The position numbers and the translations under genes are program-made. This document shows positions 1-64,000 of a stretch of 64,000 nucleotides of DNA, piece by piece. Position 1 is the stretch's first letter, and each line of letters starts with the position of its first letter. The notes beneath the pieces are model-generated. The model saw nothing but the letters and a program-made list of their open reading frames with translations. It was not told the origin of the DNA and made no database searches. Source of the stretch: Enoplolaimus lenunculus (taxonomy: Eukaryota > Nematoda > Enoplea > Enoplida > Thoracostomopsidae). The stretch lies in NCBI GenBank assembly GCA_030248215.1, contig JASANG010000777.1, positions 239,942-303,941 on the forward strand. Reading direction: 5' to 3'.

Positions 1-202
1 GCATTTCGTAATTTCTGCTTCATATTGTCCATGTTTAACAGGTGTTGCATTATCTGTAGTGAATAATTCCATGATATTGATAGTGATTTATATATAACTA
101 ATTTTGAGCACAAATCGAACGTAATTTCATGTATTTCTATTGGTAACGGAAACGGACATCGATTTTTACCGGAAATGCAAACACATATCCTGTAACACCC
201 TG
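1..202. mobile_element. Partial hAT-like MITE, CCGGAA-rich family, right end
   Basis: The segment ends in CACCCTG at about 196-202, preceded by fragments such as ACGGAAACGGACATCG and TTTTTACCGG. The same order of words recurs at 13.93-14.06 kb and, inverted, in the complete element at 14387-14765, so this is one family. The left terminus is not in view or has decayed. It lies in the part of the PUDP locus where later exons would be expected; no exon was recognised in it. Confidence 0.5.
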
Positions 203-274
203 TTTAAGTCAACTTTACAAATTGAATACCTTTATAGCACCAAAGTGTTAAGTACCGCACCATTTTAGTAAGTA

Positions 275-710
275 CTGTAGCGACCCGAATAAGAATGGGT
301 AATAAGAAGTTGCCCCGTTTTGAGTCCCGAACAGTAGGAGTCCGTCCGTATCCCTAATAAGAGTCCGTAAGCGGATAGAATCCCTAAACCTTAATTAGAG
401 TCCATAAATGTCAATTATCGACAAATTGTAGTGCCTAAATGACTCCAGTACCAAATAAAGTTGAGTTTGAAACTTTAAAGCATACTTACTTCGTTTTGAA
501 AGTACATTCTTAAATAAAACCTTGCATTATCGCTCAAGGTTTTGATACAAGGCAAACGTTTAATTCAACGGATTGTTGCAAAACCGGATATATATCAGTA
601 AAGAAGGGCGTTGTTAAAAATATATAGTCCGTAACCGTGCAACACGGAGTACCCTCTGGAGAGGCCAAATAAATATCAGTTTCTCTCCCCTCTTATTCGG
701 GTCACTAGAG
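275..710 (+). mobile_element. TA-flanked MITE (Tc1/mariner-like), copy 1
   Basis: A 436-bp element with inverted ends CTGTAGCGACCCGAATAAGA and the degraded mirror TCTTATTCGGGTCACTAGAG, flanked on both sides by TA. TA duplication is the hallmark of Tc1/mariner-class insertion. The interior carries GAGTCC-rich words near the left end and CTCTGGAGAGGCCAAATAAATA near the right end, shared with the copies at 6665, 10848, 12502 and 25128. No transposase is encoded, so it is non-autonomous. Confidence 0.8.
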
Positions 711-886
711 TAGATATAATTTTCAATTTTGTGTGATATCTTCAAATTTGTTTCTCAATCTTCATTATTATTAATGTTTTAATTTCCTTCATCTGATTAT
801 ATATTAATTGTTTTACGTGATTTATTTAAAAAAATGCCTTTCATTTTTTCCCGAACTACGTATAATACTTCCAAATGCATAAATAC

Positions 887-1773
887 CTGGCATCAACTCT
901 GCAGTAGGGAACAGCCTTTCAAAGCTTTGTTCCAAGTGGCGAACGAATTCTTCAAGATCACATGGAAGCTTGTATAAATTGAGCAAATCCTGTAAATACA
1001 TATACCTATATAACAAAACTTTAATCGTCCGTTCTTTTAGCGGCTAGGTTTTATATAATTTATGTTGTTTATTTACTTATTTTTTATATATACATTTATT
1101 TGTTCAGTTGTTTATTTATTTTTGTAACAATTGCACTATTGTATAATGGTTGATGCTGTTTACCTTCTTACCTGGCAGCCTTCGCGATGCGATTTTCCCA
1201 TAATCATTTGTTTCGCTTCAAATTCGTACTTGATCCCAAATTTGTCAAGAAATAATTGTGTTGCTTCGGTGTACAGTTTTTCTGAATCTGAAATAAATTA
1301 GAAAATCAGAGGACTGAGTGGGAATGTAGCTGTATAAAAATTAAGTATTTACTTCAGTTATACTAAGTATAATACTTAAAGTCACTGACTTAAGTAAATA
1401 CTTAAATTTCCCAGCTAAACCAAATAAACGCCAAATATCAGCCATTGTCATAACAAGAAAGTTATACTTTTGCTTTATATTAAGGAGGCACCATGAGTCT
1501 GTAATTTCAGTTTAGACCAGGGTTGGTATGCTTGAAATCTGAAGTACGCTTTTAAAGCGACAAAACAGTTAAGTGGTTAGCACCTACTTAAATACTAAAG
1601 CTGTGCCTAGTAGGGTTTGAAAAACACAGCCAATATCAAGTATTTGTTAGCTTTCAATTAATCTAAACATACTTTGCATGTTACGTACCTAGCAGTAATC
1701 CGTCCAGATCAAATATAACATGAGTTACCGGACGATATTCTGCAGTGTGACTTTCGTTCAATTCTTTGCCCAT
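887..1773 (-). CDS. PUDP: Pseudouridine-5'-phosphatase-like HAD hydrolase, 5' three exons
   Basis: Exons at 1689-1773, 1172-1287 and 887-989 on the minus strand join in frame (phase 1, then 0) and give the first 101 codons of a HAD-superfamily phosphatase. The start is the ATG at 1773. The catalytic motif I appears as VTHVIFDLDGLLLDSE, with the nucleophile Asp and the DxDG pattern, followed by a cap-domain segment containing MIMGKSHREG and FPTAELMPG. These match pseudouridine-5'-phosphatase (PUDP/HDHD1), which removes phosphate from pseudouridine 5'-monophosphate in RNA breakdown. The last donor is ATGCCAG|gtattt at 886. The remaining roughly 130 residues, with HAD motifs II-IV, are not in the window, so the gene is cut by the left edge. 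Intron 1 holds a MITE. Family assignment rests on recalled sequence similarity. Confidence 0.85.
1319..1640 (+). mobile_element. ACTTAAGTA-rich MITE in PUDP intron 1
   Basis: This intronic block is full of the palindromic word ACTTAAGTA and ends with TAGGGTTTGAAAAACACAGCC. The same arrangement, including the interior AACAAGAAAGTTATACTTTTGC region and CTTTTAAAGCGACAAAA, recurs at 49013-49375 inside a spinster intron. There the ends are clear inverted repeats (GGCTGGGTTT and AAAACCCAGCC). Here the left end has decayed, so the left boundary is approximate. Confidence 0.6.
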
Positions 1774-3695
1774 ATTTGGCGGTGCGGTATATCCTAAGTT
1801 TAGCTACTTTCAACACTAAAATAGGTTCTTCCTTTAGTTACTTTTGATAAATCTCGATTAAACTTTAGTTTTGGAGTTTCCAAAGATTAAATTTCAAAGC
1901 CAGTGCCGGAGCAGGCAGGTGTGGCCCCTCCCAAATTCCAGGGTGGCTCCCCCCAAACTCGCGGGGTGGTTGCTACTGCCCTGTCCAAAGCGACGACTGA
2001 ACTGGAAACCTTAAAAATATCGGATACTAAACTCGAACAGGAGTTGAACTTAAAGATGTTTTCCAGTAAAAATGTGACCCAAACATATATACCTTCACCA
2101 ACACGATGTAACCCGTTAAAATGTCACAAAAACGGTTAAACCGACTTTCAGGCACTCGTTGGTTTTTTTTCGAGCGTCAGCTGTACACGATGAACCTCAC
2201 ATGGTTTAAGCTTAAAATATGCTTATAGCGAAAACGTAAATGTAAGGCAAAACTTCTCCTTACCCTTAAAGCCGAAAAAATGTTATATACATCAGAGCTG
2301 TTGGTGTTTTAAGACCTGGAAATTGTCAACAGCATAAAAAATTAACGGAGAAAATGGTTTCTGTGACAATAGAAATAAATATCACTTTGAGAGTTAAATT
2401 TTGTGAAATCTGACTCATGTAAATGCCGTCTGTATCTAATCTGTCAGAAGTTCGTGGGCAGAGCCACCGGACATAATCAAGATATTTGTGGATCAAATTA
2501 AAAACTCTGGTGCGATTTTACTTATTCGAGTTCGTAGCCAGAGGGTGTGATCAGAGGATGCTTTAGTTCCCCTACAAAATTTAGCCTTATCTAGAAAATT
2601 TTCAGTCTCAGCCCCGCTTTTATGTCTTGCTTGCCCAATGGACATAAAGGTTTCGTAAAAACTGTTGTATGACAAACTAATCGATGTCACCGTAGAAAGC
2701 TGTAGTATCAATTTAGAGTTTTTAGGCTTGAATTTGAAACGAAAATAGTAATCCGACTCGGAGCTGACCGTAATGCGGAAACCGCAATAATTCAGGAATG
2801 GAAAGTTTGTTATTTTTTGAATTAATTCGACAATTATATTCCATTCAGATGTTTCAATTCGATTTTTGCATACGTACATTAAACATTAATTTCATTCCGG
2901 TCTACGTCGATTTAATAATGTCAATCACTAGAAATTGACAAGATGTCCAATTACTTGGGAACATGAGTCATTTTGCCGTCGCGCTTCTCGTGATTTTAAT
3001 TGTGGCTCCTGCATTAAACATAGACGGTGAAGCTTTAAGCTTTAAATGGGTTTTGATTTATAGTCCAAAATCTACTAAGTCGACTATAAAAGTAGTGTCT
3101 CCGAAGTAGCAGCCAAAACCATTATTTGTACAGCTAATTTTGCGAGCAATTTTTAATTCCAAGCCATTTGTACTTTTTAGAATCAATCTCTACAATACGT
3201 TCATTTCTAGTTTATTTATCATAAATTCAAACCAGAAAACATAGCAGCACAATTTTAAAACTTTACATGATATATTCACCAGCACGAACATTACCCACAG
3301 GTGCCAAAAGTGTTACATTCCTTTGTTTTAAATGCAAATTCATTTTTGTTAGGTACAGACCCTCCTACGGATATTGGGTGTATTAATTATGATGGCTTAG
3401 CCATTAAAGCCTAAACCTCAATCCTAAACGTAAACTTCAGGCTAAGCCTAAACTTTGCGTATCTAAGTCCCTTTGTCTAACTCTGGGCTAGTATCTATAA
3501 AATTATTATGGGTCAAATATATTTAATGATTTACAAGTACTTTATTGCAAAAACCAACGCAGATTAATTGCTTTTCCGACAATTTGTAATCTTTTTACAC
3601 TTTCCGGGATGAATTTATTTAAACAGACATCTTAAAATTAGAAAAACTGATTTTTATTCTAAAATTTCATTGAAATTCTCATCCAAATACTCGTG
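1774..3695. other. Intergenic stretch between PUDP and small secreted gene
   Basis: Just upstream of the PUDP start lies its presumed promoter; no TATA box was recognised. Two open frames occur: a plus-strand one at 1903-2139 (listed separately) and a minus-strand one of 128 codons at 2493-2879. The latter has an AT-rich composition like its surroundings, no recognisable domain, no signal peptide and no good flanking splice sites, so I do not call it a gene. At about 3400-3475 there are degenerate copies of CCTAAA/GCCTAA words like those inside the MITEs further right. Confidence 0.4.
1903..2139 (+). CDS. Possible exon of unknown gene, divergent from PUDP
   Basis: An open frame of 78 codons begins about 130 bp from the PUDP start codon, on the opposite strand. 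It is less AT-rich than its surroundings in its first half and reads APPKFQGGSPQTRGVVATAL followed by a Lys/Glu-rich stretch that could form a helix. An acceptor-like cttaaa...aagccag precedes it, and there is no ATG at its start. I do not recognise the family. It could be an internal exon of a gene sharing a bidirectional promoter with PUDP, or a chance open frame. No convincing partner exon was found. Confidence 0.2.
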   Translation: MPEQAGVAPPKFQGGSPQTRGVVATALSKATTELETLKISDTKLEQELNLKMFSSKNVTQTYIPSPTRCNPLKCHKNG

Positions 3696-4051
3696 TCAGT
3701 TGTACTGTGTGCATTGTTCGAAATCGTCGTACGCTTTCTGAAATAGATAACATTTAAAAAACACTTAATAAATTGTTTTATCAGACGCTTTTTATTAAAT
3801 TTTGAACCAATTTAAACTAATCAAGAGCAGAATAAAATTAACCAATGAAAAGCGTTCGATAAAGCTTAAGCTTTAGTTTTCGTTTTAGGTTCAGCATTTG
3901 TTCTGGGACCAGTTCTACACATTACACTTTGATTGCACAGGCCTCATCTGTTTTGTAAATTTTGAAATCTTTTTTCGATTTGTAAATTAGAGAAGCATTT
4001 ATTTCCTTATTTTTGCCGAGATATTCTGAAATATTATACAATTTCAAACAC

Positions 4052-4087
<36 letters not shown>

Positions 4088-4422
4088 GCTGTACATAATA
4101 ATTTTCGAAGCGTAACCTTCACCTAACAGGCACTCTCGTTATTGACCCTATCGGATGCTGTGCTTCAAAAAATTATTGTGAACAGTTCACAAAAATATAT
4201 ATTTATTCTTTTGTTTACCTGGTGCAACACATTCAAATATGCAACCCGTTTACTAAATTCAATTGCACACATCGGTTTATTGACGTGTTTCCGATCGCGT
4301 TTCGCCCATTGTTTAAAATCATACGTCAGCTGCGCTTCTGCTACTGACTGCAGTCGGAACATTTGTGAAATTGCAACGCATGCAACAATAGCAATTAAAA
4401 CTCGTACCATACTTGATGTCAT
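3696..4422 (-). CDS. Small secreted protein, two exons (81 aa)
   Basis: Exon 1 at 4219-4422 runs from an ATG to a donor CACCAG|gtaaac; exon 2 at 3696-3737 follows an acceptor atttcag and ends with TGA after 14 codons. Both junctions are phase 0. The product is about 81 residues. Residues 6-30 form a hydrophobic signal peptide (VRVLIAIVACVAISQMF, then a likely cut near SVAEA/QLTY). The mature part starts LTYDFKQWAKRDRKHVNKP and continues with EFSKRVAYLNVLHQ. That pattern loosely resembles the I29 propeptide of papain-like proteases (aromatic/Trp start, E-x3-R), but the ERFNIN spacing is not exact and no protease domain follows. If real, it could be a stand-alone protease-inhibitor-like peptide. 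The plus-strand open frame over exon 1 is taken as its shadow. Confidence 0.45.
4052..4087. repeat. (AAT)n microsatellite
   Basis: About twelve tandem AAT triplets, in the intron of the small secreted gene. Confidence 0.95.
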
Positions 4423-6664
4423 TATTGTTGTTATTGCACCGGTGCTTTTGGGGGTCAGTGAAATAAAATATTTTGAAAATTCTCTGTTAAATATTTACGA
4501 AAAAATTATTGATAATCTCTTAAATTTGAAAAAATATATGTTTGAACTTTAAAGTGTTTTTCTTAAAGCAAGTTGTCACTCTCATTCTGAGTAACATACT
4601 TAGTTTTACAGTCATTTTTGTGGTTTGTGTTGTTATTGCGGGTCGGTTCCCACAGTGACACTGTTACTGATACTGAATTGATTTTAATTTAGAATGAGAT
4701 GAATAGTTAAACCAGAATTACGTATTTCAGAACAAACAATTCTGAATTGATTGAACTCGTTTAGAGTTAATCAACTCACCCGTAAATTAATTCAACTCAG
4801 AATGAGTTAATGTTTACTGTTTTTAACTCAGAAATAACCACAAATCACTAATTCGTTCTCTGTTTTGATTACTGACCTCACAGGAACTCACAGTGCATGA
4901 ATCTATCTACAGCTAACCTCAGTCTTATGTCTGACGCTAGACGGCAAATAATGATTACAAAGATTCTTTCCGCCGAAAGGTGGCGAAACCGGGGTGCACT
5001 GAAGACTAATAAGTTTAGATTACTGCTAAGGCTTAAACTTCATAATTTGGCAAACCGTTCTACTTAACAAACAGAGGCCAATCTGACAATACACCAAAAT
5101 AAAAACAGCGTTTTCACTATGATCAGAATACTATTTAAGCAGAAAATTGCATATTTAATTCAATGTGCATGCGTTATGACACAATGCCATTAAGCACGAA
5201 TATACCGCTAGTCAAATTTAGTTAGAATCACCGTTGAAGGAAATTTCAGTTCAACTGTAATCACATTTGGGTATTTTCTCAAAAAATTTAAATAAAATCC
5301 GTCGAAAATTATGCCCTTGATCGAGTTTGTGTAGAAAACATTTTTGGCAAGAATTTAATTTGGTTAATTGGAAACGGTTGGACGCAGTGTTAATTATGCA
5401 AGCTTTTGCAAGTTTTGGACGAAGGCATACAGCAAGCGAAAGGTATTACAAGTTACATAGCGATAATATATGCAGCGGGCACAAAAATAGTGTCATTTGT
5501 GCTTTTTGACATGTGTAATCGTATTAGAATAGGTATTATATTCATTCTTACTGTAACGATAAGATAATCATTGGCAATTTTCAAAGTTTGCACCATTTGG
5601 TACTAACCCTATCGTCGGTCATGTTGTGTTGAACTATTTCATTTAAGATTTATACTCAAGTTTTTGACTACAAACAAGGCACTATAAATTTTATCATATC
5701 CTGGTATTTCTTCCAATTTGCGCCAAAAATATATTTAATCAGAAACGTTGGAGTTTAAAATATAAATATTTCGTCATAAGCCCAGCATACGTTCGTCCGA
5801 TGCCCAAATGTATAGTTTGTTCGTACAAGAAACGACTTTTTGAACTTGTGAAACTTGAAAACCTTGTCTAGATTTCTTATCCTAAGGTAGCGCTAAAGGT
5901 TGACCATTGATCATAAAATTGAAGTTTATAGCGTTGTTAAATAGATTTGACAGATTTTTTACACTTAGCTTGTCAGTTAAGCGATAATAGTTGTCATACT
6001 GAAATGAAAAAAACCTGCCTGACTAAATGCAAAAAAGTGCTAATATCACTGTTAATAAATTGAATTGAAAACTTCGTTTTAATATTTTGAACTAAAGTTG
6101 AATGCTTTTTAATTTGAAAATTTCACCAAAATGTCACTTGCTTTTTATAATCAAACTTGGCATTTTGTTTCGTATATATATGAAGGAGTTTATGCAGGCG
6201 TCCCATGTGGTGTGATTTTTTCATGACAATAGTACCCAACGCTCTGCTCCTTAATTGAAATTCATTTCTATTAGGTAACAACGGTGCATCGCTGAACCAT
6301 TATTAATGATTTGGCAAAATTTGTTCTACGGAAAGTTTTTGTCATTTTTGGTGCCGGCTTCCTCGAATTCAAATTTCTCGCTGAACCGTTAAAAAGTAAA
6401 AACCCAATTCATTTTTCAGGAACCGAATAAAAACATACAAATCTTATACTTTAGCCTTGGTTTTAATTCAGAAGTCAACTCGCATTTAATTTATTAGTTT
6501 TTACGGTTTTTAAATATTTGCAAATTTAAATGTCAAAACGGAATGTCAACTGGGAAAACTGTGAACCAAAAACGGAGCTGGAAGTCAAAAACATTTGCCG
6601 CTGCAACAATTATAGCTGAAGTTGGGGCAAAAATAGCCCTGTTAAAATGATGTTGATTTTGGTA
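4423..6664. other. Intergenic, no gene recognised
   Basis: AT-rich sequence without a convincing coding frame. At about 4680-4815 the words GAATTGATT, AACTCA and TGAGTT recur in both orientations, suggesting a decayed palindromic repeat. A 60-codon open frame at 5327-5509 has no recognisable feature. Nothing else stands out. Confidence 0.5.
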
Positions 6665-7125
6665 CTGTAGTGACCCGAATAAGAGTGGGGACTGATATTT
6701 ATTTGACCTCTCCAGAGGGTACCCCTGTTGTTCGGTTACGAACTGTGATTTTATTTCTAACCCACCCTACGCCATATATATACATATATATATAAATTTA
6801 TATATATAAATTTATATATTTATTTATGTATATATCCGGTATTGCAACTATCCGGTTAATTAAACGTATATGTTGTCTTGTATCAAAAACTTGAGTGATA
6901 TAATGCAAGGTTATGCTTAGGAATGTACCTTCAAATTTTAAGCACGCGTTAAAGTTTCGAACTCAACATAATTTGGGCCTGGAGTCATTTATGGGACTCT
7001 ATTGAGGGTTTAATAGGGATAGGGACTGTATCCGCTTACGGACCCTTATTAGGGATACGGACTCATATTGATTGGGACTCAAAATGGGGACCCCCTCTTC
7101 CCCCCTCTTATTCGAGTCACTACAG
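6665..7125 (-). mobile_element. TA-flanked MITE, copy 2
   Basis: A 461-bp copy in the opposite orientation to copy 1, with near-perfect ends CTGTAGTGACCCGAATAAGA and TCTTATTCGAGTCACTACAG flanked by TA on both sides. It has a local expansion of TATATA/AAATTTATATAT at about 6775-6830 that other copies lack. Confidence 0.9.
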
Positions 7126-7382
7126 TAATTTCAGCAACAGTCTATAGAGTGTCGCCAAAAATTAATTTTTTAAGCAATATTGGCAGTAAAAAATAGCATC
7201 AAAGTTTATCTAACAAGCCCACTGATTGCAAATTAGTGTTTTCGCATCTTTAATTTCACAACGTTATTTCAATAGCCTACTTTGCCGTAAGATCACGCGT
7301 TTGGAATTAACCAAAATCGATCATCTTGTCCCTAAGCGCAAGAACCCATCTTAGGCTTACGCTTAGAAATTGTAAGACGATT

Positions 7383-8962
7383 TTATCTGTTTGCTGGTTC
7401 GTGTGATAGTGCCAGTTGTTTTGCCTTTACTCGCGCAGTTTCTACGATTGCAGCCTGGTGCTTTCTGAGAAACGACATACGTTCCTCAACACTCAATCGG
7501 TTAACAATTGCATCAAATCGAAACCTGTCCTCCACTGACATCATTTCTCGTGGAACCGGAGCTACGTAAACCGGCGGCGGTCCCGATCCTGGTTCCGGTA
7601 TTTGAGTAGAAGGCACCGGTTGTCGCCTGCCGATTCGAGGAAACCACAAGCGTCTTGAGTATGACTGGCTTTGTTGTGGCGAGTCTATATAACTGGGTTT
7701 TGAAGGCGAGTAGTCAGTTTCGGGTTTCCGTGATGATTTGTAATCGCCCCTAGAATTATAAGTTGATATGCGCTTTGGTATTATGTTTTCAATAAAACTT
7801 ATTCAGCAGCCGAAGTTATGGTAACCATGTCTCATCGAGTTCTAACCGTCTAAATTTGTCAAATTTTTCGCATTTGATCTGGCTTATCATTGAAAACAGT
7901 AGTGGATCTGCAATATATGCAGTTTGTTTGAAAATCTATTACTAACTGGCAAAAAGTGCTACACCAACAGTTGACGCGACGGCTCCTAAGTTGTATTCTC
8001 GTGGTGCTGTCGTGTTGCTACAGACTTTCAAGTCTACCCGTACCTTCGATATCGCCACTGAAACCTGCCGGACGTCAACTGTGATTCGCCGATGTTGTCA
8101 TTACTGCGTCGCCGCTTTAGACCACAGCAACAAACGCAACATCCAACGGCCGCACCAACCGCAATAATCGTGACACCAACTGCAATTCCGATTGCAACTG
8201 CGAGTTGGCGATTTTTTGCAGTTTCCGCGATTTTCGCCAATGTTACATTGCGTGACAGCACGTGGCGATTTGCAATTTTTACCAAATTTCCTTCAGAATT
8301 TGAACCGGAGTATTCGACTGAACGATATTCAATAACGCATTTGCACTCACGTTGCAGTTGCAAATTGCGAGTTTGACTTGCATTGTCAGCGCAGTTTGCA
8401 ATATAGCTGCTGTTATCATTAATATTGTTATGATTCTTATTATTATTATTATTATTATTATTGTTATTATTCACATTATTATTGTCGTTGCTGTTGTTGT
8501 TTTTGTTGACGCTGCTGCTGCTATGCGTTTGTCCAATTTCAACGCAAGTTGAATTGCAACAAATTTCAAATTGTTCACACATTGCGAAATGAACACATCG
8601 TTGAGTTAGGTTTAACTCAAGTCGGCTCGGCTGTAACGCATGGCGATAATCGCGCAAATGCACGGGAAAATTAATTCCAGTCGAAGTTTGCCTAAATGGT
8701 GATAGGGTTAATTCTAGCAGACGAGCGTTTTTTAAACCGCTTAAGTCTGTTGCTAGGCCTGTTATGTTTGCTGATCGGCGAAGCTTAGTGGTGATATTTG
8801 GTCCGTTCGAAGAAGAATATAAAGATTTTTTGCTGTTGTTGTTGTTGTTTTTGTTGCTCTTGACATTGCTGTACCTGTTGTTGTTGCTATTCGAAGAACT
8901 GTGAATTTTTTCAAACCTAAGACCGATTGTTTCACTGAGCGACTTGGAGTTCGCTTGACGTT
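7383..8962 (-). CDS. Single-pass membrane protein, Asn-rich outer part, PPxY tail (3' two exons)
   Basis: Two minus-strand exons, 8044-8962 and 7383-7749, join in frame (donor CGAAG|gtacgg, acceptor attctag, phase 2) and give about 428 codons ending in TAA. The first exon starts at an acceptor (ttttcag, 8963), so the 5' end with any signal peptide is upstream and was not found. Order along the chain: two Asn/Ser-rich tracts; a Cys-bearing stretch RCVHFAMCEQFEICCNSTC; a second long Asn run; a CKC pair; a membrane segment LAVAIGIAVGVTIIAVGAAV; a juxtamembrane CCVCCCGLKRRR; and a cytoplasmic tail with GPPPVYVAPVP, which holds a PPxY WW-domain ligand. Cys-rich outer domain, one membrane span and PPxY tail recall the Shisa/WBP1/VOPP1 adaptor superfamily, but the Cys spacing is not diagnostic. 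Function is unknown; a WW-binding membrane adaptor is an inference. Confidence 0.6.
8430..8475. repeat. (ATT)n microsatellite coding for poly-Asn
   Basis: ATT/GTT triplets on the plus strand read as AAT/AAC on the minus strand and encode the second Asn run of the membrane protein. A CTG/GTTGTT-rich run at about 8830-8890 encodes the first. Mixed AAT and AAC codons in the tracts suggest the Asn run is kept at protein level as well as being slippage-prone. Confidence 0.8.
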
Positions 8963-10060
8963 CTGAAAATAAAAATTACAAAACTTCGACAAATACCATA
9001 TCATATATATGCTGTTAATTTGGAATATCATATGATATTCACCAATATGTCTGCAAGTGTCACGTGACATTTGAACCCTTGTATGTTGCGATAACCTATG
9101 TACCCATGCTTTGTACATCAATATCTCTTGATATTCGAATTTTGTCTGTCCGCATCATATTACGGTGATAGAAATTTATATTGATGCCGAATCAACATGT
9201 GACAAAGCGTGACCCGACCAGTTGTAACGTGAACCCCGAATAACCACGTAGCTAGAATTTTTTTCGGAGTGGTGTAAACCTAATAAAAACACAGTTTGTG
9301 ACCAAGGATAGCGAGTGAAAAGCTTTGGTTAATATCTTCGGTATTGGCTTAATCGAAACCAAGTACAAGCGTCGGCATTTTGTCATCCCTCGGGGAAGGT
9401 TCGAATCATATCTCCTCTTTTACTTGTGCTACGTTACCTATTATCAGGCTGTATTTTAGCGAACACGGTCTACGCATAAAGACGTCCTGATCAAAAATAT
9501 CAGGGATTGTTTAAAACCCTAAGCTCCAAAATTAGCGCCGATACAAACCCTTCTACGACTCTGTTCGCGAGCTATTTTACAAATAGAGCCACAAACCTTC
9601 ATTTAATTGAACGCGATTTTAATATTGAAGTTGTGCAGCAACAAATTTTGTAAGCGTTTGATTTACCTGAAGAATTGCGTTCAACAGAAGTTGAAAAAAT
9701 TGCTAGCAGCATCAACAACCCTCCAAGACGGATTCTCAAGCTAATCATCAGATCAGGCTAACATCAAACAAGGCTATATTTTCCATTACCACCAACTGTT
9801 TAGGTAATTACATTCGGTGGGAAATCTTATAGTTATCACATCACGATTTAATACCACGTCACATTGAGCGAAAGATATTTGTTATTTAAAAACCTCAAGT
9901 ATGATTCTATAGTTGGAAACAAATCAAAGTGTAGCTTTAAAATTTAATTTTCAAAAACAGGAATAATGCTGTGTACGACTTGAGTCTAAAGTCGGTTTAC
10001 AGGAGTAAGGATAGGCGCGTGGAGCATGCAATCGAAGATGAAAAATGTCGGAGCCTGAGT
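8963..10060. other. Intergenic or long intron, no exon recognised
   Basis: The upstream exon of the membrane protein must lie beyond 8963 on the minus strand, with a phase-1 donor. I saw no signal-peptide exon in this stretch. Open frames here are short and without features. Confidence 0.4.
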
Positions 10061-10720
10061 GGGGCATTACCCGCGGGTAAACGCGGGTCTAGTAAAGAAT
10101 TTCAGGCGCGAGTATACCCGCGGGAAAAGATTTTTATCACACGGGTAAAAAATTTAGTTTTTACCCGCGACAAACTTTTAAGTTTTAAGGCGGAATATCT
10201 GCGCTATTGTCTGGTTTATTTCCGGTCAGGTGTTGCCCGTGATTTATTTAGCTGGGTTTGAAATTTCGTTGTTTCTTGCAAAATATCATTTGTAAAATTC
10301 TTTGAAGCAATATCGCAAAACTTCATTAAAGTGCGAGTCACCAGCAATCTGTAAAATACTGGTTTTCAGGCGTGGGTAAAAGGTGGGTCGTGGGTAGATC
10401 TTTTTGCGCCTGTATAGCAGCGGGTAAAAAATTCTTGTGTGCGTGGGTAAAGCACGGGTCAGGTAAAAATCCTTACCCACTTCCCGCTCTGGTTGGAGCC
10501 GGAGATTGACAAACGTTGCATGAGCCGAAACTGGAACAAAATTGAAACAGTGCTGTAATACTGTACTTTTGCTAATTCTAAAAATTACGCTATACTCGCC
10601 GCACCAGAGTTTCACGTTTTACCCGAACGGGTAAGAATATTTTGGCGCTGATATACCCGCGGGAAAAGAATTTAAAAGCGCTGGTAAAAAATTTGTGATT
10701 CTTTACCCGCCTAAAATTTT
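10060..10720. repeat. ACCCGCGGGTAAA-type interspersed repeat block
   Basis: A GC-rich island in AT-rich DNA made of scattered, diverged copies of ACCCGCGGGTAAA and its reverse (GGGTAAA, TTTACCCGC), spaced by 20-60 bp and in both orientations. ACCCGCGGGT is itself a perfect palindrome. A smaller patch with the same words lies at 11485-11575. The open frames at 9971-10261 (+) and 10286-10615 (-) are products of this repeat. Confidence 0.7.
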
Positions 10721-10847
10721 CATATTAGAAACTTGAAATCAGACTATGTACAAAAACTTGAATTTTCAAACTATTTTACCGAATGATTGAAAACAATATG
10801 TATATATTAAACTCCTAAAATGTGCTGTTAAATTGAAAATATTTGTA

Positions 10848-11269
10848 CTGTATTGACCCGAATAAGGGGGTAATAAGAGGGGGCCCTCATTTTGAGTCCC
10901 GATCATTAGGAGTCGGTATCCCTAATAACAGCCGTAAGCGGATAGAGTCCCTAAACCCTAATTAGAGTCCATAAAGACAATTATCACAAATTGTAGCGCA
11001 TAAATTACTCCAGGACCAAATAAAGTTGTGTTTGAAAGTTAAAGTGTATATACTTAAGTTTTGAAAATAACAATCCAAAGTATAACGTTGCATTATTGCT
11101 CAAACTTTTAAAGCAGGCAAAAAACGTTTAATTCAAAGGATATTTGCAATACTGAATGTATCAGTAACGAAGGACGGCGGAGGGCGGGTTAACAGTCTTT
11201 TACCGAATAACAAGAGGGGTACCCTCTGGAGAGGCCAAATAATATCAGTCCTCACTGGGTCACTGGCAG
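10848..11269 (+). mobile_element. TA-flanked MITE, copy 3
   Basis: Starts after TA with CTGTATTGACCCGAATAAGG and ends with the damaged mirror GGGTCACTGGCAG. The interior follows copy 1 closely, including GAGTCCCTAAACCCTAATTA. The right TA has changed to TT. Confidence 0.8.
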
Positions 11270-11599
11270 TTAAGGATTTCATAAATTTCACGCCGTTTAG
11301 CAAAGCCTGAGCCTAACTTAAGTTCTATGAGAGGCTAGGCGGAGCCGGGGACTCCCTTAAGGTGTGGTTTTAAGTTCGGCTTTAGATTTGGTTTTAGGTT
11401 TGGTTTTAGATTTGTTTTAGTTTCTAGATTGAAATATATTTAGGAGTGGAACAACCACCTACAGTCGTTAACGGTAAAACAATTTTGCTTGGGTAAGGAC
11501 GGGTAAACGGGTAAAGGAGATTTGCGTGGGTATTCCCGCGAGTAAAAAAATATAATATCCGCGGGTAAAGCGCAATTTGAGGAAAATTTTTTGTGTCTG

Positions 11600-11715
11600 T
11601 GCAGCTTTAAGAGTGAGAACCGCTTAGTGCGGGGATTTGGGGGGCGGTAGCCCCCCATCCTGCTTAGGGTCCCTTAAAATTGCGGGGGGTTCTGGCGGGC
11701 GGCAGCCCCCCTGAG
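11600..11715. repeat. G-run/C-run hairpin pair
   Basis: GGGGGGCGGTAGCCCCCC at about 11638 and GCGGGCGGCAGCCCCCC at about 11695 are two short stem-loops in direct succession. They belong to the GC-rich complex that also contains the 92-bp duplicated unit at 13 kb. Their origin is not clear. Confidence 0.6.
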
Positions 11716-12067
11716 AACGCAATTTAAAAGGAGTCTATGTGGAGGATGGAAGGTTTTATCTCGGGAAGTTGTTTTTTATTGTGTTCTCAAAGGTGTTGTG
11801 CGCCTCCAACCCCCCACTAGGCAATTTACGTCAATATTGAAATTGGGTATATTAAACAAGTTTATTGTGTATCCTTTAAATTATACAACAAATAGTGCAT
11901 TCCAAAAAGGGGCTTTGCCGGGATTTGGTTTCGGAAGGGTAACTTAATTTTTCAACGGGAAAACTCAACATATTATATTATATGAGCAACGTAAAACATA
12001 ATTTATACGGCAAACATGTGTTAAATAGTACAAACGAACAATTTCACCCGACCCGTTAAGTGAGGGG

Positions 12068-12361
12068 TTACCAAAATTTTATTTCCCAAAATCCCGAGCG
12101 AACAACGCTGCGCCGAAAATCCCAATTTCTCAAAATCCCGACCGAAAAACGCTGCGCCCAAAATCCCAATTTCCCAAAATCTCGACCGAAAAACGCTGCG
12201 CCCAAAATCCCAATTTCCCAAAATCTCGACCGAATAACGCTGCGCCCAAAATCCCGAGCGAAAAACGCTGCGCCCTAAACCCTAATTTCCCAAAATCCCA
12301 ACGAAAAACGCTGCGCCGAAAATCCCGAGCGAAAAACGCTGCGCCAAAAATCCCAATTTCC
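12068..12361. repeat. Minisatellite, ~44-bp unit
   Basis: About seven tandem copies of a unit built from two blocks, AATTTCCCAAAATCCC and GAGCGAAAAACGCTGCGCC. Units are of unequal length because the first block is sometimes missing. All six-frame open reading frames here (for instance 12021-12221, 12060-12278 and 12130-12471) come from the repeat and are not genes. Confidence 0.9.
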
Positions 12362-12501
12362 CGGGTAATATCCGAATTTCCCAAAATAGCAATTTCTCGG
12401 GTAATATCAGCGGATTTTGGGAGGGACCTCTTCTGTACACGGGCCGATATGAGCATAAAAGATATATACAATTCTAAAAGTCAGTATTTATTATTCCAGT
12501 A

Positions 12502-12720
12502 CTGTATTGATCCGAATAGGGGGAACCCATATTGGGTCCCAATCAATAGGAGTCCTTATCCCTAATAAGAGTCCGTAAGCGCATAGAGTCCCTAAACCCT
12601 AATTAGAGTCCATGAAGGTCAATTATCTCTAATTTTAGCGCATAAATGACTCCAGAACCAAATAAAGGCGAGTTGAAAACTTCAAAGCGCGCAAAAATGT
12701 GGTTTAATATTCTGACTGAG
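12502..12720 (+). mobile_element. TA-flanked MITE, copy 4, truncated
   Basis: Left end CTGTATTGATCCGAATAGGG after TA, then the family interior up to about 12690-12720. The right half and right terminus are absent. Confidence 0.75.
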
Positions 12721-12769
12721 GTTTGGATACAGAATTTTTTCATCAGCTCCAGCTACTTTGGTGGTGAAA

Positions 12770-12925
12770 CCATGAAAATTATGCTAAAAAAATTTTAGAC
12801 AAAAACATTTCGGATATCCGGATACACATTTCATTTCGGATATCCGGATACACGTTTCATTTCGGATACATATCCGCATATTTTTCATATCCTGATATCC
12901 GTATATCCAGATATCCGAGGCCCAA
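12770..12925. repeat. GGATATCCGGATAC repeat patch
   Basis: Several copies of TTTCATTTCGGATATCCGGA in a row. GGATATCC is palindromic. It looks like a degenerate member of the CCGGA-rich hAT-like families, but no termini were found. Confidence 0.5.
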
Positions 12926-13034
12926 CTATAATCTAAACAACAGGGTGGCAACATTGGTTCGGATTTGGTTCAAACAAGCACAAATTTAAAGGCTCGAATC
13001 CGGAAGCCAATACAAATAAACAGCGTAGACAGTT

Positions 13035-13126
13035 AATTGACACTGTACAATTTTTGTCGAGCTGCTGTTGAGGGGGCCACGGCCGGCGTGGCCCCCCATG
13101 GATCCGCCATTGTAAGCAGATAGTAA
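13035..13126. repeat. 92-bp direct repeat with GC hairpin, copy A
   Basis: Identical, as read by eye, to 13649-13740. It contains the 10-bp inverted arms GGGGGCCACG and CGTGGCCCCC around a 5-base loop, and ends GCAGATAGTAA. The two copies enclose 522 bp of unrelated sequence. Confidence 0.9.
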
Positions 13127-13648
13127 GTTTAGTTTAAGTCCGAAGCGCTCGTTTGCCGAACACCCCGGGTTTTATTAAAAGGATAAACCACATTTACATC
13201 AACAAAAGCAATTATATAAACCAAAGAAGGCAACAACATATTATCATAACATAACAAAAGTCCTTGAAAATTACCCATTATTCTACTCTGCTTGCAAGGA
13301 TATTATTCAGAGCAAATATGTTAAAAAGCACACAAGAAACCTAGTTTCAAAACAAACTACAAATCAGGTACGCTGAGAAAAAGACATTCGAAAACCCAGC
13401 ATGCTATCATTCTGTCGGGTTATTGTTCCAAAAACCTTAAAAAAACATTCTTCTTTTAGATACAGCTTAAGTTTGCACAAATTTCTATAAACATTTTCCT
13501 GAAAAACATCAACAACACAGACATTTTCATTGTTAAACTCGAGTTTACATCGAGCACTCCATATTGCCAATTGTGCATGTTGGACGATGAAATTAAAAGC
13601 TATTCTCTTTAATGGGTCGTGAATATTTCGTCCCAAAATTAAATCCGA

Positions 13649-13740
13649 AATTGACACTGTACAATTTTTGTCGAGCTGCTGTTGAGGGGGCCACGGCCGG
13701 CGTGGCCCCCCATGGATCCGCCATTGTAAGCAGATAGTAA
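13649..13740. repeat. 92-bp direct repeat with GC hairpin, copy B
   Basis: Second, apparently identical copy of the unit at 13035-13126, same orientation. Perfect identity implies recent duplication or gene conversion. The pair could be a short-LTR-like arrangement, two insertions of one small element, or Helitron-type 3' ends. None of these is established. Confidence 0.9.
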
Positions 13741-14386
13741 AACGGATACTGAAGTATAAAAGTTGTTTTAGTTTTATTTTTCTGGCAACACATTACAGCC
13801 GTGCATATATTCACGGGCATTCTAGAATTAAAAGAATAGCGGATACATCAAAATTCGCAATTTATAAGTTTTTTGTTTTGACGAATTTCTTATTTTAATT
13901 TCATTCCGAACAATTGCGGTTGCGGCATCTGTAATAAAAATTTGTTCCAGATATATACGTCATTTATAACTAATTTTGAACATAAAATAACAGAATTTCC
14001 GTTGTCTTTATAAACGAAACGGACACCGATTTGTACCGGAAACAGATATACGGTTACACATTGGTAACCGAATATCGGCTTCCGTTTACAACAATAGGGT
14101 GTTCGTTTCAGTTAAAGAAATAACAGAAATTCCGTTGGTGTGCTCATAAATCGTAGAAATCACGTACCATTTTCCATTATAGATAATGCTGGAGCGTTCG
14201 ATTACAAATAAAAATGACAAAATTCATTCAAAACCGTAAACTTGCGTGCCTCCGCTATTCTTGCATTAAAATTTTAGAAAGCCTGGAGAATATTTGTATA
14301 AATCAATTTTAATTAGCAAAATCTAAAACATTTTGAAAGTTTTATGTTATAATATTCGTTTTCCGTTTCTGTTATTTAATTACAAC

Positions 14387-14765
14387 CAGGGTGTAACCGG
14401 ATATCCGTTATTTCCGGTAAAAATCGGTGTCCGTCTCCGTTATAGAAATAACGGAAATTCTTCAAATTTTACGTTCAAAATTAGTTATAAATCACGTATC
14501 TAACTCGTAATTGTTCGTTACAGATAGGCTACAATGGTTTCGAATGAAATAAAAAAGACTAAATTAATCCAAATCCTTAAAAAATTTGGATGCATCCGCT
14601 TTTTTGCTTGATTTTTTGAAAAACCGGTAAATATAATATGGAGGCTACAATTATGTTGGCAAAAAAGAAACAATTTTGAAACTTTTATACTTCAATATCC
14701 GTTTTCCGTCTCCATGATTTTGATCACTATCCATTTCCGTTATTTTTACTATCCGTTACACCCTG
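14387..14765. mobile_element. hAT-like MITE with perfect 8-bp target duplication
   Basis: A 379-bp element with ends CAGGGTGTAACCGG and CCGTTACACCCTG, flanked by ATTACAAC at 14379-14386 and again at 14766-14773. CAGGGTG termini and 8-bp duplication are the standard hAT signature. The interior is rich in CCGTTTCC/CCGGT words and has no coding capacity. A diverged relative precedes it at about 13930-14110. Confidence 0.88.
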
Positions 14766-14773
14766 ATTACAAC

Positions 14774-15546
14774 CCGTTTCCACTATCTCTCTATGCGCTT
14801 TTACTCTCATAACTAAATACTGTGAAGCCTAAGGTCACAATATATAAAATTCGGTTATTTATACATTGCCTATGTACAGAACAGTCCTCAACGAACGTGT
14901 GGAGCCCCGAGTTTGTAGCAGACTCGGTCTACACATGTACGGGCACGTATCACACAATAAAATTATTTATTAAGAATTTCAGTCAATGTATCTAGTTTTT
15001 ATATATGCCCAACACGGTACAAGCGGAGGGTTGCTCTCGGCTTTGGCAGAAAATGGACCCCCAGCTCTGGTATAAAATTTTGTCTGAGGTTCAGACATTG
15101 TCGGTAGGAAAAGTTTTTGTATTTGTATAAGAAATGTACCCCTTGAGTAGATTTTTAGTTGTATAAGCTTTAGTCGATTGGCAACGCTTCGTAGATTACT
15201 GATTAAAGTAAGCAAATTCAGAACCATTTTTACTACGAAAATCTGTGTCACCTGCGACTCCGGCTCCGGCAACATTTGTTGGCCTCCGGTTCCAACTGTT
15301 TTTACGTTCGGTTACACCCTGATGCACATAAATCAGAAGACAGAGTCAAAGCGGTATGTTCTTTTTATGGATCGAATCGAATTTAAATTACAACTGATTT
15401 TGTTTCACATCTAAGAATTGAATTAGGACATATTTATACTCTTACAACCATTTGTATTACATATCAAATTGATGTGTCATCACCGCAATATTTGGCTTAG
15501 CTGTAGAAAAACAAACAACAAGTTAGCTAAACTGCCAAAAGAAAAT
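14774..15546. other. Region downstream of PSMD5
   Basis: Contains a CCGGCTCCGGCAAC...GGTTACACCCTGATG tail at about 15255-15322, the right end of another hAT-like CCGGA element. No gene was recognised. The PSMD5 3' UTR should lie immediately below 15547; I saw no clear AATAAA on the minus strand close to the stop. Confidence 0.4.
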
Positions 15547-18500
15547 TCAAGATTCTTCTAGAGCAATCTGAGTTAAAGCTGAGACAAAATGCGGCCCCTG
15601 TTTGTAGTATTCCAGTATTTTTGGCATCCAATTTGAATCCAACGCACTTTTGGCTGTTGATGATTCAGCAAAGGCTTTGACAATACTGTACTTGACATAT
15701 CGGCTTTCCATTGTTAATGCCGTTGACCGATCAAGTAAATATTCCAGAAAGCTTAAACAAAAACTTCATCTATTTAAAAAAGGTGGAACGCCTACGACAC
15801 GTAATTTAAGCATGTTTCCGCTAATTTATGTGCTTATAACATAATACAAACCACAGAATACACTAGTTCGCAACGACAGAAAAAAGTTATGTACCGTTTT
15901 GCTTTACGATTACTGCGTCGCAAATATTGCAACCACTTCGAATTATAGTGTTACTACTGTGAGAGGCGTTATATAAACACTGAATGCATTTCGTGTATTA
16001 AAAAAGCGTTTATATTGATGCTAAAATAGCGTTCTAACACACGCTAACATAGTTGTAGAGTTTTGCTACCACGCAATTCATTTTAGTGTTTCTCCACTTA
16101 CAAATAACAGCCAAAGAAGCTGTTTGAATCGTAAAAACGTTCAAACAGCGCACTGTTTCTGTAACAATTATTCCTAACACCATTAAAACAGAAACAATCA
16201 TTACATCTCGAAACATACCCCGGTTGAGCTGCTAAAAGTCGTTGAGCCCAACTAAACCATGAAATAGCTTCTATAATGTCACCAGAAGAACGGTGAACTT
16301 CTGGCAGTGGCTGTTTAAACAAAGTGAACAGAATTTCGGTTGGCTGTTTGTGAAACCACAGAAACCAACGTTCCGTTAACTCGTACATTCTGTTTGCATC
16401 AAATGAAATATCAGAATCGTTCTGAAACAAAATACCAGGTTGCAAAGCCAGATTTTAATGCTTTTCATCTATGTTAACAAAGCTGAAGCGTCATCGATAC
16501 GTAATTTTAGCATCGTTCCAACTTAATTTAATGCATATTATTTCATGCAAACGAAAGAACAAGTTCATATTGCGCAATTTGCAAAACTATTGTTTGTTGA
16601 AATCTTTGACTACTGAAAAGATAAAATACTGAAAGAAAACTAGCGTTTAAGCAATAAAACTGCACTGCTAACCTATACCAAACAGTAGAACTGCAAAAAA
16701 ATTCGCACGTGACTCATGTAATACTCTCGTGCTCTGAAATTCTGATCTGCAGCAAAACTATGTTCAACTTTGGAGAATTATTATTGAATGAAACCACCTT
16801 AGCAATTAGAAGTTTTCTTTAGTGAGTTTAAAGCCAGCCCAAATTTATTCATCGTTTTCTTACAGGACAGTAACGCATCAGTTCTGCAAAAGCATGTTGC
16901 TGTCGTACACGTAATTCTATGGGACCATTTAAGCACGCAAGGGCCCAACTTTCGACGACCGGTTTCATGGCATCACCTGGTAAAATAAAATTTACATTAT
17001 TCCATAACTGTTTAACAGCAGCGTAGGTAGGTGAGCATAGAAATATGGCCTAATGTTACGTTTAAAGCCCCAAAAATCGCTTAGGTATATCCCAAGCCTA
17101 AACCTGAACATCAGCATAACTCTAAATGTAAGGCTACGTATAAATGCGCCAAAAGCATACCAAGCGAATCAATTACTCCGTGGTTTCAGCGAAATATATG
17201 TATGTAATTATTGGAACACTGAAAACGTTTCACCAACCCATTTATAATCCTACCCTTGCTTGTTATCTTACAGCATATGTATGTGCCAACTGAAGACCAC
17301 TAACCAGTTTCTCCTAAAACCAGTTTTCCATTAGGAGTGCTTGCGATTGCCGCTAACGTATCGAAGGCTAAATTGCGCAAACTAATGTCTAACACCGACC
17401 AGTTTGTAGCGAGATCGAACACAGTTGATAAAAATAGCGGATACCGTTTTATAACTCCAGAAGCGTTATAGCGACTAAGCTTCCCAAAAAATTTGATGAC
17501 TGCTGAAACCGCAAATAAATAATAACGCATCTACATGCACGATGATAAGAGCTGAAAAAGGGTTTACTACTCCGATATTCGTTTCTGCCTTTCAAAAAAT
17601 GGTGCTGCAGATACAGTGCTGCTCGCGAACACACGACGTACAAATTAATACTGGTCCGCTCTCCAAACACTGAGCTACACAGCCATGCAAATTTTTCGAT
17701 GCAATGGATATATAAATAACGTAAGATTTTACTGGAATTAAAAGTGGTAGCAAAACTAAAATATTTTTTCTATTCTGCTGACGAAACGCAAAACAGTGAG
17801 CCAGAGCAACCAAAAACAAAGCCATAAAAAGTATAAAAAACCATTATATTACCTTCAAATATGAAACCACCATCTGGTGAATTCCTACAATGATCGAACA
17901 TTTTATGCAACTGCTCCACAACTCCTTGAGAATGTAAATATCGTAGACCTTGGTCAGAGTCTAGAATCAACAAAATAATGCTAAAAATGCTCAACTTTTG
18001 TCATTTATAAACCAGCTCAATTACACAAATTCAAAAAAAAATTGCTTATAAAAAGAAATTGAGAAAAATTACCTGACTGCAGAACATAATGAACAGAAAA
18101 CTCGCACTCATTTTACCATTTACGGAAGGCTAAACCTTGTTTTCTTCAATTTACATTACAGCAACTTTAACCGATTGTTTTGCTTAGAACACCCACCAAT
18201 GGAAACTTTTTTCGACGTGGTAAAAGCTGTCTCAAAATTCTGGTTAAAGCCAGCCACATAATATAGATCTTGGCCAACTCAAAAAACCAAGGGTATTGAG
18301 TCCCAACTAAAAATATAATAAACCATAATCAATTAAGGTACTTAACCTGTTGCCATTTCTGTTAAGATTTCAAGAGCATTCAGTTGGCACAAAATGTCAG
18401 AAGAATTATCCAGTTCGACAATCAGCTTTTGTAGTATACCCAGCTTTAACACATGATCCAAAATGTCCTTGCTGACAGAAGAAAATTTTGCAGCCAACTA

Positions 18501-21500
18501 GAATAATCTATTATAGCAAATTAAACCACAATGTGCTAGACGCACAGTCGCTCAAATTCGACCACGCATTTGAGGAACAGGAGCATCGACAGCCAAGATT
18601 TTGGAACTTGGCGGGTTACATTCTGTTTTCAACCTTTCAAAGGTGGTCTTGGATTCTAAAAGAAAAATGTCCGAAAAGCCGAAAACAAAAATCACAAAGT
18701 GGGTTTGATCCCTATGCATGCCATCCTTCACTGACTACAATCTTGCCAATATCAAAAATGCTAGCTTAAACATCAATCTATTTAAACAACAAAATCCAAG
18801 AAAGGTTAATTGTGGTACATGTAACTTTTCTCAACACATGACGCTCGTTAAATACTAGTAGTTTTAAGTATTAGTGAACTATTGTTGAACTATCTGACTA
18901 TTTTCTTTACATTCAGCTCTCCGCTGTGAACGAACGACCATAAAAAATATTCCTAATTCAGCTGTTGGACAAGGCGCCGAAACATTGATAGAAGCAATTT
19001 CAGGGAATGCTACTGCTAATCGTATCTATCTATAATTATTGACTGGTTTGAAAGGAAAAATTTGGTTTTCGTGGAACACACGTTCTATGATACATATGAC
19101 TGTTTACTGCAAGAAACGAAGGATAATTATTGTCATGTGAGGTCGCTTTTGTTGCTTTTGTCTCTAATATATATGTCTATTTAATGTTCCAAAGCAATCT
19201 GGTGCGAAAACCATAGATAACAAGTGAAACCTGGCTAACATAGTGCGCAGAATACAGAGGTTCAGTACGCTGTCATCTTCTATTTCTCATACAATTACTT
19301 TCATACTATCGCACTTGTTTATAGTACAAACATCGTAACATCTAAGCAATAAATTAGTCTAAGGCCTAAACTTATTCTATTCCAATCCTGTGAGAAAACG
19401 GGACGTCCCTACAACCGAACATAAGCCAATTATGGTGTTACATTTTGAACTTACTTCGTACACCCGGAACCGAACTACCGAATCGCTGTGATTGGCCAAA
19501 ACCTTGAATTCCGCACAGAGTTCATTGGAGCAAAACAATATCACAGGACCAGACGGCAGCTGTAGTACTGCCATAAAAACACCAGTGGCGGACTAAACAT
19601 AAAAACAATAACAAACATATTATGCAGTGTAAGACATGGCGGCTGAGTTAGAAAACAAATTTCACGGTTTCTCACAGGAAAAACGCTACAGATTTCCTGT
19701 GCCATCGTTTGCACATTAGAACCACATTTCTTGACCTTTTCTATACCTGAAAACCCCTAGTCAAAAGTTTTTACATGCTTCTAGCCTCTAACTTTACAAT
19801 ACAGCGAGGGAACTGTGCATACCCAACTTACAACTAGGGCAATTACACAAGACATACTTCAATGTTTTATGCCAAAAAATTGATAAAACCATTTAACTCG
19901 TTGTGTACTTACGTCGATCATGAGGAACATACATTGGGTAGTAAAATTGCCAATATAAACGTTTTTTCACTGCTTTCAAGCGCAGTGATACACCGAAATT
20001 ATTTTCAATGTTATACTATTTGACAACAACGAACTATATATGAGTGTATTATCTAAGCCAACCAGCTTAAATACTGAGCAGGTATAGCCAAACGTCAGCT
20101 TTTGATGGGCGATCAACAAAAAATGCGTAACAAAAAAATTGAGACAGATTAAGTTATATATACCATTGTGACTGAAGTTTCAGCATCACCAATGCAACGC
20201 ACGGCTGCAATCAACAGAGGCGAACCATTTGAGACAAGCTCTGAGCACGTTTGCGAAGCATCCGCGATCGTTGTACCAGCACATACAGTTAAACAATGCG
20301 TCATCTTAAAGTATGCGATTGCAATTATATATAAATAAATGCTGCACAGTTTAGTTTACCACAAATTGCCGACCCGTCACGCATGAAATAGAAGCTTACT
20401 ATCTTTCACCTAATACAGATCTGCGTTGTTTGTTAAACCGCTTTTGCTTCGTATGCTTTGCAGCAGTGCCGCAACAAAGAAGATGAAGGTTCGTGCTTAT
20501 CAAATGCAAAATTCACCAAAACACAACAACACATAAATTTATCCACATCGACCATTCGAGCATCACGACAATGAACGTAATATACGCAGACTCCTCCATC
20601 AGAAATTTTTTAATGCAAAATCGATAAGATCCCTCCTATCACAAATTAAGCGAATATTTACTTCCGTATCGCCTTACCACGTTCAAAACAATTTCTTTTA
20701 TATCAGCAGAACTGTCTCGTAATGCGGCTAACAGCTCAATACGGCATGATTTAAACAACTGTCCGGCTGGAAGTTGAACTGCTAAACGTTTTAATATAGA
20801 ACGAATAGCGTCTTTTTCTTCGATAGAAACACGGCTAAAATTACATAAAGTAAAAAGTGCAATTATCAAATTCAGTGTGTGTGTAGAATTTTTGAAAACA
20901 GGCGCATCTACAATATTATATCAACTCCAATGCAGGGCGCAAACAGAATTCCGATTCGGATCTGAAGCCGGATTCAAATCCAGTCCCGATTCCGATTACA
21001 GGTATATATATATATGATTTTCGTAGTCGGAATCAAGATCAGAATTTTCTTCCCTTCAATTCTGTTTTATTTGCAATTATACTATGCATATGAAGTGCAA
21101 CGATTTTCCGGTAGTTATTGCTAACTCTACAAACAATTTTAGATAGTATAAACATGAATGACCTCGCTAAAGATGTTAAGAGCTTAACATGTGAACTCTG
21201 AATTATGCACTAAGTTTAACTGTTCGATTTTGTTCAGGTAACTGTTGTCAGTCTAGGTAGGAACCGGGACATCAGACCTTTTACTAAGCAGCTGGAAAAG
21301 CGGGATAGAGAGGGGATCGAACTCTCAGCCTATGGATCCGTAAGCGAGCACTCTACCATTGCGCCACGTAGCCCGCCTGTCCAACTGCATTTTTCGTCGA
21401 CTATATTTGTCGACCGTATGCTGCCAGCTAGCATACATACAGTGCACTGCACCATATTGCATATGCACATAACGGACAAGCATGTCTCACATGCTTACAT

Positions 21501-23298
21501 GCCCTTATTTTCAACAAGGTCGTCCCTTGACCGTCCATCCTATTTTCGACTGGATACCGTGTTCATAGCGCAGCAGTTTACCATTGCGCTCACGGCGTAG
21601 CCCCCATGTCAGTCTAGGTAGGAACCGGGACATCAGACCTTTTACTAAGCAGCTGGAAAAGCGGGCTAGAGAGGGGATCGAACTCTCAGCCTATGAATCC
21701 GTAAGCGAGCACTCTACCATTGCGCCACGTAGCCCGCCTGTCCAACTGCATTTTTCGTCGACTATATTTGTCGACCGTATGCTGCCAGCTAGCATACATA
21801 CAGTGCACTGCACCATATTGCATATGCACATAACGGACAAGCATGTCTCACATGCTTACAACTGTAACATAAGTGGCTGTGGCTCGAAAAAGCAGGTATA
21901 CAGAGCTGGCTCGAACTCTCAACTTATGGATTTTTAAGCGGACGCTCCATCACTGCGCTACGTAGCTCGCCACTATATTTATTTTTCACGTCGAATATAT
22001 TTGCCGACGTGTATACTTCCGGCTAGCATACAATACAATGCGCATTGCATACATTGCAAATGCACCAGGACAAGCATGCCTCACATACTTACATCACGCA
22101 ACCTAATCATAATACCTCGTGTTTAAAACCTTGCTTATCTTCCTTAATGTCTAGTTTAATTTAATTTGTATTGGCAACAAGAAAGCAATAAACCTTGCTT
22201 TACAAGCACATGGCGCAAAATGGAATTTCCTGAGTCTATCAGCTTTGTGATAAGTTGGGTAGGCTAGGGTACGACAGTTTTTCAGTTTTTAGTTCTCAGC
22301 AGCTGAAAATGAGGGACGCTCCCAATTGGTTTCGAACTCGGATCGACAGATTTTCAGTCCAGCGCGCTATCCACTGAGCCACGCCGCCTCACAATCAACT
22401 GCTGAGTTTTTCTGTTTTTATGCCTTATAAGAACCTCAACATTATACACATGTATCTTGGTTCTTCAATGTTTACTGCTGCTGCATATGAAGGCACTACA
22501 TATGCAGCAGTGTTTTTACCGATGTACAGCATCAGCATGAGGTTATTATTTGCCTCCATGCATCCGCATGTCACATCCCCCGGTTTTTCTACAAGGTCGT
22601 CCCTTGACCGCCAACTTATGTATTGGGTTCTACCGCGGCAGTTTGCCATTGCGGTCCCATCGTGGTCACCATGTGATAAGTTGGGTAGGCTAGGGTACGA
22701 CAGTTTTTCTGTTTTTAGTTCTCAGCAGCTGAAAATGAGGGACGCTCCCAATTGGTTTCGAACTCGGATCGACAGATTTTCAGTCCAGCGCGCTATCCAC
22801 TGAGCCACGCCGCCTCACAATCAACTGCTGAGTTTTTCTGTTTTTATGCCTTATAAGAACCTCAACATTATACACATGTATCTTGGTTCTTCAATGTTTA
22901 CTGCTGCTGCATATGAAGGCACTACATATGCAGCAGTGTTTTTACCGATGTACAGCATCAGCATGAGGTTATTATTTGCCTCCATGCATCCGCATGTCAC
23001 AAGCTTGGCTATTGTACGGTGTCAGTAATAAAGTATCTATTATCTATCTATCTATCCGTCTATCTATCTACTAAGATATGAAACATCTAGCAAGTAAAGT
23101 ACTGCACTTTGCATTAAGTTGGTTCACACACCTTGAGCTCAGCAAAGCCGAAACAACAGACGTCTGAAAATGTTTGCGAATTTCTCGAGAACTGGCGTTT
23201 GTTACATATCCGTCCAGCTTTTCAATAAGTTTAATTCTCTCGTGGTCTTGTGCCCTCGACAACGTTTCAGCAAAACTCTCCGCTTCAAAATCATCCAT
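15547..23298 (-). CDS. PSMD5: 26S proteasome non-ATPase subunit 5 (S5b assembly chaperone), complete
   Basis: Ten minus-strand exons: 23132-23298, 20678-20834, 20164-20304, 19455-19592, 18347-18497, 17853-17960, 17305-17502, 16864-16976, 16219-16421 and 15547-15751. They join in frame to 526 codons plus stop, close to the roughly 504 aa of vertebrate PSMD5. Family landmarks: VRFRVYE in exon 4, a KFFGKL motif and a NGKLVLGETG loop in exon 7, LTERWFLWFHKQP and the QPLPEVH strand in exon 9, and SWAQRLLAAQPGFLEYLLDRS across the last junction. The protein is a HEAT/ARM-type solenoid that chaperones assembly of the proteasome 19S base by binding Rpt ATPase subunits and leaves the finished proteasome. 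The start ATG at 23298 is preferred over the in-frame ATG at 23355. Exon 2 ends at 20678, because a donor at 20661 would break the frame. Intron 1 (2.3 kb) is filled with tRNA-derived dimers. Confidence 0.93.
20936..21075. repeat. TCCGATTCCGATT-rich element fragment in PSMD5 intron 1
   Basis: Starts CAGGGCGCAAACAGAATTCCG and carries repeated GATTCCG/CGGATT words around a (TA)n run. It resembles the interior of the hAT-like element at 56889-57843. The right end is not clear. Confidence 0.5.
21247..21499 (-). mobile_element. tRNA-derived SINE-like unit, family A, copy 1 of tandem dimer
   Basis: The minus strand carries a tRNA-like core at about 21290-21376 with a box A (TGGCGCAATGGTAGAG) and a box B (GAGTTCGATCCCC). 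The core lies mid-unit, with about 120 bp before it and about 45 bp after it. An almost identical copy follows at 21608-21860. It lies in PSMD5 intron 1, in the same transcriptional direction as the gene. The T-arm is imperfect, so this is a tRNA-derived repeat and not a working tRNA gene. Confidence 0.8.
21500..21607. repeat. SINE-dimer linker 1
   Basis: Contains AAGGTCGTCCCTTGACCG and ends AGTTTACCATTGCGCTCACG...CCCCCATG directly before the second family A unit. Linkers with the same order of words separate the other two dimers (22576-22672 and about 41680-41766). Confidence 0.6.
21608..21860 (-). mobile_element. tRNA-derived SINE-like unit, family A, copy 2
   Basis: Differs from copy 1 at only a few positions (for example TAGAGAGG preceded by CGGGC and not CGGGA). 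In this copy the outer arms GCGGGCTA and TAGCCCGC pair perfectly, followed by TTTT, a possible RNA polymerase III stop. A third, partial and diverged family A core follows at about 21893-21972. Confidence 0.8.
22247..22575 (-). mobile_element. tRNA-derived SINE-like unit, family B, copy 1 of tandem dimer
   Basis: A minus-strand tRNA-like core at about 22300-22392, with box A GTGGCTCAGTGGATAGCG and box B GAGTTCGAAACC, is set in a 329-bp unit. The same unit, apparently without change, recurs at 22673-23001. A diverged single copy of the family lies on the plus strand at about 44980-45270, including the flanking, non-tRNA part, which shows that the whole unit is the repeat. Confidence 0.8.
22576..22672. 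repeat. SINE-dimer linker 2
   Basis: Reads CTACAAGGTCGTCCCTTGACCG, then GGCAGTTTGCCATTGCGGTC, then CACCATG before the second family B unit. This is the same word order as linkers 1 and 3. Confidence 0.6.
22673..23001 (-). mobile_element. tRNA-derived SINE-like unit, family B, copy 2
   Basis: Second copy of the 329-bp family B unit. To its right follow AGTAATAAAGTATCTATTATC and a (TCTA)n run at 23036-23075, as often seen at SINE tails. Confidence 0.8.
23036..23075. repeat. (TCTA)n microsatellite
   Basis: About ten imperfect TCTA repeats directly beside the family B dimer and 57 bp from PSMD5 exon 1. Confidence 0.9.
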
Positions 23299-25127
23299 GT
23301 CACTGAGTGATTTTACTATAAAGTATAGGTCGACATATATGGTACGGGCACGCATACATTAAAGTGCATTGCATAAAACTGCATTTGTGCACAACCCGCA
23401 GCCACTGCACCTTGCGACGGTGGCTAAAATTTTTTAGAGAATTCTACGAAAAATGAGGACAAAAATTATTACGAGGACTAAGCCCCAGCTTTTGCTTAAA
23501 CTAGCTATGCCTTTCTCGCGTATAGTTAATGTCATTCATAATTTTGTCCGCAAATTTTATGAGATACTTAAAGCAATATATAACCGAAATAATGCGCAAT
23601 GCACTATGTATAACTATTACTACTCATTATGCTGTGCAAAACCTCGAGAAGATTGCGCTAATTAATATGCCCGTTATAGTGCCTCTACAATCCTATGTGA
23701 TGTTACATCGTATATTAAATCAACCACATACACTCTGCACCCTCTGACCTCGCGTGTCCCGAGCTTTTCAGGTCGCTCATTATGCACGCAATACAAGTTT
23801 TATAGAATGTCTGCAACGAACTGGGACGCGAAAACAAAACTAATTCTATTATTATTTCAGGACCTCATAAACTCACTTTTTCATGAGGCAATACTAGAGC
23901 GGAGTATTCTAACAGCTGAGTGACAATTTGCTAATATGATTTGAAGGTTCTAAAAAGTGCATCCTAAAGTGATACCTTTACAAAGCTAGTTGTTCAGCAG
24001 GGTACAACCAGAGGTCTGCATCCGGCTCCGGCTCCCGCTCCGTTAGATTATTTGCCGGAGGTTCCGGCAATTTCGGTAGTAAAATTTTGCATAATTTTAT
24101 TATATTTATCTGTTTAGCGCGGTAATTGGTTTGAAAAAGATAAACGTGATTTCTGTGGTGCCGTTGATAGTCTGTAAAAGCGAAACTAAGTTTGGACCAG
24201 ATGCTCGTCAAACTTGGACCGTCAGAGATATAATATAGAGTAGTAAGTTATACATATCAAATACATTCGTTTTAAACTCACAAGACCTATCGCCAACTAG
24301 TGATAAATGTTCCTACGCCTAAGCAGAAAATGTAGTCTAAAATGTAAGCCTACAATTTTATAGACCCACCAGAAACTGGGGCGGCCTTAACATGGGCCAA
24401 AATGAAGGTCTTGTCAATTTTAGCAAACTCGTTATTTACTTGTATAGTTCGTGGTTTGCATGAGGTTGCAAAGACAATAAAGGGTGCAACCGGAGGTGAA
24501 ATGAAATTAGGTACCAAGTTGAAACAATGTTTGATTTGCCAATTTTAGTCTGTAACGTGTTTTATTAGTCGTTTGTTTTACACTTAATATTTTTTGGTAA
24601 ACCTAGGCAATGATTTCCTCAAAATTACATCTAAATATAGAAGAAACTCGCCAAACAAATTTATTTTGTAAAACTATGCAAAATCCTGGTGTGCAATACC
24701 TACTTTAGTCTGCAATATTGCCGCTATAAATTATTCTTTGCTTAGCCTTATTTTTGAAGATATATCAACAACTTCCTGGAAATTGCACCGAAAATTAAGA
24801 CCAAGCTCACCGAACGATTTAATTTTTGTAAAACAACGGAATACACTAATTTAGACCACTAGGACCGCGTGTATGCAATCAAGCGATTTCGAACAACCTA
24901 AAATTTTTACACACAGCAAATTTGGTTCAATAAAAACGCTATTGTTTCTTGCACAACGAATTATTATAGTTAACTTTTACCACCGTCAAAGTATATACAC
25001 TGCAAAAAAATGGTGGGTCCAATTGTCTTCCTGCGAAATAGGCTCTACGGGATTACACAATAGTAGCCGTACCTAATTTTCCCTCTTGATTAAAGGAGTT
25101 TTATATCATCAACTTCTGTTTCAAGTA
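23299..25127. other. Intergenic between PSMD5 and ANO8
   Basis: The PSMD5 promoter is expected just above 23298; no core motif was recognised. A CAGGGTACAACCAGAGG left end of a CCGGCTCCGG-rich hAT-like element is at 23998, and a related AAGGGTGCAACCGGAGGTG is at 24480. A MITE tail with GGCCTTAACATGGGCCAA is at about 24375-24403. A half copy of the palindromic TA element is at 24998. No genes seen. Confidence 0.5.
24998..25075 (+). mobile_element. Half copy of palindromic foldback element
   Basis: Starts after TA with CACTGCAAAAAAATGGTGGG and continues to AATAGGCTCTACGGGATTAC, i.e. one arm of the palindromes at 60133 and 61225. The second arm is missing. Confidence 0.75.
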
Positions 25128-25544
25128 CTGTAGTGATCCGAATGAGAGGGGGTAATAAGAGGGGGTCACCATTTTGAGTCCCATTCAATAGTAGTCCGTA
25201 TCTCTGATAAGAGAGCCCCTAAACACTATATTAGAGTCCATAAAGTCAATTAACCCTAATTGCAGCGTACAGATGACAGCCGGACCAAATAAAGTGGAGT
25301 TCGAAACTTTAAAACGTACTTAAGTTTTGAAAATATATTCGAAAGTATTACCTTGCATTATCGTTCAAACTTTTGATGCAAGGCAAAAACTGTTTAATTA
25401 GTTGCAATACCGGATATATCAGTAAAACGAAGGATGGCGGAGGGCGGGTTGAAAATAAATAACCGTCCGTAACCGAATAACAGGGGGTATCCTCTCGAGA
25501 GGCCGAATAAATATCAGCCCTCTCCTCTTGTTTGGGTACTACAG
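25128..25544 (+). mobile_element. TA-flanked MITE, copy 5
   Basis: A 417-bp copy with TA on both sides, ends CTGTAGTGATCCGAATGAGA and TTGTTTGGGTACTACAG, and the family interior. It inserted 58 bp downstream of the ANO8 stop codon and so may lie in the 3' UTR. Confidence 0.85.
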
Positions 25545-25601
25545 TAAATAAACTGTTATAATTTTGGTTAAATATAATAAAAAGTTACATTTTCATAGTT
25601 T

Positions 25602-28600
25602 TCACTGTCTTAATTTTATCTTTTTGTGCTTCAAATGCGCCGATTCGGACCGTGCACGGCGGCTAACCATCACCCGGCTTTCAACAGTCCTCAACGCCAT
25701 CCGCCGTTTATACTCAACTTTCGATTGTTCTACGGTAACCCAGTGCGGGACGTCTGGAATTGCGAACGCCAAGAAAAACCGCAAAGCAAGCACAACGTGC
25801 TCCAGTGCAACAACGAATAGAATTTGACCACCAACTGATAAATCTGGCCAAAAACGCCGAACCACCCCTGAATAGCCTATTAGAGCGCAGTTCACTATAA
25901 CTCCAACGACTCCAAGGACTTCAAGCGCAGGTTGCCAGTAGCCAATAGAATCCACTCTACGTCCAAACGGCCGTTGAAACGCGTGGGTCAACTTAAACGC
26001 ATCGACATGTATTTCGACCAGATTATTGACTAGAGCACATAGAGCAGCCAATGGGAACGCAGGCGAGAATAGTAGCACTAATCCGAATTGAATATACATT
26101 TCAAGATAGTCTTCCAACGGTGAACTGTACCGAGGCATAATACTTTCGACTTCAGCTTGTGTAAGCTTCGGGCCGTCTTGGGACTGTTGTTGTTTTCCTT
26201 CAGGTGAATTTTCAAAGGTTAAACCGTCGCCGAAAGTATTCGGACTTGTAACCGTACTTGCTTCTGATTGGCTACCTAGTGAACCGGTAGCAGCATTAAA
26301 TGAGCAATCAGTATGTAGTGCCGGTGCGTTCCTTGGACTAAGCGGCAAAGTTAAATGAGATTTATTCTCAGCCAATTTCGACTCGCATTGTTTGGTATGC
26401 CGTCTCCTAAGTACCATTTGAGGATTATCGTCTAGTTCCGGTCTGAGTTCTGCTTCTTGCTCGCAGAGTTCCGCTGAAGTAGTTTCAAATTGACGCAAAG
26501 CGCCGCGAAGTCCCTCGTTCGTTTTTGAGTGATCTACTTCGATCCTTGCCTGGTCGAGTTTTTCAACTCCAGTTAAAATTTTGGATCCATGTTCGCCAAA
26601 GCTTTCCGCTTGTTCTTCGGCCACCCTGGCGCCAGTGAAATTCCCAGGACTCACTAGCAGCTTCCGCCGTTCAGATTTCAATTCGCTCAAATGTTTTTCA
26701 ATCGTATCGCGGTCCATTGATTTAGTCATATTGTACGTTAGGCGGCTCAGTTTAATTTTTTCTACCAGCAACGGCAGGACAGCTTCTTTAAAGTTTCCAA
26801 TCAGTTGCCGAGTAATCAACAGCGCTGCAAGTTGCGCTTTTAGTCGGCCAAAATCACCCAAATAAAACGCAATGTAGAAAAGTGACAAAAAGCTATTAAC
26901 AAACTGAAAACAGACCGTTTTAGTGATTAAATTGTTTTCATACGCGTCTGCAGTTCGATAGTTTTCTTGATCATTTAACCAGACGGCAAGCTTAGAATAA
27001 GCATCGTCTGCTAAAGTGACACAAATGGCAAGTAGAACTTTTGGCACAAACGTAAGCCAGCTAAAATAGCGGCTCCCTGAAAATTCTCGATTAGTCCATT
27101 CTTGTAGTTCGAAGACCGATAACATCAACATAAACATCACCGCGATGCATAATAGGGTCGCAGGGTAAGAAACACCGTAGCGAAACAGCTTTCTCTTCCA
27201 CGGTGCGTGGTATGTTTCCAACCGACCTGTGACAGGACTCCGAACCAGAATCCCTTTGAATTCCGGCCTTGGCTCTTGTAAGAGATCTGTTTCCATCGAT
27301 AAGGTACCCCACTGATATGCAAGTACCGCTTGTCGCCGTTTCCAAGACTCCAAATATAGTGTTGCCCACAGAATATTGACAATAGCGAACGAAACTATCG
27401 CGAAATCATCAGCGACTTGACTTCTACCACTCAATGCAACCCAATGAATCACCCCAAGAATGGCAGGGGCAGTCAGCGCCGTTGTATAGTGTCCAAGCCA
27501 CGCAAAATACATCCCGATCTGTTCTCCAAAATAATCACAGATTGCATCTAAAGGCTGGGATCGAGTGAAATTTCGAACCCAGGACACTTTAAGGTGGCGC
27601 AAATCGCGTTGAGAATGTAACGGAAACATTTGAGTGACTACATTTAGTCGCCGCAGTACCGGAAGTATTAGCTCGCCTTCACGGAACCGGAATAGCTTCC
27701 GTTTCGGTTTGACGTCCGGTTTGTCAAGGCCCGATCCGGAAGTCCCCTTGGCTAGATATAGGCTCTCGTCTGCGCAAGCCCGAATACTGTTCAAAAACGA
27801 ATAAACAATAAGCGCACGCTCTTGACTGCTCAGAAAATGTTTCTCACGGACACCAACAAAACAATCGGCATCTTTATAGACAAAATGTTTCAAACCCCCT
27901 CCATACTGTTCTTTGAGAGGTTTTCGCATTTGAAGTAAGTCAGCGCCTCTTAGCAAGTCTTCATTATGTGCAGTAATATGAATTGCAGTGCTGTTGGTAT
28001 AATTTGAACGTCTTGATTCTAGCTTGATTCGACTGTCCTTGCGTAGTTGACGCATGATCCACGCTAATATTGTTTGATCCTGCCGGTAATTTGACGTTTT
28101 CTCACCAATACATTGATCTTGCAGCTCGGTACTACAAACGCTTTGATGTTGCCGCTCAGCGGTCACATCACCGTCGCTCTCGTGATCACCAGATACAACG
28201 GCGTCATTGGTGACGTCATCAGTGATGTCATTAGTGTTTGATAACTTATCACCGAAATCGGTCCATGTTGCATCCGGTACGACAAGCACAACGTCACATT
28301 TCCGGGTCGGAATTGCATTGAGCCATACTTGTGACGCTAAAATCAATCGAACGCTGGTTGCCAGAAATCGTTCTTTGATGTTACCGCCTGCACCGCCACG
28401 ACAACCACTCGCTCCAGTCCGTTGCAGTTCTTGATCACTACGTTCTAGCAGTAGTTTCATCAGTTCATCCGCCTTTGATTCATTTCCATCTGATTTCAGT
28501 GAGGGTAGCCGAGGTCTAAGCAGGGCTTGAGGAGAATTAGGCTCGTAGATTAGACTCTGATCGCCATCTAGCCCCTCGTTGTCTAAGTAATTCGATTTAG

Positions 28601-28640
28601 GGCTGCCAATAGTTGAGCTGGACGCTTCTGGCGAAGTCAT
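25602..28640 (-). CDS. ANO8: Anoctamin-8-type TMEM16 protein, intronless, 1012 aa
   Basis: One uninterrupted frame from ATG at 28640 to TAA. Residues 1-360 are cytoplasmic and include an acidic low-complexity stretch near 140-165. The TMEM16 membrane domain starts near residue 367 with CDYFGEQIGMYFAWLGHYTT. Later landmarks are AVWLNDQENYRTADAYENNL, FQFVNSFLSLFYIAFYLGDF and, after a long variable loop (about 650-840), TQAEVESIMPRY, EDYLEMYIQFG and ALVNNLVEIHVDAFKL. The last two hold acidic residues equivalent to the TMEM16 calcium site (D/E in EDYLEM, E and D in VEIHVDA). The order and the ITRQ and AFQRPFGRRV motifs point to ANO8, an endoplasmic reticulum-plasma membrane tether, more than ANO10. 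ANO8 genes in animals normally have many introns, and neighbours here have 6-12 exons, so intron loss or retroposition is likely. The frame shows no damage. Confidence 0.95.
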   Translation of the reverse strand: MTSPEASSSTIGSPKSNYLDNEGLDGDQSLIYEPNSPQALLRPRLPSLKSDGNESKADELMKLLLERSDQELQRTGASGCRGGAGGNIKERFLATSVRLILASQVWLNAIPTRKCDVVLVVPDATWTDFGDKLSNTNDITDDVTNDAVVSGDHESDGDVTAERQHQSVCSTELQDQCIGEKTSNYRQDQTILAWIMRQLRKDSRIKLESRRSNYTNSTAIHITAHNEDLLRGADLLQMRKPLKEQYGGGLKHFVYKDADCFVGVREKHFLSSQERALIVYSFLNSIRACADESLYLAKGTSGSGLDKPDVKPKRKLFRFREGELILPVLRRLNVVTQMFPLHSQRDLRHLKVSWVRNFTRSQPLDAICDYFGEQIGMYFAWLGHYTTALTAPAILGVIHWVALSGRSQVADDFAIVSFAIVNILWATLYLESWKRRQAVLAYQWGTLSMETDLLQEPRPEFKGILVRSPVTGRLETYHAPWKRKLFRYGVSYPATLLCIAVMFMLMLSVFELQEWTNREFSGSRYFSWLTFVPKVLLAICVTLADDAYSKLAVWLNDQENYRTADAYENNLITKTVCFQFVNSFLSLFYIAFYLGDFGRLKAQLAALLITRQLIGNFKEAVLPLLVEKIKLSRLTYNMTKSMDRDTIEKHLSELKSERRKLLVSPGNFTGARVAEEQAESFGEHGSKILTGVEKLDQARIEVDHSKTNEGLRGALRQFETTSAELCEQEAELRPELDDNPQMVLRRRHTKQCESKLAENKSHLTLPLSPRNAPALHTDCSFNAATGSLGSQSEASTVTSPNTFGDGLTFENSPEGKQQQSQDGPKLTQAEVESIMPRYSSPLEDYLEMYIQFGLVLLFSPAFPLAALCALVNNLVEIHVDAFKLTHAFQRPFGRRVDSIGYWQPALEVLGVVGVIVNCALIGYSGVVRRFWPDLSVGGQILFVVALEHVVLALRFFLAFAIPDVPHWVTVEQSKVEYKRRMALRTVESRVMVSRRARSESAHLKHKKIKLRQ

Positions 28641-31600
28641 ATTTCTCGGGTAGTTGTGCTGAATAAAGTTTTTCGAAAGTTGGCTTTAGAGGTTATGGTT
28701 TAAATAACGAATAAGTGACGAGTATATTGAGCTAAGCATAGTACGGAAATAAAGCAAATTGGTTTCGTGAATATTTGCTAAAGATGACAGAAAAATACAA
28801 TCGTCCATAGCCACAGTTCTCGAAAATCATAGGAGAGCTAAAGGCTCGCGTATTTAAACCATCTTTAATGAAGTTAGTTTTGGGCCGCTTTACAAAATGG
28901 AACATTTCTCAAAATGAAAACATAATTAGTTTTCTAAGTGGTGAGTAGTGCGCCGGTTTATATCAAAATGCCTCGGGGCCCGGGTCGATTTTTAGCATCA
29001 GTCCAGTCCTGATCCTGCCAACTATTTCCGTGGCCCGTCCAAACGATTGAAAATGACTCTGGGTGTGCACTACACTAAAGTGACCCTAAACTTATAAACG
29101 TTTTGCTTCAAAAACTGTTTCTACCAAATGTGCTGTCAATGACCAAAATTTTCACCGCTGCCTAAAAACCTGAACTGTCCTGACTATGTTTTTTGCTTGA
29201 ATATTGGAAACGGCTACCGTTAAAGGCCACGGCTCGTAAACTTCCGTACAGTATTGTATTTAAAGTGGTCTATAACAGCAGATGCATAGGTAATAAAAAT
29301 TATAATTTCATAGAAAAAAAACATTTTCAAATATTTAAAATTGAATGTATGTAAAACGCCATAACAAATACAGTTTTTAGAGCGCATTGTATTGGGGGAA
29401 ACACTGTAGCGTTGAGAAAAATGTTTCCAAGAAAACATATAAATATATATTTTCCAAAAAAATTGTTGCTTTCTTCGTATACAGGCAGGTAGCTGTAGAT
29501 ACACATTAACAGGGTTTTGGGCCCAAACCCCAAAATATATAGTTGCGGTATTTTTTGAAAACCAGGAAACACATCATATCACTGGCATTTTTTTAAGGGG
29601 CGCAACAATGGATGGGGGTAAGAGAAACACTGATCCACTTCCCCTAAAAGGACAACTCTGCCCGAGGTCGAAAAAAAATATCAACGACAAAAGTTACATG
29701 TTCAGCCAAATTTTTCTCACTTCCCTCACCCACAGTAAATCTTTTTGTTCCTATTACCAGTAACAGCAGCTGTTTGCAAACCTGATTCTTTTTTATGAAC
29801 AGATATCTGTACGATGTAATTTGTTTTAAGCATTTGATAATGGCAAGAAAATAAAAAATTTGTTTTTAAATTTTAAAAATATGTTAAAATTTTCCAAACA
29901 ATCCATCCGACCATGTCTTGAAATCGTTTCTACAGTAACGGTTTTACTTGATACATAACGATATGCTAATATAATGGCAGAAAGCTACAAATTAAATAAT
30001 ATAAATTCTTTTTAACATATAATATCCAGGGTGCGCGACCGGATACCAAAAAATGCCGGAGCCTGATAATATTAGATCCGGCCGGAACCGAGCCAGATAG
30101 TTAATGAAAATCTAACTAGATGGCATTCAAATACCAGAATGGAGCTAATAATTCTTCCCTCCGTGGCTTAAACTATCCAAAGGCTTTACGTAACATAAAC
30201 TTAACAGTTCAAGTGAATTTTCATTGTCACGCAATAATTATGGGCAGATATTCTGGAGAAACACAAAAACTATGGAAAACATACTGTGTTAGAAATAGTT
30301 GTTTTGAAAATTTTAACTTTGTCGGTGATGGCAAAAACTTGACCTGGACCGAGACTTTTCATGACCGGTCTCGGTAGTCAGGTCTCGGCCTCGGGTCTCG
30401 GGTTTTATCTAGACTGCCCATTCCTGTTTAAAATCGAGGCAATTACTTTTGCTTAGGCTTGGGTCTGGTTTAGATTTATTTTTACGCAGAAGGTTAACCT
30501 TAGATTACAAATTGGAATTTCCTGAAATTCTGTTACGCCCTTAAAATATCACTGGTCAGCTATCAGGTTTTCCAGCGTTATTAAAACCCAATAAAAATTG
30601 TGATCGAACATGGGCGCATGTAAACATTTACATTACCTGTACGACAGAAAATACATGTCAAAGTAAGGCAATCAATTTCCACGGTAGTTGGCATAAGTAA
30701 CTTCAAATTTTTGAAATTTTAAAAAAATATCCAGCAAGTTAAAATACCGGAGCCGGAGCCGAGGCAATCTGTAAAATCACCTTTGAATTTCCCTTGACAC
30801 AAAACCCATGAGCTCATAACATTTGAATTCAAACCCCCAACGAAAGCAACTTTTTCTCATACACCAAAACAGTCCACAAGTACTTTATCAACGATTCTAG
30901 CTGGCTGAATAATGAACAGCTTAGTGTGGCGTATGTTGGGCGACAATCCCATCCAGCTTAGCGTCCTTTCAAAATGCAGAAGGTTCAAGGAAGCCGCAGC
31001 CCTACCTCTTGAGAAAAAAAGCACAAATTGATTAAAAAGTTTGGTTGTTTCGTTACTGAAAAAGTTTCTTTCTACATTTGTGTCGTGAAATTAATAGCAA
31101 ATCAGGTGCGCTAAACCAGTCATCAAACGCTAAAAATGACGCGATTCAAATCAACGCGTCGCTTTTAGACAGTAATATACATGTGAAAAATATAGATTAA
31201 TAAACTATTGAAAATACATTTTTAGTTCCGCTCCGCTGCATTGCACAGGATCATAAAAAGTGAAAGTATACATTCAAGTCTTAAAAAATTTAAATTTAAT
31301 TGAAATTATCAGGAAAGGTATGAGGAGTCAAATCGGCATTTAATGTTCCAATATATTAAGACTAGAGCGGGTCCTGCAGATTTGGACCAATCCTACTTGA
31401 ACAATGTAGCAACCAAAATATATTCCTAAGTTTGAGCATCCTCAGCATATTGTACACAACTCTAAAACAAAGCGTAGCCTAAGCCCAAGCAAAAAACTTA
31501 GTTTAAAATTTAATCGAGAAGGCGGGCAAAAGCGGATCCAAAGGTTGCTCAGAACTTTTTGTGATAAAATGACATGGTCTTTACTATGCAATTTATTGTC

Positions 31601-32548
31601 CTCCCTCAGAAAGTTATTTTGTAACAAATGAATCGGTCCCTACCTTACAATTTTACACCCTCAGAAATTAGTTTTGGCGAAATTTGCGTTTCAAAACATT
31701 TACGAGCCTACCCACCGTCAAAAATTTACGGATCCGCCAGTAAAACGAGCGCACCATTAATAGTATGGACTGATGTTTGTACGATTTAGCTTAAGAAACG
31801 AAAATTGAGGAATATATGTAATTTACTTTGCAACCTGATTATCCGCTCATTCAGCGAAATTATTATTAAAACATCCTCAGTTGCATTTAAACTAATTAGC
31901 AAGTAAAGCCAATGCAAATTAGAAATCTTAATCATGAGATTTCACAAAAGTACTAATCCAATACATGGAACCAACATCACAGACATGGACATGTAAACTT
32001 TTCTGGACGTATAGAGTCTTAGAATCAAAATTGTAATCTCCAAAAAACGTTCCATTTCCAAAATTGTAAACGTGTTTGAGCTTCTCGTGATCTCCATCGA
32101 TTCTTTAAAACCCAAATATAAATTTTAAAAAAATTCAATTTTTCTGTTAAAAACAGCTGACAAAAGTTTCACAACTTTGACGCGAAGGTTTCGTCTTTAC
32201 TAACTTAACGAAATACCGGACTGATTTTGACAACAAACATCATTAGGCTCTGATTATTTACCTACGTCAAATACAATATATCAGAGGATTTTCACATCCA
32301 TAACGCTGATTTTTAGCATTTTGAAAATAAATTTTTTCAAATCATTTTCGGTATAACACCATCTCAAACGTCTCCAGAAATAAAAATACAAATAGCTCTT
32401 GATAAACTGGAGTTTGTCTTAAAATACTAAAACTATCCATCCTCCGACAAAATGATCGGCTTTTGGGTTCAAAGTAATCATAATTATTCTTTGAAAACAT
32501 ATCTATCTTATACCTTTTATATACAATTATGCATAAGTATATATGTCA
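28641..32548. other. Intergenic upstream of ANO8
   Basis: No gene recognised. A CAGGGTGCGCGACCGG end of a hAT-like CCGGA element is at about 30028-30110, and GTCTCGGTAGTCAGGTCTCG words lie near 30360-30405. CCTAA/GGCTTAGG-type words occur near 30455. Open frames at 29220-29572 (-), 30120-30377 (+) and 31442-31627 (-) have no domain, signal peptide or flanking splice logic. Confidence 0.45.
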
Positions 32549-32550
32549 AA

Positions 32551-32906
32551 GTCCAAGTCGTAATTTATCCCAATTCCGAATTGGGCTAGTCCAGGGCATA
32601 ATTACCTACGACTTGAGCTAGCCCACGGTGTAATTCTTTCTATGCGACATGTGCACACCTGCACACCTTATCATCGATTGGGTGATGCGAATACTATTTT
32701 CTGATTTGCTAAGTGATCGCCGCCTGCTGGCTAGGAAACAGTTTGTTTTGTTCTACTGTAGCAAAGTGAATCAAGCTGGTTTACGACTTTCAAGTAACAA
32801 ATCAGAAAACGCACAGTTTTATCAGACTTGATTACACCTTGGGCTAGCTGAAGTCGTTATTTTTGGACAAGCCCAATTCAAAGTTGGGCTGAATTACGAC
32901 TTGGGC
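32551..32906. mobile_element. MITE with CCAAGTCGTAATT inverted ends
   Basis: Left end GTCCAAGTCGTAATTTATCC, right end GAATTACGACTTGGGCTACG. Just inside both ends is the palindrome AGCCCAATT...AATTGGGCT. A fragment of the same family is at 34651-34727. The target-site duplication was not resolved. Confidence 0.65.
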
Positions 32907-33092
32907 TACGACATATTATACATGCGTACCCTTTTCGTCCGCGACATATATAGTAACCGATGTACCAAACATAACAGCCAACAACCTCAGCTTCCTGTAC
33001 CCTACCGACAGTTACTAGCTCGCCAGCAACAGGCAGTTTAAGTACTGCTTGATGATTACGAAAACACAGCAAGAGACATAACATCACATATA

Positions 33093-33300
33093 TGTCAGTT
33101 TAGGTAGAAACCGGGACTTCAGAACTTTTTTAACTAACCAGCTGGAAAAGCAGGTTTCGGATGGTTTCGAACTAGGGAACTACGGATTACAAGGCAAGCG
33201 CTTTACCATTGCGCCGCGTAGCTCGCATCGCCAATTAATTCTATCGTCGATTATATGTCGAACGTATGCTCATATGCACCAGGAAAAGTATGTCTCGCAT
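33093..33300 (-). mobile_element. tRNA-derived SINE-like unit, family A, diverged single copy
   Basis: GTCAGTTTAGGTAGAAACCG start, then a tRNA-like core with box A (GGCGCAATGGTAAAGCG) on the minus strand and ACCAGGAAAAGTATGTCTCG in the outer part, as in the 21.2-21.9 kb dimer. It stands alone, without the linker. Confidence 0.7.
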
Positions 33301-35430
33301 TCTTACAATATATATCCAAACAAGCCCGCCATGCTTACTAAAATAAAGCCAAGAGCAAAGAAAGCCTATACCTTGTTAAAGTCACCGCAAGTTCTCTACA
33401 ACAGAAAGAAAACTAATTACAGCCCTGTGTCAAAAGTTGTTTGCGTTCCAGAATTTAACATTTTTATCACTAAATTTTAAATATCAATCGATTAAAATTT
33501 AATAAAAAATCTGAGCAACAAAATATTTTCCTATTTAGCAGCTTTAGGTTGTGCTGGAAACCATCTGTGTGGGTTGCAGTTTACATTGCACTTTTATAAA
33601 ACTGGCTAAATTACCAACCAAAAATATAGGCGGTTCAGCTGTGATTAGGCCGCTCTAGTTACAGGCGTAGTGCGAGGCTACACCTAAGTTTGAAAACGAA
33701 CGATTAGTTCACCCAAGAGTAGTCAAAAATTTAATTTTTACTAAAACAAGTTGCAAACGCTTAAAAAATTAAAACTTACAATCTATAAGCCACAATTTGG
33801 GTCATACTTTCACTAACTCCGAAACCTTGCCCATGTTACCTTTCGAGACGCCCCATTATCCCGCAGGACTCCGGTAGAGTAGACATAGGTTTAGACCATT
33901 TTTTCGTTAGGCTTGGGCTCTGGCGAAAGAATATGCATAGCATACTCTTACGCCAGTGCAAACATAGACTCGAAACCTTCAGACAAAGAGACCATCTATC
34001 TTAGAAACATACAGACATAAAGCAATAAACCAACAACTAAAACCCAAATATTTATCGACCAGAGCTACATTATAAACCTATGTAAACCACACAACATATA
34101 CCAAAGACAGAAGCGGTAGCCATCACAAAGACAGAGCCACATCAGGGGTGCTATATGCTTTCTACGTAAAGCTCAAATGTATGTAGTTTACGTAGATACT
34201 ATGGACCTACTGTGAGGTTTTATTCATTTTATTCAGCATAGAAGGATATGTGAAATTGGAGCCATTGAACTACTGGGCTTTCGTATGTGGTAGACATAGA
34301 TATTTTAATAATGTTTTGGCCATTTAAGCTGTGTATAGGAAACCATAATAGGGCTAAATAGCCATTCATCAACTATAGTATAAACTGCACAGAAGGCATT
34401 CTATGTGGTAGTTCTGAATAGAGAGGCGCACTTTATTTTTCTGCGCGTTTTCTGATTGGTTACATGATTGTCGTTATCCAGCTTGACTATAATTTGCTTT
34501 TAGTAAAACAAACTGTTTGATAACCTACATGTAGGGACTAATTAGCCAATCAGAAAGAGTGTATGAATCAGCTAATCTTATCTAAGCATAGCATTAAGGT
34601 AGTAACCAATCACAAGGCGTGAGCTTGTAGGATAGAAAGAATTTTGCCTCGGACTAGCCCAAGTTGTAATTCCGCCTTGGAGTAGCCCAATTCGAAATTG
34701 GGCTGAAATATTGATTGGATTCCGACATATATACATACACACATATACACCAGTCGTAGTGGAACTACATGTATTGAGCGAAGCTCGAACACACGTGCAG
34801 TTAAGCTAATATTCAAATTAGTTATTAGCTAACTATTCAATTATCGGTTTTAGATGTTTGTAAACAATTTTTTCAGATTCCTCGCACCCAAGAACATTCC
34901 AGTAAACCCTAATAATTATTGAAATAATTTAAAAAGTCCTAGTTTAGTCTTGTCAATTAAGATAATATGCCAATTGTTAGCTAACTATTGAATTATCGGT
35001 TTTGGAGGTATGTAAACAATTTATTCAAGTTCCTCGCAACTGAAAACCCTTTAGTCCTGAAATTATATTGCTTTTAACCTTAATAATTAAAAAGTCCTAA
35101 TTTAGGCTTAATTAATTATGCATTTTAACCTGTAGCTAATAAACGGCTTAAAATGTTAAAACCGCAATGCGAGGTTAACACCCCAGGATAATTGGTTTTC
35201 AAACAAAAAAGTTACCAGGCTTGTAATCTTGAAACTCAGAGGTTATACAGACATTTTGCTTTGTTACTCCTGTGATTACTGGATTAAAAACCTTGGACAT
35301 TGAATGCCGATCGGAAAGTGCTACATGTAGCTACCGTCCAGAGGTTAAATTCGAGCATACATGAGGTATGTGTAGCTTTGCAACATTAGTTATAACTTGA
35401 AAAGTACAAAGTGCCCACACCACATTACTC

Positions 35431-35774
35431 CAGGGTGCAAACAGAGGTGAAAAATACCGGAGCCGGAGGTCAATGAAACTTGCCGGAGCCGGAGGTCAAT
35501 AAAACTTGCCGGAGCCAGAGGTAAGGCGAAATTAAGTAGTAAAAATGATGGTTATTTGGTTAAGTTTAGCCAATATCTGCATTATGATGTTTGGTGTTAT
35601 GCTAATTTTCTGCAAAATTTCAGAAATTTTTTGTTGAAAATAGTACGGAAGTAAAACGAAACGCGCTAAAACAGATAAAATTTGCAAAATTATATCACAG
35701 AAATTGCCGGAACCTCCGACAAAAATTTTGCCGGACCGATTTTTTGCCCTAGCCGGACCTCCGGTTGTGCCCTG
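35431..35774. mobile_element. hAT-like CCGGAGCCGGAGG MITE
   Basis: Ends CAGGGTGCAAACAGAGGTG and CACAACCGGAGG (read inward from the right end), terminating GTGCCCTG. Three GCCGGAGCCGGAGGTCAAT-type repeats lie inside the left end. The 8-bp flanks (CATTACTC and AAATAGTC) match only partly. Confidence 0.7.
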
Positions 35775-36432
35775 AAATAGTCGACCCATGTTACTTTAAA
35801 GGGGGTCCACATTTATGGTGGCTCTATAAAAAGTAGGTTTAGCTTCTAGATTACATTTTTTATTTAGGTTTAGGCTTAATAGGCTCAGGAACTCATTTTT
35901 GCAGCACTTAGGATTAGGCTTAGGAATACGTTTAAGCTACTGTTACGCCCCTCAGAGTAACATTGGCCCAATACTCTATCTGGGGATACTTTTTGCGGAG
36001 GACCTAAATAAGTATCCGTACTTCAACCAAGTACTATAGGCTCCACAATGTATAGCATCAAAGTAAACTTTAATTAATAACAATATACATTTAAAATACT
36101 AAACTAACAGATGTACAATGTTTCAATAAGTAAACTGTGGCTGAGAAAGACTGTAAAGCTCGAATAATACGTGCAAGTTGTTGCAACATTAAGTATTCTC
36201 AAGCAATTTTTTTCGATCTCTGCTATAAATTCTGTGTTTGACGTAGAAAAACAAACTTGCAAAATAGAACCTGTTCGATTTCCAAATTTACACATTCCAA
36301 CGGGTTTTAAAAATCAACCCTTAGCAAACTTGACTAAAGTCAAGCAGGCACCACCCATACTAAACTTTGTTTTTCAAACAAACTTATCACAGATTTCCTA
36401 ATCAAAAACAATGTGTTTCAATTCAAATGACG

Positions 36433-39400
36433 TCACCGATTAGCCCAAATCCACTTGAACCCATCTCGTACACCGTCCAAATTATCAATATTTGACGACT
36501 GTACCTAAAAATTCAACTATATAAAATACTGGTATGGAACATTACACAACCGAAATACGTGAGAAAACAGATAAATTTTCAGACATCAGGGTGCAACCGG
36601 AATTACAATTAACCGGAACCGGGAAGCAAAAAACATGCCACCGAAAATTCATTTTTATTTTCTTTTTTTGCTGTGTTATTGGTGAAATAACCTTAGTCAA
36701 AAATAGGCCTTCACTAAGCGGAATCTACCTTCGATGGTTCATTTTTGTTGATTGTCAAAATCTAATTCAATTTACGGCACTAATTAAACAAGCGGCTTTA
36801 AAACATTCTTAAAAGTTAGCAAATTAAAAACGACCAAAAATTAACACTGCCAAAATTTTTAACTCCGGAAAAAAGTTTACCGAAACCGGAATACCGGACG
36901 CACCTGGTAGACATCTTGTACCATCTTTTCGAGTGAACCCAGACCATGAGTCGAAAAAATACCTACTCAAAACGCAAATAACGAGGCAAAGATTAATGCG
37001 GACCGGCTCGATAAACATTTACCACCGTTCTAAAAATAGCAAAAAATTTAAAAAAACAGATTAACAATGAAAGGAAAGGAACCTTGCTATTTTGCAACAA
37101 AAATTTACCGCTCCATCTTCGCGGTACTCGCCTATAGTCTAAACTGCCATAGTTTGACTTACCATCCATTTCATCGGCAATCGGCCTAAATGCAAGCAAC
37201 GAACAACATCAATCGGACAAAGTTGTGGACTCAAATCATTCGATGTAGCAAATCCTTGAGCAGGGGTTTCAGCATTATTCCTTTCGTCTTCGGACACTGA
37301 AGAACTGGAACCAGAACGCTGCAGCTGATTGCTAATGCAAACCAAAACCAACAGGACACACGGTGTCGTTGTAATTTGATCGTTAAGAATACAACTTGTA
37401 ATTGCAAACAACTCGTCTTGCGTTTGTGATACTGCAACAAATCGAGATATCAGAGTGTAACCGGAGGTGAAAAATACCACAGCCGTACGTTAACAACATT
37501 TGCCGGAGCCGAATGTGTCACCGATTGCAAAACGACATGAGGTAATTAAAACAATGTTTAATTTAGCAATTTTAGCAAATATCTGCAAGCAAAGTATAGT
37601 CAAAAATTTTGGCCTTACGCTTATTTGTTAAGAAATTTCGGTAATTACTTCTTGAAAACTGTAAGACAGCTAATAACCAAAGTTATTGAACGACGCTTAT
37701 TTTTGTAAAACTACGGAAAATTTATTATCAAAATTTATGTAACTACCGGCAAATATTCTACCGAATCCAGAGGTCGATGTTCAGTCGGAGCCGCAGGTCG
37801 ATTTTAAACCGAAGACAGACCTGCGGTGGCACCCCACCAGATATACTATACAAAAGTAACAAAACAAACAAAACAATAAAATTCCCTCTACACTAAAGTT
37901 TGGAACTTTTAAAGAAACATAATATTTAGAACCAGGCAACGTTTTCAAACCAAGGCCTAATTACTTTACTTTAGAATTGCAAATTTTCAACTTGGTCAGA
38001 ACCTATTCAATATTGACAAATGAATATACAAACCAGTTGCTAAGCTTTCACTAGCATCAACTACGTACACCAGCGCTGTTGCTGAGCGTAACAAATCGTG
38101 TACGGCAGGACGTACATCATATTTGCCGCCCGTGCAAACATACAAACGACTGTTTTGAAACCTTGAATTCGCAGTCGCGCTACGTCTAATGCGTTTTGTA
38201 TTACTGTACAGCGTTACCAAATCGAAGTGAAATGACTGTAACCGTAGACTGATACCTGAACCAACACCTGTAAAGAAAAATACTTTGATTATTTACAAAG
38301 AAACTAAAAATATTTTAATTCAGAATCCAGGTATGCGTTTTTAAACAATTTTATGATTAACTGATCAATTAAAAATGTATATCGAGTGATATATGTTTAA
38401 AGAAGACATACTCTCTAATAGATACTCTGTAGTACTTGACTTGAAAAATTAGATTTTGTCGTAAAATACACCGTCGTTTGAAATTTCGAGCGAAAAAACT
38501 ATATATCTAGTTTAAACTCAGATTATAATTAATGGCAATTAAAGTGTTAAATATCTTTAATTTACCTTACGGTCTATACACGGAGCGCGGTAGGCCACAA
38601 AGGCCAAAATATAACACAATTCAGCCTGCATTTTTTGTACTTACCTCCAGAATTTCCTGCAGTCATTCCTGTAACGACGAAACGATTTTTCAAGTCTGCA
38701 ACACCGATCTTTTCATCAACCAACATTTTCCGCACAATTCGAGATGCTTTTCCTTCAAGACCTGGACCAAACATGATAATACGCGAGTGAGGAGATAACG
38801 CAAGCGGCACAATCAAAGCCCTGAGATCGTTAAACGTACTACGCCATCCTGATGAATGCCACGATTCGGCATCTGGATGGCAAGCTAAAAACCTGAAATA
38901 ATAATTGAGAATGAAAAAAATAGAAATTGTAAGGCAAAATTTAGTTGACGAAAGACTTTGATTTAGTTTGCAACTTAGTTATTGTTATTTAAGGCGTTAT
39001 ATAAAATGCTGTAGAAACTCCTGGTTCCAACAGAATTTCCATTCCGATTTAATATCGTTATGCAAAACAAGCTCCAATTGTTTAAATTTGTGTTAAATTT
39101 CAATACCAAATTTGCCCACTTTTCGGACGGAAAAGTCATTGGAGTACAAGTCAAAAGTATATGAAAGGAGAATCGTTAGTGTTCAACCGCATAACCACGC
39201 ATTAAGCGTAACTTACAGTGCTTTACTGGAAATATTTGGCCAAACTTGTTTCACAAATTCGGGGTTTCGATTAGAATACACTTGACACCATTTTCTAATA
39301 TCACGCCGTAGAATATCATGCCATATCACTTCACTGCTGCATTTAATGTATAAGGCATGATTCACACAACATAGCCTAACAATATCATGTGGTGCGAGGA

Positions 39401-39898
39401 ACAAGGCAACTGTAGCAAGAACTTCCACCTAAAATAAAGAGGACGCGTGACGTTACACACCATGAGAGTGGTTTAACAAAAACCGTTACGACAGCCTACA
39501 AGATACAGGTACATACGTAAATACCCTTTATTTCAAGGTATGTAAACAATTCTTTCGCACCCACTTGTTAGTAAAATGTAAATGGAAATACTTGGAAACT
39601 AACAAAAGCAAATTTGCACTGTTCACTTAGAAGACAAGCAATAACAGAAAACCTGTTTATTCCTTCCAAATCATTTATATAGTAAATATACCGGCAGATT
39701 AGAGAACTGAATATGCCCAGAACGTTGATAGAAACCACAAACGGAGACTTCAGCCATTACATGTGGAATACTTGAAGAAAAGTAGTGCTGCGATCCGCCT
39801 ATTGTCGGCTGTTGGTCGGCTTTGGCTTTATACAGCGCCAAGAACTTATGAATATTTTCAATGCTAAAACTTTGGCTATCGAGCTGAAGCGGCCTCAT
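36433..39898 (-). CDS. FBXO4: F-box only protein 4, complete
   Basis: Six minus-strand exons: 39692-39898, 39217-39428, 38645-38892, 38034-38267, 37163-37431 and 36433-36498. They join in frame to 411 codons plus stop, against 387 aa in human. The F-box spans the first junction: SNLPVEVLATVALFLAPHD matches the LPIDVQLYILSFLSPHD core of the family. Exon 3 carries IIMFGPGLEG, exon 4 begins GVGSGISL and ends DLLRSATALVYVVDASE, exon 5 holds LLVLVCISNQ and LCPIDVVRCL, and the last exon gives DGFKWIWANR. FBXO4 is the substrate receptor of an SCF ubiquitin ligase; its C-terminal half is a GTPase-like fold without nucleotide-binding motifs. The ATG at 39898 is chosen because the resulting N-terminal length (69 residues before the F-box core) equals that of vertebrate orthologues. 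The frame stays open upstream to 40018, so a longer N terminus is possible. Two hAT-like MITEs lie in its introns. Confidence 0.92.
36587..36906. mobile_element. hAT-like MITE in last FBXO4 intron
   Basis: CAGGGTGCAACCGG start and CCGGACGCACCTG end, with flanks TCAGACAT and GTAGACAT (six of eight bases equal). Confidence 0.75.
37450..37836. mobile_element. hAT-like MITE beside FBXO4 exon 5
   Basis: CAGAGTGTAACCGGAGGTG start and a decayed GGTGGCACCCCA end, flanked by CGAGATAT and CCAGATAT (seven of eight). It begins only 18 bp upstream of the exon 5 boundary, so the branch-point region is probably inside the element. Confidence 0.7.
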
Positions 39899-41024
39899 AC
39901 TAAAAGTACATACAATATAAGTAATAGTTAATCTAGAACCTAAACAGCAGATTATAATTATGCGCTCATAAATTATGGCCGGATTTTCAATTGCGTGCAG
40001 CCGAATCGCCTGTAGCATTTAACAGTTGCGAGTTTCGAGTAAGCGAACTAAGTCAGCTATACATGCCATACACAGCTATCAAGTACGACCGACACCTCAA
40101 AAATGCATGCACAGAAATACAATGCAATAGCAGATCTACAAACTAAGCAGGAGATTGTAATAAATATTACTTCCGACCTGAATATAACAGCCTATGAAGA
40201 AACGCATCTTCGGTAATTGTAATATTTGCCAGCGTGGAAGACGTTATATCCGATCGGTTACTGAGTAGCAAGAAGATCTATCTTGGTACGTAAGTGTAAA
40301 CAAAAGCAATGTCAAACGAAATGAGGATGAGCTGATATACTAACAAATAAGAACAGCGAGAATTATTCTGAAACCACATTCACACGTACAAGTTGCAGCT
40401 GCATGTTGTTTCCGGCAAAATTTACGCGTGCAAACTACAGCTGTGTAGATCCTTGCTGTGAAATCTAGCACATGTAAGTGGAATTAACAAATTCCTAATT
40501 TATGATGCCTAGCCTTGCACTGAAGAAAACTAACGAAAAAACATCGTTGGCATTGTTATTAACTATATAACATATAGCGACATATCTAATTTCATTTGAA
40601 ATCAATCATCAAAAGATACGTGGTCGAGACTTCCTGTGCCTGTGCTTTATGTTCCATGCCTTACGTGAAACACGTTTAGCATGCATTATTTAATATGCTA
40701 CATTTGATTTGTGCCTAATGTTCAGGTGTTTCGAATTGCTGCTTATAAAAATCTTACCAAGAATCGAACAATGGAAGAAAACACTTAGCCAGTGCCAATA
40801 GTTATTTGATAAGTTAAAATCAAAGAATTTAGAACATGACGAGCAAGAGCCCACTCGTATGATGATGTCTGATCGAAATTCACTTGCTTGCGGATATCTG
40901 TATTTTTTCGTTTAAGTGATGTCTTGGTTTTGTTGCAAGAAATTGTAGGATTTTCATGCCGGCGGCTGTTCCAGATCTGCGATATGAGCTCGATCGCTCT
41001 TTACCAATGCCACGCCGGTCTTAA

Positions 41025-41200
41025 GATTGTTATAAGTGCTTTGTCAGGGAGAGTAAAAATATCCCGTCGACAGGTTAATAAGTGAATGTGCCTCCGAAAA
41101 TATTACCAAGCTGAAAACGTGCGATTGTTATAAGTGCTTTGTCAGGTAGAGTAAAAATATCAGGTCGACAGGTTGATAAGTGAATGTGCCTCAAACGTGC
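41025..41200. repeat. 98-bp tandem duplication
   Basis: GATTGTTATAAGTGCTTTGT occurs at 41025 and 41123, and the similarity continues through GTCGACAGGTTAATAAGTGA to GAATGTGCCTC. The copies differ at a handful of sites. Confidence 0.85.
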
Positions 41201-41374
41201 TACTCGTCGCCGTGCAAATAACCTTGTGATAAGCAATAATATTTTGTACCATCAAAAGGAGGCTACACATCGCAGCGTTGTTCTTGAGAAATCAGAATGA
41301 CTTACTAATCAAACAATCACACAAAATTCCTTCGCGGTTCTAGAGGCAGTCTTGGCTTTTCTACAAAAAGGACT

Positions 41375-41680
41375 TTCTGAGTGTGAGCGGTCCTCATCGC
41401 TGTTCCCTCACCGGTGTCAGAACTGCACGGTCGGGACCATTCCTTCCTCCGAAGTTCTGCGAATATACGTGGTTTTTACCCTAACTTTCTTCGAAACATA
41501 TGACCACGCCGGGAATCGAACCTCGGACCTCTCGCTCGCGAGTCAAGCGCGCTACCCATTACACCACGCGGCCGATATCCTAATTTCCTCTGGTGGTATA
41601 TGTGCACGAGTATGTATATGCCTTAACATTACACACTCTGCACATATACAAGCCCGTATATATACTCACATTCCTCCTTT
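41375..41680 (-). mobile_element. tRNA-derived SINE-like unit, family C, copy 1 of tandem dimer
   Basis: A minus-strand tRNA-like core at about 41503-41575: GGCCGCG/CGTGGTC acceptor arms pair over 7 bp (two G-U), box A GTGGTGTAATGGGTAGCGC, box B GAGGTTCGATTCCCGG. The T-stem contains mismatches, so I treat it as a repeat and not a functional tRNA. The unit continues outward with TGTGCACGAGTATGTATATG on the left-hand side of the core as read on the minus strand. Confidence 0.75.
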
Positions 41681-41766
41681 AGGCGGTCGCCCCGGACCGC
41701 GAATCCAAACTTCTCCGAATCCATGAGCCTGCAATTTACAGCGCCCGTCTCGGTGGGTCCTCCATG
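41681..41766. repeat. SINE-dimer linker 3
   Basis: GGCGGTCGCCCCGGACCGCG, then TGCAATTTACAGCGCCCGTC and TCCTCCATG directly before the second family C unit. It parallels linkers 1 and 2 in order and length. Confidence 0.55.
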
Positions 41767-42030
41767 TCAGAACTGCACGGCCGCGACACCCCCTCCTCGT
41801 ACGACCCTACGAACTCCGCTCCCACACCCCTACTCTACTTAACACCACACCACCCGCCGGGAATCGAACCTCCCCCCCCCCCTCGGCACTTCTCGCTCGC
41901 GAGTCAAGCGCGTTGCCCATTACAACACGCGGACGATATCCTAATTTCCTCTGGTGGTATATGTGCACGAGTATGTATATGCCTTAACATTACACACTCT
42001 GCACATACACAAGCCGCGTATATATACTCA
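41767..42030 (-). mobile_element. tRNA-derived SINE-like unit, family C, copy 2
   Basis: Second, more diverged copy with a C-rich insertion (CCTCCCCCCCCCCC) near box B and a changed box A (TGTTGTAATGGGCAACGC). Confidence 0.7.
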
Positions 42031-42279
42031 CAACCGTTAATGACAAACTCGGGTATAACAGGCCCGTGACTTAGAAATATTCTGATTTCATCAGACTAAT
42101 GATTCAAGCTCCAGGATAAAAACCGGGTTTTTTATCTTAGAGGGAAACGTGGATCGTAAAGTAAAAGACGAGGAAAGTGAAATTTAATATATCTGGACTA
42201 AAAACTGGAAAAGAAAGTATTAATATGAGAAACACTAGTTATATCTTATGTGATTTTCTCATTCTTGCTCTTTTGTTTT

Positions 42280-43080
42280 CAAGACAAGACAAGAAGTTTA
42301 TTTGGACCGAGAGCACGACACAATATGCATTTAGTATAAATAGTACAAACACAGCCAAGTTGACAAAATCATTGAATGTGTGCAGTACGCCCAAATAAAG
42401 GAAAAGTTAGAAAGAGGGCATGCCCTACTTATATCTAACTTGGCAAAAATTCTGCGATGGTGTGCTGGAGGAAGGGGTTGATCCAAAAATGACCAATCAC
42501 CAGTTTTAATCGTGATGAAGGTATGCTTTTAGGTCTACCTGTTTCAACAAAGTTTTAAACTACTCTGACACCAAATGAATGATTTAAAAAATTTGTTCGA
42601 AACTTACTTTTTTCGAGTTTCATGGGATGGCCCCTGGTTCTTGAGACGTTAGATAACTTTAATAACTTAGAACATGCATCAATCTCCTCATTTAGTATCT
42701 TATATACCATAGTAAGATCGGAATGTTATGGGCGTAATTCGAGAGGTTCAATATTTAGTATGGAAAGTCGTTCTTTATAGGGGACGGATTGCCAGTTAAG
42801 TCTGCTAAACAGACGGCGGGTGAAATATCTTTGAACCCGTTCAATTGTATTTATATCTCGAATATAGCATGGTGACCAGACAGGTGACGCATATTCGAGA
42901 AGTCTCCGTACGTATGTTAGGTATGATTTAAGCAGTACCTGCGGATTTGTAGTTAGGAAACAGCGAAATAAAATGTTAATATTTTGGTAAGCTCGCTTCG
43001 AGATAGTGCTGCAGTGACTATTACTTATGAAATCTTGAGTTACAAGAACGCCAAGGTCCTTTTGTATTATGTTCTGATTT
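42280..43080 (-). mobile_element. Decayed non-LTR retrotransposon (CR1/L2/Jockey-type), 3' end
   Basis: The minus strand translates from about 43075 to 42590 as the C-terminal end of a LINE reverse transcriptase: KDLGVLVTQDF, then LLKSYLTYVRRLLEYASPVW, then IERVQRYFTRRLF and a DLTMVYKILNEE segment. At least one in-frame stop interrupts it just before the last segment. Beyond it, the minus strand ends in AATAAACTTC followed by TTGTC repeats near 42280, which looks like a LINE 3' terminus. Only the 3' part is present, a typical 5'-truncated dead copy. Confidence 0.8.
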
Positions 43081-44168
43081 TGTTGTTTTTTGGTTATTAA
43101 TTCAGTATTGAGTTACATTACAGAGTTACAGATATGTGAACTAATGTTCCCGGACATGTTTTTCTTAGAATTTCATCAATGATGAGAATTGCTTTTGGTT
43201 TAATTTAATTTTGATTTTGAGTTTAATTTTAACTTAACTTCCATTCATTTGTCATTTTTTGGAAGTGAACCCTTATTCGGGGATCTGTAAGTTGTATGTT
43301 TCTTGCGTCTTGTTCTTATTAATACTGTATTCGTTCTTAATTAAACGTTAACCTGAGTTATTTCTGATAGCGAGATCGATGGGCTTCGTTGTATTAAATC
43401 GGAGATCGAATCCCTTGCTACGGCTGGAATTGGATGAACTCTTCCAGACCTCTAGCAATCCTAATATTCTAAACCATGTCAAGTATTATATTCATAGTTT
43501 ACAATGTGAATGCATGATTACATATATTAGTGAATAGCATCAAAACTAACGCATAAATTTACCCACCCCAGTATTTCGGCACCCAATGCTATGTGAGCCA
43601 GTCGGTTGAACATTAACAATAGAGCTTAAGTCTCCAGTAATAAGATTGAAAGTTCCTTACCATCAAGTGCAGGTTTGGCGAATACAAATGGTGTGCTAAA
43701 AGAACAAGTACACCATTGTCAATGTTGTGCCGTTATTATGATGATCATCGATTGCGAATTACCGGAGGGTCACCTCAGGGGGTACAGGCTTGCTAATGCC
43801 CCGCAGGAAATTTAGGGGCGCAAATAAGTACTGAACAAACATGTAGGTTACAAGTCAATGCGTTAACACGTCGGTATATGGTCCTTCCACTTCAAAAATG
43901 CTCAATTCGGAACCGCAAACGTATACTGTCACCAGAGATCGAGAACGACTTAATGCGAACCGGTATCAGCGAGGTCACAATCGTTATTCTTGGGAAGACC
44001 CGCATGGTTACCAATACTAGTGTTATGCCCCCAAAATATTCTCCAATTTCTCAGGACTCCAGATAGCAAACTCTAACCACGTTAGAATTCGCTCTATCTT
44101 TCCTCGTTGTCTCTAGTTACTCCGAATTCCACAGGTTCCCCTATTACGTGAAATATGACACCCTTAAA

Positions 44169-44937
44169 TCTGGCTTCTCCACAGCTTGAAAATTTCCGCC
44201 GGGGGGCGTTTCCTGTGGGGCAGCTGATTTTGCTGGGGGGCAGTTTTCCTGGGGGGCCCCCAGATGATCTGGGGGGTCCTGGGGGCAGGCTTAAAATTTT
44301 GCAAACCGAGTTTTTGGACCATTTTTTCATTCTAGACCGTGTATTCAACATAACGTAAGATTACTCATCGCTCAACATGACAAAAATTTCTCGCAAACGC
44401 TAATAACAATAATTTTAACTAATATTACGTATATACTGACAACTTAACCAGAAGTTGAAAGAAGCACAATTATATAAAATATAGATAATCTAATTGAAAC
44501 TGTGATTAATATATATTTTGTATATTAGTCACAGCTTCAATTTATCATAAGGCTCAGGCGGGTTGAACTTGCTGCTGCAAGGTACTTTCGAATGCTGTAT
44601 GCCCTGAAACGGTCTTTATATAATTGTGCTTTTTCAGTTCATTATTGAATTGTATTAGTTACTACGGGTATTTGTAACGCTATTAAAAATTATGAGTACT
44701 CAGCGTAATATAAAATCATATTTTGCCGAATGTCCGCCTCAAAAGAAGTCCAGGTCTTTACGTTTTAACATTGAAAATTTTTGACCTAGAAAATTCCTGG
44801 GGGGCCCCCAGCAAAAAAATTTGCTGGGGGGCGTCCGAAAATTCGCCGGGGGGCCTTTCCTGGGAGCGGCAAAATTTTAGCCGGGGGAAAATGAAAATTT
44901 CGAAAAGTGCTGGCCCCCCCGCTGTGGAGAAGCCAGA
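44169..44937. mobile_element. Inverted-repeat element with G-run arms
   Basis: TCTGGCTTCTCCACAGC at 44169 and GCTGTGGAGAAGCCAGA at 44921 are perfect inverted ends. Both arms (about 140 bp) are built from CTGGGGGG/CCCCCAG blocks. A second, nested inverted repeat sits inside (44452-44642) with ends GAAGCACAATTATATAAA and TTTATATAATTGTGCTTTTTC and its own inner hairpin around 44484-44548. Confidence 0.75.
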
Positions 44938-44979
44938 CTAAAATATGTACTCCATGCTATTAACGTCGATTTGCTTGAA

Positions 44980-45270
44980 TGTCCGGCCCACCCTGCTGTG
45001 TATGTACTCTGTAGTGTTTTCGTATGCAACACCAGTAAAACATCAGGGAACCAAAACACGTGTAATAAATATGTTGATGTTTTCATTAGGCATAAAAATG
45101 CAGAAACTCAGTAGCTAATGGGAGGCGGGTTGGCTCAGTGGTAGCAGGCTGGACTGAGAATTTGTGGATAATTGGCCGTGGGGTCAAAACTGGAACACGG
45201 TGCTCATTTTTAGCTGCAATTACTGAGAACTAAACTGCGTGTCCTAGCTCAACCAACATTAAGAAATCAA
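44980..45270 (+). mobile_element. tRNA-derived SINE-like unit, family B, diverged single copy
   Basis: tRNA-like core from about 45122 with box A GGTTGGCTCAGTGGTAGCAG. Box B is degraded (GGGGTCAAAACTGG). Preceding words GGCATAAAAATGCAGAAACTCAG match the outer part of the 22.2-23.0 kb units. Confidence 0.7.
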
Positions 45271-45379
45271 GAATGTTCATGACATGTTTAGCCAGCAAGA
45301 TTTTACTATGATTACAGGTGGCGAGGGGGCTTTTAAATCACTCATGATATAAAAGTATTTAACGATTATATCGCATTTG

Positions 45380-48300
45380 ATGTCTCAATCTGAAGATACT
45401 CGGGCGCTCGTCAATTCATGTAGTCTAGATTATAGCACAGACCATGAAAACATACGAGATGTAGAAAATTTTAGTAACGTAACAAACAACAATGACGCTG
45501 ATCGATACAGATTTCATGTACCCAGAATCTCTATTTCACGTTCCGATTCGACCTCATTGCCATCGTTACGTTTTGAGAGAAGCGGCGAGCTGGTCATCTT
45601 TAAACACGATGTTCGCAGATATGCCGCCGTATTTATTTTGTTTATCGTTAATTTAGTCAACTATATGGACAGATTTACAATTGCAGGTATATGCTTTTGC
45701 AATATGTATTCGAACGTTGTTTTGCAATTATTGTAGTAGAACAATTTAACTTTTCTTAAACTTTAATATTTATGAACGCTAATGCCCTGCAATGATTTGC
45801 CTTAAGCAGTTGAAAAACAAATTAGCCAAGTTTTGGTTTTAGGAGTTTTGGTCGACGTAACCACCTATTTCGGCATCAATGATGCAGAGGCTGGCTTGCT
45901 TCAAACCGTGTTTGTCTGTTCGTTCATGATATTTGCGCCCATATTTGGATATCTGGGAGATAGATATTCGAGGAAGCGTATTATGATTGCTGGTTTGACC
46001 GTGTGGTCTGTTTCAGTTTTATCCAGTACATTTGTTGGTTCCCACGTAAGTATAGCTATTATATGTATTAGGGTGCGACACGACCGGATATTCATTTACC
46101 AGATACCGGAAACGGATGCGCTTATTGATTTTTTTACCGGCACAGGAACTGGATATTGTATAAATGTTGAAATGTATTTTTTCGCTGTATTTTTTAGCGT
46201 TCTCGAGGTTTTTGTTTGTTATAAAGTTCATAATTGTTGTTGATAAACTGAAATTTTTTAACTCAAAAATGAGCTTCATTTTCGCTCGCGTACATAAGTT
46301 GAAAGTAGCTGAAAATTATCGAAACTTGAACTTCTTGACTTGCCCAGAAATGTAATCGCAGCAAGATATTAAAGAGGCTCACTTGTAAAAAGCTGTTTTG
46401 TGATATTCGGAACCGCAACTGTAAATATCTGGTATCCGTTAGGTTCATACAGGGTACCGGAACCGGTACGGATATCAGTTTATGCCGGATATTTAACCGG
46501 AACCGGATATCCGGTCGCACCCTGAATGTATATGTATTGTTTAATATTAAGCGTGGTATATATTTACTATGTTTTATATTAGTTGATTTCGTTTTGAAGT
46601 TGTTTTTGATGAATTCTATTATTTCTTAAGGGTTTGGCCGGCATCATTTAGTTATTAATACCCTTTACGAATTTTTGCCCGATGCTAATTGATAGAGAGG
46701 AATATAAATTTTCAAATTATTATTCTGCAACACTCATGTGACCAGTGATATATAATGGACACGTTTATACTTAATACCAGAGTTGCGTCTATATAGACTT
46801 TAATATCATTACTTTGGGCGGGACATCTTTTAACAAATATTCTAAGAAATATTCCGAACAAAAAATTGTGTCTCGTTACAAAGCGACGGCCATAAAAAAC
46901 TGCTATAGACACTGGTTCACTTGTTCTTCGAATTTTGTTTCTGCGAGACATTTTTGCTGCAGCTTTTTTGTTACGCACGAAGCCTTTATGGAAATTAGGG
47001 CTGGCTTTCAAAAACCTTCTTACTAGGATAGGTTCATGTGAGCAATAACTTTGAAATTCGAACAAAACGAAATGGCAGTTGTTGGAATGCTGGAATGGTG
47101 CCGCTTGTTGTACTGACTCCTTGGAATGCTAGATTTTAGAGTACAAGAATACGTAATATTTGCATTAGTCACGGTCAATTTTTGCCTCCAGCTTCTATGT
47201 TTTACGGTATGGCGAACAAGTGAAATATGGGTACACTGTATTGAGATATCGGTATCGGTATATCGTAATTTCACGATATCGGTTCAACACTACCAATTAT
47301 ATATGTTATATTTTGATGTTATAGTATTTCTGGCTGTTTTCGCTGTTCAGGGGCTTTGTTGGAATTGGAGAAGCATCATATACAACCGTTGCCCCTACCA
47401 TTATTGCTGATATGTTCACTGAAGATGTTCGCTCACGAATGTTAATGATATTTTATTTTGCTATCCCAGTTGGCAGGTAAGCATTTTTACAGCTTTATTT
47501 TGTAGAAATTTTGAATCGGCAGCAGAATATCGGTACATTGTTTAGAACTGAAGCTTTTTGGAGATAACCCCTTTTAGCGTATTTAAATTGTAGACTTGGT
47601 GATTTGTTTTATTTTGTGTTATTTGTTGTTTTAGTGGCCTTGGCTTTATTATCGGCGCAAATGTGGCACAAGCGTTTGGCTCATGGCAATGGGGTGTTCG
47701 GGTAAGTGTCGGTAAGGCGATGTGCACGTGATAATATTTTGGATCTTGCAGTGAAGCTTGTTAAAATAAATTTCAATTTTTTCACATTGTTTAAAGTTTG
47801 TTTTTAGATTACTCCGTTTCTTGGAGCAATATGCGTCCTTTTGTTGATTTTTGTACTGCGCGAACCGAAACGTGGCGAAGCGCAGCACAGCGTTGTTACT
47901 GTCAGTTCTGGGAGCTGGTTCTCTGATTTAAAGCATATCGTGCACAAGTGAGTGTATTATAGTTTTGGGTGATATGTAACTGTGAAATTATTTAGATTTT
48001 AACTCTTGTAACGTTGTAACATGAAAAGGTATACTTTATGTAGCCGAAATATCAAACCCTTCGCTTGGTTGAATAGCGTAACCTGAACCTAAGCCTAAAG
48101 TAATTGGATTACATCCAAGTGTTTGTAGTGATAAAGTTTACTGTCGCTGCCGACTCGGCAATAACTGAACTTAAACAGTTGGGGAAACGGTATTTGTTCG
48201 AGTCATAAGTGGCTCTGAATGCAGTCTGTTGTATTTAATTAGTAGGTTATTGTTTCAGTCGAACGTACATTTGGTCGACACTTGGCTTTACTGCAGTCGC

Positions 48301-51300
48301 ATTTGTTGCCGGATCACTTAGCTGGTGGGCTCCGATGTTCATCACTCTAGCGCAACAGGCCACAACTGGGCATGTTTCTAAAGCAAAGTAAGGGTTAATT
48401 TGTTGTGTTTATTTTAAGTAATGGATGATATACGCGATCGACGATAATGCAGTGTCATATTAAGAATGGCAAAATATTATAACTTCATTAACATGTAAAG
48501 TATACTGAATTTTACAACGAATGAGTAACAACTGACCTAGAAAGTTCTGTCCAGGATACTTGAAACCAGATAGACAGGTGCTTTGTTTTGTGTTGTTGAG
48601 GAGAGCTGAGTAATTGTAGGTTGCTTATTCAATAGGTTTGACGAAAATATGCCAAATTTCCTGCGGTGTATATTTTAAGAATATCATGTTAGCCTCGACT
48701 GCGGTATATATTTTACAACAGATCATAAGTTTACTATATATCGGCGGCTATTTTGTTTTCAGAGTCAGTCTTAAATTTGGCATTATAACGTGTGTCGCAG
48801 GATTTACTGGTGTAACACTTGGTTCAGTTGCGTCTCAAATATGGAGGCGTCGTAATCCGCGCGCCGACGCACTGGTTTGTGCAATTGGGATGTTCCTGTG
48901 TACACCAGCTTTATTTGGTGCCCTTGTACTGGTTGAATATAATATTCAGGTTACTTGGGTAAGTAGGTTCTTTTGAAGTTTTCGAATTATCCGGCTTCTA
49001 CAAATAAGTAATGGCTGGGTTTCTGAAATTTTACTTAAGTATTTGCTTAAGTTATGCTTAAATAATTACTTAAATCACCGAATTAAGTAATTACTTCACT
49101 TTTTGAGCACAAACAAGCAAACAAACGCATATGTGAGCTATTGTAATAACAAGGAAGTAATAGTTTCGCTTTATATTAACATATTCCATCAGTGTACAAT
49201 GGGTTTCCGCAATCTTTCTTAAGTATTTTGTTTAAGTTATACTTAAGTAATTACTGTGATCTATCAAATTTAGTCAGCGACTGAAGAGTTACTTAGTTTA
49301 AGTACGCTTTTAAAAGCGACAAAATGGTTAAGTAACTAGTTAGCAGTACTTAAGTAGGGTTTTGAAAACCCAGCCTATGTGTTCTAAGATATGTGTAAAA
49401 TCTATTACTAGATTAAGGTAGGCCTTGTAACTTAAGAATCAATGAGCGATGTGTGTAGCCATTGGGCGCATTTAGCCGTTAATTTAGTTGTACAATTGTC
49501 GTATTTTCACAGCGCCCCGTGGACCCATGGTGCAATTTAGTGTAGGACTTTTTAGTAGCAATTATTACATTCCTATTCTCTTCAGATCTGATTGGACGTG
49601 TTGTTTTACAGGTTACCAAATTTCGTTAACGTGTACTAGATTTGGGACATTTGTTTCGGTCATCATGTAACAAATTTTTCTGACCTGCAAAATATCAGTC
49701 ATGTGAAAAATTGTGAAATGATGAACGTAAGTTGGTGGAAAAATTATAAATATATATGTACTATTTTTGTTATTTTTAGTTGCTCATATTTATTGCTGAA
49801 ACTGCGTCGTTTCTTAATTGGTCTGTAAATGCTGATATATTATTGGTAAGTAATATAAATTCTAGGGATGGGCCGATACCAAAATTTTTGCCGATGCCGA
49901 TTCTTTTTTTCAAATTTTGCAGAGGCTGAACCGATGCCGATTCCACCTTTAGTGCACCATGCTCAATCAGCAGCATTACCTTATATGAAAGCTTAAACCC
50001 TATCCATCATAAATGATTGTAATTTTATAAAAACAGTTAATTTCAATTAATTTTTCAAACACGAACGCTAGAGAGATAACAATTTTCCTGAGCAGACACA
50101 CTGGTGTGCGCCAGAAATGAAATTGATAGCATTCCAACTGAGTTAATCGGCAATTTTGCAGTGCCGATGCCGATACTCGCGAAAAGTGCCGATTATTACC
50201 GATGCCGATTAATCGGCACATCCTTAAAAATTCTGCATTAGTGATAACAAAGCAATGCTTAGTATAGTTTTTCTTTGATTTTTAATCTTGGATGTTTTTA
50301 AAGAAGACAGTTAGCTTTGTTTAATTGTTTGATTGAGTTATAATATTAATATTGTGATGTTTTTATTATGGCATCTTATTATGTTGCGAAACTGTTTAAA
50401 TTTTGTTTTATACAAATTTCAGTATATTATCATTCCTTCAAGACGAGCGACCGCAAGTGCCTTCCAGATACTCGTATCTCATTTGTTTGGTGATGCTTCG
50501 AGTCCGTATATCATTGGGCAGGTTAGTCAGTAGAAGCAAGAGTCTATGATGATTTTAGACCAAAGTATCCAACGCGTATGGCACAAAACATTACATTGCA
50601 TTGCATTTTGGCCAACTCTATCGCACGTTTGCGAGTTACACTAATGCACAATTAGTGATTTTAGTGATGCTTGGCCTGGCCGTTTATTGCTTGTCGGGGA
50701 TATAAAACGAACACTTTCAAACATTTTAGTTATATTTTCCCATAAACTGGGTGGTTTTTTACTTTTGATTGAACTAATATAAAATGTCATCGGTGGAAAA
50801 GCTAAAGTATTATTTGACAAAATCAACGAACATATTTGGAGCAACATATGGTTTGCATCTAACGCTGGTTATTAAAAAGTTGCCTGCTGATTTGTTCGCT
50901 TCGTGTTTGTTTCTTTCTTCTTTCTTTGTTTCTTTCGATCTTTGTTTGTTTCTGTCTTCCATTCTATGTTTTAGGTTGAAGAAGCACTGGAAAACTCAGT
51001 AACATCATATCGTGACAAATTCATCAGCCTTCAACGTGCTATGTTCATCGCAGTGTTTGCATGTGTTTTTGCTGGATTTTTCTTTCTGCAATCAGCGTTG
51101 TATATCGAACGAGATAAGAAGCGCGCGAAACTTGTTGCTAACGGTAAGATGCGCAGATGATAACTAGGTTATTAAAATGCAAACTCATTGCTGCCAACTG
51201 TCTCAGTATTTTTCTATTTTGTATATTTTCATTTTTGTTATGTGCATTTCACGTTTATCAGTAGTGTTCGCAGCTTTGCGAAATATAGTTTACGTTAATC

Positions 51301-51856
51301 TGTCTTGCGCTGAAAGTTTTTCTGGTTTCGGGAGCGCCAGAAATGTTTTATTTGAAAAGTGCTTCATTAGTACCTCACACAATGTCTTTAGGTTGTGGTG
51401 GATTTTACACTATGTTGCCGGTAGTTATTACAAGATTTGGTGTTTAAAGATCTGATCCTTAATTTTGTGAAATTAACATCTTGAATCATATTTTCAAATA
51501 CGTCTGAATTTCAAAACGTTATGTTCAATCGTAGGAGGGACTATAGCAACCAAATTATGTGTTATTATTGAAAACTTTGAGTTCGCTTATGTTACAAGAC
51601 ACTATCAATTTAATAATAGGTGCTACACTCAGTTGAGAATACTACTGACGTTTATTGTTGATGACTGATTTTCTCTATTTTAGGTGTACTCTCTGATAAT
51701 GATAGCTCAGTAACAATTTCGGCAACGGAAAGTTCGCGCCAGGTGTTTGTGCCTCGTTTGCCTGTTGATGAAACTGACAGTGGAATTACGGAAACACAAG
51801 ATATTGAGCAGTCGGAAGACGGAGATTCAGAAGCATCTATAGAAAGACATGTTTAG
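45380..51856 (+). CDS. SPNS1: Spinster-type major facilitator transporter, complete
   Basis: Twelve exons: 45380-45686, 45843-46045, 47169-47206, 47351-47476, 47635-47701, 47808-47947, 48259-48387, 48763-48958, 49780-49845, 50423-50521, 50975-51143 and 51684-51856. They join in frame to 570 codons plus stop. The N-terminal tail of about 75 residues is followed by [14 protein letters not shown], the MFS motif [75 protein letters not shown] and [16 protein letters not shown], all spinster hallmarks. Spinster proteins are 12-span lysosomal or plasma-membrane transporters of lysophospholipids or sphingosine-1-phosphate; which SPNS paralogue this represents is not settled, SPNS1-like being favoured. 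Exon 3 is only 38 nt. Its frame is fixed by phase on both sides. The start ATG at 45380 is the first in frame. Introns hold three different MITEs. Confidence 0.93.
46069..46524. mobile_element. hAT-like CCGGATATCCGG MITE in spinster intron 2
   Basis: TAGGGTGCGACACGACCGGA at the left and TATCCGGTCGCACCCTG at the right. ACCGGAACCGG-type words fill both ends. The target duplication is not clear. Confidence 0.75.
49013..49375 (+). mobile_element. ACTTAAGTA-rich MITE in spinster intron 8
   Basis: Ends GGCTGGGTTTCTGAAATTTT and GTTTTGAAAACCCAGCC with ACTTAAGTA words beside both. The same family is in PUDP intron 1. Confidence 0.75.
49863..50223. mobile_element. GCCGATGCCGATT MITE in spinster intron 9
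   Basis: Left TAGGGATGGGCCGATACC, right TAATCGGCACATCCTTA, interior with repeated GCCGATGCCGATT words. Flanks TAAATTCT and AAAATTCT suggest an 8-bp duplication with one change, as in hAT elements. Confidence 0.75.
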
Positions 51857-53920
51857 TTTGCGCAACCCTGGAAAGTTATGCGGGAAACACTGAAACCGGA
51901 TAGTAATTGTAGGATGCTTGGCGAAGAACCTTATCACAGTTTGTTAGGTTAGGAGGAATCAGAAGGCGGAGTCAGTAGTTCATTTTGGAAGAGTATAACC
52001 TGGTATAAGTTTTTATAAGCTAGAACATCTTTACTTTAGAATGAAGCAGGTTTTTTGAAGGCGTATGAATCTGCATTTTGTCTCGTCTGTTTAAAACTTT
52101 CGACAAGCCATCTTTTTTGTACACGTACATGGCAGACAGCAACACCGATATATTTCCACCTTGCTAATACCAAGCTTGTTAAACTGTATGGTGAAATTTA
52201 AGGCTCTGCTTAATTCACCTTAGTCGAAAGCCAAACGGACTGTCACGAAATAGGGTAGTTATAGTTTGTTCCTTCAGATATAATTAATTTAACTGATCGA
52301 TCTGTTGATTACTAAATCAAAGTATTGTAATTTTTCGAAAACAGATCAGTGGTTTAATTAAATTTTAAAAATACTCAAAACGATAATTGAACCTAGATAT
52401 TTCTGGTAGAAAATGTAAAAAATTCTATCGTTTGAGTTGAGGTATACAAATTTTTCCTGCTTTTTCAAATTCATTTGTAAAATAGTGGAAACTGACTAAT
52501 TTTATGAAAAATCCAAAACGGTAATGTTTAGTGACTACATAACTTTAACAGATATTGATTTTTTCGGGAAATAGAAACGGATATTTAGTTATACTCCGGA
52601 AAACGTTATTTTTTTAGTTTCTTTGGAAAAACGGAATCTTAACTGATTGCTGTATTTTTGAAGTTCAGACGGGTAACAGGATAAGTTTCATTGATTGGCT
52701 AATTATACTTGTATACTTGATTTTTTAATAAAAAATATTTTTGCATTGCTGCCAGATTGATTTAGAAATGGTTGTTTGTACAAGTGTTTACTGTCCTGAT
52801 TTGTGCATCGGTTAGTAAGCATTAGCTCTAGACTTTTGGTTAGGTTTATCGTTTCGTTAAGTTGTAGCTTATTGGCTTGGCAACCTCTTAGGCTTTAGAG
52901 TAATGTTTTGCTTAGGTACAGATTCAGCATTACGCTTTAGAGTAAGGAATATACGTGTACAATGTTACTGTCCTGATCTGTGCATTGGCTGTGCTTTAGA
53001 CTTTTACCAGGCTTAAGTATGTCATATGACACTCGAGTTTTGTCTGTTGACCAGAATAAGAGCCCAAATTTTAATGTTGGCGTGGAATCAACATGGGACA
53101 AACGGTGACCCACCTGCGCCGGTTATAACATGAATCCTGTGTTATCCTTATGCTTCAGGCTTAACCTGCTAATGTTACTGTTACGCTTTTCAAAGTAACA
53201 TTGGTCGTCGAGTAAAACGAAACGCTTTTGCCATTTTCGGAATCTCAGTATTGCAGAGGTTCAGACATATTGTAAATCACATTTTTTATTTAATTTAGCA
53301 ACTCTGATGACATATATAAAGCGAATACCACTGAATCGCTACGTTTTCATTTCAGAGCAAACTCGATTATTATGGAACAATTGTCTGGTTAAAAAGCTGA
53401 AGGCAACTTAACAATTAATAATGGCAACTCAACTGCGATTTCCGTATTTTTATTAGTGTCCACTGAAAAATCTGGTGATGTTTTAGTAAACCAGCTATCA
53501 GCTTTTATATTTGGGCCAGTATTCTCCAATGTGTTTAGCACATACTAATCACCAGTGCTTAAGATTTATGTTTATGCTAAATTAGAACAACTATGTTGGT
53601 GGAACACTTATCGCAAGTAATTAACAATAGGTCTCCATACTGGCTACCAGCAGCATTTGCTAACATCAAGCATTCACTGTTTTCAAAGTTACAAGACCTA
53701 TCACCAAAGTATCGGTACTGAACACATTATTAAAAATATAAAAGTCGCCGATGCCGTCTATAAAACTAATGCAACTAAACTACAGAATTCTAGGTTTCCA
53801 TCTACGGTAACTCCGATGTTTCAAGCTCTATTATACTAACTGGTGATAGGTGCTACACACATTTGACAATACAGTTTCTCTGACAACACTCATCCGGACG
53901 TCTCTCTATCAGAGACAGAT
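51857..53920. other. Spinster 3' UTR and downstream region
   Basis: An AATAAA at 52727-52732 is the best polyadenylation signal on the plus strand and would give a 3' UTR of about 870 nt. Decayed MITE words (TACGCTTTTCAAAGTAACATTGG at about 53188) follow. No further gene was recognised up to the neuropeptide gene. Confidence 0.5.
52727..52732 (+). promoter_or_regulatory. Candidate polyadenylation signal of spinster
   Basis: AATAAA in an AT-rich context after the stop codon. Other usable hexamers may exist, so this is a candidate only. Confidence 0.4.
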
Positions 53921-54304
53921 TCATCCGAATCTCGCAGGCGAACGATACCGTTTACCGAACCGTGCCGGTGAGCGATACCGTTTGCCAAACCGAGCCGGTG
54001 ACCGGTAGCGTTTGCCGAATCGCGCAGGCGACCGGTAACGTTTACCAGTCGCCGGCCATAAACTGTCATCGACGAGAGATGCGCCTTCCATGGAGACACT
54101 TCTTGCTTTGATGACATGGCTCGCGATTTCAAGATTTCCAGAGTGGGGATCAATTCGGTGGGGGGTCTCGTGAAGCTGGGACGATTTTAACGCGGATGGC
54201 TTCAACATGAATGCGACAGATGCAGTTGGGAACGTCGCGAGATGGAACGTAACAATTAGAACAACTAAAGGTGATAGTAGGCGTAGCATGTGTCGCGCTA
54301 TCAT
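53921..54304 (-). CDS. RFamide neuropeptide precursor, four YRSPARFamide copies
   Basis: A single-exon frame of 127 codons, ATG at 54304. Residues 7-30 (LRLLSPLVVLIVTFHLATF and following) form a signal peptide with a likely cut near ASVA. About 60 residues of spacer follow. The C-terminal third is GKR followed by four copies of YRSPARFG, separated by KR, and the last copy ends in Gly just before the stop. Prohormone convertase cutting at KR and Gly-directed amidation would release four identical YRSPARF-amide octapeptides; RYR- or longer forms are not expected. The four copies use different synonymous codons in most positions (for example Arg as CGG, CGC, CGT; Ser-Pro as TCGCCT, TCACCG), so the peptide, not the DNA, is what is conserved. 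The family resembles FMRFamide-like/RFamide peptides; I do not know a named orthologue. No other KR or RR peptide lies in the spacer. Confidence 0.85.
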   Translation of the reverse strand: MIARHMLRLLSPLVVLIVTFHLATFPTASVAFMLKPSALKSSQLHETPHRIDPHSGNLEIASHVIKARSVSMEGASLVDDSLWPATGKRYRSPARFGKRYRSPARFGKRYRSPARFGKRYRSPARFG

Positions 54305-55119
54305 TGCGAATGGTTGTTGATTAAAATATAGGTCGACGACAGATTCAGATTGCTATTAGTCTACTTTTATTTTAAATAACTCTAAAATTTAAGTTGTATT
54401 AAACCACAAGAAAGACACGAATTAAAAACAGCTGGATTTCAGCCAACAGAAATACGGCCACGGTATAAATGACATAGCCAATGACATGGCCAACGTTACT
54501 TTTAGGGGCGTACAGTAGATTAATCGTATTCCTAAGCCTAAGCCTAAAGCAAAAAAATGTAAACTAGAATCTAAAACCTACTGTTTTATAGACCCACAAG
54601 AAACCTGGACATTCAATCCACTCTCTATAGATATACTAAAGTATAACTATCGTGCAAACTATATACGCGTAGATATACAATACACAATGCGCAGTGTTTA
54701 TCAATTCATTCACGTATATGAGCAGCAGCAGAAGATCTCAACTGAACTCTTACTCGAGCGTCAAGCTTTTATATTTGAGTTGAGACCTGGTTTCGAACCT
54801 TAGCTTGAAATTCGTTCTGTGATGTAATAGAAATATTATTCAAGTAAGAATTGGACGCCTCAGGCTTGGCTTAAAGACAACCGTTTTAGTCTAAACTTAA
54901 GTGATCGCGTAAACTAGTCCGTGGTCATTCCTTTTCGGTGACCTGCAAATTACTCGGCTAAACATTTTTATCTGCTACGTTTGATTAGAATCAAAACCAT
55001 GGTTTTGTTGCATAACATTCCTAAATGTGAGCACTTATCACTAGTAAGTACATAAACTTTACGCCATTAGTCTGTAGCCAACTAAGGCTTGCCAACTCAG
55101 AAAAAAAACCAGGTTTTAA
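54305..55119. other. Intergenic between neuropeptide gene and ShKT gene
   Basis: The two genes are divergently transcribed. A MITE fragment with GGCCAACGTTACTTTTAGGG and CCTAAGCCTAAGCC is at about 54490-54620. No other feature recognised. Confidence 0.5.
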
Positions 55120-56395
55120 ATGAAGTATATACAAGGAATTACTCTAACTCTGTTATACGGATTTGCAAGCTACAAGTCGTGTTACGAATGGTTTTGCAAA
55201 AATTACGTTAAATATACCGTAGACACCGCAAGATTTAAAGGTAATAAAATGATGTAATTTAATTACACAGTGAACCCTGTATGAAACAAATATACCCCAG
55301 GATACTCGATCATACCCGTCATAGGGACTTTAGCTCAGAACAAAAACGCCGAATTTGTTTGCGTTTTCTCGTGGGTGGGAAACGAAAAAAAGTCATTTTT
55401 TTCAAAATGTCAAATTTCGATGTGAAATGATTACCAGGGGTCATGCGAACCTTGAATATGCAAAATTAGCAAAATCTTGCCATATTTGGACAAAGCTGAT
55501 TACGCTATTTATTTGTCAGGAGTTTCATCAATTGTTAACTGTTTAGGTTGTGAAAATCAAATGAATGATTCAATATGCGAAGCGTTGTTAACTTCAGATC
55601 CAGATTGCAATGGAGAGTTTGTTAAGTCAAATTGTCCAAAAAGCTGTCGAAACTGCCCGAAAGGTATGTTAAAAAGCACTATTCACAAGTGCAAGTTTTT
55701 GCCGCGATAACTATCCGTTTTAACCTGACTCTGTTAATGCCCCAAATTTTTTCGTTACTGACTATAAACGACAATAATGATTTGCCAAAACGAGTATTTA
55801 AGGGCAGGCCGTGTCACACTGGCCTGTTCAGAAAACATATGGCTATTTGAACGCGGCTTGGTCTTGCTTGTTATATATCGCAAATTTCCTGCATGCCAAT
55901 GTCGAACCAGATCATTTTTTGCCCTACCTATCACATTGCGATCCCTGCAGACTTGTGTACAATAAAGCCAAACTTTCTGGTGACTGATATATTAAACACT
56001 CAGCCGCGTCTATAATGCTGGCACATTTGTCCCCAATAAAACCACGAACCAGAAACTTCACACAAAGTCTCACCTCGATTCTTAAGTTATAAATCAAAAT
56101 AAGCCTAGAAATATAAAAACGGACGCGTTTATATGCAGTAAAAGGTGCAGTATATTAATGAAAGCATTTATACGCAACACATCTGGGTCGGCAAATCAAA
56201 AAGACGCTTGTCATCTGCTGCGGAAATAGATTAATTCACTGATTTAAATTTTAACTTTACGGCCGTGCGAGAGAAGATTTTAAGGCTGACCGGAGCTCTG
56301 CAGATCTCAGGACTGCAACAGCAGATTTGGATGTATTACGGAAGGATAGAACTTCATTTAAAAGTTTGTGGCGAGCTGAAAATTCTGAAATATAG
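55120..56395 (+). CDS. ShKT-domain protein with sulfotransferase-like C-terminal segment (model)
   Basis: Four exons, 55120-55240, 55547-55663, 55803-55979 and 56274-56395, each joined at phase 1, give 178 codons plus stop. Exon 1 starts MKYIQGITLTLLYGFASYKS, a possible signal peptide or short anchor. Exon 2 is a ShKT domain: six Cys in the pattern C-x8-C-x8-C-x8-C-x3-C-x2-C, with the typical SNCPKSCRNC end. Exon 3 carries DHFLPYLSHCDPCRLVYNKA, which resembles the D-HW-P-x-C-x-PC-x3-Y signature near the C terminus of carbohydrate sulfotransferases (CHST8-14 type). Exon 4 is charged and helical, as is the tail of that family. The PAPS-binding half of a sulfotransferase is absent. ShKT modules occur in many secreted animal enzymes and are not in themselves toxins. 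Exons 1-2 are well supported. Exons 3-4 rest on phase and weak similarity, and the exon 4 acceptor has a poor pyrimidine tract. Confidence 0.45.
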
Positions 56396-56472
56396 GAGGT
56401 GTTCTGAAGCCAGTAAGTGTCCACATTTTACCGTTGCTTCATGGATTTCCGAGTGTATATATGTTTATATAT

Positions 56473-56866
56473 CACGGTCTAACGGGAATTCCGGTTCCGG
56501 TAGGGAAATCCGGTATTTTTACTATCCCGTTTCGGTAATAAATCCGGTATTTGTTCACCGCAATTTTCCGGTATTTTCGGATTGAAAATTTTTCTCATTC
56601 GAAAATTTAAGAAAAATTGGCATCTAAAATTGTCTGAGCGTGTATATATTGCCAAAAATTTCAATTTGTGTCATACTCCATAATTTAGTGTTTTCACGTA
56701 CTGCATTTGTTTCAGGATTATAGCATTTTAAGTGGTGTGCTTACAGCACTAAATGCGATAAAATAGCGTAAAAATAACAAGTATTATTTATTTTCCCGTT
56801 CCGGCCCGGTTCCGGTATATTTTTCCAGTTCCGGTTCCGGTATTTTATAATTCCGGTTGCACCCTG
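56473..56866. mobile_element. hAT-like CCGGTTCCGG MITE with perfect 8-bp target duplication
   Basis: A 394-bp element from CACGGTCTAACGGG to CCGGTTGCACCCTG, flanked by TTATATAT at 56465-56472 and 56867-56874. The interior is rich in TTCCGGTTCCGGTA. It lies just after the stop codon of the preceding gene model. Confidence 0.88.
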
Positions 56867-56888
56867 TTATATATGCATAGCATATATC

Positions 56889-57843
56889 AGGGTTTCAACA
56901 AAATTCCGATTGTGACTATATTTCTGATAAAATTTGAGGTCCGATTCCCACTGGATTCAATTCTGATTTCCCCGTTATGAGTTTTTAAAGTGATTGAACT
57001 TTGATTTTGCCTGTTGTTTCGTTCGTTTGCACTTTTATTCTGTTTTTTCTTAGTAAGTATTTTCACTTGTTAACACTTGAAGACCATCTAGCAGAGCAAA
57101 TGATTCCGTAAACGAATAACAAAATCTAAACTTTTTTATAGCTGCAAACAGTTATGTTAGAACCACAAATTTTCAATTATAGCTCGATATTTGGTTCAAC
57201 AGCATTCATACTTCATTGAAAAATATTCAATTTAGAGTCCTGTACAGAATTGTAGTGGAGCGGTGCGCGGCACGATAAAATGTATTCAACATTGTCGCAC
57301 GCCATGAAATAGATATTGCGTATGCTTTGTTAGCATCGTATACCGTCGCGCGGCGGTGTTCAGCGGCACGCAGTGACGTACAACGGCGTCCGCCGACGCA
57401 CTGCACAGTAACATATAGCGCATCGCTAACACAGTCAGCTATACAAGCAATTTGTACTGAAAGTGTGAACAACGCAAACAATCATACCTTACGGCAACAA
57501 AAGTCATACACTTTACTTTGTAACAGAATTACTAAAATTTAATCAGATTCCGGTTCCGACAAAAAAAAAATTGAATTCCGATTTCGGTTCTACTTTCGAC
57601 AAAACGTATATATACTTCTGATTGGAACCCTGGCCCATGTATAGAACAGGGCCGAAACAGTAGTATAAGTATATTCCTACGCCTAAGCCTAAGCCTAAGT
57701 GTAAGGATAAGCCTATTCTTAAGCCTATGTCTAAGCCTAAGCCTAATCATACGCAAAAAAAGTTAGTCTAAAGCTTAAACTGACTCAATTACAGCCCCGC
57801 AGGAACACGATCCGGTCCTGTTCTATACGTGGGCCGGAACCCT
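56889..57843. mobile_element. hAT-like element, interrupted by a second MITE
   Basis: Ends AGGGTTTCAACAAAATTCCG and GGAACCCT, with flanks CATATATC (56881-56888) and AATATATC (57844-57851), seven of eight equal. GATTCCGGTTCCGAC words are near both ends. The middle (57227-57540) contains a GC-richer block with short open frames on both strands, none recognisable as a transposase. The right end is split by the 204-bp MITE at 57632-57835. Confidence 0.75.
57632..57835. mobile_element. CCTAAG-core hAT-like MITE, copy 1
   Basis: A 204-bp element with inverted ends GGCCCATGTATAGAACAGGG and CCTGTTCTATACGTGGGCC and a perfect 8-bp duplication GGAACCCT (57624-57631, 57836-57843). The core is a run of CCTAAG hexamers. 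It has inserted within the last bases of the element at 56889. Confidence 0.92.
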
Positions 57844-57851
57844 AATATATC

Positions 57852-59727
57852 TATCTACCTATTTCATGTATACGCCCATGTGGTGTTGATATTTCAAAAA
57901 ACATCATCTTGGACTTCTGAAATCATAGATTGCATCAGAAAAAAAGTTTCCCGAACAACGAACTGTTTTTGACAAGTTACTAATGGAATTTTACAATTTC
58001 TCAGTCTATTGTTTAAAATTAGCCGTTTGTTGTTTCTATATTTTTTGTGAAGCAACGGTTGCCAGAATCATTGGCACAACCAGAATATTAACCTGAGTGA
58101 AATATACAGATTATACCGATCGCTTGTGTGTAAAACGTGTTTGTCTCAACCTTAATAAAAGATTAATATTTTGAAAACTATTTTCGGCCCCATGGTATTC
58201 TTAGTCCGCTTCTGATGACCATAGTCTATCACACAGATGTGACTAAATTTTGTAAACAAAAATGGAAATCGTGAAATTGTAAACAAACAGCGTCTCAGGA
58301 CTGTATAGTGAGTAAATTTCATTATTTAATACGAATTCATTCCAATCCGTGTGAACTTTTCGCAAACATGGGTGTTTTCAAGTGAAGAGATAAAAGTTGA
58401 TATATCTAGTGCCAAAATTTCTAGACAAAAAACACTTTGGAATAACCTTGTGGGTGTTAGCAATCAAAAAATTTTCTTCAACGTAATAAAGGCTGTAATT
58501 TGCAGAACTGAAATCTTGCCCTTGCTCCAGTCAATAAAAATTACCTTGCACAGGTTTGTGCTAACAAAACTTGTATCTGCAAATGTTGAAATTAAATATA
58601 GGCGATACATCGCTTTATCGCAGCGAGAGCTCAAATTAGCAAAGTTTTCACCTGGCAAAATGTGACCCCTCCTAGAGGTGTACAAACTTTTCAGAATAAT
58701 TTTTAAATTCGTGATGATTTTAGGTATATTTTTCAGCGTTCTATCTAGCAGATATATCCATTGTGAGCTGCAGATGGACAACTTTCATTTTTAGCACAAG
58801 CACGATAAGGAGTATATACTACATTGCATGCCCCGTACCTATAGGGGGACCAGATGGCTTCAACCCATAGAAAATTCTCAAGCTTGCTTACAAATCATCA
58901 GAAATCCATGTACGCGCCTCCTGAAAAATATTAGCTTTTCGCAAGCAACGTGTTGCAACGAGAGGTATAGTCACAAAACGGCTTAAGGGAACCACTTCAG
59001 TCCAATAACTTAGCAAATAATTACCGCTCATAATTAAACGTTTGATGACTGTTGACGGACACAGATTTAAAAACAAAACAATGTATACCTGAGTATTGTC
59101 ATGGCCATCCTCAAACCCCGCTCATATTTCCACCTGAAAATCTCACTCCAGCGGCTCCATATTCAATATCCTTTTAGTATTAGGCACTTAGCTTAAAACA
59201 ATATCAAAAAAGCTTAATGTAATTATTACAGAGTGACAACGTTGAAACCTTATCCGTCAAACGGTAACAACGGTTACAAATCGGTGTTCCTACTAAGCTT
59301 TAGTCACCACTTTAGAACATTTGTTGACCAACTAAAAACGGTGTCTGCTGTAAAGCTTAGAGTTGAATTTGGCCGGAAGTTTATTTTTTTAAAAGGGACA
59401 AAGTAGCTTATGATAGCTCAACAGATGAGCTAAAAGGATTGGATTGAATTTCAACTGAACGTAGCACTTTAAACATTTTAAAAAGTTTAGGATCGCTTTG
59501 CATCATATTGAGGAGCAGGTGTTGCCTGTTTAATGTTCAAACCACATTAACATTTGGATGAAAAAATAATTGTTAACTGTCGGGACCTGCTTGCTTAAGC
59601 ATGCCGTAGCAAGTGAAAAGAAGTATTATTTATTCCCACGGTGCTGCAGTGCCGCACGACGAAAAACGACGCTGAAAGCCATTAAAAATTGTCAAAATCA
59701 ACTTTTGCCGCAAAACATTACAATTAT
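57852..59727. other. No gene assigned; one candidate open frame
   Basis: The plus-strand frame at 58351-58665 (104 codons, no ATG at its start, Lys/Val/Leu-rich, reads RYIALSQRELKLAKFSPGKM at its end) is longer than chance would usually give. A minus-strand frame at 58888-59076 has an acceptor-like tccgtcaacag inside it. I recognise neither and could not chain exons, so they are not called as genes. Confidence 0.35.
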
Positions 59728-59915
59728 GGTCCATGTATAGAACAGGGCCGAAACAGTAATATAAGCATATTCCTAAGCCTAAGCCTAAGCGTATGGACGA
59801 ACCTATTCCTAACCTAAGCCTAAGCCTCAGCCTAAGCAAAAAATAGTCTAAAGCTTAAACTGACTCTATTATAGCCCCTCCGGAAAACGATCCGGTCCTG
59901 TTCTATACATGGGTC
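59728..59915. mobile_element. CCTAAG-core hAT-like MITE, copy 2
   Basis: A 188-bp copy with ends GGTCCATGTATAGAACAGGG and CCTGTTCTATACATGGGTC, flanked by ACAATTAT on both sides (59720-59727, 59916-59923). Confidence 0.92.
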
Positions 59916-60132
59916 ACAATTATTAACTGGTCAACGTTTTCCAATAGCGTAATAAGACGCCTAGCATAGTTTGCTAGTGTTTTTCAATATAAAAATGACC
60001 GATTAAGACAAACATAATGAACAGTTTCTTGGCTTAGTCCTGCCAAAATGTGTCAACTTGCATTTACGCGAGCGTATTTCCTAGAACTTGCCTAATTTAT
60101 TCATTTATTTGTTACTGATGTAATTATATATA

Positions 60133-60342
60133 CACAGCAAAAAATAGTGAGTCAAATTGACTCTCTCCGAAATAGGCTCTACGGGACTACACAAATTGAG
60201 TCAAAATTCGACTCCGGCAGAGTCAAATTCGATTCACTGAGTCGCATGTTTGACTCTGGTGGAGTCGAATTTGACTCAGTTTGTGTAGTCCCGTAGAGCC
60301 TATTTCGGAGAGAGTCAATTTGACTCACCATTTTTTGCAGTG
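60133..60342. mobile_element. Palindromic foldback element, TA-flanked
   Basis: A 210-bp near-perfect palindrome. The left arm starts CACAGCAAAAAATAGTGAGT and runs through AATAGGCTCTACGGGACTAC; the right arm mirrors it and ends TTTTTTGCAGTG. TA flanks both sides. GAGTCAAATTCGA words fill the centre. Transcribed RNA would fold into a hairpin about 95 bp long. Confidence 0.9.
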
Positions 60343-61224
60343 TACATACAGACATACATATATAGCATTCATGTAACGAATGGTCGAAGACTTGACCCAG
60401 GTATTCGAAAACATAGAAATCGTCCGGTGATGTCCTAAAATTTAAAGAGTTGCGTTTATTATCAAAAAGTTTCCTCGGTGCCCCTCAACTGTAAAATTTC
60501 ACTGGACACATTTGGGTACTTATATTCAGAAAATTTGTATATGTTTATAGTTTCCGATATAATTTGTTTAATTAAACTTAAGTAATACACGATATATTAG
60601 TCGAGGGTAAATGGGTTAATTCACGTCCGAAACATATATTGTCTTTAATTAATAATTTTCGTATCGGTTCTCAATTAACGATATTAAATTATATACGGTC
60701 TTTATACATTAATCCTATTTCGGAGTATAATGGATCCCAAGGACGTTCCTGAGGGGTTTGCAGCCAAAACTGTGTTTGTAAGTTTTGTTCAAAGCTTTAT
60801 AGTAACTTTTTCAGCTTATTACTCAAGAAACTTGATTGCAAATTTTATTTTCACATTGTGACCGCTGTTTTGCAACAAAATTTTCTATGACGTAAAAGAC
60901 TAAACAGCGTACCAGTGTGGTAGATTTGGGGGTGTCTTGGTAAGCATATACTTTATCTTGAGTTGAAATATCAAATTATACGTATTTAAAACATTTTCTA
61001 TAGTATTGATTATGCATTTTCTTCTAAGATCTCAAAGTAACCGTTGCAAAATTTTACTCTTTGGTTGTAATATTTTAAAAACCACGCTGGAGGCCCAAAA
61101 TTTATCGATAACTTTGATATTAAAAATGATTTTGACACTTGCCGGGGGCAGACGCATCTCTTCATATAACCTGGATTTTCTATAGGATGCACAGTGTTAT
61201 ACAAGACGTGAGAGCTCGCGTGTA

Positions 61225-61535
61225 CACCGCAAAAAATGGTGAGTCAAATTGACTCTCTTCGAAAGAGGCTTTTCCTGACTACACAAACTGAGTCAAAATT
61301 CGACTCCGCCAGAGTCAAATTCGACTCAGGTGAGTCAAATTGACTCTCTTCGAAAGAGGCTTTTCCTGACTACACAAACTGAGTCAAAATTCGACTCCGC
61401 CAGAGTCAAATTCGATTCATTGAATCGCTCAGTGAGTCGAATTTGATTCTGGCGGAGTCGAATTTGACTCAGTTTGTGTAGCCAGGAAAAGCCTATTTCC
61501 CATAGAGTCAATTTGACTCACCATTTTTTACAGTG
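61225..61535. mobile_element. Palindromic foldback element with duplicated left arm
   Basis: Same family as 60133 (CACCGCAAAAAATGGTGAGT ... TTTTTTACAGTG, TA on both sides), but the left arm segment GTGAGTCAAATTGACTCTCT through CGCCAGAGTCAAATTCGA is present twice in direct order (about 61239 and 61331), giving 311 bp. Confidence 0.9.
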
Positions 61536-61694
61536 TAAATTCGGGTAGCAAATATTCGAACAGTGATGGTTAACGCCTTGTATCCTGAAACCTCGCATTC
61601 TGAAACTCCAACATTTTTTGTTGAAATTTTTGGTGAAAAACAAAATTCATAAAACAATACACAATTTGACCTGAACTCGAAATACAGCAAAATA

Positions 61695-61839
61695 ACCAAT
61701 GCATAGAACAGGGCCGTAACAGTAGTATGAGCACATTCGTAATCCTCAGCATAAAGGTAAGCAAAAAATAGTGTAAAGCTCAAGCTTACTCTAGTGTAGT
61801 CCGGCACAAAAACGTTCCGCTCCTAATCCTTGCATGGCC
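61695..61839. mobile_element. CCTAAG-core hAT-like MITE, copy 3, degraded
   Basis: CCAATGCATAGAACAGGGCC at the left. The right end (CTTGCATGGCC) is strongly changed and the target duplication cannot be read. Confidence 0.65.
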
Positions 61840-63803
61840 TCTATCACAATACTGGTTTAATATTCGTTTCTGCCAAATGTTTCATCAATGCCTCATAATC
61901 GTTCAGCCCTGGCCAATGTATACAAAACTCTCTACTCTAGTGTTGTTTGGACCGCACCTAGTAGTTAACCGAAAATCTTAGACAAGCTATGTTGAACCTT
62001 AAAGCGGTCACAGACCATTGCATAAAAAGCTAAAGAATCAAAATCAATAACAATTGTTTACTAATTAAAGTTCCGGTGTTACGAAAGTCTAGATTTTGGC
62101 AGGCTGCGATTGCCTTCTGACTAATGGGGATTGAGAAATAACGTTGGAGAAACTGTAGATTTCAAGAAAAACAAAAACAATATAAAGATAATAAAAGACA
62201 ACATTTAAAAGTAGACAGTACAAAGAGCATAGAAAGGAATTTCAGGATAAAATTATAATAAAAAGTAAAAAGGCTTAGAAAAATAGAAAAACAAAAGCTG
62301 GAAAACAAATAAATGGTAAAATCACAAATTATAAAGCATCGATACAGCAAAACAGTCCTTTCACGATGATTTTGCTTAGAATCATTGACAAAATCACACA
62401 GCAAACCACCTCATGGGCACAACTTCATATTCTATAAACTGTCGCGTAACTTTTGAGGTAATTATTCAAGGTTTCAAACAAAAATATTAAATGCCAAAAT
62501 TTTTGCCTTAATTACAAATCTCGGTAGCTCAAACTTGGGTTTGGCTAGCAGATTCCGTAAGTTGAGAGCAGGTACAACCATTGCGTGACATAAACAATCA
62601 CCTGAATGCAAATTAAACAAGTATAAACCACTTAGAATTATGTAAGAAATGTCTTAAAATTTTACCACTAAATCCGTTAAAATGTGCGAAAGTGTAAAAA
62701 TACCAAGGCTGATGAAGGGGATGAAGGAGATATATCTCCAGGCCAGTAGCCAGCCCACCTTGCTAGAAAAAACTAAAAATTGTTCAGGAGGGACGTACAA
62801 AGGTTTTCAATGACTAAAAGCAAGGTTGAAAATTTTCTAGATGGGCTACAATTTTATACGGATTTGTATCTCTCGCAAAAAAATCTGACAAAATACCGAA
62901 AAAAGCACATTTATTGGCTGTAAAATAATAAACCTGACAGATTTTCAAAGTCACAAAAATTGTCTCTAATTCGCTCTTCTCACTAGAACGTATTTTTACA
63001 TAAAGGGATGTCCTCTAGAAATCAAATCATAGCTACGCCCCTCTTCAAAAAATTAAATATTCTACATGTTTCGGCTAATTGTATGTTTTTAAGTATTAAT
63101 GTTTATGATCAAAATTTAGCTCTACAACTCCAGTTCAATTTGCGTATTTAATTTCTCAACGAAAAATTGAACCCGCATCGTTTGACTCGAAACTACAGCA
63201 AATTGCAGTTACAATATTGGATGCATTGAAGCCTAACTTGCTAAAAAAGACAATACGGATTTTGGACAAACATTAACAATGGTACCCGAAACGAAAAAAA
63301 ACGCCTAAAATACACTAGAAAATCATTTACTTTAACGGTCATTTAGGAAAGCCCTAAAAAGTAATAAAAATTAAAAAAAATTGACCAAACCAAGAGATTT
63401 TAATTAAAAGGCAACGCAAATTCAGTAAGAAATGTTTCAGCCAAACTAACGATGGCAAGTGTGTTTCCCAAATGTCGCAGGGAAAGTTGAAATAGCGCGT
63501 AAGGTGATACGAAAACGTTATTGTACCCCAACAGTTGCTGATTTGTGAGATTTTGAGTTTCATATGTGACCGAAAACATTGTTTCAAATTTTAAAAAGTT
63601 TAGTTATTTACATTGGACGTGCCTTGTCCAACTCAGTAGAAGATTGCTAAATTTTCCACTATCCGACGATTGTCTCAGTAACTTTGGTTTAATGCTATCC
63701 CAAAAGTTAATTTTTAACTTTTTTGTTATTGGTTCGTTAAGAAAATAGATTTCAAACAAAACATGGTTACGTCGTTTGAAGGAAAGTCGTGCATGCCTAA
63801 TTT
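61840..63803. other. AT-rich, no gene recognised
   Basis: No coding exon, RNA gene or mobile element recognised. Short open frames (62162-62404, 63354-63587, 63566-63748) are compositionally simple. The 80-codon one at 62162-62404 is a Phe/Leu/Ser-rich reading of A/T-rich DNA. Confidence 0.5.
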
Positions 63804-63970
63804 GGCCAATGTACAGATCAAGGGTAGAACATTCTTCTGAGGGACTGCAATACAGTAGGCTTAACCTTAGACTAATTACGTTTGCTTATGCTTTATGCTT
63901 AAGTATAAGCTTATTTTTACGCTTAGGAATATGCTATACTACTGTCACGGCCCTGTTCTATACATTGGCC
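63804..63970. mobile_element. CCTAAG-core hAT-like MITE, copy 4
   Basis: A 167-bp copy with ends GGCCAATGTACAGATCAAGG and CCCTGTTCTATACATTGGCC, flanked by CCTAATTT and CCTGATTT (one change in eight). The core holds the TTAGGC-type words in the opposite orientation to copies 1 and 2. Confidence 0.85.
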
Positions 63971-64000
63971 CCTGATTTCAACATAAGCTGAAGCCAAAGT

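What the first reader, a model, noticed from the sequence alone, without database searches (positions are those of the whole stretch)
53921..54304. Neuropeptide precursor with four identical YRSPARF-amide peptides
The frame ends in four YRSPARFG units spaced by KR, after a signal peptide and a spacer. Most synonymous positions differ between copies while all four peptides are identical, which indicates selection on the peptide and argues against a recent DNA duplication. The SPARF-amide ending is not one I can match to a named family, so it may be a lineage-specific RFamide.
Basis: partly seen in the sequence, partly recalled or inferred. Interest (0 to 1): 0.85.

Follow-up and report, generated by a model that had tools for sequence, protein, structure and literature searches.

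The report
New RFamide neuropeptide precursor in worm
An unnamed animal genome, likely of an early-branching roundworm or a close relative, carries one gene-like frame that spells the peptide YRSPARF four times with only silent DNA differences between the copies; it is predicted to be cut and amidated into a nerve-signalling peptide, and the protein and literature searches made here found no match for it.

Summary
Minus strand 54304-53921 is a 127-codon frame: hydrophobic signal-like start, spacer, four tandem KRYRSPARFG units, stop. Nine of ten codon columns vary between copies, yet all 14 minimum substitutions are silent, in this frame only. Among 26 other tandem-repeat arrays of this genome, runs of four identical units reach at most 0.2 silent changes per codon, against 1.40 here and 0.6-1.3 in five RFamide arrays, so a neutral minisatellite is very unlikely. 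The locus is single-copy in a 296 Mb assembly. An anoctamin exon in the window groups with nematodes (100/100). The genome holds at least nine other RFamide/RYamide array loci, including the known nematode FLP peptides KNEFIRF and KPNFIRF. YRSPARF fits none of 32 tabulated nematode flp genes, no protein among 5.8 billion at the search's sensitivity, and no paper found. Best reading: a new, divergent FMRFamide-like (FLP) precursor gene, lineage-restricted as far as can be seen. Secretion, processing, expression, receptor and function are inferred. New member of a known kind.

The parts
53921..54304 (-). Uninterrupted frame of the predicted neuropeptide precursor (127 aa plus stop); further 5' exons cannot be excluded
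   Evidence: in-frame stop upstream of the ATG (stop-to-stop frame ends at 54352); GC 0.531 against 0.37 and 0.358 in the 500-bp flanks; only copy in the 296 Mb assembly
54212..54304 (-). Predicted signal peptide, residues 1-31 (MIARHMLRLLSPLVVLIVTFHLATFPTASVA), small residues at -3 and -1
   Evidence: hydropathy maximum 2.65 over 11 residues; crude rule passed, but 12 of 65 window frames also pass
54044..54211 (-). Spacer, residues 32-87, ending in G before the first KR
   Evidence: translation; no Pfam match for the whole protein
54014..54043 (-). Unit 1, KRYRSPARFG
53984..54013 (-). Unit 2, KRYRSPARFG
53954..53983 (-). Unit 3, KRYRSPARFG
53924..53953 (-). Unit 4, KRYRSPARFG, directly before the stop
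   Evidence: three other RFamide arrays of this genome also end RFG-stop (L023, L030, L034)

Best explanation
This 127-codon frame encodes four identical KR-bounded YRSPARFG units and is likely the precursor of a secreted, amidated neuropeptide, predicted YRSPARF-NH2, of the nematode FMRFamide-like (FLP) type. Inferred mechanism: the signal-peptide-like start would send the protein into the secretory pathway; a proprotein convertase would cut at each KR; a carboxypeptidase would trim the basic residues; peptidylglycine amidating monooxygenase would turn each C-terminal Gly into an amide. One transcript would then give four copies of the same heptapeptide, released from dense-core vesicles to act on a G-protein-coupled receptor. 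Four identical units would be a dose device: the peptide is held constant while the DNA drifts. Shown: the frame, the repeat, the silent-only divergence, single copy in the assembly, no database match at the sensitivity used, similar RFamide arrays in the same genome. Inferred: secretion, processing, amidation, neuronal expression, receptor.
For: Four tandem units with all 14 minimum substitutions silent, in this frame only. Control: of 26 tandem-repeat arrays from the same genome, labelled as decoys by eye, 12 have no four identical consecutive units and the other 14 reach at most 0.20 silent changes per codon; five RFamide arrays reach 0.6-1.3, the candidate 1.40. Same layout as RFamide arrays of this genome: KNEFIRFG x7, KNEFMRFG x7, KNEFMRYG x9, KNE[IL]VRFG x9, KPNFIRFG x7, each KR-bounded. 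Three of the nine further loci also end RFG-stop. Raised GC over the frame. Not an interspersed repeat: one DNA match genome-wide.
Against: No transcript, peptide or ortholog evidence. No homolog in 5.8 billion proteins for the full precursor (6 candidates) or its repeat region (6664 candidates), none at E<=10. The motif fits none of the 32 flp rows tabulated in PMC4058706. The signal peptide rests on a crude rule that 12 of 65 window frames also pass. A PAM family search and a convertase family search did not complete, so the processing enzymes were not checked in this genome. Signal peptides of the sister loci were not looked for.
Confidence: 0.87

Rival explanations
1. A 30-bp minisatellite that happens to be open in one frame and to spell RFGKR; no peptide is made.
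For: This genome has many open tandem arrays; repeats rich in TTAGGC hexamers even spell KRKNEFIPKPK-like units. Tandem Repeats Finder lists the array at 53925-54046.
Against: Silent-only divergence, in one frame of six; none of 26 decoy arrays comes near it; a signal-like start and a stop frame it; one DNA match genome-wide.
Confidence: 0.04
2. A divergent sequelogue of a known flp gene with Pro four from the end (flp-2 EPIRF, flp-15 GPLRF, flp-21 RPLRF, one flp-13 peptide VPIRF) or of flp-31 (LYRPRGPPRF), rather than a separate gene. This is nested in the best explanation, not exclusive of it.
For: Shared P-x-R-F ending or YR start in the review table. McCoy et al. 2024 say flp paralogues can lose motif likeness beyond the RFamide (PMC11658156).
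Against: The Leu/Ile before RF in flp-2, -15 and -21 is Ala here. flp-15 and flp-21 peptides are 9 residues, flp-2 peptides 8, flp-31 10. The 2024 survey calls flp-31 Meloidogyne-specific, with one peptide, though the 2014 table lists other plant parasites too. No precursor similarity was found.
Confidence: 0.2
3. A secreted repeat peptide that is not a neuropeptide (for example an epidermal or gut peptide) but uses the same processing signals.
For: Sequence alone cannot show the tissue; no expression data are at hand.
Against: Repeated C-terminal RFG plus KR is the FLP layout, and nine other RFamide/RYamide loci of this genome have such arrays.
Confidence: 0.07

Closest known systems
Nematode FLP-8 (KNEFIRFamide, AF1) and similar arrays in the same genome (C742, C770, C911, C1113)
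   Same: Tandem KR-bounded RFamide/RYamide units, 7-9 copies, silent drift between copies, two of the four frames ending RFG-stop
   Different: Peptide motif KNEF[I/M]R[F/Y] or KNE[I/L]VRF against YRSPARF; spacers were not compared
flp-2 / flp-15 / flp-21 (EPIRF, GPLRF, RPLRF endings; PMC4058706 Table 1)
   Same: P-x-R-F-amide C-terminus
   Different: x is Ala here, not Ile/Leu; flp-21 encodes one peptide; N-terminal parts unlike
flp-31 (LYRPRGPPRFamide, plant-parasitic nematodes)
   Same: YR near the N-terminus, Pro, RFamide
   Different: Ten residues, PPRF ending, single peptide; four heptapeptides here
FDLPRFG array at C1113:26062 of the same genome (L034)
   Same: Multi-copy (9) peptides with Pro close to the RF, ending RFG-stop
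   Different: Pro directly before RF; acidic FD core; copies vary

Membership tests
Nematode FLP (RFamide) precursor class | C-terminal RF followed by Gly (amide donor) in each unit | tested here: met
   4 of 4 units; amidation itself not testable
Nematode FLP (RFamide) precursor class | Units flanked by dibasic cleavage sites | tested here: met
   KR before all 4 units, stop after the last
Nematode FLP (RFamide) precursor class | N-terminal signal peptide | tested here: inconclusive
   Hydrophobic start with a -3/-1 site, but the crude rule passes 12 of 65 window frames; no trained predictor available
Nematode FLP (RFamide) precursor class | Constraint on the peptide, not the DNA | tested here: met
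   14 of 14 silent; six-frame and decoy controls
Nematode FLP (RFamide) precursor class | The animal is a nematode | tested here: inconclusive
   Anoctamin tree groups it with six nematode rows at 100/100, outside the other six (81/65, weak), no nematomorph in the tree; KNEFIRF and KPNFIRF arrays present; TTAGGC repeats; SL1 22-mer absent at up to 1 mismatch
Any one named flp gene (flp-1 to flp-28, -31 to -34) | Peptide fits the gene's consensus motif or listed peptides | tested here: not met
   Compared by eye with all 32 rows of Table 1 of PMC4058706; no row ends PARF
Any one named flp gene | Detectable precursor homology | tested here: not met
   No match at E<=10; the search needs shared 5-residue words and similar length
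Nematode FLP (RFamide) precursor class | Expression in neurons and activity on a receptor | not testable with these tools
   No expression or peptide data

The most novel reading that the evidence does not exclude
YRSPARF-amide is an RFamide system not descended from any described flp gene, either born in this lineage or an ancient nematoid RFamide lost from the crown clades, with its own receptor; with nine or more other RFamide loci it shows that some early-branching nematodes (or nematomorphs) are not poor in FLPs, in contrast with the average of 3.9 flp genes reported for clade 2.
Probability: 0.35. Interest if true: 0.6.

Novelty: new member of a known kind. Interest (0 to 1): 0.42.

Why it matters
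McCoy et al. 2024 (PMC11658156; abstract and whole Results and discussion read) propose flp-1, -8, -14 and -18 as a possible ancestral nematode set and report an average of 3.9 flp genes in clade 2. They say genomes from clades 1-5 and Nematomorpha may help to tell loss from later expansion. This genome may be such a one: in the anoctamin tree it groups with nematodes but outside the crown rows, whose own branch has 100/100. It has at least ten RFamide/RYamide array loci, one of them with a motif outside the tabulated set. The gene also gives an exact mass and a clean peptide for testing.

Tried and rejected
Rejected: a chance or minisatellite frame; a transposon or interspersed repeat (one match genome-wide); a gene on the opposite strand (two of its three frames hold stops within the array, and 3, 8 and 9 of 10 residues vary); a non-metazoan source (anoctamin, MFS and proteasome-subunit matches in the window; animal hits). 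Romanomermis culicivorax as the source was considered and set aside: its anoctamin is 46% identical, and its assemblies are 322.8 Mb in 62,537 and 359.1 Mb in 595 scaffolds (PMC10879605, passages only), against 296 Mb in 3185 contigs here.

Led nowhere: full-precursor and repeat-region protein searches; Pfam on the precursor; COX1 in the assembly (none found); paper searches for SPARFamide-like strings (the seven papers listed look unrelated from the listing); passages of the NLP survey PMC8764417 for the MAFG/SAFG arrays (no occurrence). No structure was predicted: a short repeat precursor of this kind is expected to be disordered (my judgement).

Rows left out: the first anoctamin tree used 34 of 120 listed hits of 712, the careful tree 20 of 120. 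All 17 distinct places other than the gene itself were opened: 5 of 17 are RFamide arrays. Of the 143 matches only 20 regions were opened, so nine further loci is a lower bound. Of the seven contigs, two were known already, four more were opened and one (C1823, with a stop) was not. The decoy control used 26 arrays, one of which (L024) holds an internal stop, and units of 5-20 residues; L034, L038, L052, L054, L056, L058, L074-L080 and repeat fetches of the same places were not in it, as other precursors, non-tandem, too short, fetched for other ends, or duplicates.

Full report
What is there. The minus strand from 54304 to 53921 holds an open frame of 127 codons, ATG to TGA. It begins with a hydrophobic stretch (top 11-residue hydropathy 2.65) followed by a plausible TASVA/F cleavage site. 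A 56-residue spacer follows, then four KRYRSPARFG units and the stop. The frame's GC is 0.531 against 0.37 and 0.358 in the 500-bp flanks. There is no Pfam match at E<=0.01.

Is it more than chance. Among the four units 10 of 30 nucleotide columns and 9 of 10 codon columns vary, with 14 substitutions at the least. All 14 are silent, one of them a first-position Arg change. With 27-31% of single changes silent, 14 of 14 has a probability of 3e-8 to 8e-8 under a simple independent model. The same DNA read in the other five frames shows 3, 8, 9, 9 and 9 variable residues of 10, and three of those five frames contain stops. Four of the five fit only three whole units, but three units in the real frame still give 9 variable codons and no variable residue. 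As an empirical control I took 26 tandem arrays of the same genome that similarity searches had brought in and that I judged by eye not to be precursors. Twelve have no four identical consecutive units; in the other 14 the most silent-diverged run of four reaches 0.20 changes per codon. Five RFamide arrays reach 0.6 to 1.3, and the candidate 1.40. The array is therefore very likely under selection for the peptide. The signal peptide is weaker evidence: 12 of 65 ATG frames of the window pass the same crude rule.

Whose genome. The assembly is 296 Mb in 3185 contigs, unnamed. A 1027-codon anoctamin frame at 25602-28685 has mostly animal proteins named anoctamin-8 among its 120 listed hits, some named anoctamin-10 or unnamed. 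In a careful maximum-likelihood tree of 21 rows it groups with all six nematode rows at 100/100, outside Romanomermis plus the crown rows, though that last step is weak (81/65). Joining it to the crown rows without Romanomermis, or to Romanomermis alone, is not rejected (AU p 0.175 and 0.282). Five TTAGGC repeats in a row give 7438 matches, overlapping ones counted, with 0 for the reversed control. TTAGGC is the nematode telomere unit (recalled). The SL1 leader (typed from recall) is absent at up to one mismatch, which fits a non-chromadorean (recalled reasoning). No nematomorph row was in the tree, so Nematomorpha is not excluded.

The peptide system around it. Searching the genome with the repeat, then with a KNEFIRF array found that way, then with an FLP-18-like query, showed at least nine other RFamide/RYamide array loci. 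They are KNE[IL]VRFG x9 (C1113), KNEFIRFG x7 (C742), KNEFMRFG x7 (C770), KNEFMRYG x9 (C911), KPNFIRFG x7 (C346), PN[FL][IL]RFG x19 (C464), PGLMRFG x11 (C633), GM[LM]RYG x5 (C2537) and D[LMI]PRFG x9 (C1113). KNEFIRFamide is AF1, encoded by flp-8, and KPNFIRFamide is PF4 (PMC4058706; the PF4 name from a reference title there). PNFLRF is the FLP-1 motif (PMC11658156), so the C464 array is flp-1-like; PGLMRF is flp-18-like by its PG..RF form. An FLP-14-like query, at E<=0.01, met the KNEF-type, KPNFIRF and FDLPRF arrays and a few non-precursor repeats, no KHEYLRF array. I did not look for signal peptides or full gene models of these loci.

Comparison. I compared YRSPARF by eye with all 32 flp rows of Table 1 in PMC4058706 (section 4 read in full). 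None ends PARF. The nearest are flp-2, -15 and -21 (EPIRF, GPLRF, RPLRF), one flp-13 peptide (VPIRF) and flp-31 (LYRPRGPPRF). The residue before RF is Ile, Leu, Val or Met in nearly all rows; Pro occurs in flp-31 and -33, and Ala is allowed only in the flp-7 consensus. Protein searches over 5.8 billion sequences gave nothing for the full precursor (6 candidates) or its repeat region (6664 candidates), none at E<=10. They require shared five-residue words and similar length, so unannotated orthologs in other worms could be missed. Paper searches for the strings found nothing relevant; only open-licence PMC papers are held there.

How it most likely works. Inferred: secretion, convertase cutting at KR, basic-residue trimming, Gly-to-amide conversion, release of four copies of YRSPARF-NH2, action on a G-protein-coupled receptor. 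An alternative product, SPARF-NH2, would follow from a cut after the internal Arg. The spacer also ends in Gly before KR, so a second amidated peptide ending ...LWPAT-NH2 is possible. The enzymes could not be checked, as those searches did not complete.

Verdict. It is a new member of a known kind. Its interest lies less in the single peptide than in the at least ten RFamide/RYamide array loci of a lineage near the base of the nematodes, where the 2024 survey (PMC11658156) says more genomes may settle how the FLP set evolved.

Noticed in passing
own genome C1113:45790-46026, C742:54021-54173, C770:86032-86217, C911:57860-58129, C346:105017-105274, C464 (L078), C633 (L074), C2537 (L075), C1113:26044-26178: Nine further RFamide/RYamide array loci, including flp-8-type KNEFIRF x7, a KNEFMRY variant x9, a flp-1-like PNFIRF array x19, PGLMRF x11 (flp-18-like) and a FDLPRF array x9. 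The number of loci exceeds the clade 2 average of 3.9 given in PMC11658156.
   Followed up: partly
L054 (C427:121442-121630) and L056 (C835:57443-57571): Two more KR-bounded arrays ending FG without RF: WNSAFGKR-type and YGMAFGKR-type repeats, possibly NLP-like precursors.
   Followed up: no
L041-L051, L055, L058, L059: Interspersed repeats whose translation reads KRKNEFIPKPK-like units; 12 of these 14 loci hold 5.0-24.5 TTAGGC/GCCTAA hexamers per kb against 0.8 in the window, L044 (0) and L046 (1.2) do not. They mimic neuropeptide arrays and would mislead a motif scan.
   Followed up: partly
window 57676-57746, 59772-59837: Degenerate CCTAAG (TTAGGC-type) interstitial arrays 3-6 kb from the gene; genome-wide 7438 overlapping matches to five units in a row.
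   Followed up: partly
window 55456-55710 +: Frame with a weak ShK-like match (18.5 bits, below the Pfam cut-off of 20.9).
   Followed up: no
window 25602-28685 -: A 1027-codon uninterrupted anoctamin frame, which seems long for one exon of a nematode gene (my impression).
   Followed up: partly
window 12081-12362: Overlapping tandem arrays of 44-bp (4.0 copies, 94% matches) and 71-bp (2.7 copies, 88%) units.
   Followed up: no
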